Part shown: positions 1 through 64,000 of the stretch, one piece after another
How the letters are laid out: every line of letters starts with the position of its first letter
Position numbering within the stretch: the stretch's first letter is position 1
Origin: an uncultured Mycoplasmatota bacterium
Lineage (GTDB): Bacteria > Bacillota_I > Bacilli_A > RF39 > UBA660
Reading direction: 5' to 3'
Length of the DNA: 64,000 nucleotides
Assembly: GCA_947570175.1 (NCBI GenBank)
Contig: CANOTJ010000004.1
Span: 1-64,000 of the forward strand
Notes under the pieces: generated by a model
Databases searched by the model: none
What the model was told of the DNA's origin: nothing
The model's input: the letters and a program-made list of their open reading frames with translations, nothing else
Translations under genes and position numbers: made by a program

Positions 1-123
1 ATGTGGACATTTTAACTAATGATTACTGTAGACATTTCTAAAAATGATTAACAAAAAGATAAAAAGGGTGTGCATAATAACAAAATATATGATATAATAA
101 CAAATCAAGGAAGTGAAGATTTT

Positions 124-762
124 ATGAGTCAGATATCAATTATACCAAAGTATGAGGAAAAAAATGGTTTCTCAGGTGGTATTGCTGTACCAAAAATATA
201 TACAATTGAGGGAATAGAAATAATTGGAGAAATAAGTCCTTATAGTGTTGCGCCTTTGCGCATTTTGACTTATTTGTTAAATCAAAAAGGAATAGACTTT
301 CAAGTTCAGACTAACAATAGTAATCCTTGGGAGATAACACAAATATTATTAGATGATAAATATGTAGAATATGTAAGAGTAGCATTAAAGGAAATTATGG
401 AATATCGTTGTTCACATGAGTTAAAAAATGGATTTAAAGAAATAATAAGGCAACTTCCTTTTGAGGTTGCTATGAGAACAAGTCAAAATATAATGAATTT
501 TGGTAAATCACAAGAAGAACATATTGAGGATATGAAAATAAGTTCTATAAGGTGGAGAGAGTATAATAGACTGTTTGGTTGTTATTCTTATGAAAATCCT
601 AATGAGACAGAGGATAAGATTAACATTCCTAAAGATAATCCAGTTTTAAGAAAGCATTTAATTTATAAATCAAGTCGTGGGGGTTATAATATTAAAACAA
701 AAGGCTACTCTGATAGTAGTTTAGATCATTATTGTTACATTGATAGTGAAAAATGGGATTAA
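124..762 (+). CDS. Hypothetical protein, unrecognised
   Basis: I do not recognise this protein. It is soluble-looking, about 212 residues from the ATG used here, with no signal peptide, membrane segment or clear motif. The frame is open back to a GTG at 70, but that codon sits directly on the purine-rich AAAAAGG with no spacing. The ATG at 124 has AGGAAG about 10 bases upstream and is preferred. The gene lies at the start of a run of loosely spaced accessory genes (to 3.65 kb), each separated by AT-rich gaps, so an operon is not implied. Confidence 0.5.
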   Translation: MSQISIIPKYEEKNGFSGGIAVPKIYTIEGIEIIGEISPYSVAPLRILTYLLNQKGIDFQVQTNNSNPWEITQILLDDKYVEYVRVALKEIMEYRCSHELKNGFKEIIRQLPFEVAMRTSQNIMNFGKSQEEHIEDMKISSIRWREYNRLFGCYSYENPNETEDKINIPKDNPVLRKHLIYKSSRGGYNIKTKGYSDSSLDHYCYIDSEKWD

Positions 763-866
763 TATATTTTTATAAAGGTATCCCTATATCAATAATTTAA
801 GTAGGAAGATTAAAACATCGGAACTAGAAAACTAATTCTAGTGAAAAAATAATGCGAGGTAATAAT

Positions 867-1556
867 ATGGAGTATAAAAAGTTTGCAAAATATTATGATA
901 GATTTTATCAAAAAAAGGATTATAAAAAAGAAGTAAATTTTTTGATGAATTTTATAAGCAACAAAGATAAAATACTAGATATTGGATGTGGTACTGGCAT
1001 CCATGCATCATTAATATCTAATAAAGGTTTTTATATAGATGGATTAGATCTGAATAAAGAAATGTTAGAAATTGCAAAAACTAGATTAAATTCTAATTTA
1101 TATTTACAAGACATTCTAAATATAAAGATTGCCAAAAAATATAATATAATAATTTCTATGTTTGCAGTGCTGAATCATTTGAAAAATACAAATGATTTAG
1201 AAAAATGTTTGTTCAATTTAAAAAGTATATTACAAGATGATGGAAAAATAATAATAGACTTACACAATCCACAAAGTTCAGGCAATAAAATCGATTCATA
1301 TGATGGTATGATTAGAAAAATGGAGTGGATTTATAATAAGGATACAAGAATTGAAAAAAGTAAAATTACTTTTGAAATTGATAATCAAAAATACAATGAT
1401 TCTCATACATTTAGAATTTTTACTATTGATGAAGTAAAAGAATGTTGTAAAAAAGTGGGACTTAAGGTTGAAAAAGTTTATGAAAATTATGATATAAATA
1501 AAGAAGGTAGTATAACATCTAAAAATCTGCAATTCTTAATAGTTCCTATCAATTAA
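867..1556 (+). CDS. Class I SAM-dependent methyltransferase
   Basis: The protein (about 229 aa) has the Rossmann methyltransferase motif I, LDIGCGTGIHASLI, near residues 40-53, an acidic motif II (IDGLDLN) about 20 residues later, and a post-motif region IIISMFAVLNHL typical of methyltransferase-25/11 families. The substrate cannot be read from the sequence. The start at 867 is chosen over the in-frame ATG at 852 because GAGG (856-859) lies at the right distance upstream of 867 and inside the longer version. It is an accessory gene with no obvious functional partner next to it. Confidence 0.8.
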   Translation: MEYKKFAKYYDRFYQKKDYKKEVNFLMNFISNKDKILDIGCGTGIHASLISNKGFYIDGLDLNKEMLEIAKTRLNSNLYLQDILNIKIAKKYNIIISMFAVLNHLKNTNDLEKCLFNLKSILQDDGKIIIDLHNPQSSGNKIDSYDGMIRKMEWIYNKDTRIEKSKITFEIDNQKYNDSHTFRIFTIDEVKECCKKVGLKVEKVYENYDINKEGSITSKNLQFLIVPIN

Positions 1557-1624
1557 AAGACTTATTATAATTAACTTATCCAAAATATTCAATTTGAAAT
1601 GATACTATAAATGGAGGTATTTCT

Positions 1625-2500
1625 ATAGAAATAAATGAATCTACTTATCAATTAGTTGAAAAAGTTTTATCTAAATATCCAATATCTTGGCAAAAAAATT
1701 ATTATCAAAATAAAAAAAATTTAATTGTTGTACATGAAGAAAGTGAAGAGAAATCTGTTTTAGCCAATTACAACCATGAAAAAAATATAATTACTATATA
1801 TGATTCAAAGGAAAAATCTTCTGTCCATGAATTATTTCATATGGCATTTAGAGATGAAAATAAAGTAGGAAAAGGAATCACCAAAGATGCAATATATGGT
1901 AATGGAGTGAGTTTTAAAAATCTTGGAAATGAAATTTTAAATAAAGGAGTTACAGAAGGATTTGCCGAGTTTTTATCGAGATATTGTCAATTGAGTAAAG
2001 GACATATGATAGAATACTTTTTTATAGATTTATTAATATCGATTTATGGAGAAGAAATTTTAGAGTATCCATTTAAAAATGATCCAATAGGATTCTTAAT
2101 GAATAACAAATTTTTTGATATTTTTACTTTTTCAATAAATTTAGATTGCTATTATAGAAGTACTCGAGAAATCCAAATTATAAACGCTATGAGAAATGAA
2201 TTAGAACGACAAATGAAGAATGATGAAAAGGTTAAGAATATGGTATTGAATTGTATGGAGAAAAACATGGAGTCATTTAATAAATCTATTATTGTTACCT
2301 TTGACTCTATAATAGCAGAGTATATTTCTTCTAAAGAACCAAGAATAGAAAAAGAACAGTTTATTAAAAAGCTATCCTCCTTTTTAATAAATCCAGATTA
2401 TGCGATTGCGTTTTCTTTAAATGAACATAAATTTGGTGTAAAAAAATCACTTCAAAAAAGTATCGATAGCTTAAAAAATGTTAAAGGAGTGCTATTATAA
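1625..2500 (+). CDS. HEXXH zinc metallopeptidase-like protein with apparent ATA start
   Basis: The frame open upstream of the first ATG (1841) encodes the sequence VHELFHMAF, an HEXXH zinc site, spanning codons just before that ATG. A further TEGFAEFLSRY about 40 residues later could supply the third ligand as in gluzincins. A start at 1841 would destroy the site. The reading frame extends back without a stop to a perfect GGAGGT (1613-1618), and the codon at normal spacing is ATA (1625-1627), followed by GAA ATA AAT GAA. The simplest view is an ATG-to-ATA change at the start codon, giving a 291-aa product if ATA is used or a silenced gene if not. The substrate is unknown; no signal peptide is visible. 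Confidence 0.6.
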   Translation: MEINESTYQLVEKVLSKYPISWQKNYYQNKKNLIVVHEESEEKSVLANYNHEKNIITIYDSKEKSSVHELFHMAFRDENKVGKGITKDAIYGNGVSFKNLGNEILNKGVTEGFAEFLSRYCQLSKGHMIEYFFIDLLISIYGEEILEYPFKNDPIGFLMNNKFFDIFTFSINLDCYYRSTREIQIINAMRNELERQMKNDEKVKNMVLNCMEKNMESFNKSIIVTFDSIIAEYISSKEPRIEKEQFIKKLSSFLINPDYAIAFSLNEHKFGVKKSLQKSIDSLKNVKGVLL

Positions 2501-2575
2501 AGAATTAATAAAAGCAATAAACAATATATTCTAAAAATGTTTTAGCTTACATAATGAATGATAGGTGGTAATAAA

Positions 2576-3649
2576 TTGGAAAAAGATATGCTTTGGGAAG
2601 AGTTTACTATAAAAAATATAAAATTGAAAAACAGAATTGTTCGTTCAGCAACAAATGAACATTTAGGTACACTAGATGGTGAAGTCACAGCTTCCTATAT
2701 AAATGTATATAAAGAACTTGCTAAAAGTGGTATCGGCTTGATAATAACCTCTCATATGGCGGTAGAAAAAGGACAAAGAGCTGACCCTACACATATATGT
2801 ATTAATGAATCAGAAAATATTGCTAGATTAAAAGAATTAATTGAAGAAGTTCATAAAACAGATTCAAAAATAATATGTCAAATTTCTTATGGTGGAAGTC
2901 GGGCTGCTAAAGTAGTTGGAAGAAAAGCTAAGACACCTAGTAAAACGGATAATACGACTGAAATGACTATAGATGATATTAATTGTTGTATTGATAATTA
3001 TGCAAAAACAATAAGATTAGTCAAAAAGATAGGATTTGATGGAGTCGAACTTCATTTGGCGCACGGTTATCTATTAAGTGAATTTTTAGATTCGTTTTAT
3101 AATAAACGAATGGATGAATATGGTGGAACAATTCAAAATAGATATCGAATAATCCATCAAATTTTATTAAATATTAAAGAAATGATACAAGATCCTAATT
3201 TTTTAGTAACAACAAAAATAAATTCTACTTCAAAAAGTAAAAACCCTTTATTTTTAGATGAACAAATTCAAGTATGTAAGTTATTAGAAAAAGATGGTGT
3301 AGATGCTATAGAAATTAGTGGAAGTGATTACAGATATTATAGAGAATCATTTCCATATTTTCTTGATAATGCATTAAGAATTAAAGAACATATATCTATT
3401 CCTATTATATTAGTTGGTGGTTTTAGAGCGAAAGAACAAATGAATGAAGCAATTGCTAAAGGAATTAATTTGATTTCAATGTCCCGACCGTTTATTATCG
3501 ATAAAAATTTTGTAGAAAAGCTTAAAAATAACCAATCTAGTAATTGTATTAACTGCAGCAAGTGTTTTGATATATATAAAACAGCTTTTAAACATTGTGT
3601 TTTTGATCAAGAAATAGATAGACAATTGTATAAAAATTTTCATAAGTAG
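2576..3649 (+). CDS. NADH:flavin oxidoreductase, Old Yellow Enzyme family
   Basis: This is an FMN-binding TIM-barrel oxidoreductase. Visible family signatures are the N-terminal KNRIVRSATNEHLG, the active-site stretch ELHLAHGYLLSEFL followed by NKRMDEYGGTIQNRYR, and a late phosphate-binding strand IILVGGFR. Near the C terminus, CINCSKCFDIYKTAFKHC resembles the cysteine cluster of the 2,4-dienoyl-CoA reductase branch, which binds 4Fe-4S, but the usual C-terminal NAD(P)H domain is absent (357 aa). TTG at 2576 is preferred because AGGTGG (2563-2568) is correctly spaced; the in-frame ATG at 2558 has no ribosome site. The natural substrate cannot be assigned. Confidence 0.85.
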   Translation: MEKDMLWEEFTIKNIKLKNRIVRSATNEHLGTLDGEVTASYINVYKELAKSGIGLIITSHMAVEKGQRADPTHICINESENIARLKELIEEVHKTDSKIICQISYGGSRAAKVVGRKAKTPSKTDNTTEMTIDDINCCIDNYAKTIRLVKKIGFDGVELHLAHGYLLSEFLDSFYNKRMDEYGGTIQNRYRIIHQILLNIKEMIQDPNFLVTTKINSTSKSKNPLFLDEQIQVCKLLEKDGVDAIEISGSDYRYYRESFPYFLDNALRIKEHISIPIILVGGFRAKEQMNEAIAKGINLISMSRPFIIDKNFVEKLKNNQSSNCINCSKCFDIYKTAFKHCVFDQEIDRQLYKNFHK

Positions 3650-3805
3650 GAGTTTTGCTAATGATTATCAGAAACTTGTTAAATTACAATGTAATATTAG
3701 TTTATTAAAATACTAGGCTATTTACTATCCTAATTTTCTTCTCTGGATAGATTATTTGATGGAAAACTATGATATAATAAAGAAAATCTTACGGGAGGAT
3801 GAATT

Positions 3806-4510
3806 ATGTATTGGGATCGTTTAGAATTATTAGTAGGACAAAAGACCTTCTTAAATATTAAAAATACAACAGTTGTAATTATTGGAGCAGGAGGAGTTGG
3901 AGGATATGCTATTGAAAGTCTAGCTCGTTCATTTGTTCAAAAGATGATTATCATAGATTCTGATATCATTGATATCACCAACATCAATCGTCAGTTAATT
4001 GCAACAGCAAAAACAATTGGAAAAAATAAAGTAGATGTTTGGGAAGAAAGAATCCATGAGATTAATCCCGAGTGTCAGATAATCAAATTAAAAGAATTTA
4101 TTACCAAAGAAAACATAAATATTTTATTTCAATATAATCCAGACTATATCATTGATGCTTGCGATACAATTGAAACAAAAAAGGAAATTATTCGAAAATG
4201 CATCAAACATCATGTGAAATTGATTTCTTCCATGGGAACAGGAAATAAATTAGATCCTACAAAATTAAAAATTATGGATATTCAGAAAACTGCGTATGAT
4301 CCAATTGCTAAGATCATTCGAAAGATGATCAAAGAAGAAAAGATTAATCAAAAAATAATGGTAGTGTGTAGTGATGAGAAAGGTCGTCAACAAAATATTC
4401 AGAAGATTCCTTCAAACTCCTTTGTTCCCGCTACCGCAGGCTTATTATGTACAAGTTATATCATCAATGATATAATAAACATAGGTGAAGAAAATGAAAA
4501 AAATAAATAG
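3806..4510 (+). CDS. tcdA: tRNA threonylcarbamoyladenosine dehydratase (TcdA/CsdL, E1-like)
   Basis: This is a ThiF/E1-superfamily ATP-dependent enzyme. In the family, TcdA cyclises t6A37 of ANN-reading tRNAs to ct6A. The protein begins YWDRLELLVGQ and has the nucleotide loop VVIIGAGGVGGYAIESLAR (residues about 23-41), the DSDIIDITNINRQL adenylation segment, and IDACDTIETK. The length of 234 aa fits TcdA. The ribosome site GGGAGG lies 7-8 bases upstream, and an extended -10 (TGATATAAT, ending about 3778) lies before that. The next gene overlaps its end, suggesting co-transcription. Confidence 0.88.
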   Translation: MYWDRLELLVGQKTFLNIKNTTVVIIGAGGVGGYAIESLARSFVQKMIIIDSDIIDITNINRQLIATAKTIGKNKVDVWEERIHEINPECQIIKLKEFITKENINILFQYNPDYIIDACDTIETKKEIIRKCIKHHVKLISSMGTGNKLDPTKLKIMDIQKTAYDPIAKIIRKMIKEEKINQKIMVVCSDEKGRQQNIQKIPSNSFVPATAGLLCTSYIINDIINIGEENEKNK

Positions 4511-5027
4511 TCATTTGAAATCTTATGTTCAAAAATTAAAGGGAACATTACTTGGAATTGGGATAGAAGAAGAAAGAATTATTGAATTGATTGATGAAAA
4601 TGATGACATTTATATGTGTGATCTATTAGAAAGTGCTATTCTTACATCAGAGGAGGGTAAAACCCAAAAATTAAAAAAAATTCCTATTACAAAATTGAAA
4701 AAAGTTTTTAGGAAAAAAAGATTTGATTATATTATTGCAAATGCAAGTATACTAAAACCTTATTTCAAAACATTTGTAAGAGATAGTATCTATTTAGGTC
4801 AAAAGACTATTTATATTTATATTAATTTTGATTATGATTATGAAAGATTGCAAGTGATGTATAAAAGATATAACGTTTTAGTAAAAATAGAACCTTGTAA
4901 AGATGGACAAATTCTATTAATAGACTTATCAGATGCTAAAAATCATCAATTAAAAAATAAATTTTATTATATAATTGATACCATGATAGAGATTATAGAT
5001 AAAATAGGGGATTATTTAACCCAATAA
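4494..5027 (+). CDS. Conserved-looking hypothetical protein overlapping tcdA
   Basis: I do not recognise the family. The product (about 177 aa) is basic at its N terminus, then has alternating strand/helix segments (FDYIIANASIL, KTIYIYINFDYDYERL, GQILLIDLSD) that look like a Rossmann-like fold, possibly a degenerate nucleotide-binding or methyltransferase fold. The ATG at 4494 has AGGTG (4483-4487) at good spacing; the in-frame GTG at 4485 is part of that ribosome site. The 17-base overlap with tcdA suggests translational coupling and perhaps a tRNA-related role, which is inference only. Confidence 0.6.
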   Translation: MKKINSHLKSYVQKLKGTLLGIGIEEERIIELIDENDDIYMCDLLESAILTSEEGKTQKLKKIPITKLKKVFRKKRFDYIIANASILKPYFKTFVRDSIYLGQKTIYIYINFDYDYERLQVMYKRYNVLVKIEPCKDGQILLIDLSDAKNHQLKNKFYYIIDTMIEIIDKIGDYLTQ

Positions 5028-5058
5028 ATTGATTTATTGTTATTAGAATTAAGAGGAT

Positions 5059-5081
5059 ATCGCTAACAAAGCGATTTTTTT
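5059..5081 (+). terminator. Intrinsic terminator after the tcdA pair
   Basis: The hairpin ATCGCT / AGCGAT with a 5-base loop is followed by a run of seven T. It separates the tcdA pair from the mraZ promoter. Confidence 0.8.
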
Positions 5082-5114
5082 CTGTTTAAAAAGCAAAAAA
5101 ATATGGTAAATATC

Positions 5115-5178
5115 TTTACAAAATATTCATAAAATAGTAAAATAGTGGTGTAGAGTGGTAATAAGTGGATAAAAGTGG
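5115..5178 (+). promoter_or_regulatory. mraZ promoter and four-box MraZ operator
   Basis: The promoter is TTTACA (5115-5120), a 17-base spacer, and TAAAAT (5138-5143). Immediately downstream are four AGTGG boxes at 5144, 5154, 5164 and 5174, each exactly 10 bp apart (one helical turn), with a weaker AGTAA at 5136. MraZ proteins of Mollicutes and other bacteria are known to bind such direct repeats upstream of their own gene. The boxes cover the transcription start and the last one abuts the mraZ ribosome site, so autorepression of the division cluster is expected. Confidence 0.85.
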
Positions 5179-5187
5179 GTGATGTTT

Positions 5188-5622
5188 ATGTTTATGGGAG
5201 AGTATCATCAAAAAACAGATGATAAAGGCAGATTAACAATTCCATCTAAGTTACGTTATGAACTTGGGGAAACTTTCATTGTAACTCGAGGCTTAGATAA
5301 ATGCTTATTTATTTACCCCAAAGAAGAATGGAATCAAGTAATCACGAAATATAAAGAATTACCAAATACAAAAGATGCCCGTAATTTTATGCGTTTCTTT
5401 TTATCGGGAGCCAGCGAAGTATCCTTTGATAAACAAGGCCGTATGAATATTCCAAGTCCACTAATTCAATATTCCAATTTATTAAAAGATTGTATCGTAA
5501 TTGGTGTAAATGAACGATTAGAAATATGGAGTGAACAAAATTGGAATCAATTTATAGAAGAAAATGAAGAGAACCTATCTGATATTGCAGATAACTTATT
5601 TTCGACAAATTTAAATATCTAG
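5188..5622 (+). CDS. mraZ: Transcriptional regulator MraZ
   Basis: This is the DNA-binding regulator of the division and cell-wall cluster, with tandem SpoVT/AbrB-like MraZ domains forming a ring. The N-terminal signature [20 protein letters not shown] is followed by the second-domain copy [19 protein letters not shown]. The length of 144 aa is normal. Several Met codons are in frame (5179 GTG, 5182, 5188, 5194); 5188 gives the family start MFMGEY and the best distance from GGGTG. It heads mraZ-rsmH-ftsL-pbp with short gaps. Confidence 0.95.
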
Positions 5623-5632
5623 GAGGAATATA

Positions 5633-6556
5633 ATGCATAAGAGTGTGTTGCTAGAAGAATGTTTAAAATATTTAAACTTACAAGATGACAGTATTGTAGT
5701 AGATGCAACACTTGGATATGCAGGACATAGTAGTCGAATATTACAAGAAATTCCAAATGGTTTTCTATACGCATTTGACCAAGATAAAGAAGCTACTATT
5801 TGTAGTAATAATCGATTGAAGAAGATTCGTTCAAACTATGAAATTATTCATAATAACTTTATATTTTTAAAAGAAGAATTAACAAAAAGAAATATCAATC
5901 ACATTGATGCGATTTTATTTGATTTAGGGGTATCTAGTCCACAATTAGATGAAGATGAAAGAGGTTTTAGCTTTCATAAAGATGCAAGATTAGATATGCG
6001 GATGAATCAAGAGCAGAGTCTATCTGCTTATCAAGTAGTAAATGAATATGAACAAGAAGATTTAATTCGTATTTTTAGAAAATATGGAGAGGAAAAATAC
6101 GCAGTTTCGATTGCAAAAAAAATAGTAGAGCAACGTGTTAAAAAACCAATCGCAACTACATTAGAATTAGTAGAGATTATTAAAGAAAGTACTCCAGAAA
6201 AATACAAAAGAGAAAAGCATCCAGCTCGAAAAGTATTTCAAGCAATTCGAATTGAGGTTAATCAAGAATTATCTGTTTTTGAATCAGCTTTAAAACAAGC
6301 ATTATCGATGGTAAAACTTCATGGTCGAATTTGTGTAATTACATTTCATTCATTAGAAGATAAAATTTGTAAGGAAATCTTTAAAGACGTAAGTGACTTA
6401 AATCCAGCACTTAAAAATATGCCTGTAATACCAGAAGCATATTTGCCACCATTTAAAATAATAAAAACACTTACTCCAAGTAAACAAGAATTAGAAGAAA
6501 ACAAAAGAGCAAGAAGTGCCAAATTAAGAGTAATAGAAAGAGTAAAAGAGGGATAA
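5633..6556 (+). CDS. rsmH: 16S rRNA m4C1402 methyltransferase RsmH (MraW)
   Basis: This is a SAM-dependent methyltransferase acting on C1402 of 16S rRNA. It begins HKSVLLEECLKYL, then has VVDATLGYAGHS (SAM loop), DAILFDLGVSSPQLDEDERG and the C-terminal ITFHSLEDKI. At 307 aa it matches the family. AGGAGG lies just upstream and the gene follows mraZ by 10 bases, as in most bacteria. Confidence 0.96.
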   Translation: MHKSVLLEECLKYLNLQDDSIVVDATLGYAGHSSRILQEIPNGFLYAFDQDKEATICSNNRLKKIRSNYEIIHNNFIFLKEELTKRNINHIDAILFDLGVSSPQLDEDERGFSFHKDARLDMRMNQEQSLSAYQVVNEYEQEDLIRIFRKYGEEKYAVSIAKKIVEQRVKKPIATTLELVEIIKESTPEKYKREKHPARKVFQAIRIEVNQELSVFESALKQALSMVKLHGRICVITFHSLEDKICKEIFKDVSDLNPALKNMPVIPEAYLPPFKIIKTLTPSKQELEENKRARSAKLRVIERVKEG

Positions 6557-6557
6557 T

Positions 6558-6854
6558 ATGAAAAGAAAAAAACAAGTCAAGCCAAGAATTACAAGAGGTG
6601 AAAAAAAATTATATACTTTAGCAATCTTTGCTTTTATTTTTACAATTGTATTAAAAATCTTTTGTGGTGCAGGAATTGGACATTTGAGTATGAGCATTGA
6701 ACAAGCAAAATACAAAATCAATAATCAGGAAAAGAAGAATGAGAGTTTAACCATGAAAGTAAATGAGCTTACTTCATTTGATAAAGTAAAAGATGTTGTC
6801 TCTGATATGGGACTTGCTTATAATAATGATAATGTCGTTGTCATAGATGATTAA
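6558..6854 (+). CDS. ftsL: FtsL-like septum protein
   Basis: This is a small bitopic protein (98 aa): basic N terminus, one membrane segment at about residues 20-42, then a short predicted coiled coil (SIEQAKYKINNQEKKNESL) and a VKDVVSDMGL tail typical of the FtsL/DivIC family. Sequence alone is weak for this family; position directly between rsmH and a class B PBP decides the call. FtsL would act with DivIB/DivIC and the PBP in the divisome. Confidence 0.8.
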   Translation: MKRKKQVKPRITRGEKKLYTLAIFAFIFTIVLKIFCGAGIGHLSMSIEQAKYKINNQEKKNESLTMKVNELTSFDKVKDVVSDMGLAYNNDNVVVIDD

Positions 6855-6867
6855 TGGGGTGTAAATA

Positions 6868-9072
6868 ATGAATACAAAGAAAAGGAAAAGTAGAACATGG
6901 AATTTACCAATTATAATGTTTGTTTTCTTTTTACTTTGTATTTTTTTATTATATCTGCAATTTACTTATTTAGCATTATCAAAAACAGTATACGGAAAAG
7001 ATATGGACAAATTTTCCGCTAGAAGAAATACTGTTAAAAGGAATATTCCAGCAACCCGTGGAACCATTTATGATTCCTCTAGTAATGTGCTTTCTTTAAA
7101 TGTTAGTTCTTATACAGTCATTGCCTACATGAATGAAAAACGAAGTGAGAGTTCTATTAAACCACTTCATGTAGTAGATATTGAAACAACCGCGAATTCC
7201 CTTGCGCCAATTTTAGGAGTAGATTCCTCTTATTTGAAAGACCTTTTAAATAAAGGAAAGCAAAAAAAAGCTTATCAGGTAGAACTTGGGTCCAATTCTA
7301 AAGGGATTACGGAATTAAAGAAAGAAGAAATTGAAGCATTAAATTTACCAGGAATTGATTTCATTGAGGAACAAAAAAGATATTATCCCAACGGTGATTT
7401 TGCCTCCTATGTTGTTGGGTATGCTAAGAAAAAAGAAGTAAAAAGTTATGATGATTATGATCAAGAAATAACAAAAACAGAAATTGTTGGAGAATTAGGG
7501 ATAGAGTCAAAATATAATGATTTACTAAAAGGAAGCGATGGATACTTAGAATATCAACAAGACCGTTATGGGTATAAAATTCCTGGAGCAAAAGAAGTAT
7601 CCATTGAGGCATTGAATGGTTATGATATCCACTTAACAATTGATGCCAATATTCAACGTTTTCTGGAAGCGACTGTAAAAAAAATTAACAGTGAGTATTC
7701 CCCAGAATGGGTAACAGTTTCTGTAATGGATGCAAAAACAGGAGATATTTTGGGAACTTCATCTTCTCCATCTTTTAATCCAAACAAAAGAGATATCACT
7801 AACTATGAAGATCCATTAGTATCTGTTGCCTATGAACCAGGCTCAACCATGAAAACTTATACTTATATGTGTGCAATTGAAAATGGGGTATATAATGGAA
7901 ATGATACTTATCAATCAGGAACCTTTAAAATCGGAGATGATGTTGTAACCGATTGGAATGATTTTGGTTGGGGAACAATTACTTTTGATAAAGGATTTGA
8001 ATATTCTAGTAATGTAGGAATAGCTAATTTAATGGATCGATACTTAAGTAAAAAACAATTACGAGAATGTTTTAATAGTTATGGTTTTGGGAAAAAAAGC
8101 GGCATCGAACTTCCAAGAGAAACTTCTGGATCTATTAAATTTGAGTATCCAATTGAGATTGCAACGGCAGGATTTGGACAAGGAATTACTTCCACTCCAA
8201 TTCAACAGTTACAAGCTCTAACTATTATATCAAATAATGGAAAAATGTTAACACCCCACATCGTAAAAAAAATAGAAGATCCAAATACCAAAACACCCTA
8301 CTATTCAAGAAAAGTGGAAGAGAGTAAACAATTAGTAAAGACATCTACAGTGGAAAAAATGAAGGAATTAATGTACAATGTTATACAAGGAACAGATCCT
8401 GGTTCTACAGGATATCCTTATCGAATAGATGGATTCAATATCATTGGGAAAACAGGGACCTCACAAATTTCAGAAAGTGGGAAATATATTGAAGGAGATA
8501 ATGCTTATATATTTTCTTTTTCTGGAATGTATCCAAAGGATAACCCAGAAATTATTATTTATGCGGCAATGAAAAAACCAACTTGGGGTAAATCAAGTGG
8601 ATTATCTCAAAATATTCAAGAATTGATGAAAAGCATTGCAAAGTATAAAAACATGTTTACAGAAACAACTACCCAAAATAATTTAAAAGTATTAGAAACG
8701 AAATCCTATAGGAACAAAAAAGTAGAAGATGTAAAACAGGAGTTAGAAGCCGCTCAAATAAAAGTTTCTGTCATTGGAAAGGGAGATCGTATAACCAAAC
8801 AATCCATCAAAAAAGGAACTAAAATAGTTGCAGGGGATCGAATGATTTTATTAACAAATGATACTGAGTATCAGATGCCTGATATTACAACGTGGAGTAG
8901 GGCAGATATTGTGGAACTATTTCAGTTATTAAATATTTCTTACCATATTGAAGGCTATGGATATGTGACAAATCAAAGTATTCCTGCTGGAACAGATATA
9001 AAAGAGAATATGAAGATTGATGTAAAACTAGAAGAAAAATATCAATTAGAAGAAAAAAAGGAGGAAGGCTAA
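6868..9072 (+). CDS. Class B penicillin-binding protein (FtsI/PBP2B-like) with PASTA region
   Basis: This is a septal-type transpeptidase. It has a short cytoplasmic tail, a membrane anchor at about residues 15-36, a dimerisation domain (RGTIYDSSSNVLS; ELGIESKYNDLLKGSDG), then the transpeptidase domain with STMK (in YEPGSTMKTY), SSN (YSSNVG) and KTGTS (GKTGTSQIS). The C-terminal approximately 130 residues hold two PASTA-like repeats ending in an acidic tail. The length of 734 aa fits PBP2B/PBP2x. It follows ftsL by 13 bases. A second class B PBP is encoded at 21.1-23.0 kb beside mraY. Confidence 0.92.
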   Translation: MNTKKRKSRTWNLPIIMFVFFLLCIFLLYLQFTYLALSKTVYGKDMDKFSARRNTVKRNIPATRGTIYDSSSNVLSLNVSSYTVIAYMNEKRSESSIKPLHVVDIETTANSLAPILGVDSSYLKDLLNKGKQKKAYQVELGSNSKGITELKKEEIEALNLPGIDFIEEQKRYYPNGDFASYVVGYAKKKEVKSYDDYDQEITKTEIVGELGIESKYNDLLKGSDGYLEYQQDRYGYKIPGAKEVSIEALNGYDIHLTIDANIQRFLEATVKKINSEYSPEWVTVSVMDAKTGDILGTSSSPSFNPNKRDITNYEDPLVSVAYEPGSTMKTYTYMCAIENGVYNGNDTYQSGTFKIGDDVVTDWNDFGWGTITFDKGFEYSSNVGIANLMDRYLSKKQLRECFNSYGFGKKSGIELPRETSGSIKFEYPIEIATAGFGQGITSTPIQQLQALTIISNNGKMLTPHIVKKIEDPNTKTPYYSRKVEESKQLVKTSTVEKMKELMYNVIQGTDPGSTGYPYRIDGFNIIGKTGTSQISESGKYIEGDNAYIFSFSGMYPKDNPEIIIYAAMKKPTWGKSSGLSQNIQELMKSIAKYKNMFTETTTQNNLKVLETKSYRNKKVEDVKQELEAAQIKVSVIGKGDRITKQSIKKGTKIVAGDRMILLTNDTEYQMPDITTWSRADIVELFQLLNISYHIEGYGYVTNQSIPAGTDIKENMKIDVKLEEKYQLEEKKEEG

Positions 9073-10272
9073 ATGAAAAAACAAGGATTTACATTAGTAG
9101 AATTATTAGCAGCAATTGTTATTATGGGAGTAATTGCTTTAATTGTATTTCCATCTGTTTCATCTTATATTACAAAATCTAGAAATAAATCGTATAACAT
9201 TCAGGTAGATTTATTAGAAAAAGCTGCTAAAAAATGGGTAGTAGAACATAATCAGGAGCTTTCAAAACTAGATGAATATCATTTAAATAATATTAATTTA
9301 ACAATTACAACATTAAAGCAAGAAGAATATATAGAAGATAGTTATATTACAAATCCAAAAACTAGAAAGATAATGAATGGATGTATAGTAGCAACTTATA
9401 ATGGAAATGATAATCAATATGAATTTAAATACCATGATGGTAAAAATGAATTAGATAGTAAATCTTCTGAAACAGATCTTTATCAATCAGAGATTGCAGG
9501 GTGTGATTCTTATGATGGATATATTTATACCTACAATAGTGCTTATGAAAAGACAAATGGTTTAGCAAAATCAAATGGAAGTACTATTCAGCCTTCAGAG
9601 ACTTTCGCAACTAAACTAATTTCGTCTAAAGATGATAATCTAAAAAACTTAGGGAATGAATATTATTATCAAGGATTGAATGCTCAAAATTATGTAAAAA
9701 TAGATGGATATGATACAGTATGGAGAATACTTACTATTGATAAAAATAGTAAAACAATGAAATTAGTAGCTCCTTCTAGTACAGTCAATTCTACTTTAAT
9801 TAATAGTAATCCATTTAATGCTCCTTCTTTTGAAAAATCAACAGATATAAAAACAAATTTAGAAGCCGAAATAAATAAGATAACCTCTAGTATTATAAAA
9901 GAAGAAACCAATTTCTCGGTAGGAAATATTACCAATTTAAATAATAGTTATGATATTATTTCTTCAGAAGAAAGACAGAGTTCCTATGTTGGAAAAATTG
10001 GTTTGATTACTGCCAGTGAATATTTAAAAACAATGAATGAAAATGGACAATCCTATTTAACTCCATCTGTAACTACTTGGACAATGAATTTTTCTAATGG
10101 AAAACATGTGATTATTGATGAACAAGGAAAATTAGTGACTGCAGATGTTAATAGTGACTCTAGACGTGTATATCCAACGATTGTTATTCAAGCGAACGTT
10201 ATTCAAAAAGGAGGAAGTGGAACAAGTACAGACCCTTATTCTATTGATTCTATTGAAAATAAAACGACTTAG
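9073..10272 (+). CDS. Prepilin-like surface protein with N-terminal methylation motif
   Basis: It begins KKQGFTLVELLAAIVIMG, a canonical class III (type IV prepilin/pseudopilin) signal cleaved before F by a prepilin peptidase, with Glu at mature position 5, followed by one hydrophobic helix. The large remainder (about residues 40-399) is exported; it includes YYYQGLNAQNYVKIDGYDTV leading into WRILTID, a motif type I associate with surface proteins of related gut Bacilli. It starts one base after the PBP stop and has AAGGAGG upstream, so it is probably co-transcribed with the division cluster. No pilus assembly genes are present in this window. Confidence 0.75.
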   Translation: MKKQGFTLVELLAAIVIMGVIALIVFPSVSSYITKSRNKSYNIQVDLLEKAAKKWVVEHNQELSKLDEYHLNNINLTITTLKQEEYIEDSYITNPKTRKIMNGCIVATYNGNDNQYEFKYHDGKNELDSKSSETDLYQSEIAGCDSYDGYIYTYNSAYEKTNGLAKSNGSTIQPSETFATKLISSKDDNLKNLGNEYYYQGLNAQNYVKIDGYDTVWRILTIDKNSKTMKLVAPSSTVNSTLINSNPFNAPSFEKSTDIKTNLEAEINKITSSIIKEETNFSVGNITNLNNSYDIISSEERQSSYVGKIGLITASEYLKTMNENGQSYLTPSVTTWTMNFSNGKHVIIDEQGKLVTADVNSDSRRVYPTIVIQANVIQKGGSGTSTDPYSIDSIENKTT

Positions 10273-10287
10273 ATCGTTTTATTTTTT
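10261..10287 (+). terminator. Terminator of the mraZ-to-prepilin cluster
   Basis: The hairpin AAAACGA / TCGTTTT overlaps the stop codon of the prepilin-like gene and is followed by a T run (10282-10287). Confidence 0.8.
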
Positions 10288-10355
10288 GCTATTTAAAATA
10301 CAATAGATTATATACTAACTAAGGTAGTTAATAAGTTAGAATGTGATTCTTTTAA

Positions 10356-10451
10356 TTACTTTTGATATCTAGAAATATTTAATAAAATTCCCATACTAGC
10401 TAATGTAATTAATAAACTAGATCCACCATAACTTAGAAAGGGTAGCGTAAC
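10356..10451 (-). pseudogene. ftsW: Severed C-terminal end of ftsW/spoVE
   Basis: On the minus strand this 32-codon piece reads [14 protein letters not shown], then [17 protein letters not shown] and stop. That is the conserved last periplasmic loop and last membrane helix of FtsW/RodA/SpoVE proteins. It has no start of its own. It is the missing tail of the gene at 19119-20111, displaced by the insertion of the element between them. Joining ...IPVTG to [10 protein letters not shown]... restores the family sequence in frame (361 aa in total). Confidence 0.93.
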
Positions 10452-10486
10452 CCCCTATGTCTTGCACTCGTAACTGTTTTTTGATA

Positions 10487-10538
10487 GGTAACACTTACAA
10501 AGTAACTGAAAATTAAGGGTAACACTTCCAAATAACTG
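10487..10538. repeat. Direct repeat pair between attachment site and recombinase
   Basis: Two near-identical copies of about 21-22 bp occur at 10487-10508 and 10518-10538. Both start GGTAACACTT and end TAACTG, and a partial CGTAACTG lies at about 10469. They sit between the element end and the stop codon of its recombinase, so recombinase or accessory-factor binding is the likely role. Confidence 0.6.
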
Positions 10539-10541
10539 CTT

Positions 10542-12122
10542 TTATACAACAGTTTCTTTTAATTCTGGAAACTTTAGATGAACATATACTTTTTTGTCTT
10601 TATCTATTTCTATTCTGTCAACTAATCTTTCTATCATATTTTTAGTAGGATTTTTTAATGACATATAATCAAGAATAGATTTTTTACATTTATGAAAACT
10701 TGAATTAGTATTGTTTTGATTTTCATTAGCAACTTTTTTCTTTTCTAAATCTTCTAATTCAACATTTAATTTTGATATTTCACCTTGTGTCTTATCATAT
10801 ATTCTTTTATACATATCATCATCTACTAAACCTTTTACTTTATCAAGATAAAGATTATCAATAGTATTTTTATGAGAATTTAACAGAGTTTTAATTCTAT
10901 CTATTTTTATATTTATTTCTTTTATATTTTTCATAACAATATCTTCTGAATTATCTTCAATTTCATTAAAGTTATAATGTTTACAAAAATTTTCACATAC
11001 CTCTTGTAAATATTCTATAATATCTTCTTCTAACCAGTCATAATTAATTCTGTGAGATGAACATACTCCAAATTTTCCTTTTCTAGTATATAAATTACAT
11101 TGTGTATAGTGTCTTACACCAGATTTTAATACATCTTCACTTATTCTAATAGTACGACCACATTCATGACAATAAAGCATACCACCTAACAAATAATCAA
11201 GTTGATGATCAGTTGCTCTAGTAGTCATTTTAGATTTTATAATTTCTTGCACTTTTTCAAATACTTCCTTAGAAATAATACCCTCATGTGTATTTTCTAC
11301 TATAATTAATTCATCAGCAGTAGTTTTTCGTAGTTTTTTAGAATTATAACTAATTTTATTATGAGTATTCTGCACCATATTACCAATATACATTTGATTT
11401 GTTAATATACCAAAAACAGTCTGTCTTTTCCATATACCATAACCATCGTTTTCTGTTACATTTTTTGCTCTAGGTTCTTTCTTATGAACTATTGGAATAG
11501 GTATTTTCTTAAGTGTCAATGATTCTGCTATCTTATTTGGGCTATAACCATCAAGAGCAAGATCATAAATTAATTCAATAACATACCTTACATCTTCATC
11601 TACAATTAATTTATGTCTATCAGATGGATCTTTTTTATATCCATATAGTGGAAAAGAACCAATATAATCACCACGATTTTGTTTTGCTCTTAAAGAAGTT
11701 TTAACTTTTTTAGAAACATCTCTTAAATATAAGTCATTAACACTTAGTCTAATACCAAGCATCGAATCACCAATATTGGAATCGTAAGAATCATTAATAG
11801 CAATATATCTTACACCTTTTTCTAAAAAGTATTCTTCAATGTATTTACCAGTCTTATACATCTCACGACCAAGTCTTGATAAATCTTTAGTAATTACACA
11901 ATTAATTTTTCCATTTTCAATATCCTTAATCATTTCTTGAAATCCTGGTCTATCAAAATTACCACCAGAGTAACCATCATCTATATAGTGTTTATAAATT
12001 TTTAGATTATTAAATTTAGCAAATGAATCAATTATAATCTTTTGACTTTGAATAGAAGAACTTTCATCTGTTTTATTGTCTGCATCTGATAATCTATCAT
12101 AAGCACCACAAATATATTCCAT
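10542..12122 (-). CDS. Large serine recombinase of the ftsW/spoVE element
   Basis: This is a site-specific integrase/excisionase (TnpX/TndX type). The N-terminal resolvase domain has AYDRLSDAD, the catalytic serine in DESSSIQSQ, and VITKDLSRLGRE. It is followed by a Recombinase domain (PLYGYKKDPSDRHKL, GIWKRQTVFGILTNQMYIG), a zinc ribbon (CHECGRTI ... CNLYTRKGKFGVC), a coiled coil, and a C-terminal IDRIEIDKDKKV segment. The length of 526 aa is typical. It lies 90 bases from the element end and is the expected enzyme for integration into, and excision from, the SEDS gene. Confidence 0.93.
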   Translation of the reverse strand: MEYICGAYDRLSDADNKTDESSSIQSQKIIIDSFAKFNNLKIYKHYIDDGYSGGNFDRPGFQEMIKDIENGKINCVITKDLSRLGREMYKTGKYIEEYFLEKGVRYIAINDSYDSNIGDSMLGIRLSVNDLYLRDVSKKVKTSLRAKQNRGDYIGSFPLYGYKKDPSDRHKLIVDEDVRYVIELIYDLALDGYSPNKIAESLTLKKIPIPIVHKKEPRAKNVTENDGYGIWKRQTVFGILTNQMYIGNMVQNTHNKISYNSKKLRKTTADELIIVENTHEGIISKEVFEKVQEIIKSKMTTRATDHQLDYLLGGMLYCHECGRTIRISEDVLKSGVRHYTQCNLYTRKGKFGVCSSHRINYDWLEEDIIEYLQEVCENFCKHYNFNEIEDNSEDIVMKNIKEINIKIDRIKTLLNSHKNTIDNLYLDKVKGLVDDDMYKRIYDKTQGEISKLNVELEDLEKKKVANENQNNTNSSFHKCKKSILDYMSLKNPTKNMIERLVDRIEIDKDKKVYVHLKFPELKETVV

Positions 12123-12208
12123 TATACTAAAACCTTTCGTGTAGAAGATTTTTCAGTATTGCTATGGGTATTATTTTGATTATCATAATCAATTTTTAAG
12201 TATTGCAT
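12122..12208 (-). CDS. Tiny ORF (28 aa) coupled to recombinase
   Basis: An ATG preceded by GGAGG (from GGAGGTAAGTTATTA) opens a 28-codon frame beginning MQYLKIDYDNQN. Its TAA overlaps the ATG of the recombinase (TAATG). It may be a leader peptide that delivers ribosomes to the recombinase start rather than a functional protein. Confidence 0.45.
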   Translation of the reverse strand: MQYLKIDYDNQNNTHSNTEKSSTRKVLV

Positions 12209-12321
12209 TAATAACTTACCTCCAATTCCAAATTATGCAATACCAATACCTCACGATGCCATGTTACCATCCTTACAACAAAAAAGCAAATCATTTTGCT
12301 TTTAAATTTCTCAAATAGCAT
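12208..12321 (-). CDS. Tiny ORF (37 aa)
   Basis: A strong site, AAGGAGGG, seven bases before ATG (12319-12321), starts a 37-aa frame beginning MLFEKFKSKMICFF. It overlaps the 44-aa ORF upstream and its stop overlaps the start of the 28-aa ORF downstream. I recognise no family. It is part of a chain of overlapping tiny frames leading to the recombinase. Confidence 0.4.
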   Translation of the reverse strand: MLFEKFKSKMICFFVVRMVTWHREVLVLHNLELEVSY

Positions 12322-12425
12322 AAATATCCCTCCTTTAATATTTCTTCTAGTTTTGTACCATTATCCTTATGAATAAATTTAATATCTAAATTTCTTTTTT
12401 TTCCACTTTTACTTACTCGTTTCAT
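12291..12425 (-). CDS. Small basic protein (44 aa)
   Basis: The ATG at 12425 follows GAGGTG at good spacing. The protein begins MKRVSKSGKKRNLDIKFIHK and is strongly basic. It is the first of three tiny overlapping ORFs between the coupling protein and the recombinase. Size, charge and position would suit a recombination directionality factor or a regulator, but this is inference. Confidence 0.45.
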   Translation of the reverse strand: MKRVSKSGKKRNLDIKFIHKDNGTKLEEILKEGYLCYLRNLKAK

Positions 12426-12481
12426 GGAGTGTTCACCTCTATAAAACCTATTCTAAAAAAAGGAAATAATGAATATCTTTG

Positions 12482-14509
12482 TTAGACATTTTTATTTCCT
12501 TTCTCTAAAGTTAAGTCATTTTCTAAAGGATTCTTTAAATGTATTTCAATAGTAGACTTAGTATTATTACCATTATCTATTTCTAAATGGAATACTTCCT
12601 TATTTATTTTACCTTTAATAAAGGTTAATTCTTTAGTATTAAGTGGCTTAGATAATTCAAAACTTGCATAAGTTCTATTATTATTTTCTTTAAATTCAAA
12701 TAGTGAAATTTTATCTTTAAGTTGATCTTGTACTATTTCAACTATGCTTTTTAATTTTATTTTTTCTTCTTCTTTGAATTTATCGTATTCTGATAATTCT
12801 TCTTTATAGATAGACTTATCATTTCTATTTCTATAAAGTCTATCATACTTTGTTTTAATATCTTCTACTGTGAAATAAGTATTACTTAAATCTACTAGTG
12901 GGGTTATCTTTCTTTCTAACTCCCCACTAGAATAACACGAAAGTTTTTTATATATAACAGTATCCCTAAAAATTGGATATCCTATATTTGGAAAAATTAT
13001 AGTTTTGTAATGAAGATTTTTTACTTCATCTGGGGTTAGAAGATCACGAGCAATTAAAGAAGTAGATTTATTCCCATTATAATTAGTTAAACTAACTGAC
13101 TGACTAATAGAGTTAGATTCTATTGTCTTTTTACCTAATCTTTTACTAATTGCTTCAGCAGTATCCATTGTATTAGTTTTAAGATAAGCAAGTCCAGAGT
13201 TATCAAGTATAATCTGGGCTACTTCTTTACCATAGACATTATCTAATTGGCTTAAACTTTGTATAAACAAGTGATACCTTAATCCACGAGAACGAGCCAC
13301 AGAAATTATGGATTCTATGCTTGGCTCTACTAAAGGTGGGCAATTTGAAAATTCATCACAAATCCAGTCAATTTCAATAGGACATTTTTTACTATCATTA
13401 GCATTAGCAAGTTTTACTAATTCTTTATATAAAAGACCTAGTATAATGGTAACTAAAGTATAATAAATTTTATCTTCATCTGGAACTATAACAAATAAAG
13501 CAGACTTTTCCTTACCTAAAATATCAAAGTCAAAATCTGACTTACTAGTAACATTAGCAACATTTACATCATCAAATATAGCCATTTTTTCAGAGAAAAC
13601 ACTAGTAATAGATTTATAAGTATTTTCACTTGATGAAAGAATAGGAATCAAACTATCTTTTGATTTAGTTCCATAAGGTTTTTGCTCAATATATAATTTA
13701 AACTTTTTAGAATTTTTTTCTTCCATAGTAGAATTTTGAAATTTACGAATGGAAGTCATGGTAATTTGCTCACGATTAATTTTACCATCCTTATATTCTT
13801 CTAAGAAAAAACCAATTAAACCCTCCAGTAAGTTTTTAGCACTATTATTCCAAAATGGATCTTTACCTTGTGATTTATCATAGGTAATCATAGATGCTAG
13901 AGAAGTAATTAATCTATTTGTTTCTGCATAACTAGAAATAGACTTATTCTGATATTCTAACTTTTCATTTTCATTTTTAGCAGTATTAACTAGATTTTCA
14001 TATTTTATATATTCTTCATATTCACTTATAACTGGCTCTAAGATATTTATATGATTAGATAATTCTGGATGTCTAAAATCTATTGTTAAAACTTTGTACC
14101 CTTTATTATGTAACATTTTAGAAGTAGTATGGTATATTTCACCCTTAGGATCAGTAACAAATACACTTCGTGGCTTTTTAGCATTAGCAATAAAACTCAC
14201 CATATTTATAACACAAGTAACACTTTTACCAGAGCCACTTGATCCTAGATAAACATAATGGGGTGTTTCTTTATCAAACCATACATGGCTTACATTTTTA
14301 TCATAATAAACTGGAAAACCTACATCTTGAATATTAGATATTTTTTCTTTTACAAAATTCTTATTTATTTCTGAAACAGTCGCAAATCTTGCAGATCCAT
14401 ACTCATTATTGTTTTTAATTTTATGCTTTGCTATTATTGGCTCTATATAAATAAAGCAAATAATAAAAACAATTAAAACTAACAATAAAATAATAAGGGG
14501 CAAACTCAT
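12482..14509 (-). CDS. VirD4/TraG-family type IV coupling protein
   Basis: This is a conjugative coupling ATPase. It has an N-terminal membrane helix (residues about 3-22), then GSARFAT, Walker A LGSSGSGKSVTC, VTDPKGEIYH, and Walker B IDWICDEFSNCPPL, followed by ARSRGLRYHLFIQSLSQL, typical of TraG/VirD4 proteins of Gram-positive conjugative elements. The length of 675 aa is complete. It normally hands the relaxase-DNA complex to a type IV secretion channel; neither relaxase nor channel genes are in this element, so it would need a helper or is a leftover. Confidence 0.92.
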   Translation of the reverse strand: MSLPLIILLLVLIVFIICFIYIEPIIAKHKIKNNNEYGSARFATVSEINKNFVKEKISNIQDVGFPVYYDKNVSHVWFDKETPHYVYLGSSGSGKSVTCVINMVSFIANAKKPRSVFVTDPKGEIYHTTSKMLHNKGYKVLTIDFRHPELSNHINILEPVISEYEEYIKYENLVNTAKNENEKLEYQNKSISSYAETNRLITSLASMITYDKSQGKDPFWNNSAKNLLEGLIGFFLEEYKDGKINREQITMTSIRKFQNSTMEEKNSKKFKLYIEQKPYGTKSKDSLIPILSSSENTYKSITSVFSEKMAIFDDVNVANVTSKSDFDFDILGKEKSALFVIVPDEDKIYYTLVTIILGLLYKELVKLANANDSKKCPIEIDWICDEFSNCPPLVEPSIESIISVARSRGLRYHLFIQSLSQLDNVYGKEVAQIILDNSGLAYLKTNTMDTAEAISKRLGKKTIESNSISQSVSLTNYNGNKSTSLIARDLLTPDEVKNLHYKTIIFPNIGYPIFRDTVIYKKLSCYSSGELERKITPLVDLSNTYFTVEDIKTKYDRLYRNRNDKSIYKEELSEYDKFKEEEKIKLKSIVEIVQDQLKDKISLFEFKENNNRTYASFELSKPLNTKELTFIKGKINKEVFHLEIDNGNNTKSTIEIHLKNPLENDLTLEKGNKNV

Positions 14510-14533
14510 AGTAAGCCCCTCACTAAATTATTG

Positions 14534-14689
14534 TTATAAAACATAATCCTCCTTATTTAACACATAAATTTTCTTATGATAAATAAGTAAGTACTTTATA
14601 ACTTTTTCATTTTCAATAACCACATATCTATGCCCCCAAAACTTTTTATGAAACCATAGAAACTTTGAAATTAATTCTTTAAACTTCAT
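14534..14689 (-). CDS. Small hypothetical protein (51 aa)
   Basis: The ATG (14687-14689) has AGGTGA five bases upstream. The frame, beginning MKFKELISKFLWFHKKFWGH, is basic and aromatic. It overlaps the end of the 117-aa gene by about 11 bases and lies just before the coupling protein, so it is likely co-expressed with it. No family is recognised. Confidence 0.5.
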   Translation of the reverse strand: MKFKELISKFLWFHKKFWGHRYVVIENEKVIKYLLIYHKKIYVLNKEDYVL

Positions 14690-15032
14690 AGGAATCACCT
14701 TTATTTTTATCTAAGTCATAGACAATATTATTTATAATAGAATTTATGTCTATATTAGTAATATTTTTAAAATTACCATAACCATCTTTTATTAAATAAT
14801 CACAATTAGTAGATTCCACATCTTCTAGCATATATTTAATTCTTTCCCAACCAGATTTATCAATATCATGTCTTATAATATCTCTAATACCATTATCATC
14901 ATAAATATCATCTGTATATTCGTACAAATCATTTTGATAAACATAATCCATAAAATCATTAATTCTAGTGTATAGAAGTTCATTATCACTACTAGTTTTA
15001 AATTCTAATAATTCTTCTTTATTCAATGTCAT
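14679..15032 (-). CDS. Acidic hypothetical protein of the element
   Basis: A 117-aa acidic protein with many Asp/Glu/Asn/Tyr residues (YEYTDDIYDDNGIRDIIRHD) and no membrane segment. It overlaps the 150-aa gene upstream by 14 bases, indicating translational coupling. I do not recognise the family; conserved acidic proteins of this size are common beside coupling proteins in Bacillota conjugative elements. Confidence 0.6.
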   Translation of the reverse strand: MTLNKEELLEFKTSSDNELLYTRINDFMDYVYQNDLYEYTDDIYDDNGIRDIIRHDIDKSGWERIKYMLEDVESTNCDYLIKDGYGNFKNITNIDINSIINNIVYDLDKNKGDSYEV

Positions 15033-15471
15033 AATCTTGTTCCTTTTCTTTATCTAAAATTCCTTTTTTAGCAAGTTCCAATCCATGACTTAAAGATGGA
15101 CTATTAGCAATTTGTTCTCTAGTTAATTCTAAGGCATTCAAAGTATCATCTAATTCATAAGTATAACCATATTCGTGATTTTCAAGTTCACTAACAAACA
15201 TATCTTTAATATAACCATCACCAGTTTTATCTTGCTCAATTAAATCTTTATGTTCTTTTCTAATTTCAGTCCACATTTTATTATATTCTTCAATATCAGT
15301 TTTTCTTAGAAAACCGCCAGCTTCAATAGAAACTATTTTATCTGTATCATTTTCTGTTAATCCCCATTTTTCCATCATATTTTTAAATTGCTCATTACTA
15401 AAGGCAAAACCTAGTGGAAAATCATTAACTCTTTTCTGATGTCTATTTTTAACTTCATCATATTTATTCAT
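15019..15471 (-). CDS. Hypothetical protein of conjugative elements
   Basis: A 150-aa soluble protein containing FPLGFAFSNEQFKNMMEKWG and VSIEAGGFLRKTDIEEY. This resembles a conserved uncharacterised family that I associate with Tn1549-like conjugative elements (DUF7659-like), but I could not verify that. It sits in a tight minus-strand run: methyltransferase, this gene, 117-aa gene, 51-aa gene, coupling protein. Confidence 0.55.
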   Translation of the reverse strand: MNKYDEVKNRHQKRVNDFPLGFAFSNEQFKNMMEKWGLTENDTDKIVSIEAGGFLRKTDIEEYNKMWTEIRKEHKDLIEQDKTGDGYIKDMFVSELENHEYGYTYELDDTLNALELTREQIANSPSLSHGLELAKKGILDKEKEQDYDIE

Positions 15472-16182
15472 TTAATCACCATCCTTATTTATTTCTGATA
15501 TTCTTTTATTTGCAATATCAAAATATTTTTTATTTATTTCAAATCCTATATATTTTCTATTTTCTAAAATACAAGCAACTGCAGTTGTACCACTACCTAA
15601 AAAGCAGTCTAAAACTATGTCATTTTCTCTAGAACTGTTCCTAATTAATCTTCTTATTAATTCCAAAGGTTTTATAGTAGGATGCTCATACAATTTTTTA
15701 TCTTTAACATTTGCTTGTGATATATAAATTGTTTTAGCATCTTCATAACTTTGTGGCTTACAGTAACCATCTTTTCTAAAATATAAACAATATTCTTTAT
15801 CATTCATATATTTATTACTAAAAAGAGGGATAGGATTCGTTTTACCCCACACAACAACTTCTAACTTACATTGAAGTTGTAAATTAAAATATTTTATATA
15901 CATAGGTATTTGTCTAGCATTACACCAAATATAAATATTAATACCTTTCATAACTCTAACAATTTCATCTAAAACCCTAATATCAAAACTACTAACTAAA
16001 TTATTATCAATTAATTCTTTTTCTAATTTCATAATATCGTGTGATAATTTATCATTTCCTTTTTTACCACCAGTAGTACAAATATCGTAGGGTGGATCTA
16101 TTAATACTAGATCAATAGAGTTATCTGGTATTTTTTTTAGTCCAACTAGACAATCCTCATTATATATTTTATTTACTTCCAT
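15472..16182 (-). CDS. DNA methyltransferase (N6-adenine or N4-cytosine, beta order)
   Basis: The catalytic motif DPPY (LVLIDPPYDICTTGG, residues about 26-40) precedes the SAM-binding LDCFLGSGTTAVACI near the C terminus, which is the order of beta-class amino-methyltransferases. TIKPLELIRRLIRNSS is the usual segment before the SAM motif. The length of 236 aa is normal. No restriction enzyme is adjacent, so it is an orphan methylase of the element, plausibly for restriction evasion. Its ATG overlaps the stop of the HTH gene (TTAATG). Confidence 0.9.
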   Translation of the reverse strand: MEVNKIYNEDCLVGLKKIPDNSIDLVLIDPPYDICTTGGKKGNDKLSHDIMKLEKELIDNNLVSSFDIRVLDEIVRVMKGINIYIWCNARQIPMYIKYFNLQLQCKLEVVVWGKTNPIPLFSNKYMNDKEYCLYFRKDGYCKPQSYEDAKTIYISQANVKDKKLYEHPTIKPLELIRRLIRNSSRENDIVLDCFLGSGTTAVACILENRKYIGFEINKKYFDIANKRISEINKDGD

Positions 16183-16433
16183 TAACTGGGCTTCCTTTCA
16201 TATAAAAAGGTGGGTAGTATATCCCATCTTTGCCTAGTTAAATATTCATAATCTATTTTTAAAATTTTACATAATCTAAATAAAAAAACACTACTAACAT
16301 TTCTAATTTTATCATTTTCTATTTTACTAAGAGTAGAGATAGAAATATTAGAAAGTTCTGATAGTGTTCTTAAAGATAATTTTCTTTTTATTCTTTCTTC
16401 TTTTAATAAATTTCCAATTTTATTTATAAACAT
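16182..16433 (-). CDS. XRE-family HTH regulator
   Basis: An 83-aa protein whose first 60 residues form a Cro/CI helix-turn-helix (LKEERIKRKLSLRTLSELSN followed by ISISTLSKIENDKIRN). It probably controls the downstream methyltransferase-to-coupling-protein genes, with which it is translationally coupled. GGAGG lies unusually close (one or two bases) to the ATG used here. Confidence 0.85.
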   Translation of the reverse strand: MFINKIGNLLKEERIKRKLSLRTLSELSNISISTLSKIENDKIRNVSSVFLFRLCKILKIDYEYLTRQRWDILPTFLYERKPS

Positions 16434-16505
16434 TCCTCCTTTACTTAATTTATTATATAAAAAAACAGACCATCATTGATCTGCTCGATTAATTGTAATT
16501 TTATA

Positions 16506-17138
16506 CTATGATTTATTTTCCAAATACCAATATGAATGTAATCCATAATTGAATACTTTAGCATTTTGGGGAACTTGTTTAATTGTATTATAAACATTTG
16601 CTAAATCTCCCATAGCAAAAAATATCATAATCCAAGTCAAAAATACATATACAAGACTTATTATCAAGTCTATTTTATCGGCTATGAATAGCCATAAAAT
16701 AAATGGAATTATTCCTAATATTATCATAGGTGCTAGTGAAATAACTATAAATCTTATTTTTGAAATTCTGGTATTACAATATATAAAATAAGCACCATTT
16801 GAAGTATATTTCCATATTGTTTTTTTACTTTTTGCAGGGTATAAACAAGCGTGTATATATTCGTGAACAAATTTTAAAATATAATTCATCAAAATAGCAA
16901 TAGCAATAATACAAAATGTTTTAAAATTAAGACTTATATGTCCCTCTATATTTTGTATTCTTATTATTGTAATAATTATTATAGGAATAATTATTGGTAA
17001 TTCTAGTGTAAATCCCAAATTAAATAAATCATTTATTTCTTTTCCTTCTTTAAATTGAATTGCTTTTATTGGTAACTTATCATTACCAATAAGTTGTTTT
17101 TCATTTTCAAATTTGCCCATATAAGTTATATTAAGCAT
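16506..17138 (-). CDS. DUF3267-type membrane zinc metalloprotease
   Basis: A membrane protein with four hydrophobic helices and an HEYIHACLYP motif (HEXXH) in the second helix region, as in the DUF3267 putative zincin peptidases. GAGAGGT is correctly placed for the ATG at 17138 (210 aa); the longer frame to 17237 has no such site. It is cargo of the element; the substrate is unknown. Confidence 0.75.
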   Translation of the reverse strand: MLNITYMGKFENEKQLIGNDKLPIKAIQFKEGKEINDLFNLGFTLELPIIIPIIIITIIRIQNIEGHISLNFKTFCIIAIAILMNYILKFVHEYIHACLYPAKSKKTIWKYTSNGAYFIYCNTRISKIRFIVISLAPMIILGIIPFILWLFIADKIDLIISLVYVFLTWIMIFFAMGDLANVYNTIKQVPQNAKVFNYGLHSYWYLENKS

Positions 17139-17169
17139 TTTCATACCTCTCTTACTAATTGTAATTTTT

Positions 17170-17313
17170 CTATTTAGCAATAAATCTATAAATTGCATAA
17201 GCAACCCATATAAGCCAAGAGAATGCCCATATATCAAATATAAAACTTACTGATAGATACAAAATTGCAACTATAATGGCAATTATCCAATTCATTAGTT
17301 TTTTATTTTTCAC
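17170..17313 (-). CDS. Small membrane protein (47 aa)
   Basis: A GTG start at 17313 follows AAAGTGAGA. The 47-aa frame has a short basic head (MKNKKL) and two hydrophobic stretches (IIAIIVAILYLSVSFIF; AFSWLIWVAYAIY). It lies between the metalloprotease and the HEAT-like gene, on the same strand. The family is unknown. Confidence 0.5.
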   Translation of the reverse strand: MKNKKLMNWIIAIIVAILYLSVSFIFDIWAFSWLIWVAYAIYRFIAK

Positions 17314-17347
17314 AATATTTCATCTCACTTTCAAATTGTAATTTGCA

Positions 17348-17776
17348 TTATAGATGTTCTAAAATATAATCTATATCTTTTTTTATTAAAGATCGCATAC
17401 TATCTTTATATTTAGTCAATTCTAAATTTCTTACTTTATTTTCTATAACATCTGTAAGTTCAATTTTATACATTAAAATCAAATTAAGTTTTTCTAAACA
17501 TTGCCTTACTGATGTTCCTTTGTCATCTTCTAACTCTTTTAATATTATATCAATATTATTATTTATTTTATTTTCATTATCCCATTTTGCTAAACAACAG
17601 ATTAGTCTAAATCCTCGAACTCTTATAAATGCTTTTGAATTATTTAACATATTTAAGAATTCATTAAAATAGTTATATAACTCATTTGATTCAGTAGTTA
17701 TAGTTTCAAGTTCTAGTAATGTTTTATAAGCACTATTGTTATCTTCGTTATACAAATTTTCTATTTTTTCTTTCAT
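17348..17776 (-). CDS. HEAT-like helical protein (family often mislabelled SufBD)
   Basis: An all-helical, soluble protein of about 142 aa with MKEKIENLYNEDNNSAYKTL at the start and IRVRGFRLICCLAKWDNENK in the middle. It resembles a clostridial family that databases often label 'SufBD protein' although it has no Fe-S assembly motifs; it looks like HEAT repeats. The ATG at 17776 has GAGGTG six bases upstream. The role is unknown. Confidence 0.65.
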   Translation of the reverse strand: MKEKIENLYNEDNNSAYKTLLELETITTESNELYNYFNEFLNMLNNSKAFIRVRGFRLICCLAKWDNENKINNNIDIILKELEDDKGTSVRQCLEKLNLILMYKIELTDVIENKVRNLELTKYKDSMRSLIKKDIDYILEHL

Positions 17777-17866
17777 ACACAACACCTCATCAAATTACTA
17801 TTTGTCTGTTAGATACATTATAACATTTTTTAACTTTTATTTATATAATAGTTAATAAAAAAAGAA

Positions 17867-18139
17867 TTATTTTTCAAACTCTATTTTTTCAAAATCTGTT
17901 ACAGTTTTACCATTTATTTTTAATAACATAATTGCATTATCAATAATTTCTTGCTTTTCTTTTTCACTATAACTAATCTTTTTTTGTAATATTTTAAATA
18001 CATCTTCACCAGTTGTACCATTATATTCATGATTTGAAAATTCATAATTTAAAAGCAATAATTTTGATAATAATATAGTATGGGAAAATTTTATAATATT
18101 TTTCTCTTTTTTCTTATAATCTTTATCAAATATATTCAT
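17867..18139 (-). CDS. Hypothetical protein (90 aa)
   Basis: The start at 18139 follows GGAGGT at good spacing; the frame to 18190 lacks one. The protein begins MNIFDKDYKKKEKNIIKF and is helical and soluble, with no motif I recognise. It is downstream of the methyltransferase-like gene on the same strand and is part of the element's cargo. Confidence 0.55.
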   Translation of the reverse strand: MNIFDKDYKKKEKNIIKFSHTILLSKLLLLNYEFSNHEYNGTTGEDVFKILQKKISYSEKEKQEIIDNAIMLLKINGKTVTDFEKIEFEK

Positions 18140-18199
18140 GTAATGACCTCCAGTTGCTTGAATGGTAACTCCTTTGACAATATTTGTCAAATCATGATA

Positions 18200-18895
18200 T
18201 TAAAGTAAGGTTATTTCATAAAAATATTTATGTACCAAACGATTATTTTTCTTTCTAGCAAAAATATGTCCTATTCTATGTTCGTGATTTTTCTTATGAT
18301 AGGGATGTCCATTATGATTAGTATTATGATCGTTTTCTATTATAGTTATAATTTCCCATATTCTTGGATCAAAGTAACTTTGCATTTCACCTTTTCTAAA
18401 GTATTGATTCTTAGAAAAATTACTAATATCACTTTCATTTTTTGCCATGTGATAAAATATATAGATATACCCATCATCTTTAACAGAAGATAGAAGTTTT
18501 CTCATTTTTCTTTTCATAGGTATTTTTTTATTATGATTTTCATGCAGAGAACGATAACAGTAAACAAAATCATATTTTTCTTCAATATTTGATTCATAAA
18601 AGTTTTTGTTTCTAATTTCTATCTTATCTATATTTTCTTTATAATATTTTCTATTAGATATAGGGGTAATAATTTCATCATCAATTATTCCACCATTAAT
18701 ATATATTTCATTTGGCTCATACATAACAACTTTTGATCCATGATTAGCAAAAGGTAAAGAGTGAAGTCCATCCTTATCATCTACAACTAAAGTTTTAAAA
18801 TTGCCATTATGTTTTTCATTTAATAATTTCATATATTCATAACTAGTTCTTTGGGCAGTACCAAAAACACTTCCAACATCAATTTTTCTTATCAT
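18200..18895 (-). CDS. Methyltransferase-like protein of the element
   Basis: The fold looks like a Rossmann SAM-binding protein: TLVVDDKDGLHSLPFANHG then KVVMYEPNEIYINGG (motif I/II-like, with an acidic residue after the second strand), KYDFVYCYRSLHEN (motif IV-like) and DDGYIYIFYH. The usual GxGxG is not present, so SAM binding is inference. GGAGG precedes the ATG at 18895 (231 aa). It is the first gene inside the element from its ftsW-proximal end. Confidence 0.55.
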   Translation of the reverse strand: MIRKIDVGSVFGTAQRTSYEYMKLLNEKHNGNFKTLVVDDKDGLHSLPFANHGSKVVMYEPNEIYINGGIIDDEIITPISNRKYYKENIDKIEIRNKNFYESNIEEKYDFVYCYRSLHENHNKKIPMKRKMRKLLSSVKDDGYIYIFYHMAKNESDISNFSKNQYFRKGEMQSYFDPRIWEIITIIENDHNTNHNGHPYHKKNHEHRIGHIFARKKNNRLVHKYFYEITLL

Positions 18896-19059
18896 TTTTT
18901 CCTCCAAAAATATGTGAGGTATCTTTGGTATTGCTCAAATTAACTTCTTTGCAGTAATGGTAAAATTACCCCCATTTTTTATCTGCAAAATTTTATATTT
19001 TAATGTATTTTTAATTATTTTTATCAAATTTTTATCTTTTTGATTTTTATTAAATTCTC

Positions 19060-19084
19060 TAAATCCCTTATAAAATAAGGGTTT
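19060..19084 (-). terminator. Hairpin at element end, downstream of truncated ftsW
   Basis: The sequence AAACCCTTATTTTATAAGGG (minus strand) forms a hairpin followed by an AT-rich run. It could terminate transcription coming from the truncated ftsW. The rest of 18896-19118 is AT-rich, with no gene seen. Confidence 0.45.
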
Positions 19085-19118
19085 ATTTTCATTGTCGTTT
19101 CCAGTTACCTAGCAGGAC

Positions 19119-20111
19119 TTACCCGGTAACCGGTATTAAGCCAACAACAACCATTAAATTTAAAAGTGCTTGAAAAGCCAGCCCGAAAGTAATTCCAAAA
19201 GCTAAATACTTAGAAAATTTATCTTCGCTTTTTTTAGCAATCTGAAATCCTCGAATAATAATGATTAAAAAGAGAGAGGCAACAATTAAAATTCCTAAGA
19301 AACCAAATTCTTCACTGATAATAGAGAAAATGAAATCAGTTTGAGGTTCTGGAAGATAAAAATGCTTTTGACGAGAATTTAAAAACCCTTGCCCAAATAA
19401 CCCACCTGGTCCAATGGCATATAAAGATTGAATAATTTGAAAGCCACTTCCTAAAGGATCACTCCAAGGATTTAAGAAAGATAAAATTCTCTCTAATCGA
19501 TAGGGAGCCACTAAAATTAGAACAATGATTCCAACGACCCCAATCATTCCTAGGCGAATAAAAAATTTAAAATTCACACCACTAACAAATAATAGACCAA
19601 TAATACTAACTAAAATAATCATTCCTGTTCCAAAATCAGGTTGTAACATAATTAGTCCAAATGCTAGGATGACAATGGATAAAATAGGTAAAACACCCTT
19701 TTTAATGTATTTTAAATTCTTTTCATTCTTTGTTAGATATTTAGAAGTAAAAATAATTAACGAAAGTTTTGTAAACTCACTAGGTTGAATTCCAAAAGAT
19801 CCAATTCCAAACCAACTACGGCTTCCATTTCGAACGGTTCCAATTCCTGGAATAATAACAAGTACAAGTAAAATTAAACTCATGATTAAAATAGGATTTG
19901 CTTTTTCAAAATAAAACCGAAAAGGAATTTTACTAATTTGAAGCATTAAAATTATCCCAATGATAAAAAATAACCCCTGATGTTTTACGAATTTAAAAGG
20001 ATCATTAAATTTGTATTCTGCCCATACATAAGAAGCAGAATAAATCATTAGGATTCCAAATAAAGATATGATAATAATGGTAATTAGTAATAACAAATCG
20101 ACTTTTTTCAT
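19119..20111 (-). pseudogene. ftsW: ftsW/spoVE SEDS glycosyltransferase, truncated by insertion
   Basis: This is a SEDS-family peptidoglycan polymerase lacking its last helix. The 330 residues include FGILMIYSASYVWAEY, RSWFGIGSFGIQPSEF, the loop GDPLGSGFQIIQSLYAIGPG-like region (here SDPLGSGFQIIQSLYAIGPG), and PEPQTDFIFSIISEE. It ends ...GLIPVTG followed at once by TAA contributed by the inserted element. Intact homologues continue [12 protein letters not shown] plus a helix; that tail lies 8.7 kb away at 10356-10451. Its partner PBP and mraY lie directly upstream, 15 and 9 bases apart. FtsW and SpoVE cannot be told apart here. The gene is probably inactive unless the element excises. Confidence 0.93.
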
Positions 20112-20126
20112 GGAATCCTCCTTCCT

Positions 20127-21119
20127 TTAAATCCACACTCCATAGATAATGCCAATTAAGGAACCGATAAAACCAATAATCCAAAATAACTTTACAATAT
20201 CTCTTTCATTCCAACCAAATTTTTCAAATGTATGATGAATAGGGGTCATAGGAAAGAGCCTTTTTTTGGTGAACTTATAATAATATCTTTGAATGACACA
20301 AGTGAGTGTTTCTATAACAAAGACAATACCAATTACTACAAGTAATAACTCGTGACGAGTCAAAATAGCAATTGTTCCTAAAGTTGCTCCTAAAGCAAGA
20401 GATCCTGTATCTCCCATAAATACTTTAGCAGGATGAATATTAAAAGTTAAAAATCCAATTAAGGAACCAACTAGTGTAAAGCAAAAGATAGCAATTTCCT
20501 CATATCCCTCTAGCCATCCGGTATTAAAACTTAGTAATCCAAAAGTAATAAAACAAATAATAGAAAGACCTGTTGCAAGCCCATCTAGACCATCAGTGAT
20601 ATTTACAGCATTACTACTAGCAACTAGTACTAATAAGATGAATAATCCATAATACCATCCAATATCCAATTTGATATGGAGTGAATGAATCCAAAGAAGA
20701 GGCTCATTTCCAGCAATCATAAACAGATAAAAGAAAATAACTGCAATGATAACTTGGAGTAAGAATTTAGCTTTTTCACTTAGACCTTTATTATTATGCT
20801 TTACTACAATTAAGTAGTCATCAATGAATCCAATTATAAAATATCCTAAAAAAGTAAAAACAACAATGCATAAATTATAGGAGATATCAATTTTCTTTCC
20901 TAAATATAGAATGATTAAGGTGATTAAAGTAGGAAGGATAAAAATGATTCCTCCCATAGTAGGTGTTCCTTGTTTTGATTTATGTCGATCAGTTAAATAG
21001 ATACTAAGACTTTGAGAAGCTTTTAATTTTCTAAGTAATGGAATCATAAAACTGGCACAAAAAACAGATAGTAAAAACCCGATCATAATAGATAAAACTG
21101 ATTTTGTTAAAATAAGCAT
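20127..21119 (-). CDS. mraY: Phospho-N-acetylmuramoyl-pentapeptide-transferase MraY
   Basis: This integral membrane enzyme transfers phospho-MurNAc-pentapeptide to undecaprenyl phosphate (lipid I synthesis). It has about ten membrane helices and the signatures HKSKQGTPTMGGIIFILPT, FIDDYLIVVKHNNKGLS, NAVNITDGLDGLATGLS and HPAKVFMGDTGSLALG, with the late MTPIHHTFEKFGW histidines. At 330 aa it is full length. AGAGGTG precedes the ATG. It lies between the PBP and the truncated SEDS gene in one minus-strand operon. Confidence 0.96.
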   Translation of the reverse strand: MLILTKSVLSIMIGFLLSVFCASFMIPLLRKLKASQSLSIYLTDRHKSKQGTPTMGGIIFILPTLITLIILYLGKKIDISYNLCIVVFTFLGYFIIGFIDDYLIVVKHNNKGLSEKAKFLLQVIIAVIFFYLFMIAGNEPLLWIHSLHIKLDIGWYYGLFILLVLVASSNAVNITDGLDGLATGLSIICFITFGLLSFNTGWLEGYEEIAIFCFTLVGSLIGFLTFNIHPAKVFMGDTGSLALGATLGTIAILTRHELLLVVIGIVFVIETLTCVIQRYYYKFTKKRLFPMTPIHHTFEKFGWNERDIVKLFWIIGFIGSLIGIIYGVWI

Positions 21120-21128
21120 AGTTCACCT

Positions 21129-23036
21129 CTAATCATCTAACAGTAATCGAATAGTTTCTCCCTCATAGATGCGTTGTTTGGCACTAGGGGATTGATAGGT
21201 TACTTTCTTTCCTGTTCCTGTATATTCTACTTTGAAATCTTTTAATTCTTTCATAGCATCTTCTAAATTTTTATTGACAACATTTGGAACGGTAATATAT
21301 TTTTTATCATTAAAATTATAATTTTTTTCACTAGCTCCATTAGGCTTTTTAATATTTAAAATATCAATAGAATCTTTTAAAATGTTTCTAACAATTGGAG
21401 CGGCAATTGTTCCTCCATATTGGGTAATTCCTTTTGCATTATCAACTGCAACATAAACGATAATCTCAGGATCATTAGCAGGCATAAAACCAATAAATGA
21501 AACAATATAATTTCCTACCATATACATTCCATCTTTTACTTTTTGAGCAGTTCCTGTTTTTCCTCCAACTCGATATCCATCAATGAAGGCAGGACGTCCT
21601 GTCCCGTTTGTAACAACACTCTCCAAGGTTGTTCTTACTTGTTTACTAGTAGAGTTGCTGATTACTTTACGGACGGTTTGTTTTTTATTTTGTTTAACGA
21701 CTGTATTTGTTTCTGGCTCATTTAGGCTTTTTACAATATAAGGTTTATTCAAATATCCGCCATTGATAGCAGCACTAACAGCTGTAATTTGTTGAATAGG
21801 AGTCACACTAACCCCTTGACCAAATGAGGTAGTAGCAAGTTCAACAGGACCTACTTGGTCTAAGGAAAATAAAATTCCAGAGCTTTCTCCATTTAAATCG
21901 ATACCAGTTTTTTTCCCAAAACCAAATTTATGAATATATTCAAATAATTTATCTTTTTGAATTCTTTGACCTAGGGCAACAAAACCTGGATTGCAAGAAT
22001 TTTCAACAACTTGCAAGAAGGTTTGATGACCATGCCCGCCAGCTTTCCAACATTTAATACGGGCATTTTCTACTCGAACACTACCACCATCATCAAAAGT
22101 ATCTTTGTTTAAGTCGACTAGATTTTCTTCTAAAGCAGTTGTTAAAGTGATGATTTTAAAAGTAGATCCTGGTTCATAAGTGGCCCAAATAGGTAAATTT
22201 CGATTAATCTCTTCAGTTGTATAATTTTTATAATTACTCGGACTAAAATTTGGACGGGAGGAGATAGCCAAAATTTCCCCAGTTTTAGGATTCATTGCAA
22301 TTGCCAGAGCTTGATCGGGATTATATTTATGCACAGCATTATTTAGTTCTCTTTCTATAACAGCTTGCAATTCGTAATTAATGGTTAAAGTCATATTGAT
22401 ACCATCTTGAGGTTTTTCATAGTTTTCTGTTAATTCTAGTTTATTTCCTTTTGCATCACTTAAATATTTAATTGCCCCATATTCTCCAGTTAGATATCGA
22501 TCGTACATTAATTCTAAACCACTAAGACCTTGATTATCAATTCCAACAAAACCAAGAGTGTGAGACATCATAGAATCATAAGGGTAATAACGTTGGGATT
22601 CTTTCACTAAATAAACACCATCTAATTTTAAATTATTAATTTGATCAGCAATTTCATAAGAAAGTCTTCTTCCTTCTGGATGAACTCTTTCGATTGATGT
22701 TTTTTTATTGACGTGTTCTAACATATCTTTATAACGAACATTTAAAATTTTACTGATTTTACGTGCTGTATCTTCTTTATCTTTAATTTGATTAGGAACA
22801 AGAACTAAGGATGTTGTTGTTTTATTATCAGCTAGAACAACTCCATTTGTATCATATATTTTTCCACGATTCGCTTCAATGGGAAGATTTCTGCTCCATA
22901 GACTGGCTGCTAGTCGATTTAGTTTTTTATATTGAATCACTTGAATATAGAATACTTTGGCTACAATCAAAAATAATAGGCAGACAATGATAATAAATAC
23001 TATTTTGATTCTTGTATGAATCCCTTTAAAGAACAC
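21129..23036 (-). CDS. Class B penicillin-binding protein, SpoVD/FtsI-like
   Basis: This is a transpeptidase with an N-terminal membrane anchor (about residues 10-33), a dimerisation domain (ANRGKIYDTNGVVLADN), and a catalytic domain with STFK (YEPGSTFKII), SCN (VENSCNPGFV) and KTGTA (GGKTGTAQKV), then one C-terminal PASTA domain. The segment IKCWKAGGHGHQTFLQVVEN is characteristic of the SpoVD branch. GTG at 23036 has GAGGTG six bases upstream and replaces the longer ATG frame from 23072. It pairs with mraY and the SEDS gene and is distinct from the PBP beside ftsL. Confidence 0.93.
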   Translation of the reverse strand: MFFKGIHTRIKIVFIIIVCLLFLIVAKVFYIQVIQYKKLNRLAASLWSRNLPIEANRGKIYDTNGVVLADNKTTTSLVLVPNQIKDKEDTARKISKILNVRYKDMLEHVNKKTSIERVHPEGRRLSYEIADQINNLKLDGVYLVKESQRYYPYDSMMSHTLGFVGIDNQGLSGLELMYDRYLTGEYGAIKYLSDAKGNKLELTENYEKPQDGINMTLTINYELQAVIERELNNAVHKYNPDQALAIAMNPKTGEILAISSRPNFSPSNYKNYTTEEINRNLPIWATYEPGSTFKIITLTTALEENLVDLNKDTFDDGGSVRVENARIKCWKAGGHGHQTFLQVVENSCNPGFVALGQRIQKDKLFEYIHKFGFGKKTGIDLNGESSGILFSLDQVGPVELATTSFGQGVSVTPIQQITAVSAAINGGYLNKPYIVKSLNEPETNTVVKQNKKQTVRKVISNSTSKQVRTTLESVVTNGTGRPAFIDGYRVGGKTGTAQKVKDGMYMVGNYIVSFIGFMPANDPEIIVYVAVDNAKGITQYGGTIAAPIVRNILKDSIDILNIKKPNGASEKNYNFNDKKYITVPNVVNKNLEDAMKELKDFKVEYTGTGKKVTYQSPSAKQRIYEGETIRLLLDD

Positions 23037-23102
23037 TAGAATCACCTCTAAATAATATATATGCTTGGACATAAAAAAAAGACTAGTAATCAGATGAAAG
23101 AA

Positions 23103-23131
23103 TTGACTAAGTATTAGAAATGTTATAAAAT
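23103..23131 (+). promoter_or_regulatory. Promoter of the GLUG-like surface protein
   Basis: TTGACT, a 17-base spacer, TAAAAT, about 30 bases before the start at 23163. Confidence 0.7.
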
Positions 23132-23162
23132 GATAGTTAGAAATAGAAGAGGGGATAAGAGA

Positions 23163-24452
23163 ATGAAAAAGAAAAAAAATGGTTTTGCAGCAACGGGTAT
23201 TTTATATACAATTTTAGTAATTTTTTTAATTTTGATGTCAACGTTATTGGTAACTCTTTCTTCTCGTTCTAGAATTTTAAGTAAATTAAAGAGTGATGCT
23301 AAAAATGTATCTACTATAGTCCTTCCTACTTTATATAATGTAAAAAATGGAAGTGCAACAGCAACGGGGGCTTTTAATAGTCCATACTATATCAATTCAA
23401 TTGAGGATTTAGTCTTGTTATCTATAGATGTAAATAACGGAATCAATTATGAGAATAAAAACCTATCTTTATTAAGAGACTTAGACTTTCAGAATAATGA
23501 CAGTTATTTAGATTCCTCCAGTAAAGTTTATGGAGATATTAATGGGGATGGTGTAGTAGAAACTATTTATGAAGAATTAACGACCTCATCTGGTTTTATA
23601 CCTATAGGAAATTCAAGTAGTGCCTTTAGTGGAACCTTTAATGGAAATAGAAGAATTATTAGAAATTTATTAATTAACAGGGATACTCCTTATCAAGGTA
23701 TGTTTGGAAATAATGAAGGTAGTATTGAACATTTAACGGTTCATGGAAATATTCAAGGTATTTATAGAGTCGGTGGAATATCCAGTATTAATGCTGGAAC
23801 TATTCGTGATTGTCATAATCAAGCTGCTATACAATTAAAATTAGTAGCAAATTATGCTAATAATGATATAGCCTATTTTGGTGGAAATGTCGGTGGAATA
23901 GCAGGACAAAATACGGGAGAAATTTCTAATTCATCTAATATAGGAAGTATATCATCAGTATATAATCCAAATAGCAATGATAATGGGTATATTGGCGGTC
24001 TTGTGGGTAGAAGTACAGCAGGGAAAATTTCAGATTGTTTTAATAATGGAGAAATTATAGGAACGTCTACTAGGGATACTATAACTGGTGGTCTTGTAGG
24101 AGCAAATTATGAAACGAGTATAGTGGAAAATTGTTATAATACAAATGCTGTAACATCAACTACAACGAATGCTATTTCTTATTCTGGTGGAATAGTAGGG
24201 TTAAATAGGGCAAGTATTAGTAATACTTATAATATTGGTAGTATATTAAGTGTAGGTAGTCAAAATAAGTGTTTATCATACAATGAAAAAACGATGAACA
24301 ATTCATTTTATTTAGACAATTGTACATTAGGTGGAGAAGGTATTAGCAAAACTTCTGAAGAAATTAAAAACTTAACAAATATATTAGGGGATGCTTTTAA
24401 AGATGATGTAAATCAAATAAATAATGGATATCCAGTTTTAAAATGGCAATGA
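23163..24452 (+). CDS. Prepilin-like anchored surface protein with GLUG-like beta repeats
   Basis: The start region KKKKNGFAATGILYTILVIF looks like a prepilin-type signal (basic head, G|F junction, hydrophobic helix), but without the usual Glu at +5. The exported part carries at least five repeats of the type GGIAGQNTGEISNSSNIGSI / GGLVGRSTAGKISDCFNNG, which match GLUG-like repeats predicted to stack as a beta-helix. These are common in surface adhesins of gut bacteria. ATG at 23163 follows GAGGGGA; the frame to 23130 has no ribosome site. It is divergent from the PBP-mraY operon. Confidence 0.7.
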   Translation: MKKKKNGFAATGILYTILVIFLILMSTLLVTLSSRSRILSKLKSDAKNVSTIVLPTLYNVKNGSATATGAFNSPYYINSIEDLVLLSIDVNNGINYENKNLSLLRDLDFQNNDSYLDSSSKVYGDINGDGVVETIYEELTTSSGFIPIGNSSSAFSGTFNGNRRIIRNLLINRDTPYQGMFGNNEGSIEHLTVHGNIQGIYRVGGISSINAGTIRDCHNQAAIQLKLVANYANNDIAYFGGNVGGIAGQNTGEISNSSNIGSISSVYNPNSNDNGYIGGLVGRSTAGKISDCFNNGEIIGTSTRDTITGGLVGANYETSIVENCYNTNAVTSTTTNAISYSGGIVGLNRASISNTYNIGSILSVGSQNKCLSYNEKTMNNSFYLDNCTLGGEGISKTSEEIKNLTNILGDAFKDDVNQINNGYPVLKWQ

Positions 24453-24512
24453 TTATTTTCTTTATTGCCATTTAATTTTAAAAATGATAATATCTAATTA
24501 GAGGTTGATAAT

Positions 24513-26687
24513 ATGATGGCAGAGGTTTTGGTTGAGATAAAAGCTAAAAATATAGATCAAACATTTTCTTATTTAATCCCAAAAGAATTAAAATCAACAA
24601 TCAAAATAGGAGTGAGAGTAGTCGTTCCTTTTGGAAAACAAAAATTAGAAGGATTTGTTCTTAAAATAAAACCTTATGAAAAAGTAGAATACTCTTTAAA
24701 AAAAATTATAGAAGTTGTAGATGAAAACCCAGTTTTAACAGAAGAAATGTTGGAACTTGGAGAATATATATCTAAAAAGACTTTATGTAATTTAATTAGT
24801 TGCTATCAAACCATGTTACCTTCTGCTTTAAAAGCAAAACAAAAAACAAGAATAGCTAAAAAATATATTTCTTATTTACAGATAAAGAATAGAAATATTG
24901 ATTCTATCAAAATAGAAAATCAAAAAAAAATCCTGTGTTTATTTCAAGAAACAAATGAAATTCCTAAAAAGCTTGCCACTAGTATTTCTACATCTAGTGT
25001 GAACACATTAATTAAAAATGGCTTTTTAGAAGAATTTCAAAAAGAAGAATATCGATTAAAAGAAAATGTAGAAAAAGATTTAAAAAAAGTAGAATTAACA
25101 GATGAACAAAAAAAGGTAATTAATCAAATACTACAAAAGAGACATCAGTTTCAACCATTTTTACTGCATGGAGTAACAGGAAGTGGAAAAACAGAAGTGT
25201 ACATGCATTTAATTGAAGAGGTTATGAAAGAAAAAAAAGAAGCAATCGTTCTTGTTCCTGAAATTAGTTTAACTCCACAACTTGTATTTAACTTTCGAAA
25301 ACGATTTGGAAGTACCATCGCCATTCTCCACTCACGTTTATCTAATGGAGAAAAATATGACGAATGGAGAAAAATAGAAAAAAAAGAAGTGAAAATTGTA
25401 ATTGGCGCTAGAAGTGCAATTTTTGCTCCTTTCAAAAATTTAGGAATTATTATTGTTGATGAAGAACATGAAACCACTTATAAACAAGAAAATAATCCAA
25501 GGTATCATGCAATTGATATTGCTTTGTGGCGGGCAAAAAGATATAAGATTCCAGTTATTATGGGAAGTGCGACTCCAATGATTGAGAGTTATACACGAGC
25601 ACAAATGGGAATTTATGAATTATGTGAATTAAAAAATAGAATTAATAAACATCCACCAGAAGTATATTTAGTAGATATGAAAGAAGAAATAAAAAAGAAA
25701 AACCGTATTATTTCGGAAATTTTAGATCAAAAAATAAGAGAACGCTTAAGTAAGAATGAGCAAATTATCCTATTATTGAATCGGCGAGGTTATTCTACTA
25801 TTTTGACTTGTAAATCGTGTGGATACACCCATAAATGTCCATATTGTGATATTCCACTTACTTACCATAAAACCTCCAATACTATGCGATGCCACTATTG
25901 TGGATATGGAGATAAAAAAATCACCATTTGTCCAACTTGTCACAGTAAAGAAATCAATGAATATGGTATGGGGACAGAAAAACTACAAATTTATATCCAA
26001 GAACATTATCCAAACTCTAAAATTATTCGGATGGATAATGATACAACAACTAAAAAAGGAAGCCATGAAAGAATTATTCAGGCATTTCAAAATCAAAAAT
26101 ACAATATTTTAATTGGAACACAAATGATTGCGAAAGGCCTAGATTTTCCAAATGTGACCTTAGTAGGTGTAATGAATGGAGATGCTAGTTTAAATATACC
26201 AGATTTTAGGAGTGGAGAGCGAACATTTCAACTATTAAATCAAGTTGCAGGAAGGGCAGGAAGAGCAAAATTAAAAGGAGAAGTAGTAATTCAAGGATTT
26301 AATATCGATCATTATAGTATTCGTTATGCTAAAGAACATGATTATCTTCATTTTTATCAAGAGGAAATGCGACTTCGAAAAATACTAAAATATAGTCCTT
26401 ACTATAATTTGAGTTTAATTAAAATAAGAACTAAAGAAGAGAAAGTTGGAATAGAGGAAGCAAATAAAATTGTAAAATATTTAAAATCAAAACAATTAAA
26501 AGACGTGATAATCTTAGGCCCTAACTTTTCGTCTGTTCCTAAAATTAATAATGTATACCAAATTCAGATTATTATAAAATACAAAAAAACTGATAACTTG
26601 ATAAAAGAACTTGGGCAAGTAAGTGAAATTTATCACAATCATAAAAAAATAAATGTGGATATGGATATGAATCCCATTAGAATATAG
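24513..26687 (+). CDS. priA: Primosomal replication restart helicase PriA
   Basis: This 3'-5' DEXH helicase restarts stalled forks. In order it shows an N-terminal 3'-DNA-binding domain (EVLVEIKAKNIDQTFSY), Walker A LLHGVTGSGKTEVY, DEEH in IIVDEEHETTYKQ, GSATPMIES, and the zinc-binding insertion CKSCGYTHKCPYCDIPLTYH, RCHYCGY, CPTCHS. Helicase motifs VI lie at LNQVAGRAGRA. At 724 aa it is complete. Confidence 0.95.
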   Translation: MMAEVLVEIKAKNIDQTFSYLIPKELKSTIKIGVRVVVPFGKQKLEGFVLKIKPYEKVEYSLKKIIEVVDENPVLTEEMLELGEYISKKTLCNLISCYQTMLPSALKAKQKTRIAKKYISYLQIKNRNIDSIKIENQKKILCLFQETNEIPKKLATSISTSSVNTLIKNGFLEEFQKEEYRLKENVEKDLKKVELTDEQKKVINQILQKRHQFQPFLLHGVTGSGKTEVYMHLIEEVMKEKKEAIVLVPEISLTPQLVFNFRKRFGSTIAILHSRLSNGEKYDEWRKIEKKEVKIVIGARSAIFAPFKNLGIIIVDEEHETTYKQENNPRYHAIDIALWRAKRYKIPVIMGSATPMIESYTRAQMGIYELCELKNRINKHPPEVYLVDMKEEIKKKNRIISEILDQKIRERLSKNEQIILLLNRRGYSTILTCKSCGYTHKCPYCDIPLTYHKTSNTMRCHYCGYGDKKITICPTCHSKEINEYGMGTEKLQIYIQEHYPNSKIIRMDNDTTTKKGSHERIIQAFQNQKYNILIGTQMIAKGLDFPNVTLVGVMNGDASLNIPDFRSGERTFQLLNQVAGRAGRAKLKGEVVIQGFNIDHYSIRYAKEHDYLHFYQEEMRLRKILKYSPYYNLSLIKIRTKEEKVGIEEANKIVKYLKSKQLKDVIILGPNFSSVPKINNVYQIQIIIKYKKTDNLIKELGQVSEIYHNHKKINVDMDMNPIRI

Positions 26688-26694
26688 GTGAAGT

Positions 26695-28116
26695 ATGAAA
26701 TTAAAAAAATATATTATTGTAACTATTGTGTTTTTTATAATGATTCTATTCTTATCTCCAATTTCTGGGGATGACTGGGGAAATTATATGGTTGGAACTC
26801 AAGGATTAAGACATATGATTGGACAGGCAATTGGAATGTATTTTGATTGGGAAGGTAGATTAGTTAGTCGGATATTCATTAACTTTTTAACCTATCATAA
26901 ATGGCTATGGAATATAATAAATAGTTTGTTGATTACAAGTATTATTTATTTTACTGTAAAAATAATTGAACCAAAAGATAAAAAAACAATTTATTTTCTT
27001 AGTCTGTTTGGCATAATCGGAATGAATATTTACATGTTTTCACAAAGTATTACATGGCTGGCAGGAAATATTACATATTTGTTTCCTTTATCTTTATATA
27101 TCATGTATCTATATTATTTGAAAACAAATCAAGTAAAGAATCATATAGTATCTTTTGGCATTTTGAATTTCATACTACCTATGTTTGTAGAACATATGGC
27201 AGTATTATTAGTACTTACAAATTTATTAGTCAATATTATTTTATATATCCGTACAAAAAAAGTAGATAAAATATTACTATGTCATTTTATTCTGTCCACA
27301 TTTAGTACTATTTTAATGTTATTATCTCCAGGCTCTAATTTACGAACAAAAATTGAAAATATAGAATTTAATCAGTTATCCCTAATTTGGAAAATTTTAT
27401 ATAATATTCCTAATTTTATGTATTATACATTTATTTCTAATGCTTATTTAATGATATTATGGATTATTGTTATGATTTATTTAATTAGAAAACAGTTTAC
27501 CAATAAAATTGTAAAAAAAATATTCATTTTCTATATTACAGGAATTCCTATTTTAACTATTATAGGTTATCATACAAGTATTCTTCAAATTTCCTATTTG
27601 AACTTTATCATAGATTCCCATCATTTACTCGTTATTCTTTATTGGATTTCATTTGTTAGTATTTTCATATTTTTGATGATAAAAAATATCAAAAATCAGG
27701 AGAATATATACTGTTTGATTCTGTTTTTAATCGGAATATCAGCAAACGGAATCATGTTATTATCCCCAACTTGGGGTTATCGTACCGCTCTTGCAACCAA
27801 TATTTTAGTATTAATCTCTTTGCTATGGATCATATCAGATATCAAAATACCCGGTATGATGAAAAAAATAATCCCTATTTTAGGAGGAAGTCTTCTATTT
27901 TTATATCTGATTTTATATTCTTATTTATACTATGTAAATCAAGAAAGGGAACAATTCATAAAACAACAAATAAAATCCAATCAAAATATCATTCAAGTGA
28001 AAAAATTACCAATATATGCCCCTTGTAATAGTAATCCAACTAATGAATATCATGAAAAAGTATTTAAAAAATATTATGATATAGAAGGCAATAAAAAGAT
28101 ACAAATAATAAAATAA
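26695..28116 (+). CDS. DUF6056-like polytopic membrane protein
   Basis: About 473 aa with 10 or more hydrophobic helices and a conserved-looking first loop, SPISGDDWGNYM ... YFDWEGRLVSRIFI, which matches the uncharacterised DUF6056 family as I know it. The acidic first loop and overall topology resemble GT-C glycosyltransferases, so a role in cell-surface glycan synthesis is possible but unproven. It begins 8 bases after priA with AGGTGAAGT upstream. It ends at a bidirectional terminator. Confidence 0.65.
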   Translation: MKLKKYIIVTIVFFIMILFLSPISGDDWGNYMVGTQGLRHMIGQAIGMYFDWEGRLVSRIFINFLTYHKWLWNIINSLLITSIIYFTVKIIEPKDKKTIYFLSLFGIIGMNIYMFSQSITWLAGNITYLFPLSLYIMYLYYLKTNQVKNHIVSFGILNFILPMFVEHMAVLLVLTNLLVNIILYIRTKKVDKILLCHFILSTFSTILMLLSPGSNLRTKIENIEFNQLSLIWKILYNIPNFMYYTFISNAYLMILWIIVMIYLIRKQFTNKIVKKIFIFYITGIPILTIIGYHTSILQISYLNFIIDSHHLLVILYWISFVSIFIFLMIKNIKNQENIYCLILFLIGISANGIMLLSPTWGYRTALATNILVLISLLWIISDIKIPGMMKKIIPILGGSLLFLYLILYSYLYYVNQEREQFIKQQIKSNQNIIQVKKLPIYAPCNSNPTNEYHEKVFKKYYDIEGNKKIQIIK

Positions 28117-28144
28117 AAAGATTTTTTGAAATCTTTTTATTTAT
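28115..28144. terminator. Bidirectional intrinsic terminator
   Basis: The perfect hairpin AAAAAGATTT / AAATCTTTTT (28115-28138) lies between convergent genes and has A/T tracts on both sides. Confidence 0.8.
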
Positions 28145-28580
28145 AGGAAATATATTGTTGATTGAGTTTTAGTTGTTTTACTCTTACTTTAAAATTTTGA
28201 TTCGGACCATAATAGGGCTGTAAAGACCCAGGATTGACGAATAAATCATCTTTTTTTCTAGGGTAGGTGGTCATAATCATTGTTTTTAATTCTTTCTCTT
28301 TTTGATGAATATCTTTTCGAAGGTGGTAGAAAATTTGAAAGGAATCCTTTAACGTATCTAAATCTACAAACCCTTGATCTGGAATTCTAATTAGTATAGC
28401 ATCTTTTTTATAATCCTCTGTTTTTGGTGGGATAATTTTGGTACTGTTTGCTTTTATCTCAAAATCATCTATAAGATATGGCTGTTTAGTTACAATAGTC
28501 TTTGCTTCTTTTGTGCACTTTTTAATATCTCCCCAAAAAACATTTTCTGGATGAATGTGACCAATCATAAATTCGAACAT
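28137..28580 (-). CDS. Hypothetical protein (147 aa)
   Basis: A soluble protein beginning MFEFMIGHIHPENVFWGDIK, with a central IPDQGFVDLDTLKDSFQIFY segment. I do not recognise it. A purine-rich AAGGAAGGGG lies upstream of the ATG. It converges on the DUF6056-like gene and shares its terminator. It may be a chromosomal gene specific to this lineage. Confidence 0.55.
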   Translation of the reverse strand: MFEFMIGHIHPENVFWGDIKKCTKEAKTIVTKQPYLIDDFEIKANSTKIIPPKTEDYKKDAILIRIPDQGFVDLDTLKDSFQIFYHLRKDIHQKEKELKTMIMTTYPRKKDDLFVNPGSLQPYYGPNQNFKVRVKQLKLNQQYISYK

Positions 28581-28662
28581 AATAGTCCCCCTTCCTTTAT
28601 TTCAGTATTATATTCTTTTCAAAAGATTTCGTCAATGATTTTTATTAGAATATAAAAGAAAC

Positions 28663-28691
28663 TTGATAAGCGAAAAAATGTTTGGTATAAT
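28663..28691 (+). promoter_or_regulatory. uvrA promoter
   Basis: TTGATA, a 17-base spacer, TATAAT. A second extended -10 (TGTTATAAT) lies about 15 bases further down, so two starts are possible. No LexA box was recognised. Confidence 0.7.
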
Positions 28692-28740
28692 ATTCATTGA
28701 CAAAGGTGTTATAATAGTAAATAAATTATGAGGTGATTAC

Positions 28741-31554
28741 ATGGATAAAATTATTGTTAAAGGAGCACGTGAAAATAATTTAAAAAATGTTTCGATAGAA
28801 CTCCCTAAAAATCAGTTGATTGTTATGACAGGAGTTAGTGGGAGTGGAAAAAGTAGCTTAGCTTTTGATACCATTTATGCAGAAGGGCAAAGACGCTATG
28901 TTGAAAGTTTAAGTGCCTATGCAAGACAATTTTTAGGTGGAGAATCCAAACCAGATGTAGATAGTATTGAAGGATTATCGCCATCCATTAGTATTGATCA
29001 AAAAACCACCAGTAAAAATCCTAGGAGCACTGTTGGAACAGTTACAGAAATTTATGACTATTTACGTCTTTTATATGCTAGGATTGGTGTACCATATTGC
29101 TCAACTCATCATCGTCCTATTTCTAGTCAAAGTGTAGAAGAGATGACAAATCAAGTTTTGAAATTGGCTGAAAAAACAAAAATCAAAATTTTGAGTCCAG
29201 TTATTTATGGTGAGAAAGGGACTTTTAAAGATCTTTTAGAAAATCTTCGAAAAGATGGTTATGTTCGAGTAATTATTGATAATAAAGAATATGATTTAAT
29301 GGAAGAGATTATACTTTCCAAAACTAAAAAACATTATATTCATGTTGTAGTGGATCGTTTAATTATAAAAGAAGGAATTCGTAGTCGTTTATATGAATCG
29401 ATTGAACAGGCAACTAAGTTATCAAAGGGACGTGTATATATCGAAGTAATTGGCGGAGAATCGTTCTTGATGAGTGAATCCTATGCTTGTCCAGACTGTG
29501 ATTTTTCTCTTCCAGAATTAGAACCTAGAATGTTTTCCTTTAATGCACCTTATGGTGCATGTCCAGAGTGTAAAGGTCTTGGAATTAAGTATAAAATAGA
29601 TGAAGATCTAGTAATTCCAGATCGTCATTTAAGCATTTTAGCTGGTGCTATTAAACCAATTAATATTGATGATAAAAATAATATTACTTATACAGAATTA
29701 TCTACTGTTTGTAATTACTATGGTATCAAAATGGACGTTCCAATAAAAGATTTAACCAAAGAACAACTAAATATAATTTTATACGGTTCAGATCAATTAT
29801 TAGAATTTAACTATGTATCTAAAACAGGAAATACTAGAACAACAAGGAATTTTTATGAAGGAATTATTCGAAATTTAGAAAGAAGATATATTGAAACAAA
29901 AAGCAATTGGATTCGTGATTGGATAGAAGGATATATGACAGAACTACCTTGCCCAACATGTAAAGGAGCACGTTTAGATTCCTCTATTTTATCCGTTTTA
30001 ATTCAAAAAAAGAGTATTTATGATTTAACCAATTTAAGCATTGAAGATCTATATACTTTTTTTAACAAGTTAACATTAACCAAAGAGCAAGAGGAAATTT
30101 CTAAATTAGTTATCAAGGAAATTAAATCGCGTTTAGAATTTTTGATTAATGTAGGACTTAGTTATTTAACTCTTAGTAGAAGTGCAGGAACATTAAGTGG
30201 GGGAGAAGCACAAAGAATTCGTTTAGCCACCCAAATAGGCTCTCATTTAACAGGAGTTTTGTATGTATTAGATGAACCAAGTATTGGTCTCCACCAGAGA
30301 GATAATAATCGTTTAATTAAATCGTTACAAGATATGAGGGATTTAGGAAATACATTAATTGTAGTAGAACATGATACAGATACTATGCTTGCAGCTGACT
30401 ATTTGGTAGATGTGGGACCAGCAGCAGGACTTCATGGAGGAGAAATTATAGCAGAAGGGACTCCAGAAGAAGTGATGAGAAATGAAAATAGTCTAACTGG
30501 AAAGTATTTAAATGGAACACTGAAAATAGATATACCAAAAAAAAGAAGAAAAGGAAATAAAAAATATCTACAGGTAAAGGGAGCACGTGAAAATAATTTA
30601 AAGAATCTAAATATTAAGATTCCTTTAGGAACTTTTACCTGTGTTACAGGAGTTAGTGGAAGCGGGAAAAGTAGTTTAGTAAATGAAATTATTTATAAAG
30701 CAGTATCTAATAATTTATATAAATCTAAAGAAAAACCTGGAAAGTATAAAGAAATAAAAGGATTAGAAAATATAGATAAAGTCATTGATATATCACAGGC
30801 ACCAATAGGGAGAACTCCAAGATCGAATCCAGCAACCTATACAGGAGTCTTTGATGATATTCGAGATGTATTTGCCTCTACAAAAGAAGCCAAACTAAAG
30901 GGATATGATAAAGGAAGATTTTCTTTTAATGTAAAAGGAGGAAGATGTGAAGCTTGCTGGGGAGATGGTGTCAAAAAAATAGAGATGCATTTTTTACCAG
31001 ATGTATATGTTCCTTGTGAAATTTGTCATGGTACACGTTATAATACGGAAACTCTAGAAATTAGATACAAAGAAAAAAGCATTTATGATGTATTAGAAAT
31101 GCGTGTAGAAGAAGCATTAGAATTTTTTGAAAATCATCCCAAAATTAAAAATAAATTACAAATGTTATCTGATGTTGGTCTTTCTTATATAAAATTAGGT
31201 CAGAGTGCACCAACTCTAAGTGGTGGAGAAGCTGGGAGAGTAAAACTAGCAAAAGAACTTCAAAAGAAGCCAACAGGGAAAAGTTTATTTATATTAGATG
31301 AACCAACGACAGGACTTCATACACATGATATTAAGAAACTATTATCGATTTTACAAAGAATCGTAGATAATGGAGATACCGTTTTAGTGATTGAACATAA
31401 TTTAGATGTGATTAAGGTAGCAGATTATATTATTGATCTAGGACCTGAAGGAGGAGATGGAGGAGGAAATATTGTTGCCGTTGGAACTCCAGAAGAAATT
31501 GCTAAAGTAAAAGAAAGTTATACTGGACAGTTTTTAAAAGAGATGTTAAAGTAG
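28741..31554 (+). CDS. uvrA: Excinuclease ABC subunit A
   Basis: This is the damage-recognition ATPase of nucleotide excision repair. It has two ABC modules: Walker A GVSGSGKSSLAFDT and signature LSGGEAQRIRLA, then GVSGSGKSSLVNEI and LSGGEAGRVKLA. Zinc modules are visible (CPDCDFSLPELEPRMFSF ... CPEC; CEACWGDGVKKIEMHF ... CEICHG). At 937 aa it is full length. uvrB is not in the window. Confidence 0.97.
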   Translation: MDKIIVKGARENNLKNVSIELPKNQLIVMTGVSGSGKSSLAFDTIYAEGQRRYVESLSAYARQFLGGESKPDVDSIEGLSPSISIDQKTTSKNPRSTVGTVTEIYDYLRLLYARIGVPYCSTHHRPISSQSVEEMTNQVLKLAEKTKIKILSPVIYGEKGTFKDLLENLRKDGYVRVIIDNKEYDLMEEIILSKTKKHYIHVVVDRLIIKEGIRSRLYESIEQATKLSKGRVYIEVIGGESFLMSESYACPDCDFSLPELEPRMFSFNAPYGACPECKGLGIKYKIDEDLVIPDRHLSILAGAIKPINIDDKNNITYTELSTVCNYYGIKMDVPIKDLTKEQLNIILYGSDQLLEFNYVSKTGNTRTTRNFYEGIIRNLERRYIETKSNWIRDWIEGYMTELPCPTCKGARLDSSILSVLIQKKSIYDLTNLSIEDLYTFFNKLTLTKEQEEISKLVIKEIKSRLEFLINVGLSYLTLSRSAGTLSGGEAQRIRLATQIGSHLTGVLYVLDEPSIGLHQRDNNRLIKSLQDMRDLGNTLIVVEHDTDTMLAADYLVDVGPAAGLHGGEIIAEGTPEEVMRNENSLTGKYLNGTLKIDIPKKRRKGNKKYLQVKGARENNLKNLNIKIPLGTFTCVTGVSGSGKSSLVNEIIYKAVSNNLYKSKEKPGKYKEIKGLENIDKVIDISQAPIGRTPRSNPATYTGVFDDIRDVFASTKEAKLKGYDKGRFSFNVKGGRCEACWGDGVKKIEMHFLPDVYVPCEICHGTRYNTETLEIRYKEKSIYDVLEMRVEEALEFFENHPKIKNKLQMLSDVGLSYIKLGQSAPTLSGGEAGRVKLAKELQKKPTGKSLFILDEPTTGLHTHDIKKLLSILQRIVDNGDTVLVIEHNLDVIKVADYIIDLGPEGGDGGGNIVAVGTPEEIAKVKESYTGQFLKEMLK

Positions 31555-31585
31555 AAAAGTGTGGTATAATAGAAAAGGTGATACA

Positions 31586-32047
31586 ATGCTATATATAAGT
31601 CTATTATCTGTTTTTATAATATTTTTAGATCAGATTATAAAGATAATTGTAGAACACCAACTATTTCTAAGACAAAGTATAGAGTTTATTTCTGGTTTTT
31701 TCTCTGTTACCTATGTTCAAAATTATGGAGCTGCCTTTAGCGTTTTAACAGGCAATCGAATATTTTTAATTGTTATAGCGTTAGTTGCTTTACTGATGAT
31801 TTATCAATGTTTTATAAATGGCAAATTATTAAATAAAATCGAACAAATTACTTATGGGTTATTAGTAGGGGGAATTATAGGAAATTTACTCGATCGAATG
31901 TTTAGAGGATATGTTGTCGATTATTTGGATTTTCAAATTTTTCATTATGATTTTCCCGTTTTTAATTTAGCGGATATATCGATCATTGTTAGTGCCCTTT
32001 TAATATTATGGATGATGGTGAAAGGAGAGAAAAGATGCAAGAAGTAA
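31586..32047 (+). CDS. lspA: Lipoprotein signal peptidase (signal peptidase II)
   Basis: This membrane aspartyl protease trims lipoprotein signal peptides. It has four helices with the conserved VQNYGAAFSVL, GGIIGNLLDRMFRGYVVDYL and FNLADISII, holding the two catalytic Asp. About 153 aa. ATG at 31586 has AAGGTGAT upstream; the longer frame from GTG 31559 runs through an extended -10 (TGGTATAAT), so that region is promoter rather than coding. rluD overlaps its end. Confidence 0.94.
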   Translation: MLYISLLSVFIIFLDQIIKIIVEHQLFLRQSIEFISGFFSVTYVQNYGAAFSVLTGNRIFLIVIALVALLMIYQCFINGKLLNKIEQITYGLLVGGIIGNLLDRMFRGYVVDYLDFQIFHYDFPVFNLADISIIVSALLILWMMVKGEKRCKK

Positions 32048-32937
32048 TCATTACAACAACGGATGAAGGAAAAAGATTAGATTCTCTTTTACCATCCTTT
32101 GTTCAGGCTAGTCGAACAAAATTAAGTAAAATGATTAAAAACGGAGAAATTTTAGTCAATCAAAAAAAAGTAAAAGTAAGTTATATTTTAAAAGAAAAGG
32201 ATCATATAATAATACCAGAAATTGAACAAGAAAGATTAGAAGCAATCCCAGAAAAAATGGATTTAGATATCGTTTATGAAGATAATGATGTTATCGTTGT
32301 CAATAAACCTAATGGCATGGTTGTTCATCCTGCTGTTGGGAATAAATCTGGAACCCTAGTCAATGGTCTTTTATATTATTCTAAGAACCTAAGTACGATT
32401 AATGGGGAATTTCGACCAGGAATTGTCCATAGAATTGATGCCTATACAACAGGTTTATTAATGATTGCTAAGAATGATAAAGCGCATCAAATTTTAGCCA
32501 AACAATTAGAAGAAAAGAAAACAACTCGAAAATACATTGCCTTGGTATGGGGAGTTGTAAATACGGATACTGCAACAATTGATGCCCCCATTGGAAGGGA
32601 TTTACACGATCGAAAAAAAATGGCTGTAACAGATGTAAATGCTAAAGATGCAATTACCCATTTTAAGGTAATTGAGAGGTATGCTAGTGCAACATTAATC
32701 GAATTATCACTAGAAACTGGAAGAACTCATCAAATCAGGGTTCACCTAAACTATATTGGTTATCCAGTTGTAAATGATCCAATATATGGTAGAAGAAAAA
32801 TAATTGATCAAACAGGTCAATGTTTACATGCTAAAACACTAGGATTTATTCATCCTAGTACAGGAAAGTATATGGAATTTGATAGTGCTTTACCAGAATG
32901 CTTTCAAAATATTTTGAATCAATTTAAAGATTCATAA
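32035..32937 (+). CDS. rluD: 23S rRNA pseudouridine synthase, RluD family
   Basis: The protein has an N-terminal S4 RNA-binding domain (RLDSLLPSFVQASRTKLSKM) and a catalytic core with HRIDAYTTGLLMIAKN, whose Asp is the nucleophile. The usual form is HRLDKDTSGLL, so this is a variant spelling of the motif. GRTHQIRVHL is also present. ATG at 32035 follows AAAGGAGA and overlaps lspA by 13 bases, the common lspA-rluD pairing. Confidence 0.92.
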   Translation: MQEVIITTTDEGKRLDSLLPSFVQASRTKLSKMIKNGEILVNQKKVKVSYILKEKDHIIIPEIEQERLEAIPEKMDLDIVYEDNDVIVVNKPNGMVVHPAVGNKSGTLVNGLLYYSKNLSTINGEFRPGIVHRIDAYTTGLLMIAKNDKAHQILAKQLEEKKTTRKYIALVWGVVNTDTATIDAPIGRDLHDRKKMAVTDVNAKDAITHFKVIERYASATLIELSLETGRTHQIRVHLNYIGYPVVNDPIYGRRKIIDQTGQCLHAKTLGFIHPSTGKYMEFDSALPECFQNILNQFKDS

Positions 32938-33379
32938 AATAAATAGTTAAATTTAAAATTAGTGCAAAAAGAGAAAACAAAGAATAAGGAATTAAATAAT
33001 AACTGGCCTTTGTATTAATCTCTTTTGTTTCGTAATAAAGAAATAAAGATGTGATAAAAATTAAAACAGTATCCACAAAACCCAGAAAAATATTTTTAAT
33101 AGTAAAAAAGACAAAAGTATATAATTGATTAAAAATATAATTATAAATTAAAGAGTGATTATAACTTTCAATGTATTTATAATAAATTCTGTTATATACA
33201 AGAAAGATACTAAAGGCAATTAATAGATACAATATAGTCCAAACAATTCCAAAAAAGTATGTGGGTGGGGCAAACTTTGGTAAATGAAGGTTGGTATAAA
33301 AAGTAGAATCTACTTTAAAGATAAGACCACTTAAGAACCAAGGAAGTAAAATAATTAAGAATTTGAAAAATTTTTTCAT
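32924..33379 (-). CDS. tspO: TspO/MBR family membrane protein
   Basis: A five-helix membrane protein of 151 aa with the family signature LPKFAPPTYFFGIVWTILY. TspO proteins bind tetrapyrroles and other hydrophobic ligands. The later NQLYTFVFFTIKN corresponds to the conserved N-x-x-W-x-x-x-F-F region with Trp replaced by Tyr. It converges with rluD and overlaps its end by 14 bases. Confidence 0.82.
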   Translation of the reverse strand: MKKFFKFLIILLPWFLSGLIFKVDSTFYTNLHLPKFAPPTYFFGIVWTILYLLIAFSIFLVYNRIYYKYIESYNHSLIYNYIFNQLYTFVFFTIKNIFLGFVDTVLIFITSLFLYYETKEINTKASYYLIPYSLFSLFALILNLTIYFMNL

Positions 33380-33436
33380 AAGCCACCTCTTTACATAACT
33401 TATGAACTATATTAAAATAATATTACAGGAGGAATT

Positions 33437-34594
33437 ATGGAAGAGGTAAGAATAGAAGCAAATGATGAATTAGTTATGAAATTGTTACATTTTTTCATTA
33501 CAGAACAGGGATATAGTCCTATCGTTTTACACGGGGCAAAAAATGAAATATGGTTAGAAAATTTAGACGAAAACTATCAAATTATTAGAATTGTATCCAA
33601 CTATATTCATAATGAAGAACAATTAAATTTTGATTTATTTCGTACAAAAAAAATTGTACAAAAAATTAAACAAAAAACAATGTCATTTCATTTATCGACA
33701 TTAAGTTTATTTGTAAATTTAGGAGATAATGTGGATATCCAACCATATACACACGTAAATCATGTATATTGTGCGGGAATTCAAACTGTTAAAGACTTAA
33801 AAAAATACGATTTTATTATTAGTGAATTTCCAAATATTACAAAAAATACAAATTTCAAAGAAAAAGGAATGGAGTTATTCTTAAAGATTACAAAAGATAT
33901 TAGTGATAAAAATGAGAATGAATCATTAAAAGCAGAAGAAGTATTCAAGAAAAAAACACCATATATTACTTATGGTATTATCCTCATGAATGTGTTATTA
34001 TTTCTTGCTACTTATCTTTTTGGTAATGGTAGCAATGATATCATAACTCTATTAAACTTTGGGGCAAACTATGGACCGCTGGTAAGAGTAGGAGAGATTT
34101 ATCGATTAATTACTTGTGCTTTTTTACACGCAGGAATTCTTCATCTATTTCTAAATTGTTATGCCTTATATATTGTAGGATCGCAAATAGAAAGTTTCCT
34201 AGGAAAAATAAAATATATTTTGGTATATTTATTTAGTGCATTAACAGGAAGTATGTTATCTATTGTTTTTAGTGATTCCATAAGTATTGGGGCAAGTGGT
34301 GCCATTTTTGGACTATTTGGTTCATTATTATACTTTGGATATCATTATCGAGTTTATTTAGGAACGGTGATTCGATCCCAAATTATTCCTCTTCTTTTAT
34401 TAAATTTAGTTTTAGGATTTATGCTAAATGGTATGGATAATGCAGCTCATATTGGTGGTCTTGTGGGAGGACTTTTGATGACTATGGCTCTTGGAATTAA
34501 ATACAAATCCAGTAAATCTGAAAAAATTAATGGAATCATTATTTCAATTATTTATCTTATTTTTTTAAGTTGTTTAGTTATTCTTAATCATTAA
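33437..34594 (+). CDS. Rhomboid-family intramembrane serine protease
   Basis: An N-terminal cytoplasmic domain of about 180 aa is followed by six or seven membrane helices. The catalytic Ser lies in GASGAIFG, the His in AHIGGLVGG, and the family HAGILHLFLNCYALYIVG is present. This resembles GluP/YqgP-type rhomboids of Bacillota in layout. ACAGGAGGAA precedes the ATG. Confidence 0.92.
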   Translation: MEEVRIEANDELVMKLLHFFITEQGYSPIVLHGAKNEIWLENLDENYQIIRIVSNYIHNEEQLNFDLFRTKKIVQKIKQKTMSFHLSTLSLFVNLGDNVDIQPYTHVNHVYCAGIQTVKDLKKYDFIISEFPNITKNTNFKEKGMELFLKITKDISDKNENESLKAEEVFKKKTPYITYGIILMNVLLFLATYLFGNGSNDIITLLNFGANYGPLVRVGEIYRLITCAFLHAGILHLFLNCYALYIVGSQIESFLGKIKYILVYLFSALTGSMLSIVFSDSISIGASGAIFGLFGSLLYFGYHYRVYLGTVIRSQIIPLLLLNLVLGFMLNGMDNAAHIGGLVGGLLMTMALGIKYKSSKSEKINGIIISIIYLIFLSCLVILNH

Positions 34595-34627
34595 TTGACA
34601 TATAAATTGTCAAGCAATAAATAAAGT

Positions 34628-34650
34628 AGAGTAGAAAATTACTCTTTTTT
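34628..34650 (+). terminator. Terminator after rhomboid gene
   Basis: The hairpin AGAGTA / TACTCT is followed by six T. It is immediately followed by an extended -10 (TGGTATAAT) for the next gene. Confidence 0.75.
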
Positions 34651-34677
34651 GGTATAATAAGAAAAAGGAGTGGCATT

Positions 34678-35694
34678 ATGAAGAAAAAGAAGACAAAGAA
34701 AATAAAGATATTTTTACTAATTATTCTATTGTTTGGTGTTGCTGGGTATTTATTGTGGATGCAAAAAGAAGATCTTCCCGTTTCAAAAAAAATAAAAGAG
34801 AAAAGTCTTAAAATTGTAGATATCAATTCTAAATCTAGGCCTTATGCTGTTATGATTAATAACCATAAACAAGCTAGAATGCATCATGCGGGTCTTCAAG
34901 ACGCCTATATTGTTTATGAAATAATAGTAGAAGGTGGTTTAACTAGAATGATGGCACTGTTCAAAGATCAAAAAACAGAAAGGATTGGTTCCGTTAGAAG
35001 CTCTAGACATTATTTTTTAGACTATGCAATGGAAAATGATGCTATTTATGTGCACTATGGATGGAGTCCTCAGGCGGAACAAGATGTTGAAAGATATGGA
35101 ATCCATAATATTAATGGGCTTTATGATGCCGATGCTTTTTGGAGGGATCGAACACTTAGAGTTTCTTCAGAACACACTGCCTTTACAAACATTGAAAAAA
35201 TAAATGCAGTAGTTCGAGAAAAGGGATACCGAACAAAAACAAATACGGATTTGCTTTTAAATTATGAACCAGATGAGATTGAATTAAATGAGAAAGAGAG
35301 TAATGTAATCGCAAATAATGTAGTAATTCCTTATTCTAGTTATATAACAACCTCCTATACTTATGATCCTAATACAAAATTATATAAACGTTTTGTAAAT
35401 GGAGAGGAACATGTAGATTCTGTGACAAAATTACAATATACTACTAAAAATATAATCATTCAAAAGATGGATAATTATAGTATAGATAACTATGGAAGAC
35501 AGGATATTGATAATGTGGGGGTTGGAGAAGGCTATTATATTACGAATGGCTATGCTATTCCAATTACATGGTATAAGGACTCTAGAGATGGACAAACAGT
35601 TTACAAAGATGAGAATGATAAAGAAATTAAGATAAATGATGGAAATACCTATATTCAAATTCAACCTTTGAAACAGGAAACAACAATAAATTAA
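34678..35694 (+). CDS. DUF3048 (YerB-like) membrane-anchored exported protein
   Basis: A basic head and one membrane helix (residues about 10-27) are followed by an extracellular domain with RPYAVMINNHKQARMHHAGL, EGGLTRMMALFKD and IGSVRSSRHYFLDYAMEND, matching the DUF3048/YerB family as I know it. The family's biochemical role is unsettled. No lipobox is seen, so it is a bitopic protein rather than a lipoprotein. AAAAGGAG lies upstream. Confidence 0.85.
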   Translation: MKKKKTKKIKIFLLIILLFGVAGYLLWMQKEDLPVSKKIKEKSLKIVDINSKSRPYAVMINNHKQARMHHAGLQDAYIVYEIIVEGGLTRMMALFKDQKTERIGSVRSSRHYFLDYAMENDAIYVHYGWSPQAEQDVERYGIHNINGLYDADAFWRDRTLRVSSEHTAFTNIEKINAVVREKGYRTKTNTDLLLNYEPDEIELNEKESNVIANNVVIPYSSYITTSYTYDPNTKLYKRFVNGEEHVDSVTKLQYTTKNIIIQKMDNYSIDNYGRQDIDNVGVGEGYYITNGYAIPITWYKDSRDGQTVYKDENDKEIKINDGNTYIQIQPLKQETTIN

Positions 35695-35773
35695 ATATTT
35701 TTAGAAAAAATATGTAAAAAGATTATTAACTTTTGAAAATATATGATATAATGTATTAGTCTGAGGTGAAGGT

Positions 35774-36268
35774 ATGTTAACCAAAATACAAAAGGATAAT
35801 AATTATATAAGTATTGTAGATCATATATTAAAAAATGATGAATTTAATGAAATAAAAAAAATAGAACATCATGGAACAACTCGATTTGATCACTCATTAA
35901 GAGTATCATATTATTCTTATAAAATTTCAAAATTATTGCATTTAGATTATATAGAAACTGCCAGAGCAGGGTTGTTGCATGATTTCTTTATTAGTGATGC
36001 TAATCGTAATGCGAAGGATCGTTTAGTCTCTACTTTTATTCACCCAAAAGAAGCAATTGACAATTCTATTCGTGTGTTTGGTTTAAATGAAAAAGAGATG
36101 AATATTATTCGTGCACATATGTTTCCAATTAACATTACTATACCTAAGTATGCTGAAAGTTGGATTGTAAGTTTAGTGGATAAAGTAGTTGGATCGTTTG
36201 AATTTGGGAAAAAGTTTGGCTATCTCGCAAATATATATTTATTATTTTTATTACAATATAAGCTATAA
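35774..36268 (+). CDS. HD-domain phosphohydrolase
   Basis: This 164-aa protein has the HD-superfamily metal motif: TTRFDHSLRVSYYSYKIS, then GLLHDFFIS (HD pair) and a later VSLVDKVVGSFE Asp. The substrate is unknown; short HD proteins of this kind act on nucleotides or phosphomonoesters. It starts after an extended -10 (TGATATAAT) and GAGGTGAAGGT. Confidence 0.82.
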   Translation: MLTKIQKDNNYISIVDHILKNDEFNEIKKIEHHGTTRFDHSLRVSYYSYKISKLLHLDYIETARAGLLHDFFISDANRNAKDRLVSTFIHPKEAIDNSIRVFGLNEKEMNIIRAHMFPINITIPKYAESWIVSLVDKVVGSFEFGKKFGYLANIYLLFLLQYKL

Positions 36269-36287
36269 TGTATAGCTTTTTTTCTTT
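36260..36287 (+). terminator. Terminator after HD-domain gene
   Basis: The hairpin AAGCTATA / TATAGCTT overlaps the stop codon and is followed by a T-rich run. Confidence 0.75.
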
Positions 36288-36311
36288 TTTTCTATTATAA
36301 TATTAATAGAT

Positions 36312-36386
36312 GTCCTCATAACATAATGGATAGTGTAATTCCCTCCTAAGGAATAAATGTAGGTTCGATTCCTACTGGGGACACCA
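36312..36386 (+). tRNA. tRNA-Arg (CCT)
   Basis: Acceptor GTCCTCA / TGGGGAC (with G-T pairs), anticodon stem ATTCC / GGAAT with loop CTCCTAA giving anticodon CCT, T arm with GGTTCGATTCC, encoded CCA. First of three tRNAs in a cluster. Confidence 0.93.
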
Positions 36387-36389
36387 TAT

Positions 36390-36475
36390 GTGAGAATGGC
36401 GGAATGGTAGACGCGCTACTTTGAGGGGGTAGTAATCATTAGATTGTGGGAGTTCAAATCTCCTTTCTCACACCA
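36390..36475 (+). tRNA. tRNA-Leu (GAG)
   Basis: Class II tRNA with a long variable arm. Acceptor GTGAGAA / TTCTCAC, anticodon stem CTACT / GGTAG, loop TTGAGGG giving anticodon GAG, encoded CCA. It starts 3 bases after the previous CCA. Confidence 0.9.
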
Positions 36476-36483
36476 ATAGTATC

Positions 36484-36557
36484 GCCGATTTAGTTTAGTG
36501 GTAAAACAGGTCCTTGGTAAGGATCAGAGACAAGTTCAATTCTCGTAATCGGCACCA
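36484..36557 (+). tRNA. tRNA-Thr (GGT)
   Basis: Acceptor GCCGATT / AATCGGC, D stem GTTT / AAAC, anticodon stem GGTCC / GGATC, loop TTGGTAA giving anticodon GGT, encoded CCA. The T stem ACAAG / CTCGT contains one A-C mismatch, unusual but not disabling. The accessory region begins right after it. Confidence 0.87.
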
Positions 36558-36570
36558 TATAGATAGGAAA

Positions 36571-36625
36571 CTCGAACTTTTAATTCGAGAGTAATAAATT
36601 GCTAACTAGAAATAGTTAGTTTTTT
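36571..36625 (+). ncRNA. RNA module copy D: TCGAA hairpin plus terminator after tRNA-Thr
   Basis: The hairpin CTCGAA / TTCGAG (36571-36589) is followed by AGTAATAAAT and then a terminator, CTAACTA / TAGTTAG with six T (36602-36625). It ends the tRNA transcript. The same arrangement recurs at 40.2, 41.0 and 42.2 kb. Copy D and the following ORF start are related to copy C and the ORF fragment after it. Confidence 0.7.
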
Positions 36626-36654
36626 GTTGTTTAAAGGAAAGTGAGAGTGATTAT

Positions 36655-36930
36655 ATGACAATAGAAACTAAAGAACTTGTAATAAGTGAGGAATTAAGAA
36701 AGAAAGTAGATATGATATGTAAATTTGCTTGTGTTAAATATGAACTAGTTAATGGAAGAATTATTAATATTAAAAACACTAATATTACCTATGTAAAACC
36801 ACATATTTTAAAAGTTAATGGTAATGACTATTTATTATTTGATGAGTGTGATGACATATTTATAAATGGTTATGACAAGAAAATAAAATCTAAAGATTTG
36901 GAAGACTATTTAAAGTCAAGTTTATTGTAA
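36655..36930 (+). CDS. Small hypothetical protein next to serine recombinase (91 aa)
   Basis: A soluble 91-aa protein beginning MTIETKELVISEELRKKVDM, with FACVKYELVNGRIINIKNTN and YLLFDECDDIF. I do not recognise it; it looks like a small beta-rich domain. A truncated relative is present at 42343. It sits 48 bases before the recombinase and may be an accessory recombination protein. Confidence 0.6.
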   Translation: MTIETKELVISEELRKKVDMICKFACVKYELVNGRIINIKNTNITYVKPHILKVNGNDYLLFDECDDIFINGYDKKIKSKDLEDYLKSSLL

Positions 36931-36975
36931 TTTATAGAAAAAATGATAAAATAGTTTATCAAAAAGGAGGAATGA

Positions 36976-38836
<1,861 letters not shown>

Positions 38837-38838
<2 letters not shown>

Positions 38839-39090
38839 TCATCCTATAAAATTTACTAAAAATATTGAAATAGGATGAAAATTGAAAATACAAAATACTT
38901 TAATTATAATGGTTAAATAATTATCCATCCTTAATATCAACCTACAAAGTAGGATGAATTTTGCAAGTGCAAAATCAGATTTGTGTATATGCAATTCCTT
39001 ATGAAATAAGGGCTAAATTGCATATGATACACAAACTTCTTATCCTGCTCTTTTAGATATTAGCAAATTTTATAGTATGTTCATCCTAGT
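38837..39090. repeat. Inverted-repeat cluster after the recombinase
   Basis: No gene is seen in 38839-39173. TCATCCTAT (starting at 38838) faces ATAGGATGA about 35 bases on; further TAGGATGAA and TTCATCCTA copies follow to about 39086. Inside lies a long palindrome (about 38980-39033) with arms TGTGTATATGCAATT and AATTGCATATGATACACA around an inner TTAT...ATAA. These are likely recombinase or regulatory sites, or strong RNA hairpins. Confidence 0.55.
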
Positions 39091-39173
39091 TAATTATTTA
39101 GAAATTATCTAACTAGGTAGACTTTATTATTAAAAAGTAGTATAATTTTAGTAACGTTTATAGGAGGTGTTTT

Positions 39174-39779
39174 ATGTCTAATAAAGAGATATTAGATAAA
39201 ATCAAAAACTTATCAAATAATGAAAAAAGAAATATTGCTTATGAAGAATTAATTAAGATTATTAATCAGCTTTCTCCAAATGAAATTATTGAACTTTCAA
39301 ATATTATTGGTTATCCTGTATTTACGAGATTATGTATGGGTGTTTTAAAACATAAATTCGTTTTATTACAAGATGGAGCAGCAGCAATTATAGTAAACGA
39401 AAATGGGCAAATTTTACTGCAATCAAGAGCAGATAATGATAGATGGGGATTACCTGGTGGTTGTCAAGAATTAGGAGAACGATTTGAAGATACAGTAATT
39501 CGTGAAGTTAAGGAAGAAACTAATCTTGATATAACAGAAGACAATTTAGAATTAATAGCAGTTGTTTCAGGCAATACTAGACGAAATGAGTATCCAAATG
39601 GAGATGTTGTTATCAATAATACAGCACTTTATTGTGTCAAAAATTATTCTGGAGAATTAAAATGGGATAGTGAATCAAAGAATATGAAATTTTTTGATTT
39701 AGATAATTTGCCTAGCAATCAAAATGATCCGGATTTAATAGATATTTATATAAAGTCTTTAAACAAAAAAAGTTTATAA
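39174..39779 (+). CDS. Nudix hydrolase
   Basis: A Nudix domain of about 140 aa follows an N-terminal helical extension of about 60 aa. The Nudix box is present: GGCQELGERFEDTVIREVKEE, with the RE..EE metal residues intact. Such enzymes hydrolyse nucleoside diphosphate derivatives; the substrate is not assignable. AGGAGGTG precedes the ATG. Confidence 0.9.
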   Translation: MSNKEILDKIKNLSNNEKRNIAYEELIKIINQLSPNEIIELSNIIGYPVFTRLCMGVLKHKFVLLQDGAAAIIVNENGQILLQSRADNDRWGLPGGCQELGERFEDTVIREVKEETNLDITEDNLELIAVVSGNTRRNEYPNGDVVINNTALYCVKNYSGELKWDSESKNMKFFDLDNLPSNQNDPDLIDIYIKSLNKKSL

Positions 39780-39812
39780 AATGTTAGGACTTAAAAATAA
39801 AAAAATTGATTT

Positions 39813-39841
39813 TTGACAAGAACCTAAAAATATGTTATTAT
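39813..39841 (+). promoter_or_regulatory. Promoter of the antisense RNA
   Basis: TTGACA, exactly 17 bases, TATTAT: a near-consensus housekeeping promoter with no coding frame behind it. Confidence 0.85.
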
Positions 39842-39847
39842 GAATAT

Positions 39848-39966
39848 GTCAAGGAAACTTGCATAAAATAAAAAAGAGGAACATTCGATTCTGCAAGTGA
39901 ATGTCGCCTCTGAATAATTTAGAATTGACACTCAATCAGCGATGAAAGAGTGTCATATTTTTATTG
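39848..39966 (+). ncRNA. Candidate type I antitoxin RNA
   Basis: An RNA of about 115 nt is expected from the TTGACA-N17-TATTAT promoter to a terminator, GACACTC / GAGTGTC (39927-39954) followed by ATATTTTTATT. It has no credible ORF. It runs antisense to the 3' half of the hydrophobic-peptide mRNA on the minus strand (overlap about 39867-39966), covering its last codons and terminator. This is the arrangement of known type I systems such as txpA/RatA and bsrG/SR4; the assignment here is by architecture, not homology. Confidence 0.72.
39875..39911 (-). terminator. Terminator of the hydrophobic-peptide mRNA
   Basis: On the minus strand a long hairpin, AGAGG-CG-ACATTC / GAATGT-T-CCTCT, is followed by TTTTTTATTTT. 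Confidence 0.8.
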
Positions 39967-40045
39967 CTATTACCAATAAGGTAAGGAGTAATAAAATGAT
40001 AGCAATAAGACGAAGGACTTTAATAATAAAAGTTCTTTTCTTCAT
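39953..40045 (-). CDS. Candidate type I toxin: 30-aa hydrophobic peptide
   Basis: ATG at 40045 has a near-perfect AAAGGAGG at normal spacing. The 30-aa peptide starts MKKR, has one hydrophobic span (LIAIILLLLTLLVIA) and ends IKI: the charge/helix/charge layout of membrane-acting type I toxins. Its mRNA has its own promoter (TTGTTT-N17-TATAAT, 40108-40136) and its own strong terminator (39875-39911 with a T tract on this strand). In the 5' leader CCTCC (40073-40077) can pair with the ribosome site GGAGG, and GAGTGTC (40080-40086) can pair with GACACTC just after the stop codon, so translation is probably blocked in the full-length mRNA. Confidence 0.72.
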   Translation of the reverse strand: MKKRTFIIKVLRLIAIILLLLTLLVIAIKI

Positions 40046-40107
40046 TGTATCCCTCCTTTCTTTCTCAAGATTGGAGGACGACACTCACATCAAATGTTCC
40101 TATAAAA

Positions 40108-40136
40108 ATTATATACTATGTGCAGTATTAAAACAA
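40108..40136 (-). promoter_or_regulatory. Promoter of the hydrophobic-peptide mRNA
   Basis: On the minus strand: TTGTTT (40131-40136), 17-base spacer, TATAAT (40108-40113); start near 40101, giving a leader of about 56 nt. Confidence 0.75.
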
Positions 40137-40186
40137 GCTAACAAGTAAAATTTTTAGAACAAAATTTTGTATTTCATGCTATACTT

Positions 40187-40345
40187 GTATTAGTTAGTAA
40201 TTATTACTATCTATTATTGCTTTTGAGAAAAGTTATTCGACTTCTTCTTCACGGTCACCAGTGTCGAACCTGTTCGAACTATTCGAACTTTATATAAATA
40301 TCAACTCAAAATTAAATTGAAAGTAGTTTTATTTTGTCAATTTAG
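40187..40345 (+). ncRNA. RNA module copy A
   Basis: Downstream of a TATACT -10 (40180-40185) the sequence is alignable over about 110 bp with copy B at 40987. Features in order: an AT-rich 5' part, a small stem CAC / GTG enclosing GGTCACCA, the perfect hairpin GTTCGAACTATTCGAAC (40272-40288), the spacer ending ATAAAT, and a weak terminator (40303-40339). It lies before the J-domain gene, which has its own promoter (TTGATT-N16-TATAAT at 40402-40429). Confidence 0.5.
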
Positions 40346-40456
40346 TAAACACACTTGCACATTGACATAATCAATGTACGTGTGAAATTGATTTCATCAA
40401 CTTGATTTTTTAGAAAAATATTGTATAATATATTTACTTTTGAAAGGGGCAATCTT

Positions 40457-40948
40457 ATGCAATCACTAAATAAAAATAATTATTATGAAATTTTAGAAAT
40501 TTCACCAACTGCTACCCAAGATGAAATAAAAAAGGCTTTTAGAAAATTAGCAAAAAGATATCATCCAGATATAAATCCTGAAGATCCCAATGCTAATGCT
40601 AAAATGCAAAAGATAACTGCAGCATATGAAGTGTTATCCGATGTTGAAAAAAGAAAAGAGTATGATAGACAACATTCTGTTGAATCACATTTTGAAAGTT
40701 CAAAATCATATTATTCATATAACCAATCAAAAGAAGAATCTGAAAGAGATTTTGAAGATTGGATTATCAACTTATTAAAGAATTACAGAATGTACAATGG
40801 AAAAGATAGTGAACTGGAAAAGTTATATAAAGCAAAAGAAATTCTTTTTCAATTAAAACATTCTAATCCTATTTCTATTTATTCAGAATCAGAAGAACCA
40901 CAAACAAAAAAAGGTTTAATTAAAAGGGTGTTAAGAAAAGCAAAATAA
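40457..40948 (+). CDS. J-domain (DnaJ-like) co-chaperone, short
   Basis: The N-terminal J domain is complete: [20 protein letters not shown], then [14 protein letters not shown] with the HPD motif, and [15 protein letters not shown]. The remaining approximately 95 residues are a charged helical tail ending in basic residues, without zinc fingers or the C-terminal peptide-binding domains, so it is not DnaJ itself. It would stimulate an Hsp70 for a specific client. GAAAGGGG precedes ATG 40457. Confidence 0.88.
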
Positions 40949-40986
40949 TTATAGAAAAAATATAAATAATGTGTTATACTTTAGTC

Positions 40987-41126
40987 AGTTAATAAATTAT
41001 TACTGTCTATTTCTTTTTGCTCTAAGAGTTGTTGTCTGTCCTCTCGAAGGGAACCAGAGAAGAATCCGTTCGAACTATTCGAACTTTCAATAAATGATAA
41101 CAGCAAATAAAACTGTTATTTTTTAT
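40987..41126 (+). ncRNA. RNA module copy B
   Basis: Behind a TATACT -10 (40975-40980), related to copy A along its length. The stem under the ACCA loop is CTC / GAG here instead of CAC / GTG in A, a compensatory change. The hairpin GTTCGAACTATTCGAAC is identical (41068-41084). It ends in a strong terminator ATAACAG / CTGTTAT plus six T (41097-41126). The stretch from there to the next gene (41127-41353) holds a weak inverted repeat (ATACCC / GGGTAT, 41127-41170) and nothing else I can name. Confidence 0.55.
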
Positions 41127-41353
41127 ACCCCCAGAGATTTTGGTATGCTTGGCAAAATACTTAGAGGGTATCTATATCAAAATTAAGAATTAAATTCTAT
41201 ATTTAGTTTTTAAAGATATTCTCGAAATACAGGGTGAGTTAAATATTTTGTCATAACAAAAGATTAAAAAAAGAGTTATGATAACTAAAAAGATAAAAAG
41301 AATTAATCAAAGAGTTTAGTATTTTTTATAAGATTTTCTATGTGGGTGATATT

Positions 41354-42181
41354 ATGGAATTTAAAGAAGTATATACAAATTTTAATGACTTTTATTATTA
41401 CAGGTTAAATGATATGATTAATGCTAGTAATAGTAGATATATTGAATTTTTTAATAAAATCAAGAGAAAAAATATAGATTTGACTAAAGTAATATATAAA
41501 AGGTTAGTAGATGATTATGAAGAAATAAAAACTAATTCTAAACAATTTGGACTTCTCCCAATGGGAATTAAGAATAGTAGCGTTCCAAGTTATTTTATTG
41601 AAGGTAAAGAAGTAAAAGTATCCGGAAAGTACGGGAATTTAAACGTATTTAAAAATATGTTTTTATATGAAACTCATTGGAGTTCTTTATATTATCATTC
41701 AAAAGATCAACTAAAGCAAGTATTCAAAAAAGTATGTGATTCTTATATTGACCACTATAGGAAAAATTTAAATGAGGTTTGGAATGAGGAAGATTTTTAT
41801 TCAAGACTATTAGATTTAAAATATTTATCTGTTAAATATGCTGAAGATTTAGAAACAGGAGAAATATTTGCTATGGGCTTTTTTGGAACTTTAGTAAAAA
41901 ATAGTGCAGGCGGAAAAACATTAACAGATGCAGAATTATATGTAATGCCAGAATTTCGGAATATGGGAATTGCCAAAAGAATGGTTGGCTTAACTTTCGA
42001 ATTAGCTAAAAACGATGGTATTGAAAATTTTGATTCTATTACTTACCGTGTGCAGTCATGTGATGCCTTATCATTTTGGCAAAGGATAGGAGCTTCTGTA
42101 ACAGGTCTTACTCACATAGAAGGAAGTATCCCAGAAATAATAGAAATTATCGATAGTAATAAGAAAAATAAAAGTCTTTAA
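41354..42181 (+). CDS. GNAT-family acetyltransferase with long N-terminal region
   Basis: The C-terminal half looks like a GNAT fold: TDAELYVMPEFRNMGIAKRM (acetyl-CoA loop R-x-x-G-I-A), then GLTFELAKNDG and a late SFWQRIGAS. The N-terminal 150 residues are helical and unassigned. The length is about 275 aa. ATG at 41354 follows GTGGGTGAT. The substrate is unknown. Flanked by RNA modules B and C. Confidence 0.72.
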   Translation: MEFKEVYTNFNDFYYYRLNDMINASNSRYIEFFNKIKRKNIDLTKVIYKRLVDDYEEIKTNSKQFGLLPMGIKNSSVPSYFIEGKEVKVSGKYGNLNVFKNMFLYETHWSSLYYHSKDQLKQVFKKVCDSYIDHYRKNLNEVWNEEDFYSRLLDLKYLSVKYAEDLETGEIFAMGFFGTLVKNSAGGKTLTDAELYVMPEFRNMGIAKRMVGLTFELAKNDGIENFDSITYRVQSCDALSFWQRIGASVTGLTHIEGSIPEIIEIIDSNKKNKSL

Positions 42182-42207
42182 TTTAGGAAAATCTGTATAC
42201 TTATTAA

Positions 42208-42311
42208 GTAACAAAGTTGTAGATATCTACGATACTCGCACCAGATTTGCTTGATACCCGAACTTTTTATTCGAGAGTAATAAATATTAACTAGAAGCAA
42301 CTAGTTTTTTT
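42208..42311 (+). ncRNA. RNA module copy C
   Basis: A shorter member behind TATACT (42196-42201): a palindrome GTAGATATCTAC, then CGCACCA, the hairpin CGAA / TTCG (42259-42273), AGAGTAATAAAT, and a strong terminator AACTAG / CTAGTT plus seven T (42289-42311). From 42259 onward it is clearly related to copy D at 36573, continuing into the ORF that follows each. Confidence 0.55.
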
Positions 42312-42342
42312 GTTATTTAAGAATGGGAGTGAAGAGTTTTTT

Positions 42343-42465
42343 ATGAAAGTAGAAGTAAAAGAATTAAAAATTAATAATGAACTACAAAAAAAGATTAATA
42401 TGACATGTAGATTTGCTTGTGTTAAGCCTATTATTTTGAAGGTAGTTTTTTTAATCAATTTATAA
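42343..42465 (+). pseudogene. Truncated copy of the 91-aa recombinase-associated protein
   Basis: A 40-codon frame beginning MKVEVKELKINNELQKKINM and running into FACVKPIILKV. It matches the 36655 gene but jumps from FACVK straight to the later KPHILKV segment, an internal deletion of roughly 20 codons, then ends early. It is a remnant of a second copy of the tRNA-side module. Confidence 0.75.
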
Positions 42466-42545
42466 AGATGCATATATATTGACATTTTTTAATGTACATG
42501 ACATAAAAAAATTTGTTATAATTTAAAAGAAAGAAGGAGGATAAA

Positions 42546-43739
42546 ATGGATATATTAAAAGATAATTTTTTTAAAGTAACTACTTCTACAAATAATTCAT
42601 GTGTATCTGCAATTATAAAGTGTTTACAAAATACGAAAGATATAGAGTTATATCGGAAATGGATTGCGAAAGAGTATAATACAAACGTTGAAGATGAGAA
42701 AGTACAAATAAGGTTGAATTTGATATTAAAATTAAAAAACAAAATAGATGAGGTTACATCTTCTGAAGATAAAAATCAAATATTAAATTATTTATCAAGA
42801 TTACTATCCGCTAAATATTCAGGTAGTAAGCAATCGGATAGTATGATTTCCTTAACACTAGATAAATTGATATATTCATTCAAAAACAAAAAACCAATTA
42901 TATTTATATTTGGATTTGGTGGTTATAAAAATTATCATTCACCTTCGTTCCCAGAAGTAGATTATTCTGAGTTGTTTCATATGAAATATATGACTGAATT
43001 TTTATTTCCTATTATTACCACTTATAAATATGGAGTTATATTGGAATATGAAAGTGAAGAAATTTCTATACAATTTAATAATGTACCTCAGGAAACAACG
43101 AATAAATATACAGTTTCGTTTAGAAAACTGTTAGAGTATTTTATAAAGAAAATAGAAGAGCAAAATGATATAAAATTAAATTACAAATTAGTAATGGCGA
43201 GGGAAATGTATAATCCAGAAGATTTATATAAAAAGATGCAGGAATATTACCCATCTATGCAAAAACAATTTGATAATTTAACACAAAAGGAACAAAAAAT
43301 ATGGTTCAAACGAGCTAAAACAAATTTTCTAATAAACGGAACTGAAGATTTCTCGCATCTTACAGAATTAGAATTAAATAATAAAATTATAGAAGCAAGA
43401 ATTAATAATGAATGTTTCTTGGCAGCAGATTACGATCTTCGTATGGATTTTTGGGAAAGATCAAATGCGATTTCTTTATTTGGAACTTGGGGGAAAACAC
43501 CATGCGCATCACCAACAGATAGTGGGTTACATTTAAAGTCAACAAGAGCTTCCAATACAGATTTTTGGATTGGTACTGGTATTTTTAAATTAGACGAAAA
43601 AGATAAAATTATACAAGAATTGATATTGTCACATACACAATATCAGGATAAGAAAAATGAAATAAATTATTTAAAATCAAAGGATAGTGAACTAAAACAC
43701 ATCTCTAGTAATTTTGACTTAATTCCCTATATAAAATAA
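42546..43739 (+). CDS. Unassigned enzyme-like protein (397 aa)
   Basis: I do not recognise this with confidence. It is soluble, with a notable segment PIIFIFGFGGYKNYHSPSFP followed by EVDYSELFHMKYMTEF, and a conserved-looking late part, FGTWGKTPCASPTDSGLHLK then STRASNTDFWIGTG. The middle segment faintly recalls PvcA/DIT1-type isonitrile synthases, which I treat as a weak lead only. GAAGGAGGA is well placed before the ATG, and an extended -10 (TGTTATAAT) lies upstream. A DHH-family fragment follows in the same frame. Confidence 0.6.
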   Translation: MDILKDNFFKVTTSTNNSCVSAIIKCLQNTKDIELYRKWIAKEYNTNVEDEKVQIRLNLILKLKNKIDEVTSSEDKNQILNYLSRLLSAKYSGSKQSDSMISLTLDKLIYSFKNKKPIIFIFGFGGYKNYHSPSFPEVDYSELFHMKYMTEFLFPIITTYKYGVILEYESEEISIQFNNVPQETTNKYTVSFRKLLEYFIKKIEEQNDIKLNYKLVMAREMYNPEDLYKKMQEYYPSMQKQFDNLTQKEQKIWFKRAKTNFLINGTEDFSHLTELELNNKIIEARINNECFLAADYDLRMDFWERSNAISLFGTWGKTPCASPTDSGLHLKSTRASNTDFWIGTGIFKLDEKDKIIQELILSHTQYQDKKNEINYLKSKDSELKHISSNFDLIPYIK

Positions 43740-43754
43740 ATTGAAAGGAGATTC

Positions 43755-44075
43755 CTTCCCCCCAAAAAAAAGAGAAATATATTTATCAAGCAAGTAAAAA
43801 CTGTAATTGCTACAGATGATAATACTGTATCAGTTAGTGCAAGGAGTAAAGGAAGGATAGATGGATCAGAGATTATGTCCCTGATGTCAGGTGGCGGAAG
43901 TATTTATAGTACTGCAACAAAGATTGAAAATCAAAATCCAGAAGAGGTTGGGAAAACATTAATAAGAACATTAAAAAAAGAAAGAGCGAATGCTTATAAA
44001 TCGAACTTCTGGTTAGATAACTTTTATATTAAAAATAGTGTCAGTGATTTTACTCACCAACACTATTTATTATAG
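43755..44075 (+). pseudogene. C-terminal fragment of a DHH/DHHA1 phosphoesterase
   Basis: The frame reads VSVSARSKGRIDGSEIMSLM then SGGGSIYSTATKIENQNPEE. This matches the DHHA1 nucleotide-binding end of GdpP/NrnA-like proteins (typically SARS.G.INV..I...GGGGH..AA), with the usual His after GGGG missing. No DHH domain and no normal start are present; a ribosome site (AAAGGAG) is followed by runs of six C and eight A where the start should be. It is a decayed remnant. A terminator (AGAAGA / TCTTCT plus T) follows at 44087-44110. Confidence 0.65.
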
Positions 44076-44155
44076 AACCTTTTAAAGAAGAACTATTTGT
44101 CTTCTTTTTTTCGCATTTTTATATGAAATGAATAATCTATAATAGGTGATATACA

Positions 44156-44944
44156 ATGGAAATAATAAAACAAAATAATTATATTTATTTTAATTGTTTA
44201 GATGTGAAAAAGGAAGATATAAACCATCTAAACCATTTTCTTTTACTCTCTTCCAAATTAAAATCTTACGAAATGGTGATTCTTATGAAATCAAATATTG
44301 CAGATATTAAAATTATAATACTTAACCCCCATCAAACAGAAATACCTGTTCAAGAAAAAGAATTGAAAGAGATTATAAAAGTTTTATATGAGAAGAAAAT
44401 TGTAAGAAAGCAGCTACTAACAATAGAAAATTTAAATGCAATTTATCAAATAGAAAGGAAATCGATGGATATTGGTAGGCCCAATATTAGTGCAAGAAGT
44501 ATCCCAATTATGACAGATAAAAATGTATTTATTAATCAAAAAATTCAAATTTTAGATGAAGAATATTCTGTAACATGTCTTTCTTTTGAAGATTCTCATA
44601 CCATCGTATTTTTAAGAGATATCGATCATTTTCCAGTAGAGAAATTAGGATTTTATTTTGAATCGTATCGTCAATTTCCTGAAAGAACCAATGTAGAATT
44701 TGCTGAAGTAATAGAAAATAATGCAATGAAAGTTAGAATGTGGAAAAAAGGAGTAGGAGAGACAATAGCGAGTGAACAGGCAATAGGAGCAGTACTTGTT
44801 GCAGGTATATGGAATCATTATTTAGAAAAAAACAAAGAAATAACAGTGATTTCAAATAAGGAAAATATAAGTACTACTTATTTAGAGAATGAACATGTAA
44901 TTGTTCAAAAACAAAAATTAAAAAGGATAGATAAAAAACTATAA
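44156..44944 (+). CDS. DapF-like protein lacking catalytic cysteines
   Basis: The C-terminal half matches diaminopimelate epimerase (PERTNVEFAEVIENNAMKVR followed by MWKKGVGETIA), but where DapF has GETLACGTGA this protein has GETIASEQAIGA, so the second catalytic Cys is Ser. The N-terminal half has no CGNG motif with the first Cys. The length of 262 aa is near normal. It is therefore probably not an active epimerase and may bind a related ligand or be decaying. Confidence 0.6.
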   Translation: MEIIKQNNYIYFNCLDVKKEDINHLNHFLLLSSKLKSYEMVILMKSNIADIKIIILNPHQTEIPVQEKELKEIIKVLYEKKIVRKQLLTIENLNAIYQIERKSMDIGRPNISARSIPIMTDKNVFINQKIQILDEEYSVTCLSFEDSHTIVFLRDIDHFPVEKLGFYFESYRQFPERTNVEFAEVIENNAMKVRMWKKGVGETIASEQAIGAVLVAGIWNHYLEKNKEITVISNKENISTTYLENEHVIVQKQKLKRIDKKL

Positions 44945-45017
44945 AATAAGATTTAAAAAATATTTTGTTCTATATTTTGCTTTTTCTGGTATACTATTAT
45001 CCAGAGGAAGTGGGTTT

Positions 45018-46415
45018 ATGCAAAAACGATGTATCATGATAATCATCATAAGTATTGTCCTCTTATGCGGTGTCTTTTTAATTTTAACAGAACCTTTAAT
45101 TCATCTATACGGAAGAACAGATATTACTTTAAATTTAAATGATGAATATAAAGAATTAGGGTTTCAAGCTAAAACTAGATTAAAAGACATGCATAAAAAG
45201 GTGAAAATTACAAATAATATCAATTCTAAAAAAGTAGGAAGATATCAAGTTATCTATCAATTAAAGTCTTATTTTAATCAAAAAACAGTAGTTCGAAATA
45301 TTCATGTTATAGAAACTAAAAAACCACAAATTATTTTAAAAGGTAAAATAGATTTAGAACTATGTCCAAATGAAAAATATCAAGAAGAAGGCTATGATGT
45401 AGTAGACAATTATGATAAAAATTTAAAAAAGAAAGTCAAGATAAAAAGACAGACGAATCAAATTATTTATCAAGTAAAAGATAGTTCAGGAAATGAAGAC
45501 ATTAAATTTAGAAAAATCACTTTAAAAAATGAAAATGGCCCAACACTTGCATTAAAAGGAAAAGATGTAGTTGTTTTAAAAAGAAATGAAAAATATCAAG
45601 AAGAAGGTTATCAAGCTACTGATATTTGTGAGGGAGATATTACATCTAAAGTTTTAACTTTAGGACATGTAGATACTACAAAACCAGGAACTTATTCAAT
45701 TCGTTATGTAGTAAAAAATAAAAATGGCAAAGAGAAAGAGCAAATTCGTACAGTATTTGTAACCAATCAAGAAAATAGTAATGGTGGAGTTATCTATTTA
45801 ACTTTTGATGATGGACCAAGTAAAGAAATTACCCCTGCTATTTTAGATATATTAAAAAAGGAAAAAATCAAAGCAACTTTTTTTGTTACAGATAAACCTG
45901 AAGAATTAAATCCCCTTATCCAAAGAGAGGATACAGAAGGTCATACAGTTGCTCTTCATACAGCAACCCATAACTATTCTTACGTGTATTCTTCTAAAGA
46001 AGCCTATTTTGAAGATTTAAAAACTATTCAAGATAAAGTAAATCGTTTGGTTGGCTATAAATCAAAGATTATTCGTTTTCCAGGTGGAGGATCTAATCAT
46101 GTCAGTATGAAATATTCAGAAGGAATTATGACTTACTTAACACAAGAAGTAAAACAAAGAGGTTTTTATTATTATGATTGGAATATTGATTCTGGTGATG
46201 CTACTAGAAGATATACAAGTGATGAAATTTATCAAAATGTTATTTCTAATTTAATGCCAGAAAAAGAAAATATTGTTTTGATGCATGATTTTGCTGGAAA
46301 TAATCCTACAAGGGAAGCATTAGAGAGAATTATTCAATTTGGAAAACAAAATGGTTATGTTTTCGCACCTATTACGGAAACTACCCAGGAAATACACCAT
46401 AAAATTGCAAATTAA
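45018..46415 (+). CDS. Membrane-anchored polysaccharide deacetylase (NodB/CE4) with Ig-like domains
   Basis: An N-terminal membrane anchor (about residues 7-25) is followed by three Ig-like (DUF5011-type) modules, recognisable by repeated NEKYQEEGY ... GTYSIRYVVKNKNG. The C-terminal NodB domain has YLTFDDGPS (metal Asp), HTATHNYSYVYSS (His pair), RFPGGGSN and VLMHD. Such proteins remove acetyl groups from peptidoglycan or surface glycans outside the cell, often giving lysozyme resistance. A promoter-like TTTCTGGTATACTATTAT lies just upstream. Confidence 0.9.
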   Translation: MQKRCIMIIIISIVLLCGVFLILTEPLIHLYGRTDITLNLNDEYKELGFQAKTRLKDMHKKVKITNNINSKKVGRYQVIYQLKSYFNQKTVVRNIHVIETKKPQIILKGKIDLELCPNEKYQEEGYDVVDNYDKNLKKKVKIKRQTNQIIYQVKDSSGNEDIKFRKITLKNENGPTLALKGKDVVVLKRNEKYQEEGYQATDICEGDITSKVLTLGHVDTTKPGTYSIRYVVKNKNGKEKEQIRTVFVTNQENSNGGVIYLTFDDGPSKEITPAILDILKKEKIKATFFVTDKPEELNPLIQREDTEGHTVALHTATHNYSYVYSSKEAYFEDLKTIQDKVNRLVGYKSKIIRFPGGGSNHVSMKYSEGIMTYLTQEVKQRGFYYYDWNIDSGDATRRYTSDEIYQNVISNLMPEKENIVLMHDFAGNNPTREALERIIQFGKQNGYVFAPITETTQEIHHKIAN

Positions 46416-47108
46416 AAGGAAGCAAAGAAAGTAGAGAAAGAATTAGATATCAATTCTAGATTGGTTCAAGATTTATACAATAAGGTAACTGATTCTGGTA
46501 GATTATATTGGATGTATGAGGGAAATGAGGATAATTATAAAGTAGAAGAGGCATCTGAGAGTTCAAAAATGAAGTTAGTTGGAAATAATCTAAAATTATC
46601 GAGAATCAATGGGGTAAATTGCTATAGTGATAGTAACAAAATTCCTAGTACACTTACTTATGAAGATATGGATATGTACAAATCTAAGCATCCTGTTACT
46701 GTAAGTAGTGTATGCCAATTCAATAAAGATGAAAATTGGAATAGTGATGAAATTGGTTTTTCTAAAGAATATATAGAAGAAGTATATCAAGATCTTTTTG
46801 GCAAAAATGCGAAACTAAATATAGATATTGTTATTCCTATGGACTTATATAATGGAGAAGTATATAAATATGTAAAATATATGAAACAGACTGGTGGTAC
46901 AGGTTGTGGTAGTACATCGGGTGAAATTATAAAAGCGGTAACGGATAATAAGACGCTAAAAATTTATGAAAAGTTGACAGTAGAAAAATGTAATGATAAG
47001 ACTGGTGCGATAGACAAAAGTTTAGAAGAAAATAAAAATATTATTTATACTTTTGAGTTAGAAAATGATGGAATGTATAAATTTGTTAGTAGACTACGAG
47101 AAAAATAA
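46416..47108 (+). pseudogene. 5'-truncated exported protein, in frame with the deacetylase stop
   Basis: The open frame continues directly after the deacetylase TAA: KEAKKVEKELDINSRLVQDL and on to the stop at 47108. The first good start codon is TTG 46461, without a ribosome site. The segment KELDINS also occurs after the anchor in the protein at 54148 (EEKKEELDINSEEV), so this looks like the exported domain of a related protein that lost its signal/anchor. The remainder (about 215 aa) is otherwise unrecognised. Confidence 0.55.
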
Positions 47109-47130
47109 TGAATAGTAATTTAATATTATT

Positions 47131-47154
47131 GGAGATTTTTTTAAATCTCTTTTT
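47131..47154 (+). terminator. Intrinsic terminator
   Basis: GAGATTT / AAATCTC hairpin with a four-T loop, followed by six T. Confidence 0.8.
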
Positions 47155-47181
47155 TCGTATAAAAATAAAATAGGTTGATAA

Positions 47182-47349
47182 ATGATAAAGTTTTTTAAAG
47201 GAGAAAGAATTGATATCGTAGATATAGAAAAAGCAAAGTACTAATAATGAAAGGGATAATAAATTAGAAATAGCAAAGAGATTATGAAAGATGGTGTATT
47301 CATGCAATGGAATAATGAATATAACAGATTTATTAGGGGAAGATATTAA
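47182..47349 (+). pseudogene. Decayed short ORF remnants
   Basis: An ATG with a 20-codon frame (MIKFFKGERIDIVDIEKAKY) ends at TAA. A second piece in another frame reads KEIMKDGVFMQWNNEYNRF. Together they look like remnants of one small gene broken by frameshifts. No family recognised. Nothing else is seen between 47155 and the promoter at 47391. Confidence 0.3.
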
Positions 47350-47390
47350 GTCAATTAAGTGAAATAACTACAATCATAAATTTTCAAATA

Positions 47391-47419
47391 TTGACATATC
47401 ATAAAAAATAAGCTATAAT
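47391..47419 (+). promoter_or_regulatory. Consensus promoter of the gatCAB-asnS-aspS operon
   Basis: TTGACA, 17 bases, TATAAT: a perfect housekeeping promoter ahead of the T-box leader. Confidence 0.92.
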
Positions 47420-47429
47420 TTTTCTATCA

Positions 47430-47657
47430 ACTTGGATGGAGAGAGTAATAAAAATCATTTTATTAAAGCGAGTTAGGTACGGTGGAAGCTAACAATAAAA
47501 CTTTTATGAAGAACACTCTGGAGTTGCTTATATGAAACAAAGTAGTGTAAGCCGGGTTTCCCGTTATCGATATCAAGAGATCACAGATGTGATAATTAGG
47601 GTGGTACCGCGGATAAATAGTAATTCGTCCCTTTGGGATTGAACTACTATTTTTTTA
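47430..47657 (+). promoter_or_regulatory. T-box leader, specifier read as AAC (Asn)
   Basis: The T-box AGGGTGGTACCGCG lies at 47598-47611 and is followed by a terminator (AAATAGT / ACTATT plus T run, ending about 47657) and a competing antiterminator. Stem I opens with GGAGAG and the AGTA bulge; its 3' side reads GAAC-A-CTCT, placing AAC (Asn) plus a purine in the specifier position. Uncharged tRNA-Asn would then switch on the operon, which fits a GatCAB-AsnS context. Confidence 0.88.
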
Positions 47658-47674
47658 TTGTAAGGAGGAATAAA

Positions 47675-47974
47675 GTGAAAAGTAAGTTTACTAAAGAAGT
47701 TGTAGATGATTTAGCCGATAAATTATTAATCGGCTTAACAGAAGAAGAAAATAAAATGGTATTAGATGAATTTGATATTATTGATCAAAATATTGATATG
47801 ATTAACCAAATACCAAATATTAATGAAGTAGAGCCAATGACGCATTGTTTAGATGATTTTGAATATGAATTAAGAGAAGATGTAATAGAAGAATCGATTT
47901 CAATAGATGAATTACTTCAAAACTGCGATGTATATACAGATCGTGAAATAGAAGTACCAACGGTGGTGGATTAA
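47675..47974 (+). CDS. gatC: Asp-tRNA(Asn)/Glu-tRNA(Gln) amidotransferase subunit C
   Basis: This small subunit (99 aa) stabilises GatA in the tRNA-dependent amidotransferase. It has the family features LLIGLTEEENKMVLDEFDII (helical N terminus) and the conserved EVEPMTHCLDDF stretch. The start is GTG 47675 with AAGGAGG upstream; the frame extending to 47633 runs through the terminator and is not real. Confidence 0.9.
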   Translation: MKSKFTKEVVDDLADKLLIGLTEEENKMVLDEFDIIDQNIDMINQIPNINEVEPMTHCLDDFEYELREDVIEESISIDELLQNCDVYTDREIEVPTVVD

Positions 47975-47975
47975 T

Positions 47976-49439
47976 ATGGCATACATGGAAAAAAGTATTG
48001 AAGAAATACATGAAGCTTTAAAAAATAAAGAAGTAACCAGTAAAGAATTAATAGAAGAATCGATTCAAAAATCAAAAGAAGTACAAAAAAAATACAATGC
48101 CTTTGTCAGTATTTTAGAAGATGTCGAAGAAGCAGAAGTAACTGATCATCTTCTTTCAGCAATCCCTTATGGCATAAAGGATAATTATAGCACTAAAGGA
48201 ATTTTAAGTACTGGATCATCAAATACCCTAAAGGACTACATTCCCTTTTTTACAGCAACCGCCATTGAAAACTTAAATAAAAAAGGTGCAGTTGCAGTGA
48301 ATAAAACAGTAATGGATGAATTTGGAATGGGTGGAACAGGTACCACAGGTCATACTGGGATTGTAAAAAATCCTTGGGATCCAAGTCGTATGTGTGCAGG
48401 ATCATCTGCTGGAAGTGCGTGTGCGGTTGCAACTGGAGTATACCCTTATGCAACAGGATCTGATACTGGAGATTCTATCCGTAAGCCAGCTGCTTATTGT
48501 GGAATTGTTGGATACAAACCAACTTATGGAATGATTTCAAGATATGGTCTATTTCCTTTTGCTAGTTCATTAGATCACTGTGGAGTATTAACTCGTAGTG
48601 TTAAAGATGCCGCAATTGTTGTAGATGCGATGAAGGGAATCGATAAGAACGATATGACAACCTGGGATTCCAAAGATATTCATCTATATGATTCTATTAC
48701 AGGAAATGTTCAAGGGAAAAAAGTTTGTTATATCAAAGAACTTTGTGATATCAAACAGTACCCAAATGCAAGTGAAGAATTAAAAGAACACCTAAAAAAT
48801 TTTCATCAACAACTGGATTTATGTAAAACAATTGGAATAGAAGTAGAAGAAATATCCATCGATTCAAAATTGCTAAATGCAATAGCAAGTACTTATGTAG
48901 TTATCTCTTGTGCCGAAGCAACTTCCAATATGTCCAACTTAACAGGAATTATTTTTGGACCGAGAGGAGAAGGGGATAATTATATTGACATGATGAAGGA
49001 TTATCGTACAAAAGGATTTTCACCTTTAATTAAAAGACGTTTTGTAATTGGTTCTTATGTTTTACAAGCTCAAAATAAAGACCGATATTTTCATAATGCT
49101 CAAAGAGTAAGAAGATTACTTGTAGATACATGGAAAGAACTGTATAAAACTTATGATGCCATCATCTTACCAGTTGGAAGTGGACCAGCAAAATATTTAG
49201 ATGGTTCTCTAGATATGTTAAACGAAGACACAGCTGCGTTAGAAGAACACATGCAAGTTGGAAACTTTGGAGGTTTCCCATCCATTACCATTCCAGATGG
49301 ATTTATCAATGGACTTCCAGTTGCTTTAAATATTACAGGAAATTGCTATGATGATGAAAATATATTAAATATCGCTTATGCTTTAGAATCAAATATGAAT
49401 TATAAAGGACAAATTGCAAAGGAGGTAAACCATGGATAA
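47976..49439 (+). CDS. gatA: Asp-tRNA(Asn)/Glu-tRNA(Gln) amidotransferase subunit A
   Basis: This amidase-signature subunit releases ammonia from Gln. The Ser-cis-Ser-Lys triad is visible: Lys in PYGIKDNYSTKG, Ser in GSSAGSACAVATG, and catalytic Ser in GSDTGDSIRKPAAYCG. At 487 aa it is full length. It starts 2 bases after gatC and overlaps gatB by 8 bases. Confidence 0.96.
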   Translation: MAYMEKSIEEIHEALKNKEVTSKELIEESIQKSKEVQKKYNAFVSILEDVEEAEVTDHLLSAIPYGIKDNYSTKGILSTGSSNTLKDYIPFFTATAIENLNKKGAVAVNKTVMDEFGMGGTGTTGHTGIVKNPWDPSRMCAGSSAGSACAVATGVYPYATGSDTGDSIRKPAAYCGIVGYKPTYGMISRYGLFPFASSLDHCGVLTRSVKDAAIVVDAMKGIDKNDMTTWDSKDIHLYDSITGNVQGKKVCYIKELCDIKQYPNASEELKEHLKNFHQQLDLCKTIGIEVEEISIDSKLLNAIASTYVVISCAEATSNMSNLTGIIFGPRGEGDNYIDMMKDYRTKGFSPLIKRRFVIGSYVLQAQNKDRYFHNAQRVRRLLVDTWKELYKTYDAIILPVGSGPAKYLDGSLDMLNEDTAALEEHMQVGNFGGFPSITIPDGFINGLPVALNITGNCYDDENILNIAYALESNMNYKGQIAKEVNHG

Positions 49440-50892
49440 ATATAAAGTATTAATTGGACTAGAGATGCACTGTGAGATCAGTAAAACAAATACCAAGGTA
49501 TTTTCTAGTGCTGAAAACTCTTATAAAGAAATTCCAAATACCAATGTTCGACCAGTAGATATGGCCTTTCCTGGTACCCTTCCTGTTGTTAATAAAGAAG
49601 CGATTCGAAAATCTTTAATGGCTAGTATAATTTTAGGATGTGAACAACCAGAGTATATGTACTTTGAAAGAAAGAATTACTATTATCCAGATCTACCAAA
49701 GGGATTTCAGATTACCCAAGAAACAAAACCAGCACCAGTTGGAATTTATGGAGAACTAGAATTTGAATGTGGTAAAGAAAATAAAAAGGTAAGAATTAAC
49801 AATCTTCATTTAGAAGAAGATGCTGCCTCTAGTGACCATTACGCTAGTTACTCTACAATTGATTATAATCGAGCAGGAGTCCCTCTTTTGGAACTAGTAA
49901 CGGAACCAGATCTACACAATGCGGATGAAGCTGTTGCTTTTTTAGAAACAATGCGTTCGATTTATCAATATGCAGATATCAGTGAAGCCGATAGTAAAAA
50001 GGGACAAATTCGCTGTGATGTAAATGTTTCAATCATGGATTCCGATTTAGATGAAAAAGATAGTTCCAATTGGGGAACAAAAATCGAGATTAAAAATGTC
50101 AATTCTTTTGGTGGGGTTCGTGATGCTATTAATTATGAAATAGAAAGACAAATCGCTAAAAAAGAAGATGGTACTTATGATGATATGGAGCAACAAACAA
50201 GGCGTTGGGATGAAGAATCTGGAAAAACCATCTATATGCGTAGTAAAGTAGATGCTATTGATTATAAATATTTTGTAGAGCCAAATATTCCAAAATTTAA
50301 AATTGCTAAAGAATGGATAGAAGAAATTAAAAAAGATATTCCAAAACTTGCAAGAGAGCGAAAAGACATTTATAAAAATGAGTATGGATTATCAGATTAT
50401 GATGCTACTATTTTAGTTAAAGAAAAAGATATTTCTGATTATTTTGATCAAACAATAGAAGAAAACATCGATCCTAAAATTGCGTCCAATTGGATTAGTA
50501 GTATTATTTTAGGACATTTAAATAAAAATTATTTATCAGTACAAGATATATTTGTAACGCCTAAAATGCTTGCTCAATTAATTGAATTAGTAGAAGGTAA
50601 GAAAATATCTTCTAAACAAGGAAAAGAAGTATTATATAAAGCCTTAATGGAAGAAAAAGAACCAACCAAAATTGTGGAAGAAGAAGATGTCAGGCAGATT
50701 GGCGATGAAGATTCTATTAAACAAGTTGTTTTAGAAGTGTTAAAAGAACAACCACAAGCAATTGTTCAATATCAATCTGGAAGAACCAATATTGTAGATT
50801 TTTTAGTTGGTCAGGTAATGAAAAAAACACGTGGAAAGGCAAATCCAGCGATGACAAGATCGATGATGATAGAAGAAATAGAAAAAAGGTGA
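49432..50892 (+). CDS. gatB: Asp-tRNA(Asn)/Glu-tRNA(Gln) amidotransferase subunit B
   Basis: This kinase/transamidase subunit phosphorylates and amidates the misacylated tRNA. It has the family start GLEMHCEISKTNTKVFS, FERKNYYYPDLPKGFQITQ, and the C-terminal YqeY-like tail domain (RTNIVDFLVGQVMKKTRGKA). 486 aa. It ends with TGA, supporting the standard genetic code. Confidence 0.97.
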   Translation: MDKYKVLIGLEMHCEISKTNTKVFSSAENSYKEIPNTNVRPVDMAFPGTLPVVNKEAIRKSLMASIILGCEQPEYMYFERKNYYYPDLPKGFQITQETKPAPVGIYGELEFECGKENKKVRINNLHLEEDAASSDHYASYSTIDYNRAGVPLLELVTEPDLHNADEAVAFLETMRSIYQYADISEADSKKGQIRCDVNVSIMDSDLDEKDSSNWGTKIEIKNVNSFGGVRDAINYEIERQIAKKEDGTYDDMEQQTRRWDEESGKTIYMRSKVDAIDYKYFVEPNIPKFKIAKEWIEEIKKDIPKLARERKDIYKNEYGLSDYDATILVKEKDISDYFDQTIEENIDPKIASNWISSIILGHLNKNYLSVQDIFVTPKMLAQLIELVEGKKISSKQGKEVLYKALMEEKEPTKIVEEEDVRQIGDEDSIKQVVLEVLKEQPQAIVQYQSGRTNIVDFLVGQVMKKTRGKANPAMTRSMMIEEIEKR

Positions 50893-50896
50893 GAAT

Positions 50897-52285
50897 ATGA
50901 TATTAGATTTAAAGGAAGTGTATAATAATACAGAAAAGTATTTAGAAAAAGAAATCACTTTACAAGGATGGATTCGAAATCATAGAAAACAAAAAGAGTT
51001 TGGATTTATTGAATTTTATGACGGAACAACTTTTCAGAACATGCAATTAGTATATACGAATAAACTTCAAAATTTTGATTTTATTAGTAAACTACATATT
51101 GGTTCTGCAATCACCATAACCGGAAAATTGATTCATTCTGAGGGAAAAGGACAAGATTATGAAATAGAAATTCTTGACCTTTCTTTAGAAGGAGATTGTC
51201 CTGAAGATTATCCTCTTCAACCAAAAAAACATACTAGAGAATTCTTAAGAGAAGTTGCTTATTTACGACCAAGAGCGAATTTATTTCAAGCAGTATTTCG
51301 TATTCGTAGTTTAGCCGCTATGGCAATTCATACCTATTTTCAAGAAAGAGGATATGTATATCTTCACGCCCCACTTTTAACAGGAAGTGATTGTGAAGGA
51401 GCAGGGGAGATGTTTCAAGTAACCACTCTAGATTTAGACCATTTACCACGACTAGAAAATGGAGAAATTGACTATAAAAAAGATTTCTTTTCAAAGCCAG
51501 CTTCTCTTACTGTTTCTGGACAATTACAAGGAGAAATTTTTGCAATGGCGTTTAAAAAAATATATACTTTTGGTCCAACTTTCCGTGCCGAAAATTCTAA
51601 TACTAAAACACACGCTAGTGAGTTTTGGATGATTGAACCTGAAGTTGCTTTTTGTAATTTAGATCAAATTATGGATATAGAAGAAGATATGCTTCGTTTT
51701 ATTATTGAATATGTTATGAAAAATGCGAAAGTAGAAATGCAATTTTTAGATCGTTTTGTAGAAAAAGGATTAATTGAAAAATTAAATATTGTGTTAAATC
51801 AAAAACCTGTTCGCATTACTCATCATGAGGCCATTACCATTTTAAAAGATGCTAATGAAAACTTTGAGTATGCTCCAGAATATGGCGAAGATTTAGCCAA
51901 AGAACATGAAAAATATTTAACAGAAAAACATTTTAAAGCACCTGTTTTTGTAACAAATTGGCCAAAAGATATTAAAGCTTTTTATATGCGTTTAAATGAT
52001 GATCAACAAACAGTCGCAGCTGTTGACTTACTGGTTCCTGGTGCAGGAGAACTAATGGGGGGAAGTCAAAGAGAAGAAAGAATAGATTTGTTAGAACAAA
52101 GAATGACAGAATTAAATGTTGGTAAAAAGGATTTAGATTGGTATTTAAATTTAAGAAGATATGGTGGGTGTAAACATTCTGGATTTGGAATGGGATTTGA
52201 ACGCTTGTTAATTTATTTAACGGGAGTTGAAAATATTCGAGATGTTATTCCTTTTCCTAGAACACCAAATAATTTAGATTTTTAG
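50897..52285 (+). CDS. asnS: Asparaginyl-tRNA synthetase
   Basis: A class IIb synthetase: an N-terminal OB fold (ITLQGWIRNHRKQKEFGFIE), motif 2 (TFRAENSNTKTHASEFWMIE) and motif 3 (GFGMGFERLLIYLTG). 462 aa. It lies 4 bases after gatB in the Asn-responsive operon. Having AsnRS suggests GatCAB mainly serves Gln-tRNA in this organism, or that both Asn routes coexist. Confidence 0.95.
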   Translation: MILDLKEVYNNTEKYLEKEITLQGWIRNHRKQKEFGFIEFYDGTTFQNMQLVYTNKLQNFDFISKLHIGSAITITGKLIHSEGKGQDYEIEILDLSLEGDCPEDYPLQPKKHTREFLREVAYLRPRANLFQAVFRIRSLAAMAIHTYFQERGYVYLHAPLLTGSDCEGAGEMFQVTTLDLDHLPRLENGEIDYKKDFFSKPASLTVSGQLQGEIFAMAFKKIYTFGPTFRAENSNTKTHASEFWMIEPEVAFCNLDQIMDIEEDMLRFIIEYVMKNAKVEMQFLDRFVEKGLIEKLNIVLNQKPVRITHHEAITILKDANENFEYAPEYGEDLAKEHEKYLTEKHFKAPVFVTNWPKDIKAFYMRLNDDQQTVAAVDLLVPGAGELMGGSQREERIDLLEQRMTELNVGKKDLDWYLNLRRYGGCKHSGFGMGFERLLIYLTGVENIRDVIPFPRTPNNLDF

Positions 52286-52294
52286 AGGGATTAT

Positions 52295-54037
52295 ATGAAA
52301 GAAAATAAATATCGTAGTCATTATTGTGGACAAATTAAAGAAAAAGATTTGAATACATCTGTAAAAATTGCAGGATGGGTAGAAAACATTCGTGATCATG
52401 GTGGGGTTATTTTTGTAGATATCCGAGATGAATCAGGGCTTTTACAAGTTGTTAGTAATGACGATTCAATTTTTGATGGACTTACAAAAGAATCTACTGT
52501 TTGTATTAGTGGTAAAATTAGATCTCGAAAAGAGGAGGACTATAATTTAAAACTAAAAACGGGAAAATTAGAACTATTAGTTGATTCTTTAGAAATATTA
52601 TCCAAAGCAAACAATATTTTACCATTTGAAGTAATTACCTCTCACGAGGTAAATGAAGAAACACGTTTGAAATATCGTTACTTAGATTTAAGAAATCCAA
52701 AAGTTCATGATAATATTGTTTTTAGAAGTCAAGTAATTGACTATTTAAGAAGTAAAATGAAAGAATTAGGATTTTTAGAAATCCAAACACCTATTTTGAC
52801 AGTATCTTCTCCAGAAGGCGCCAGGGATTATGTAGTACCTTCTAGAAAATATCATGGTAAGTTTTATGCTTTACCACAAGCGCCACAGATTTTTAAACAA
52901 TTATTAATGGTAGGAGGATTTGATCGTTATTTTCAAATTGCTCCATGCTTCCGAGATGAAGACGCTAGAAAAGATCGAACCGCAGGAGAATTTTATCAAT
53001 TAGATTTTGAAATGGCCTTTGCGGAAGAAGAGGATGTTTATAAAGTAGGAGAAAAAATTTTTTATGATACTTTTAAAAAATTTACAGATAAAGAAATTAG
53101 TCCTCGGCCATTTCGAAGAATTTCTTATCAAGAAGCAATAGAAAGATATGGAACAGATAAACCAGATTTAAGAAATCCTTTAGAAATTATTGATTTAACA
53201 GAAGTATTAAAAGAGACAACTTTTAAACCGTTTCAAAAGACAATTATTAAAGGAATATCAGTTGATAATTTGGCTGATAAATCCAATTCTTGGTTTAATG
53301 ATCTCGTAGAATTTGCTAAAAAAATTGGTATGCCAGGTATTGGTTATATTACAGTAAGTGAGGACTATCGTTTTAAGGGACCAATTGATAAATTTTTAAC
53401 AGAAAGAGAAAGAACTTTATTAATAGAAAAAGCAAAATTGAAAGTTGGAAGTGTATTATTCTTTATTGCAGACAGAAAACAATCTTCTATTTTAGCTGGA
53501 CAGATTCGTGATGAACTTGGTAAAAGATTAAATTTGATTGATGAAAATAAATTTGAATTCTGTATTATTAACAATTTTCCAATGTATGAATACAATAAAG
53601 AGTCAAGATCTTATGACTTTACTCATAATCCATTTAGTATGCCACAAGGTGGCTTAGAAGCCTTGAATAGTGATCATTTAGAAAATGTTTTAGCTTATCA
53701 ATTTGATTTTGTTTGTAATGGAATAGAAGTTTCTTCAGGTGCTGTTCGCAATCATGATTTAGAAATTATGAAACGTGCGTTTGAACTAGCCGGATATGGT
53801 GAGGAGACATTAAAAGAAAAATTTGGCTCTCTTTATACGGCTTTTCATTATGGCGCACCACCTCATGCAGGAATGGCACCTGGAATTGATCGTATCTTAA
53901 TGCTTATGCGTGATCTTCTAAATATTCGAGAAACTAGTGCTTTTCCGCTTGCTAGTAATGCTCAAGATATGATGATGGGATGCCCAAGTGAAATTAGTGA
54001 GCAACAATTAAGAGAAATTCATATAAAAGTGAGATAA
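52295..54037 (+). CDS. aspS: Aspartyl-tRNA synthetase
   Basis: A class IIb synthetase of the bacterial type, with the GAD insertion domain. OB fold VKIAGWVENIRDHGGVIFVD, QAPQIFKQLLMVGGFDRYFQ before motif 2 CFRDEDARKDRTAGEFYQLD, and motif 3 APGIDRILMLM. 580 aa, complete. Last gene of the T-box operon, ended by the terminator AAAGCCA / TGGCTTT plus T at 54041-54063. Confidence 0.96.
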   Translation: MKENKYRSHYCGQIKEKDLNTSVKIAGWVENIRDHGGVIFVDIRDESGLLQVVSNDDSIFDGLTKESTVCISGKIRSRKEEDYNLKLKTGKLELLVDSLEILSKANNILPFEVITSHEVNEETRLKYRYLDLRNPKVHDNIVFRSQVIDYLRSKMKELGFLEIQTPILTVSSPEGARDYVVPSRKYHGKFYALPQAPQIFKQLLMVGGFDRYFQIAPCFRDEDARKDRTAGEFYQLDFEMAFAEEEDVYKVGEKIFYDTFKKFTDKEISPRPFRRISYQEAIERYGTDKPDLRNPLEIIDLTEVLKETTFKPFQKTIIKGISVDNLADKSNSWFNDLVEFAKKIGMPGIGYITVSEDYRFKGPIDKFLTERERTLLIEKAKLKVGSVLFFIADRKQSSILAGQIRDELGKRLNLIDENKFEFCIINNFPMYEYNKESRSYDFTHNPFSMPQGGLEALNSDHLENVLAYQFDFVCNGIEVSSGAVRNHDLEIMKRAFELAGYGEETLKEKFGSLYTAFHYGAPPHAGMAPGIDRILMLMRDLLNIRETSAFPLASNAQDMMMGCPSEISEQQLREIHIKVR

Positions 54038-54040
54038 ATG

Positions 54041-54063
54041 AAAGCCAGAATCTTGGCTTTTTT
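54041..54063 (+). terminator. Terminator of the gatCAB-asnS-aspS operon
   Basis: AAAGCCA / TGGCTTT hairpin with a 6-base loop, followed by six T. Confidence 0.88.
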
Positions 54064-54147
54064 ACGTTTTTCGACATTTTTATAACATAAAGAAATTGTA
54101 TAATCAAAATTAGTTTGATACAATGAATTTAGAATAGGAGAAGAGAA

Positions 54148-54864
54148 ATGAAAAATTTTTTAATTATAGTATTAATAATTGGAATAGTAGGCGGTACAGG
54201 GTATGCAGTATATTATCAAGTAGATCAATTTAATAAGGAACATAATTCTGCAATTGCTGGAGGAAATAATAAAAATAGTGAAAGCGAAGAGAAGAAAGAA
54301 GAATTAGATATAAATAGTGAAGAAGTAAAAAAAATACTAGATATAGTAGATATTAAACCAAATGTGCAACAGGAAAATGTACGTTTACAAGGAATTTTTA
54401 CAAATTTGGAAGGAGAAAATATAGTTCATCAGTTAGATAATGCGATAAAACAACAAGTTATCCTTTTTTCAGCAATAAAGAATAATACAGTGAAAGAAAT
54501 AACAGAAGAAGAAAATTCTCTTTGTGCAAATGGTTGTAAGGCAGTACTTGTATCAGATGCGAATAAAATTGCAAAAGATTTTGGAATAAATGATTTAGAT
54601 TCCATTTATCCACAAGAACTAAAATATAATGGAATGTATTTATCTACATGGAACGGAGAGGCGTTAACATCAACTCTTTCTCATAATTTGGAAGTTATAA
54701 ATACCGAAAAAACTATCACTTTAATAGATCATATAACAATTTATTATAATGATACCGCCTTAGCAAATGAACAGAGAGAAAATAAAAAGAATAAAACGAT
54801 TCAATATGAATTTAATAAGCAATCAGATAATACTTATACTTTAAATAAAATAATAGCAAATTAA
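54148..54864 (+). CDS. Membrane-anchored exported protein, unknown
   Basis: One N-terminal membrane helix (residues about 3-22) is followed by a charged linker and an exported domain of about 180 aa. The post-linker EELDINSEEVKKILDIV is shared with the truncated protein at 46416 (KELDINSRLVQDLYNKV), so both belong to one family of anchored proteins. Two Cys (SLCANGCKAV) could form a disulfide. AGGAGAAGAG precedes the ATG. Function unknown. Confidence 0.6.
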   Translation: MKNFLIIVLIIGIVGGTGYAVYYQVDQFNKEHNSAIAGGNNKNSESEEKKEELDINSEEVKKILDIVDIKPNVQQENVRLQGIFTNLEGENIVHQLDNAIKQQVILFSAIKNNTVKEITEEENSLCANGCKAVLVSDANKIAKDFGINDLDSIYPQELKYNGMYLSTWNGEALTSTLSHNLEVINTEKTITLIDHITIYYNDTALANEQRENKKNKTIQYEFNKQSDNTYTLNKIIAN

Positions 54865-54928
54865 ATAAGAGAGCAAAGTATAGAAAAATGCTCCACTTTT
54901 TGATATACTAAAACTAGGTGATATAGCT

Positions 54929-55276
54929 ATGAAGAAAATAATCATAATTAGTATTTTATGTCTTATAATCTGTGGATGTAGTAATCGTAATTCTTATCAA
55001 ACAATTAATGTGGATACTGCAAAAGCAAAAATAAAAGAAGGAGCATATCTTATAGATGTAAGATCAAGACAAGAGTATATAGAAAATCATATACAAGGAG
55101 CAATTAATATTCCAGTGGATGAAATAGAAAATCCAAAGAAAAAAATTATCTCTAAAAATGATGTTGTCATCGTTTATTGTAAAAGTGGTGGAAGAAGTAA
55201 ACAGGCAGCTGATAAATTAATCAATATGGGATATCAATATGTATATGATTTTGGAGCAATGGAAAACTGGAAATAA
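54929..55276 (+). CDS. Rhodanese-like lipoprotein
   Basis: A lipoprotein signal with lipobox (LIICGC, Cys about residue 17) is followed by a single rhodanese domain: AYLIDVRSRQEYIENHIQGA and the active-site loop VYCKSGGRSKQAA with the catalytic Cys. 115 aa. It would act at the outer face of the membrane in sulfur or persulfide transfer; the partner is unknown. Confidence 0.88.
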   Translation: MKKIIIISILCLIICGCSNRNSYQTINVDTAKAKIKEGAYLIDVRSRQEYIENHIQGAINIPVDEIENPKKKIISKNDVVIVYCKSGGRSKQAADKLINMGYQYVYDFGAMENWK

Positions 55277-55340
55277 TTTGAATGACCAAAATAACTAGTA
55301 AAAGCTGGTTATTTTTGTTATAATGAATCAAGGTGATTTT

Positions 55341-56105
55341 ATGACACAATTTGGCTCATTAATGATGACTCTTTTAACAGGTTTATTTATGTTAATAGGG
55401 CTTATTATTATTCTTTGTACAAGAAACAACAATCGTGTAGTAAACTTTTCTATTAGTATGGCTTTTGGGGTAATTGTAATGCTCGTATTATTAGAATTAA
55501 TTCCAGAATCCTATGAATTAATAACCAATCAATCGGGACTTCCTATGAATATCATTTTTATGATTATCTTTACATTTATGGGAATTATTCTATTAAAAGT
55601 ATTAGATCATTTTATTCCTGATCATGAAATGCTAGAAGAAAATCAAAAGGAAGTAGATGATAATTTTCTCCATATTGGAATTGTTTCTAGTATTGCTTTA
55701 GTACTTCATAATTTGATTGAAGGAATGGCTATTTATAGTAGTACCAAAACTTCTATGGATATGGGATTTTTAGTAGCAATAGGAGTTGGTCTTCATAATA
55801 TTCCAATGGGAATGGTGGTTACTTCTACTTTTTATAAAGCTAATAAAAGTATTCATAAAACCGTATTATTAACAACAGCAATTGCTTTATCCACTTTTTT
55901 AGGTGGATTCATTATGGTCTTTTTAAATCGTTTTATAACAGATACTTTCCTTGGAATTTTGCTTTGTATTACTCTTGGAATGTTAATCTATATTATATTT
56001 TTTGAGTTACTAGAAGAAATGATTCATAACAAAGATAGAAAAATAACAGTAATTGGAATGTTATTTGGTATTATAATATTTTTAATTAGTATGTTTTTAG
56101 AATAG
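55341..56105 (+). CDS. ZIP-family metal transporter
   Basis: A polytopic membrane protein (254 aa, about eight helices) with the ZIP metal-site helices IALVLHNLIEGMAIYSST and GVGLHNIPMGMVVTSTFY. These import zinc or other divalent cations in the family. ATG 55341 follows AAGGTGAT; the longer frame to 55323 lacks a ribosome site. Confidence 0.9.
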   Translation: MTQFGSLMMTLLTGLFMLIGLIIILCTRNNNRVVNFSISMAFGVIVMLVLLELIPESYELITNQSGLPMNIIFMIIFTFMGIILLKVLDHFIPDHEMLEENQKEVDDNFLHIGIVSSIALVLHNLIEGMAIYSSTKTSMDMGFLVAIGVGLHNIPMGMVVTSTFYKANKSIHKTVLLTTAIALSTFLGGFIMVFLNRFITDTFLGILLCITLGMLIYIIFFELLEEMIHNKDRKITVIGMLFGIIIFLISMFLE

Positions 56106-56142
56106 TATTATTTTTCATACTGACAAAATCCTTCTTTTCTAT

Positions 56143-56218
56143 TTGACTTTCCATAGGCTTTATTATAAAATATAAATAGAAAGGGATCTAATATAGGTCA
56201 ATTTGACCATAATTAGAT
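56143..56218 (+). promoter_or_regulatory. Promoter and 33-bp palindrome before the short prepilin-like gene
   Basis: TTGACT (56143), 17 bases, TAAAAT (56166-56171). The transcribed leader then holds a palindrome, 56186-56218, with arms ATCTAATATAGGTCAA and TTTGACCATAATTAGAT (7 outer and 6 inner paired bases). No T tract follows, so it is an operator or an RNA hairpin controlling translation. The gene's ATG at 56232 lacks a clear ribosome site. Confidence 0.6.
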
Positions 56219-56231
56219 TATACGTGATTGT

Positions 56232-56564
56232 ATGAAAAAGGGATTTACACTAGTAGAACTTTTAGCTGTTCTGGTTTTACTTGGATTAATACTTGGACTC
56301 GTTTTTCCAAATGTTGTTGATCAATTTCGGAAAAGGCAAAAAGAAATAGATGACTCAAAACTAAAATTAATTTATAGTGGAGCAAAAAGCTACTGTAAAG
56401 AAAGCAATGAGGGATTTCCTTGTACAGTTTCCTTGAGAACGCTTGATTTAGAAAATAAACTTCCTTTTGAATTAGATGAAGATTATGCATCTTATCAATG
56501 TATTACAGTAACAAAAGTATCGGATGGGAAATATTCCTATGATTATAGTGAAAAAGGGTGCTAA
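56232..56564 (+). CDS. Short prepilin-like protein
   Basis: It begins MKKGFTLVELLAVLVLLG, a canonical prepilin-type signal with Glu at mature +5, then one hydrophobic helix and a short exported domain with three Cys near the end (total 110 aa). Resembles ComGC/pseudopilin-size proteins but without clear ComG identity. No assembly ATPase or prepilin peptidase is nearby. It lies just upstream of the 6S RNA promoter. Confidence 0.78.
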   Translation: MKKGFTLVELLAVLVLLGLILGLVFPNVVDQFRKRQKEIDDSKLKLIYSGAKSYCKESNEGFPCTVSLRTLDLENKLPFELDEDYASYQCITVTKVSDGKYSYDYSEKGC

Positions 56565-56569
56565 AACAA

Positions 56570-56598
56570 TTGCAAATCAAAAAAATATATGGTACAAT
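56570..56598 (+). promoter_or_regulatory. 6S RNA promoter
   Basis: TTGCAA, 17 bases, TACAAT, placing the start at about 56604. Confidence 0.75.
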
Positions 56599-56603
56599 AA
56601 AAA

Positions 56604-56765
56604 CACTAGAAGGAAAATATTTGAAAAAACCTACAAGTTTAACGATTGGGAATCTAATTTATAAATGGTGTTGAAGGCTTATTTTAATAAGAATCCTAAA
56701 ATTTATAATGTGATGCCCACCTGGGAGATCAGGTTTTATCGTTAATATATCCTTCTAGTTTTTGT
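56604..56765 (+). ncRNA. ssrS: 6S RNA (candidate)
   Basis: A transcript of about 160 nt is closed by a perfect terminal stem, ACTAGAAGG (56605-56613) with CCTTCTAGT (56751-56759), followed by TTTTTG. Between them is an interrupted long-hairpin layout including GTGATGCCCACCTGGGAGAT near the 3' side, which I associate with Bacillota 6S RNAs. 6S RNA sequesters housekeeping RNA polymerase in stationary phase. Identified by layout and partial sequence memory; a covariance search would settle it. Confidence 0.7.
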
Positions 56766-56831
56766 TTGCGTAAATCTTGTTTTTTTTTTACTAGATTGCT
56801 ATAATTGATATAGTAGCAGGAGGTTACAAGT

Positions 56832-59045
56832 ATGGCCAAAAAGAAAAAAAGAAAAGAAACAAAAAAAAAGGATACAGGATATCAAGTTGAACTAATTGGC
56901 TTGTTATTAATATTAATAGCTATCATTGGATTTATTCCAAATACAGGAATGGTAGGAGGATTTATTAGTGACTTTGCTGTTTTCTTAGTAGGAACTTGGT
57001 ATAATTTATTGTTAGTAGCTGTAATAGTTGTTGGCATATATATGATGATTAAAAGAGAAAAACCAGATTTTTTTACTTCTAAATTAGTTGGACTCTATAT
57101 CTTTGCAATCGGAATTTTAATTTTTTCCCATATCAAATATTTAGAGAATACCAAATTAGAAGGTTTCGATATTATTACAGAAACAGTCAATAATTTTATG
57201 GCTTCTAAAAATCATGGGAATACAGGTGGAGGAATTATTGGGGCTATATTTTCTTTACTATTTGTAACCCTATTTGATTTAAATGGAACTAAAATAGTCA
57301 CATGGGCCCTTTTAATTTGTGGGGCTGTTATGTTTACAGGTGTATCGATGTATGATGCTATCAAAGCAATTATCCATAAACTGAAACAATATGGGGTAAG
57401 AGAAAAACAAGCTAAAGATGAAAAAGAGATTAAACAAACAGAAGAAGATTATGAGAAAGATGATAAAATTGTAGTTTCCTCAGTTGATGAATTAATTCAT
57501 ATGCCAGTAGAAGATAAAATTATGGTCAATGATGCAACAGGGGAAGTAATAGAAAAAGAAACAGAAAAAGTGGATGAAAATAGCAACTACATATATCCTC
57601 CGATTTCATTATTAACAAAACCAAGTAAAAATAAAAACACAGATTCTAAAGAAGTAATTAATCATAACGTAGAAACGTTAGAACAAGTATTTAAAGACTT
57701 TAGTTTAGAAGGAAAAGTAGTAGCGATTAATCCAGGACCTGCCGTCACACAATATGAAATGGAAGTAAAGTCGGGGACAAAACTGAGTAAAATTTTAAGT
57801 TTGCACAGTGAAATTGCTTTGGCTTTAGCTGCAAAAGATGTTCGGATTCAAGCACCAATTCCAGGTAAATCTACAATTGGAGTAGAAATACCAAATAAAA
57901 TAACTTCTATGGTTACTGTTCGTGAAATTCTAGAAAGTGTTCCTAAAAGTATGGAAAATTCAAAATTACTTGTAACTTTAGGTAAGAACATTATGGGAAG
58001 ACCAGTATACTGTGAGGTTAATAAAACTCCCCACCTTTTAGTAGCAGGATCTACAGGAAGTGGTAAATCTGTTTGTATCAATAGTATTATTATATCTATT
58101 TTAATGCGTGCAAAACCAGATGAGGTAAAATTGGTATTAGTCGATCCTAAAAAAGTTGAATTATCGATGTACAATGGAGTACCACATTTACTCGCACCAG
58201 TAGTAACGGATCCTAAAAAAGCCAATATTGCTCTTAAAAAAATCGTAGTAGAAATGGAAAGAAGATATGACTTATTTAGCGATAGTGGAACTAAAAACAT
58301 TGCAGGATATAATGCTTATATAGATAAGAAAAATGAAAAACTTTCAGAAGAGGAGAAATTAAAACATTTACCATTTATTGTAGTGATTATTGATGAGCTA
58401 GCAGATTTAATGCTAGTAGCTGCAAAAGAGGTGGAAGATTCTATTATGCGAATTACCCAAATGGCAAGAGCAGCAGGAATTCATTTAATAGTTGCAACTC
58501 AAAGGCCATCTACTGATGTTATTACAGGAGTAGTAAAAGCAAATATTCCATCTAGAATTGCATTTACAGTTTCTTCTAGTATTGACTCTAGAACCATTTT
58601 AGATCAAACAGGAGCTGAAAAGTTACTAGGAAAAGGAGATATGTTATTTCTTCCGCAAGGAGAAAATACCCCTATTAGAGTTCAAGGAACATTCCTTTCT
58701 GATGAGGAAATAAAATCAGTAGTAGATCATACTATTGCACAACAGATTGCGAGATATGATGAAACATTGATTATGGATGATGAAGAAATGAAAGCAACAA
58801 GTATGGTAGAAGGAACCCCAAAAGAAGATGATTATGAAGAACCATTATATAATGAAATTGTCGAATTTGTAATTACACAAGGAAAAGCCAGTGCTTCTTT
58901 ATTACAAAGAAGATTTCATTTAGGCTATAATCGAGCCGCTAGAGTAATTGACCTATTGGAAGCCAGAGGAATCATAGGACCAAATAATGGATCAAAACCA
59001 AGAGAAGTCCTTGTAAAATTAGAAAAAAATGAAGAAGAGGAATAA
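56832..59045 (+). CDS. ftsK: DNA translocase FtsK/SpoIIIE
   Basis: Four membrane helices in the first 180 residues, a charged linker, then the RecA-like motor: Walker A VAGSTGSGKSVCINS, Walker B IVVIIDELADLM, MARAAGIHLIVATQRPS. The C-terminal winged-helix gamma domain is intact (GKASASLLQRRFHLGYNRAA). 737 aa. It clears chromosome ends through the septum. AGGAGG precedes the ATG; a TATAAT lies about 25 bases upstream. Confidence 0.95.
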   Translation: MAKKKKRKETKKKDTGYQVELIGLLLILIAIIGFIPNTGMVGGFISDFAVFLVGTWYNLLLVAVIVVGIYMMIKREKPDFFTSKLVGLYIFAIGILIFSHIKYLENTKLEGFDIITETVNNFMASKNHGNTGGGIIGAIFSLLFVTLFDLNGTKIVTWALLICGAVMFTGVSMYDAIKAIIHKLKQYGVREKQAKDEKEIKQTEEDYEKDDKIVVSSVDELIHMPVEDKIMVNDATGEVIEKETEKVDENSNYIYPPISLLTKPSKNKNTDSKEVINHNVETLEQVFKDFSLEGKVVAINPGPAVTQYEMEVKSGTKLSKILSLHSEIALALAAKDVRIQAPIPGKSTIGVEIPNKITSMVTVREILESVPKSMENSKLLVTLGKNIMGRPVYCEVNKTPHLLVAGSTGSGKSVCINSIIISILMRAKPDEVKLVLVDPKKVELSMYNGVPHLLAPVVTDPKKANIALKKIVVEMERRYDLFSDSGTKNIAGYNAYIDKKNEKLSEEEKLKHLPFIVVIIDELADLMLVAAKEVEDSIMRITQMARAAGIHLIVATQRPSTDVITGVVKANIPSRIAFTVSSSIDSRTILDQTGAEKLLGKGDMLFLPQGENTPIRVQGTFLSDEEIKSVVDHTIAQQIARYDETLIMDDEEMKATSMVEGTPKEDDYEEPLYNEIVEFVITQGKASASLLQRRFHLGYNRAARVIDLLEARGIIGPNNGSKPREVLVKLEKNEEEE

Positions 59046-59061
59046 AATTCTTCTTTTTTTT
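59031..59061 (+). terminator. Terminator overlapping ftsK end
   Basis: GAAGAA / TTCTTC spanning the stop codon, followed by eight T. Confidence 0.7.
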
Positions 59062-59175
59062 AAAAAAAATGAAAAAAAAGTATCAAAAAGTGTAAAATTG
59101 TGTTATACTGTATATGATATTTAATGTAGGGGACTACATAACAGGGGTAAAAGAATAAAAAGGAGAGGTTTTAAG

Positions 59176-60246
59176 ATGATGGAAAATATGGAAAATGTGA
59201 ACTCTGAAGATCAAAATATAGAAAATATGGAATCAGAAAACGAACCATTAGAAGATGATTTTTACTATGAAAATGGTGATGAATTGGATTTGGATAGTAT
59301 TCAAGAAATTGATCCTATTGAAATCCCTAATATGTCTTTTTCAAATAATGCACAAGAAGATGAAGGAGAAACACCACAAATTTTTGAAAATGTTCCAAAT
59401 CAAGAAGAGCAGGTTGAAACAACAGGTTTTGATATGCCACAATTCTCAACTCATGATATGGATCAAATTGTAGAGGAACTAGATCGTTCGGAAATGACTG
59501 AAGATGACGACCGCGAATATAGTGGGGCTAGTTTTGATGATATGTTTGATAGTTTATATAATGACGTTGAAGGAGCTAATCATTTTATTAGTAATCTAAT
59601 TGATCAAAAGAAAAATGTAAGTGAAAATGAAACAGAACTTGCTGAGATGCGCGAAAAATTAGAACAAGAGAAGGCAGATTTTGCAAAACAAATGGAAACT
59701 CAGAAAGAAAATATTCGCATGGAAAAAATAAAATGTGATGAATACATCAAAACACAAAAAATTCGTTTACAAAATGAAGAATCGCAATTCAATGCCGATG
59801 TTGAGGCAACTAGAACAGAACTTAATTTAGGAGAGCAAAGTCTGAAAATAGCAGGTGAAAAATTAGATACTGAAAAATCCCAATTTGAAAAATATAAAGA
59901 ACTAGAGGAAGAAAAATTAAGAAACGACCGTATAAAACTACAATCAGAAATGGAACAATTCGAAAAATATAAGGCATTAGAAGAAGAAAAAATTAAAGAA
60001 GAAAATATCACATTAAATTCTTCTAGGGAACAATTTGATAAAGAAAGAGAAAATGCTTTAGAAAAAATTGAAACAGGAAAAAAAGAATTAGAAACTGAAA
60101 AAGAACAATTCGCTCGTTATAAAGAAGTAGAAGAGAAAAAATTAGAACATGAAAGTAAAAATCTATCACAAAGTTGCGCCAGATTTAAAGAATTAGTAGC
60201 TCAATTTAATTCAGGATTCCAAAAATTACCAGACGATAATCAATAA
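59176..60246 (+). CDS. Coiled-coil protein with four 25-residue repeats
   Basis: No known family. Residues 1-115 are acidic and disordered-looking. Residues about 150-332 form a long coiled coil. Within it, residues 233-332 are four consecutive units of exactly 25 residues (starts 233, 258, 283, 308) of the type E-x-x-QF-x-x-Y-K-x-x-EEEK(L/I), a 7+7+11 spacing. The C terminus (RFKELVAQFNSGFQKL) closely resembles that of the next gene. No signal or membrane segment: a cytoplasmic scaffold or filament is likely. AAGGAGAGG precedes the ATG; an extended -10 (TGTTATACT) lies at about 59101. Confidence 0.7.
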   Translation: MMENMENVNSEDQNIENMESENEPLEDDFYYENGDELDLDSIQEIDPIEIPNMSFSNNAQEDEGETPQIFENVPNQEEQVETTGFDMPQFSTHDMDQIVEELDRSEMTEDDDREYSGASFDDMFDSLYNDVEGANHFISNLIDQKKNVSENETELAEMREKLEQEKADFAKQMETQKENIRMEKIKCDEYIKTQKIRLQNEESQFNADVEATRTELNLGEQSLKIAGEKLDTEKSQFEKYKELEEEKLRNDRIKLQSEMEQFEKYKALEEEKIKEENITLNSSREQFDKERENALEKIETGKKELETEKEQFARYKEVEEKKLEHESKNLSQSCARFKELVAQFNSGFQKLPDDNQ

Positions 60247-60257
60247 GAGGTCTTATC

Positions 60258-61022
60258 TTGAAAGATAAAGAACTAGAAAAAGAAATAAAGTTAGATACAA
60301 GTTTTGATTTGTTAAAAACAGATGGTTTTGACTTGTCTTCTATTGGAATAAAAAGAAAACAAGAAGAGGATGATCAAGAACAAGAAGAAACACCTATAGA
60401 AGAAGCATCTGCAGAAGAAAAAGGGAAAGAAACAGAAGAGATTCAGGTTAAATCAGACGAAAAACAAGCAGAACTAAAAGATATTAAAGATATTTTTGAA
60501 ATTGCCAACAACAATGTTCGAGAAGCAACGAATATCTTTAATAAGAATATCGATTTAAAGAATAAGTTGGATGAAGAATTAAAAGAAATAAAGAAATTGA
60601 GAATAGAACACGAAAAAAGGGTTCAAGAAGAGAAAGAAAAAATTGCTTCTTACAGGGAAGAAGTATTTGAAAGTTTAAGAGAAAAAAAATTAGAGATTGA
60701 AAAGCAATTAGAATATTTAAAGAAATCAAAATCTAGATTTTCAGATGAAAAAAAACAATTTGAAGAAGAGAAACAAATAACCCTTTCAGAATTAGAAAGC
60801 CAAAAAGAAGATATCCATGATCAGAAATTGGAAATTAAAAAACAAATCAAAAGTATAGAGGAACAAAAAGATCAATTGGATAAAGAAAAAACACAATTAG
60901 AATTGGACCGTTTAAAATACGAATCAGATAAAGAAGAGTTGACCACTAACCTTGTGAAATTTAATGAATTAGTTGGAAATTTTAGTGTGGGAATTGATAA
61001 ATTTAACAAATACGAAGATTAA
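60258..61022 (+). CDS. Coiled-coil protein, partner of the preceding gene
   Basis: 254 aa; N-terminal acidic linker, then an almost continuous coiled coil from about residue 70 to 230, and a C-terminal KFNELVGNFSVGIDKF that parallels RFKELVAQFNSGFQKL of the upstream protein. TTG start at 60258 with AAGAGGT upstream, 11 bases after the previous stop, so the two are co-transcribed. Terminated at 61012-61036 (ACGAAGA / TCTTCGT). Function unknown; a paired cytoskeletal or division-site scaffold is conceivable beside ftsK. Confidence 0.68.
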   Translation: MKDKELEKEIKLDTSFDLLKTDGFDLSSIGIKRKQEEDDQEQEETPIEEASAEEKGKETEEIQVKSDEKQAELKDIKDIFEIANNNVREATNIFNKNIDLKNKLDEELKEIKKLRIEHEKRVQEEKEKIASYREEVFESLREKKLEIEKQLEYLKKSKSRFSDEKKQFEEEKQITLSELESQKEDIHDQKLEIKKQIKSIEEQKDQLDKEKTQLELDRLKYESDKEELTTNLVKFNELVGNFSVGIDKFNKYED

Positions 61023-61041
61023 TTTCTTCGTTTTTATTATA

Positions 61042-61070
61042 TTGACTTTTTGGATCATAAGTGTTATGAT
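61042..61070 (+). promoter_or_regulatory. secE-nusG promoter
   Basis: TTGACT, 17 bases, TATGAT. Confidence 0.8.
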
Positions 61071-61133
61071 GACTACAGACACAACAAGGTGTTTTTTATT
61101 TGAACAAAACATATAATGAAAAGAAGGTGGAAT

Positions 61134-61313
61134 ATGAAAAAAATAGCGAAGTTTTTAGTAGGAGTAAAAAAGGAAATGAAGAAGGTGAAATGGCCTAATA
61201 AAAAAGAGATGATTACATATTCAATTGCAACAATTTCATTTGTTTTAATATTTGGTGTTTTCTTTACGGGATTAGATTTAATACTATCAGGAATTAAAAC
61301 AATTATAAAATAA
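61134..61313 (+). CDS. secE: Preprotein translocase subunit SecE
   Basis: A 59-aa single-helix SecE: the conserved VKKEMKKVKWPNKKEMITYS amphipathic region followed by one membrane segment. Part of the SecYEG channel. ATG 61134 has AAGGTGG upstream, in place of the ATG at 61116. Precedes nusG as usual. Confidence 0.93.
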   Translation: MKKIAKFLVGVKKEMKKVKWPNKKEMITYSIATISFVLIFGVFFTGLDLILSGIKTIIK

Positions 61314-61327
61314 TGGATGGTGATAAA

Positions 61328-61852
61328 ATGGAAAAAGAATGGTATGTAGTAAACACTTATTCAGGACATGAGAACAAAGTAAAGGAAAAACTAGAAATGC
61401 GTGCAAATTCTATGGGAATGGAGGACTATATATATAGGGTAGTTGTACCAGAACAAATAGAAATAGATGAAAAAGGAAAAGAGAAAAATAAGAAAATGTT
61501 CCCAGGATATATTCTAGTAGAAATGATTATGACTGATGAAGCATGGTTTATTGTTAGAAATACGCCAGGAGTAACTGGATTTATAGGATCGTCTGGAAAG
61601 GGAGCAAAGCCGTTCCCATTAACACCACAGGAAGTTGATAAAATTTTAGGAAGTATGGGAATGAGCCGTCTGGAAATAGGAAACACATTGAATGTTGGAG
61701 ATACTGTTAAAGTAACAAACGGCCCATTTGCTAGTATGTATGGAAAAGTAACAACTATTAATATGGAAACACAACAATTAGAAGTAGCACTTGATTTATT
61801 TGGCCAGGAAACAATCGTTGAACTTAATTTAACAGAAATTGAAAGAGCATAA
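61328..61852 (+). CDS. nusG: Transcription termination/antitermination factor NusG
   Basis: The NGN domain (KEWYVVNTYSGHENKVKEKL ... MFPGYILVEM, NTPGVTGFIG) and a C-terminal KOW domain (VGDTVKVTNGPFASMYGKV) are both present. 174 aa. Binds RNA polymerase and modulates pausing. ATG 61328 follows GGTGATAA; the frame from 61313 overlaps the secE stop. Confidence 0.95.
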   Translation: MEKEWYVVNTYSGHENKVKEKLEMRANSMGMEDYIYRVVVPEQIEIDEKGKEKNKKMFPGYILVEMIMTDEAWFIVRNTPGVTGFIGSSGKGAKPFPLTPQEVDKILGSMGMSRLEIGNTLNVGDTVKVTNGPFASMYGKVTTINMETQQLEVALDLFGQETIVELNLTEIERA

Positions 61853-61872
61853 TTTGTAGTAGGGGGATATAT

Positions 61873-62406
61873 ATGAAAAAGAAAAAAGTAGAAGAATTTT
61901 TTGTACAAGTACAAGATAAGTTATTTCGTAAATTGAATATAAATACAGAAGCACATTTATTTTTAATGATAATAGAAAATGCAATTTATTTGAATAATAA
62001 CCCAGAAAATTTAAAATTAATTATAGAATATGGAGAAAAACTGGATGAAGTTTATCAAAAATCTTTAATTGAAAAAGAAAATCAAACAAGAAGTTGTTTA
62101 AGAAAAAAATTGATAAAAAAATATAGTATTTTAAAGTTTTTTATAAAGAATAGGGAAAATATAGAAAAAGCATGCAATAGTATGATGCCTTCTTTGATAG
62201 ACGAGTCTTGCACTATTGACTTTGATATGAAAATTTTAAATGAAGAAACAGATCAACCGATTAAATTAACAAATGAAAATAAAAAGTTTTTATTAGAATT
62301 ATTTCAAAATAGCCCAATAAGGGAATTGTTTAGCGATAGTGAATGGAAGATTGCTAAAAATGCCCCATCTAAAATCTTGGTGTGCAAAACAAAAAGAAAA
62401 AGATAA
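61873..62406 (+). CDS. Hypothetical protein between nusG and rplK
   Basis: A helical, basic 177-aa protein starting MKKKKVEEFFVQVQDKLFRK. No motif recognised and no membrane segment. GTAGGGGGAT lies upstream and it follows nusG by 20 bases, so it is probably co-transcribed with secE-nusG. A gene at this point is unusual: most Bacillota go straight from nusG to rplK. Confidence 0.6.
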   Translation: MKKKKVEEFFVQVQDKLFRKLNINTEAHLFLMIIENAIYLNNNPENLKLIIEYGEKLDEVYQKSLIEKENQTRSCLRKKLIKKYSILKFFIKNRENIEKACNSMMPSLIDESCTIDFDMKILNEETDQPIKLTNENKKFLLELFQNSPIRELFSDSEWKIAKNAPSKILVCKTKRKR

Positions 62407-62411
62407 ACATA

Positions 62412-62440
62412 TTTACAAAGAAGTAAAAATATGATATTAT
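62412..62440 (+). promoter_or_regulatory. rplK-rplA promoter
   Basis: TTTACA, 17 bases, TATTAT, after the hypothetical gene's stop. Confidence 0.78.
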
Positions 62441-62473
62441 TAAATAGCTGTATTTTATGAATATAGTTTATAA

Positions 62474-62503
62474 AGTGGGAGCAGCGGATGCATTAGAACC
62501 ACT
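62474..62503 (+). promoter_or_regulatory. L1-type leader stem before rplK
   Basis: The stem AGTGG / CCACT encloses GAGCAGCGGATGCATTAGAA. It has the same outline as the clearer L1-binding element before rplA (GTGG-GAG...CCAC) and sits 20 bases before the rplK ribosome site. Probably an L1 autoregulatory site; less certain than the second copy. Confidence 0.5.
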
Positions 62504-62531
62504 CGCGAAAAAAATATAGGAGGTGTTTTTC

Positions 62532-62963
62532 GTGGCAAAACAAGTTTCAAAAATAATTAAATTACAAGTACCTGCTGGAAAAGCAACACCAGCGCCACCA
62601 GTTGGAACTGTGTTAGGACCTGCAGGAATTAATTTACAAGAATTCTGTACTAAATATAATGATGCAACAAGAGATAAAATGGGAGATATTTTACCAGTTG
62701 AAATTTCTGTATATGAAGATAGAAGTTTTGACTTTGTAATTAAAACTCCACCAACACCATTTTTAATCAAAAAGGTTACAGGAATCAAAAAAGGAGCTGC
62801 ACAAGGAGCAAACGATACTGTTGCAACCTTAACCCAGGCTCAATTAAAAGAAATCGCAGAAATCAAATTGCCAGACTTAAATGCATATACAGTTGAAGAT
62901 GCTATGAAAATTGTAGCAGGAACAGCTCGTAATATGGGTGTAAAAGTTGAAGGCGATGAATAA
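62532..62963 (+). CDS. rplK: 50S ribosomal protein L11
   Basis: Clear L11: KIIKLQVPAGKATPAPPVGT, LGPAGINLQEFCTKYNDATR, and the C-terminal RNA-binding IAGTARNMGVKV-like end. 143 aa. GTG 62532 follows AGGAGGTG; the frame from 62523 would start inside the ribosome site. Confidence 0.97.
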   Translation: MAKQVSKIIKLQVPAGKATPAPPVGTVLGPAGINLQEFCTKYNDATRDKMGDILPVEISVYEDRSFDFVIKTPPTPFLIKKVTGIKKGAAQGANDTVATLTQAQLKEIAEIKLPDLNAYTVEDAMKIVAGTARNMGVKVEGDE

Positions 62964-62990
62964 TATAGTATAAACATATAGGTAATAACC

Positions 62991-63022
62991 TATGTGGGAG
63001 GACAATCCGCGTGTACCACATA
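62991..63022 (+). promoter_or_regulatory. L1-binding leader element before rplA
   Basis: TATGTGG / CCACATA enclosing GAGGACAATCCGCGTGTA, which mimics the L1-binding site of 23S rRNA and ends just before AAGGAGG of rplA. L1 is known to repress its own operon through such sites. Confidence 0.8.
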
Positions 63023-63034
63023 AGGAGGTAAAAT

Positions 63035-63730
63035 ATGAAAAAAGGTAAAAAATACGTAGAAGCTGCTAAATTAATAGATAAGACAAAGTTATATACAAAA
63101 GAAGAAGCAGTGAAGTTAGTAAAAGAAACAACAACTGTTAATTTTGATGCATCAGTAGAACTTGCGTTAAGATTAAACTTAGATACTAAAAAAGCAGACC
63201 AACAATTAAGAGGAGCACTTGTTTTACCAAATGGAACGGGAAAAACAAAAAAGGTATTAGTAATTGCTAGAGGTGCTCAAGCTGATGCTGCTAAAGAAGC
63301 AGGAGCTGATTATGTTGGAGATACTGATATGTTAGAGAAAATTGAAAAGGAAAATTGGTTTGAATTTGATACTATGATTGCAACACCAGATATGATGCCA
63401 CAATTAGGTAAAATTGGTAGAATCCTTGGACCAAAAGGCTTAATGCCAAATCCAAAAACAGGAACTGTTACAATGGATGTTAAAACTGCTGTAGAAGATG
63501 TGAAAAAAGGACGTATTGAATATCGTACAGATAGTTATGGTAATGTTCATATCATTATTGGGAAAGTATCTTTTGATGATCAAAAATTAATAGAAAACTT
63601 AGATGCTTTTATTACATTAATTCAAAAAACAAAGCCAGCTGTTGTAAAGGGGAAATACATCTTAAATGTATCTATATCTTCAACAATGGGACCAGGTATT
63701 AAAATTGATACAAATAGTTTTGACAACTAA
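63035..63730 (+). CDS. rplA: 50S ribosomal protein L1
   Basis: Clear L1: [52 protein letters not shown], and the C-terminal [12 protein letters not shown]. 231 aa. Forms the mobile stalk at the tRNA exit side and represses its own mRNA. Confidence 0.97.
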
Positions 63731-63748
63731 AAAAAAATATGATAAAAT
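63720..63748 (+). promoter_or_regulatory. rplJ promoter
   Basis: TTGACA, 17 bases, TAAAAT, overlapping the end of rplA. Confidence 0.8.
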
Positions 63749-63764
63749 GAATTTGTTTGTGAAT

Positions 63765-63885
63765 ATTGTACCGTAGACAGTAGGTGTAGAAATACTTAAT
63801 TTCCTACCGAGGAACTTGAAATATATTTCAGTTTTTGGGCTCTTACGGTTGTAGGGGCTTTTTGTACGGGAAAATGAATGGAGGT
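63765..63885 (+). promoter_or_regulatory. L10 leader
   Basis: Sequence ACCGTAGACAGTAGGTG ... CTTAATTTCCTACCGAGGA is the typical Bacillota L10-leader layout (stem around the L10(L12)4-binding kink turn), followed by GGGGCTTTTTGTACGGG. L10-L12 binds such leaders to repress rplJ-rplL. Confidence 0.85.
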
Positions 63886-63890
63886 GCGAA

Positions 63891-64000
63891 ATGGCAAATC
63901 AAAAAATTATTGAGCAAAAAAAACAAGTAGTAGAGGAAATTGCAAATAAAATGAAAGAGTCTGCTTCTTATATTTTTTTTGAATATCGTGGCTTAACTGT
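63891..64000 (+). CDS. rplJ: 50S ribosomal protein L10 (partial, runs off window)
   Basis: Only the first 36 codons are present: MANQKIIEQKKQVVEEIANK then MKESASYIFFEYRGLT, typical of L10. GGAGGTG is well placed. The rest lies beyond the window. Confidence 0.9.
   Translation, partial: MANQKIIEQKKQVVEEIANKMKESASYIFFEYRGLT

Follow-up and report, generated by a model that had tools for sequence, protein, structure and literature searches.

The locus described here lies at positions 39813-40136 of a 64,000-nucleotide stretch of DNA (the window) from an uncultured Mycoplasmatota bacterium of the lineage RF39. The minus strand carries a weak −35 box (TTGTTT, 40131-40136) and, after a spacer of 17 nt, a −10 box (TATAAT, 40108-40113), both identified by sequence match. 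They are followed by a leader, a Shine-Dalgarno sequence (GGAGG, 40052-40056) located six bases 5' of the ATG, and an open reading frame of 30 codons (39956-40045; stop codon TGA at 39953-39955), which was recognized as the putative toxin gene by its constant length and by purifying selection. The encoded peptide, MKKRTFIIKVLRLIAIILLLLTLLVIAIKI, has a head rich in lysine and arginine, a single hydrophobic span, and a lysine close to the C-terminus. The sense terminator is a hairpin followed by T6 (39876-39910). From promoter and terminator, a toxin mRNA of about 233 nt is predicted (39870-40102, minus strand), which folds into a 5'-3' panhandle. Its leader arm, AGGAACATT plus GTGAGTGTCGTCCTC (40074-40101), finds its 3' partner in the sense terminator hairpin, whose plus-strand equivalent is hairpin 2 of the putative antitoxin RNA; the leader arm is similar to this hairpin. 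A second, local hairpin (CCTCC...GGAGG, 40052-40077) masks the Shine-Dalgarno sequence in the predicted fold.

On the plus strand, the antitoxin promoter (39813-39841) consists of TTGACA (39813-39818) and, 17 nt downstream, a TG-extended −10 box (TATTAT, 39836-39841); with 11 of 12 positions matching, it is the best promoter within 2 kb. The RNA predicted from it (approximately 117 nt, 39848-39964), the ends of which are likewise inferred, contains no conserved ORF. It starts with a small hairpin, CAAG-GAAA-CTTG (39850-39861), both stem sides of which vary together across copies of the locus, and ends with the terminator hairpin GACACTC...GAGTGTC (39927-39954) and a U-tract (39927-39962 in total). 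The two predicted transcripts are convergent and overlap from the last toxin codons to the sense terminator, while the sense terminator (39876-39910) and the antisense terminator (39927-39954) are two separate hairpins. A preceding sequence-only reading of this DNA had proposed the same two-strand arrangement of promoters, leader, 30-amino-acid frame, and terminators, all of which were recovered in the window sequence at the places assigned to them. The 3' overlap of about 100 nt assumed there amounts to about 95 nt when calculated from the predicted ends, and the supposed masking of the ribosome-binding site by CCTCC corresponds to the local hairpin in the predicted mRNA fold. A search of the locus against Rfam, at the gathering cut-off and at E ≤ 10, returned chance matches only. 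Elsewhere in the window, Rfam RNAs of an ordinary kind were found, namely a T-box leader (47424-47635), a 6S RNA (56600-56765), and an L10 leader (63753-63873).

A homologue search with the 30-amino-acid peptide, suggested as a check in the sequence-only reading, detected the frame in 190 of the 385 genomes of the order, many of which contain several copies, some in tandem. The second copy in the bacterium's own draft genome (1.38 Mb) shares 69% peptide identity with the window copy and has kept the promoters and terminators. Conservation of the DNA without conservation of the frame would have refuted the proposed toxin gene. However, 215 of 240 copies, which are partly redundant, comprise exactly 30 codons, and a strong Shine-Dalgarno sequence was present in 211 of 219. 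The pN/pS ratio was 0.26 in the peptide frame and ranged from 0.40 to 1.93 in the other five frames (72 disjoint pairs of distinct ORFs; 109 distinct peptides). Judged from these alignments, the toxin frame is under purifying selection, and the rare broken copies, which exhibit an internal deletion, an early stop codon, or a fused frame, look like products of decay.

Profile searches with the peptide against Pfam, NCBIfam, PHROGs, and PDB did not reveal any family match. A Pfam scan with 22 members at E ≤ 10 gave no match to Fst (PF13955), and none was found in the bacterium's own genome either. Homology to TxpA or BsrG was not indicated by Pfam, NCBIfam, or PHROGs, although the presence of models for such toxins in these libraries is unverified. 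The species-genome collection was searched with a DNA pattern of the toxin core; among the matches listed, nearly all were metagenome assemblies with titles such as uncultured Bacilli or Tenericutes, and Ca. Ventrenecus, Onthousia, and Scybalousia were represented. All hosts observed are uncultured metagenome assemblies. A single strong match outside the order (G551) contains the full cassette and could be the result of transfer or misbinning; the other matches outside the order are mostly due to chance. No toxin match was obtained in phage and plasmid records, and among viral contigs (IMG/VR), the toxin core pattern occurred in only two (L232 and L233), which argues against its being mainly a phage gene.

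The conservation of the promoters was counted over 125 non-redundant copies. The TG-extended −10 box of the antisense promoter is kept in 115 of these, and the combined scores of this promoter are far above those of shuffled sequences. Of the two promoters, that of the toxin has the weaker −35 box across the copies. In the alignment of the copies, both sides of the antisense terminator stem change at several positions, giving several pair types, and the 5' hairpin occurs as CAAG/CTTG, GAAG/CTTC, or GCAA/TTGC. The C-terminal codons of the toxin are complementary to the antisense U-tract, an arrangement that may account for the I-K-K or I-K-I end of the peptide. By these alignment criteria, the antisense gene is real and possesses its own promoter and terminator. 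For the antitoxin RNA model, RNAalifold yielded just 9 pairs, so that the model acts mainly on sequence.

The toxin mRNA of the window is predicted to fold with −77 kcal/mol, compared to −43 kcal/mol in shuffles (z = −8.05), and none of 200 shuffles was as good. Together with the second copy in the same genome and the occurrence of the peptide in about half of the genomes of the order, this stability indicates that the locus did not arise by chance. In the predicted fold, the Shine-Dalgarno sequence is located inside the CCTCC/GGAGG hairpin, and the leader is paired with the terminator region. The panhandle was predicted in 118 of 123 copies, compared to 16 of 123 when the leader was shuffled. 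In the type B panhandle, 95.9% of the cells are paired and 10 two-sided pair changes were counted (3.7 in shuffles); type A displayed 4 such changes (0.9 in shuffles), and neither count was reached in any of 500 shuffles. When the partner was slid by one to three columns, pairing did not exceed 58%. Moreover, the pairing of a leader is stronger with the terminator arm of its own copy than with arms taken from different copies within the subtype (0 of 5000 permutations as good). Because the copies are related, the covariation counts overstate independence and are not to be taken as probabilities; the panhandle was also drawn from members of the alignments used for these counts. With this restriction, the covariation supports a toxin mRNA closed by 5'-3' pairing of leader and terminator. 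A different lock had been suggested beforehand, formed by GAGTGTC in the leader and GACACTC behind the stop codon. The two motifs are indeed complementary, but copy-specific matching was not detected (p = 0.06 and 0.72); this pairing failed the comparison within and between copies and was rejected in favor of the terminator region as partner.

In both subtypes, the leader is almost identical in sequence to antitoxin hairpin 2, and each of the two is able to pair with the same 3' segment. Because of this resemblance, the leader may compete with the antitoxin, and it is conceivable that in a type I system of this kind the leader serves mainly as a decoy for the mRNA 3' end and not as a translation lock. 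We consider such a main role unlikely, since the same pairing closes the mRNA beside the Shine-Dalgarno hairpin, but from sequence alone the two roles are indistinguishable.

Within the order, the antitoxin RNA model had matches in 75 of 117 genomes (E ≤ 1e-4). The six matches in the bacterium's own genome comprise the two known loci, two loci with the same RNA chassis and a MRKKDEYLCTIIILLIIVILVILIKIVPTV peptide (L299, C1:138929-139051; L300, C6:29669-29790), and two loci without a clear ORF. In other genomes, the peptides encoded at the matches include MKKKDLLISFLILIIILLIVSLMILCIKK, MNKKDFLIFALIVVILLLIALLFVILK, and others, and are hydrophobic. Using single-base shuffles as control, 10 of 11 folded members of these other-peptide types had z-scores between about −6 and −9, and their leader was paired with the 3' end; the fold of L327 was weaker (z −3.4). 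No hydrophobic ORF behind a Shine-Dalgarno sequence was detected in 18 of 49 matches with a relaxed stop position, a sample that was picked for weak peptide matches and does not represent a frequency. Such solitary antitoxins are expected if the toxin decays before the antidote. From the searches with peptide and RNA model, hundreds of relatives of the locus are recognizable in uncultured gut bacteria, some encoding other peptides; the same putative control chassis carries different toxin peptides and also occurs without a toxin. Since different peptides share one chassis, the conserved part appears to be the expression control.

The toxicity of the peptide is only inferred, and small hydrophobic peptides are also regulators of membrane proteins. 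A non-toxic role of the hydrophobic 30-amino-acid peptide could therefore be envisaged, in which it would be a small regulator or signal in the membrane, merely tuned by the antisense RNA and not poisoning its own cell. Weak matches to MgtR below the threshold point in this direction (3 of 22 members, best E 0.084) but are not significant. This possibility is regarded as very unlikely, because multiple, mobile, decayed, and antitoxin-only copies suit addiction and hardly suit a housekeeping regulator, and because one RNA chassis is common to different peptides.

The toxin-antitoxin locus is situated at the right end of an integrative element of 3.7 kb (36559-40260, plus strand), which was delimited by comparison with ends shared in other genomes. 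The integration target is a tRNA-Thr gene (ggt, 36484-36557, plus strand), and its CCA end forms the left boundary of the element; the left end located 3' of this CCA (36557) reads TATAGATAGGAAACTCGAAC, apart from an uncertainty of one base at the boundary. Of the element genes, the small ORF, the recombinase, and the Nudix gene are encoded on the plus strand. A conserved ORF of 91 amino acids without assigned function (36655-36930) adjoins a large serine recombinase (36979-38838, 619 amino acids) with Resolvase and Recombinase domains, among whose best-scoring relatives CcrB was found, although below the cut-off. A Nudix hydrolase (39174-39779) represents variable cargo, and the right end (40230-40260) is AAGTTATTCGACTTCTTCTTCACGGTCACCA. 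The left end TATAGATAGGAAACTCGAAC was also identified 3' of a tRNA-Phe gene (L248) and of a tmRNA gene (L249), whose 3' end is the integration site (L249 5356-5716). In all three cases, the order is left end, ORF of 89-99 amino acids, serine recombinase, variable cargo, toxin-antitoxin locus, and right end. The recombinases of L248 and L249 are approximately 89-98% identical to that of the window, and the L249 frame is split by a stop codon. The shared right end has the form AAAAGTTATTCRACTTCTTCTTCA...CACCA with the conserved block AAGTTRTTCRACTTCTTC; a search for right ends by the hairpin alone gave 4 matches only. Right end and recombinase also occur in L152 and L251, both truncated on the left by a contig end, and the element with recombinase and the same right end is found in five genomes including that of the window.

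To the right of the element (40261-42440), the window contains a DnaJ-domain gene, a GNAT gene, and a decayed copy of the 91-amino-acid ORF. These modules begin with CCA-like ends and TTCGAAC or similar hairpin linkers (at about 40261, 41067, and 42243) and resemble a tandem array of tRNA-end integrations. The adjacent ORF of 397 amino acids (42546-43739) has no significant match in Pfam or NCBIfam.

Many copies of the toxin-antitoxin locus are located outside any recognized element. In 52 of 174 distinct copies, a tRNA gene facing the antitoxin promoter ends at most 260 bp from the toxin stop codon; on the opposite side, a tRNA was found within 500 bp in only 1 of 110 copies. In tRNA-linked copies, the hairpin on the tRNA side (e.g., CGACTTGTCAAAAAGTCGTTTTT) includes the antitoxin −35 box. 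In many loci (e.g., L016, L018, L066, L145, and L178), the linkers directly behind the CCA of a wide variety of tRNAs share sequence (GATTGATAGGAAACTCGAAC..., GTGACGAATCTGTTCGAAC...), and a terminator-like hairpin in this place overlaps the antitoxin −35 box. The fixed distance from many different tRNA genes, the shared element ends, and the frequent position of copies at contig ends would be compatible with a mainly selfish repeat that forms a miniature mobile unit of the serine recombinase, with hairpins serving recombination and an incidental ORF. As the sole explanation, this is contradicted by the coding constraint: selection acts on one frame (pN/pS 0.26) of exactly 30 codons behind Shine-Dalgarno sites, two promoters are kept at fixed positions, and the hairpins are unlike the element ends. 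We therefore hold it to be extremely unlikely. The mobility of the locus is real and compatible with a type I module.

The lexA promoters in these genomes contain boxes such as CGAACACTTGTTTG, and CAAACATTTGTTTG was found in the bacterium's own genome. A LexA-type palindrome resembling these boxes, near the −10 box and overlapping the toxin promoter, was detected in 28 of 125 copies, compared to 0.5 expected from shuffles; the antitoxin promoter regions of these 125 copies contained none. In this subset, the toxin promoter is probably SOS-inducible, an induction that is inferred from the boxes. The toxin promoter of the window copy lacks the palindrome and instead contains TTGTTAGCTTGTTTT, a pattern that is frequent in the family and unexplained. 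Double half-sites similar to TTGTTCGCTTGTTT were observed at the toxin −35 box of the window (40131-40145) and of many copies without LexA palindrome; these are possibly the site of another repressor.

The most plausible interpretation, which we consider very likely, is a type I toxin-antitoxin module stabilizing a small tRNA-targeted integrative element. The type I assignment of the sequence-only reading thus gains support from the coding constraint, the conserved antisense promoter, the terminators, and the covarying closure of the mRNA, all of them properties of the DNA. According to the proposed mechanism, the minus-strand mRNA would be translated into a 30-amino-acid membrane peptide that presumably depolarizes the host's own membrane. 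The mRNA would be silent from its synthesis onward, as the local CCTCC/GGAGG hairpin hides the Shine-Dalgarno sequence; upon completion of the 3' end, the leader would form approximately 25 bp with the terminator region and close the panhandle. Trimming of the 3' end would then open the panhandle, by analogy to hok and aapA. The RNA of about 117 nt expected from the stronger promoter on the plus strand has complementarity to the entire 3' UTR, and pairing is assumed to lead to decay by RNase III. The antitoxin RNA should be short-lived; if it is, loss of the element would leave the toxin mRNA without antidote, an addiction as in plasmids that is inferred here. In C. difficile, type I systems reportedly contribute to the maintenance of mobile elements (PMC7699646).

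The similarity to txpA/RatA, bsrG/SR4, and aapA/isoA stated in the sequence-only reading was borne out by the comparison for the convergent 3' overlap and the 5'-3' closure. In txpA/RatA and bsrG/SR4 of Bacillus subtilis, toxin mRNA and antisense RNA are likewise convergent with 3' overlaps of about 75 and 120 nt (PMC4147584), the peptides are short and hydrophobic, the Shine-Dalgarno sequence lies in a stem (bsrG), and the loci are located on integrated mobile elements (skin and SP-beta). In contrast to these systems, the window mRNA forms a long 5'-3' panhandle, the antitoxin U-tract lies inside the C-terminal codons of the toxin, and the element is a tRNA-targeted recombinase element; the window peptide has half the length of TxpA and belongs to no library family. 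Fst with RNAI-RNAII (par, pAD1) also combines convergent RNAs with a small membrane peptide, and its repeats DRa and DRb are comparable to those common to the leader and the 3' region of the window locus. However, neither a PF13955 match nor a shared bidirectional terminator was found, and because the profile is unmatched and the terminators are separate, the locus was not classified as Fst. In hok/Sok and aapA/IsoA, long-distance 5'-3' pairing silences the full-length mRNA, and local hairpins sequester the Shine-Dalgarno sequence during transcription (PMC6733600), whereas the window antisense RNA covers the 3' UTR, the peptides differ, and 3' trimming has not been demonstrated in the window family. 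The tisB/IstR-1 system shares a membrane peptide of 29-30 amino acids and a LexA box on the toxin but not the antitoxin promoter, as in the 28 copies mentioned above and unlike the window copy. Unlike the window antitoxin, IstR-1 is encoded divergently, and its binding site is in the tisB 5' UTR at a long distance from the start codon (PMC4147584). The ssrA islands of Dehalococcoides and SCC elements resemble the element in their CcrB-like serine recombinase, the insertion at the 3' end of a conserved gene such as tmRNA, and tandem island arrays (PMC3146451); the window element differs in its size of only 3.7 kb, in its several tRNA and tmRNA targets, and in the type I module at the right end. 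No paper linking RF39 bacteria with toxin-antitoxin systems was found in the literature searched, which excluded most subscription journals. Within these papers and the libraries used, none describes the locus, so that its designation as new can be maintained.

The locus thus belongs to an extensive type I family from uncultured gut Bacilli that has apparently not been described before, in which different toxins are carried on one RNA chassis and modules are tied to a serine recombinase element targeting tRNA and tmRNA genes. More than 100 natural variants are available for testing the silencing of toxin mRNAs. The LexA boxes suggest that a type I toxin is under SOS control in bacteria other than Proteobacteria; the SOS-controlled type I toxins given as examples in one review all come from E. 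coli (PMC6563280). A more far-reaching idea remains speculative and is rather doubtful at present: one control chassis, consisting of panhandle mRNA and antisense RNA, might accept various toxins and spread as a cassette behind tRNA genes, with the antitoxin −35 box of many copies placed in the post-tRNA hairpin. If this is true, the antitoxin supply would be tied to tRNA transcription and, in copies with LexA box, the toxin to DNA damage, so that the module would sense the growth state in addition to the loss of the element.

Follow-up and report, generated by a model that had tools for sequence, protein, structure and literature searches.

The whole stretch of DNA analysed here, hereafter the window, is 64,000 nucleotides long and carries two adjacent genes for coiled-coil proteins, X and Y. 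Judging from the homologues collected, the X rod appears to evolve in length almost only by whole 25-residue repeats, with its helical phase kept and independently of Y, which suggests that it must keep step either with its own structure or with a repetitive component of the cell. The best reading of the searches is that X and Y form a new lineage-specific family, seemingly confined to one bacterial family of its class, and no description of it was found in the open-licence literature of PMC.

Architecture of the two proteins

Protein X (356 aa; 59176..60246, + strand) was delimited by its open reading frame and translation, an AlphaFold2 model and its homologues, and protein Y (254 aa; 60258..61022, +), a paralogue of X whose rod length is nearly constant, by its open reading frame, an AlphaFold2 model and a profile comparison. 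The original prediction of two adjacent coiled-coil proteins was borne out, both reading frames being present and related to each other.

Sequence and model together give X an acidic disordered N-terminus, a conserved head, a rod of 25-residue repeats and a conserved C-terminal tail. The disordered region, residues 1-117 (59176..59526, +), was assigned from the pLDDT of the model, below 50 nearly throughout, and from composition, with 34% D/E against 2% K/R in the first 113 residues. It contains DDFYY at residues 27-31, and a [DE]D[FI][FYV] motif is present in the N-terminal tails of many X homologues. Short motifs of the DDFFY/EDFFD type recur across genera within the disordered tail, 20-50 residues after its beginning, and could possibly act as a docking peptide.

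The X head (residues 120-145, FDDMFDSLYNDVEGANHFISNLIDQK; 59533..59610, +) stands at the start of the helix and is conserved in the alignments as well as in the short DUF1292-linked relatives described below, and the X tail (residues 330-352, LSQSCARFKELVAQFNSGFQKLP; 60163..60231, +) was defined from alignments. Self-comparison of the sequence delimits four units of 25 aa each in residues 233-332 (59872..60171, +), namely 233-257, 258-282, 283-307 and 308-332. They had been announced as exact repeats, and their spacing is indeed exact, with the QF pairs expected at residues 236, 261, 286 and 311 all found in the translation, but their sequence is not, since any two of them agree at 7-15 of 25 residues. 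Shifted by 25, residues 233-332 match themselves at 31/75 positions, and of 5000 shuffles of the residues none attained that fraction at any lag between 5 and 50. Over 23 genus entries that include one duplicate contig (L022), hydrophobic residues recur along the X coil with a strongest period of 3.57 residues, equal to 25/7, and given this period the 7+7+11 pattern that had been proposed, a non-heptad period of 25 residues, is a reasonable one. Furthermore, in many genera Phe is placed 24, 49, 74, 99, 124, 149, 174 and 199 residues before the X tail.

AlphaFold2 predicts a single helix for each protein, at residues 120-349 in X and at residues 65-252 in Y, in both cases after a low-confidence N-terminal tail. 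These are single-chain models built from alignments of 3 sequences, with a pTM of about 0.3, and are silent on assembly; single-chain models from so few sequences yield long helices by default. No membrane-like segment was seen, the maximum over 19 residues on the Kyte-Doolittle scale being 1.05.

The Y head (residues 79-100, IFEIANNNVREATNIFNKNIDL; 60492..60557, +) was placed from alignments and the Y tail (residues 228-250, LTTNLVKFNELVGNFSVGIDKFN; 60939..61007, +) from alignments and from the comparison of the X and Y profiles. That the two proteins end alike, as had been noticed in the window, is confirmed by these profiles, which align from head to tail with 97% probability (E 4e-11), a match that coiled-coil bias may inflate and that spans both heads and both ends. 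On this sequence evidence, X and Y are paralogues.

Distribution of the family

The X query matched 7 of 60 genomes, its own included, and the Y query the same 7. When one genome per genus was taken, the X profile matched 22 of 145 and the Y profile 16, and over the family the X profile matched 57 of 386 genomes, in 26 of 150 genera; homologues of both proteins therefore exist in relatives, and all family-wide matches of either profile belong to the window's own family. Class-wide, the X search gave 2 of 296 genomes, both in this family, and the Y search 5 of 395, three of them in the family and two with partial coil matches inside open reading frames of 1170-1179 aa, taken as SMC-like from the size of the frame alone.

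The 57 genomes comprise 48 with a full X (head and tail), seven with a short DUF1292-linked type, and two, G271 and G346, with the tail half only or no callable X, which were left out of the X lengths while their Y rods (142) were counted. Rods were measured above cut-offs of 90 bits for X and 60 bits for Y. Contig L022 is apparently the same as L154 (both of 16,632 bases) and was dropped from the final counts; the earlier tables of 49 X rows and 43 Y rows still include it, and an earlier list of loci with both measured proteins ran to 41 through a duplicate contig.

The Pfam, NCBIfam and PHROGs libraries gave nothing for X or Y past weak coil matches, with no Pfam family at E<=0.01. A PDB sequence search gave best matches at E 0.07 for the X profile (spectrin) and E 0.0035 for the Y profile (KIF21A), and both were judged to be coil noise.

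The seven genomes of the short type lack the X-Y pair and carry a DUF1292 gene followed by a protein with an X-like module (L088 3628-4654, L089 5838-6774, L090 5842-6760, and also L133, L136, L149 and L159); this protein has an N-terminal region of its own, then a minimal X-like head, a coil of 60 residues and a tail. In G018 (L166 1-744) a DUF1292-like part, so labelled from its likeness to L088 and not from Pfam, and an X-like head lie in one open reading frame ended by the contig edge.

Gene linkage and genomic context

Y directly follows X on the same strand in all 40 distinct loci that hold both measured proteins, at a spacing of -1 to 15 bp, with the one exception of an overlap of 62 that may reflect a misplaced start. 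In 8 of 48 genomes, some of them represented by short contigs or incomplete assemblies, X occurs but no Y was measured, so that Y is not always needed. In the window, Y begins 11 bp after X, and GAGG (60247..60250, +), read from the sequence, is the likely ribosome-binding site for its TTG start. A terminator-like hairpin (61012..61031, +) overlaps the Y stop codon, and such sites are above shuffles (2 found, counting both strands of the site, against 0.4 expected). Beyond it lies a promoter-like site for secE (61042..61070, +), TTGACT-17-TATGAT with TG before the second hexamer, which agrees with 10 of 12 consensus positions, promoter-like sites as such not being above chance (10 vs 9.3). Co-transcription, as originally proposed, is thus plausible for X with Y, given the 11-bp gap, and doubtful for the pair with secE, because the hairpin overlaps the Y stop and the promoter-like site precedes secE.

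The gene directly upstream of X is sigH-like in 17 loci, ftsK in 6 and priA in 4, and other X-Y pairs adjoin sigH, priA, gyrA, xer, gltX or cysS. The order ftsK-X-Y-secE, which had been offered as a clue to function, did not survive this survey of relatives, as the window genome alone has the pair flanked by both ftsK and secE. One genome (G322) keeps the full order mrnC-rlmB-sigH-X-Y-secE-nusG-rplK-rplA, and another (G236) is like it except for an uncalled secE; the old site of the pair is likely mrnC-rlmB-sigH-[X-Y]-secE-nusG, and X and Y later moved as a pair. The sigH region was also taken from 20 of 28 X-negative relatives searched. None of the 20 has an X or Y match after sigH, a single match at E 0.06 lying inside the secE frame, and the pair was therefore gained in, or lost from, the sigH-secE junction. 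In these relatives secE directly follows sigH in 5, one small unlabelled open reading frame stands before nusG in 3 more, and other genes occupy the place in the rest.

Upstream of X-Y, window positions 55323-59045 hold a ZIP transporter gene, a short pilin-like gene with an N-terminal methylation motif, and ftsK, and this order before X-Y is repeated in three genomes of another genus (L084, L151, L160). A link with type IV pilins, considered on account of the pilin-like gene, was dropped since 54929-55276, the neighbour that the loci share, encodes a rhodanese, and since the loci are part of the mrnC-rlmB-sigH-secE island. On the other side, an open reading frame of 177 aa without a Pfam match (61873-62406) lies between nusG and rplK.

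Length steps of the X rod

Rod length was taken in every full X as the span between the GANNFIS-type head and the RFKELV-type tail. Among 48 distinct genomes it is 178 residues in 23, 253 in 5, 203 in 4, 153 in 4, 228 in 3, 221 in 3 and 210 in 2, with 246, 196, 150 and 135 seen once each. Expressed modulo 25, these lengths fall in class 3 in 39 genomes, class 21 in 5, class 10 in 3 and class 0 in 1; with one row per genus, classes 3, 21 and 10 hold 16, 3 and 3 of 22. Classes 21 and 10, which account for 8 of the 9 non-lattice rods, lie one heptad short of the main class and one heptad beyond it, respectively, and the off-lattice rod of 150 (G357) is 28 residues, or four heptads, short of 178. 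As a control, the lengths of the N-terminal tails were sorted likewise, and no class stands out among them, the best holding 6 of 48.

The steps are also apparent on a tree of the 48 rows, built from the X ends plus Y and with several long rows insecurely placed, which counts at least 12 length changes in X and only 6 changes of class. Some 6 of the length changes thus came in multiples of 25, for which P is about 3e-6 if the tree holds and each has a chance of 1/25. Two sets of proteins outside the set from which the pattern was drawn fit it as well: a divergent second copy in G350 has a rod of 103, that is 3 modulo 25, and the short DUF1292-linked relatives have 60, or 10 modulo 25, in 7 of 7. 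Seven turns of 3.57 residues each add up to 25 residues, so that the angle between the head and tail of X is preserved when a whole unit is gained or lost.

At the DNA level, 60/75 bases at lag 75 is reached in 1 of 48 genes (G188, 60/75), and units one repeat apart share fewer than 60/75 bases in 47 of 48 genomes, so that most X units are old. In the X gene of G262 (L138), two 75-bp units lying 150 bp apart are identical at 73/75 bases; X units thus appear to recombine still in places, this pair being an apparent trace of recent exchange between units.

Comparison with known coiled-coil systems

In the sections of PMC5344682 drawn on here, tropomyosin tolerates whole-repeat deletions and not half-repeat ones, and myosin packing is ordered by a 28-residue charge repeat. 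Tropomyosin and myosin II rods are, like X, long coiled coils with a long-range repeat (PMC5344682), but, in those sections, the repeat is about 40 residues in tropomyosin (280 in seven) and 28 for the myosin charges, against 25 in X. They are not homologous to X, which is bacterial, short and endowed with natural length variants. Length change by whole repeats, tested on X as a trait of tropomyosin-like rods, is seen in it, with 39 of 48 rods on one 25-residue lattice and 8 of the other 9 on the classes 7 residues above or below. The same sections describe SMC coiled-coil arms as multimodal in natural length and tolerant of resizing only at periodic lengths (PMC5344682), which likens them to X in their stepped lengths; their steps are of about 100 residues and tied to the superhelix (PMC5344682), and SMC proteins have an ATPase head and a hinge, whereas X and Y have neither. 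An SMC/Rad50-type ATPase was ruled out, as there is no ATPase and no Pfam family for X or Y at E<=0.01, and the NCBIfam SMC/Rad50 matches of Y are coil-only (7.9-18.4 bits vs cut-offs of 567-1087).

DivIVA, GpsB, FilP and Scy are Gram-positive coiled-coil proteins for which the excerpt of PMC9858780 used here gives RGYDxxEVD as the defining motif. It ascribes non-heptad (hendecad) stretches to FilP and Scy, as X is non-heptad; X, however, has a GAN(N)FIS-type head within the helix and lacks the DivIVA-like RGYDxxEVD. RGYD occurs in 0 of 49 X rows and 0 of 43 Y rows, and a DivIVA-like identity, in the sense of that excerpt, was rejected for want of this motif and of a Pfam match for X or Y. Crescentin and FilP resemble X as rods with a non-helical extension in which phase matters (stutter), according to the portions cited of PMC10873595 and PMC6599971, but X and Y have no sequence match to either and are known here from sequences and single-chain models. 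Of an intermediate-filament-like layout, the N-terminal tail and the rod are predicted for X and Y; only 2-7 residues follow the helix in the models, hence there is no real C-terminal tail domain in them. In synaptonemal complex-type proteins, coiled-coil length is conserved while sequence diverges, as stated in the part of PMC8598163 considered; Y is length-conserved in the same manner, whereas X is quantised and not conserved.

Possible roles of the pair

There is, in our estimate, an even chance that X and Y are co-expressed paralogous cytosolic coiled-coil rods, X being a self-associating scaffold or bundle and Y its fixed-length partner. In each, an acidic and disordered N-terminal tail is followed by a head, conserved and hydrophobic, where the helix starts, by one unbroken long helix, as predicted by the models, and by an end that is likewise conserved and hydrophobic. 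The X rod, whose architecture, paralogy with Y, linkage and length steps are read in the sequences, is built of 25-residue units of seven helical turns; at 0.1485 nm per residue, one unit measures about 3.7 nm. It gains or loses whole units, or takes a single step of 7 or 18 residues that preserves the phase, such that the angular relation of head and tail stays constant while length ranges from about 20 to 38 nm. Self-association of the rods, for which parallel dimers would be the simplest form, is our inference, as is their sideways packing in register, with one another or with a partner of repetitive structure, into a scaffold or bundle; tropomyosin and myosin offer precedents for such packing. 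The disordered tails would be docking strings, and Y would meet X at its ends and not lengthwise.

Packing has to be weighed against the fact that phase-preserving indels are expected in any selected coiled coil and that tandem-repeat recombination alone would produce 25-residue steps even in the absence of packing. The corresponding explanation, which we regard as a less probable one, is neutral turnover, in which unequal recombination adds and removes 75-bp units, an unbroken seam is all that selection demands and the rod is a plain spacer or tether joining whatever its ends bind. Steps of 7, 18 and 28 residues are also found in X, near-identical units exist in G262 (73/75), with G188 at 60/75 at lag 75, and rod length varies so widely that no fixed distance is kept, all of which agrees with turnover; yet most units are old (below 60/75 in 47 of 48 genomes) while the 25-residue Phe and charge harmonics persist across genera, a pattern that exceeds the needs of a seam. 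Packing is favoured since this Phe pattern has outlasted the divergence of the units. The estimates given for the several readings are not meant as exclusive.

The hetero-filament of the original prediction can be read as an in-register parallel X-Y heterodimer over the full length, which we find very improbable. End-to-end paralogy and constant adjacency speak for it, but Y rods measure 149 in 32 of 42 genomes, 142 in 6, 145 in 2, and 156 and 120 once each, while X runs from 135 to 253 head to tail; X rods of 153, 178, 203, 221, 228, 246 and 253 coexist with Y rods of 142-149, the lengths do not co-vary, and 8 of 48 genomes have X without a measured Y. Since Y does not follow X in length, full-length in-register pairing cannot hold for every species. 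A role in division or cell shape, also suggested for the window pair, finds no specific evidence, and a scaffold like crescentin, FilP or DivIVA seems unlikely to us. The tail-rod layout would suit it, as would ftsK upstream of X in 6 loci, ftsEX in one, and the presence of MreB in 21 of 22 genomes with X against 75 of 123 without it (Fisher P 0.001), an association uncorrected for relatedness, with 3 of the 22 X-positives of the short type and matches at E <1e-50 counted by hand, and hence a lead only. Against it stand the lack of RGYD in 49 X and 43 Y rows and of a DivIVA match in Pfam, and a neighbourhood that is mostly the sigH-secE island; DivIVA itself, in 144 of 145 genera sampled, is uninformative.

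MreB loss seems common in the window's family: of 145 genera, 96 have true MreB (E <1e-50) and the other 49 gave no such match, while X-positive genomes keep it in 21 of 22.

Going beyond the preferred reading of X as a self-associating rod, X might be the subunit of a bacterial lattice in the cytoplasm, hitherto undescribed, that repeats along its axis about every 3.7 nm and that Y would cap or space, although we consider this improbable. Were it true, rods of unlike length would stay commensurate, each being a whole number of 25-residue units. To our knowledge, few natural coiled coils change their length only in fixed steps. The natural series of X lengths (60, 103 and 135-253 residues) is suited to testing how a coiled-coil lattice reads length, and these variants make it testable whether quantisation comes from side-by-side packing or only from an unbroken seam. 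X and Y would also represent a lineage-specific pair of structural proteins in mostly uncultured bacteria.
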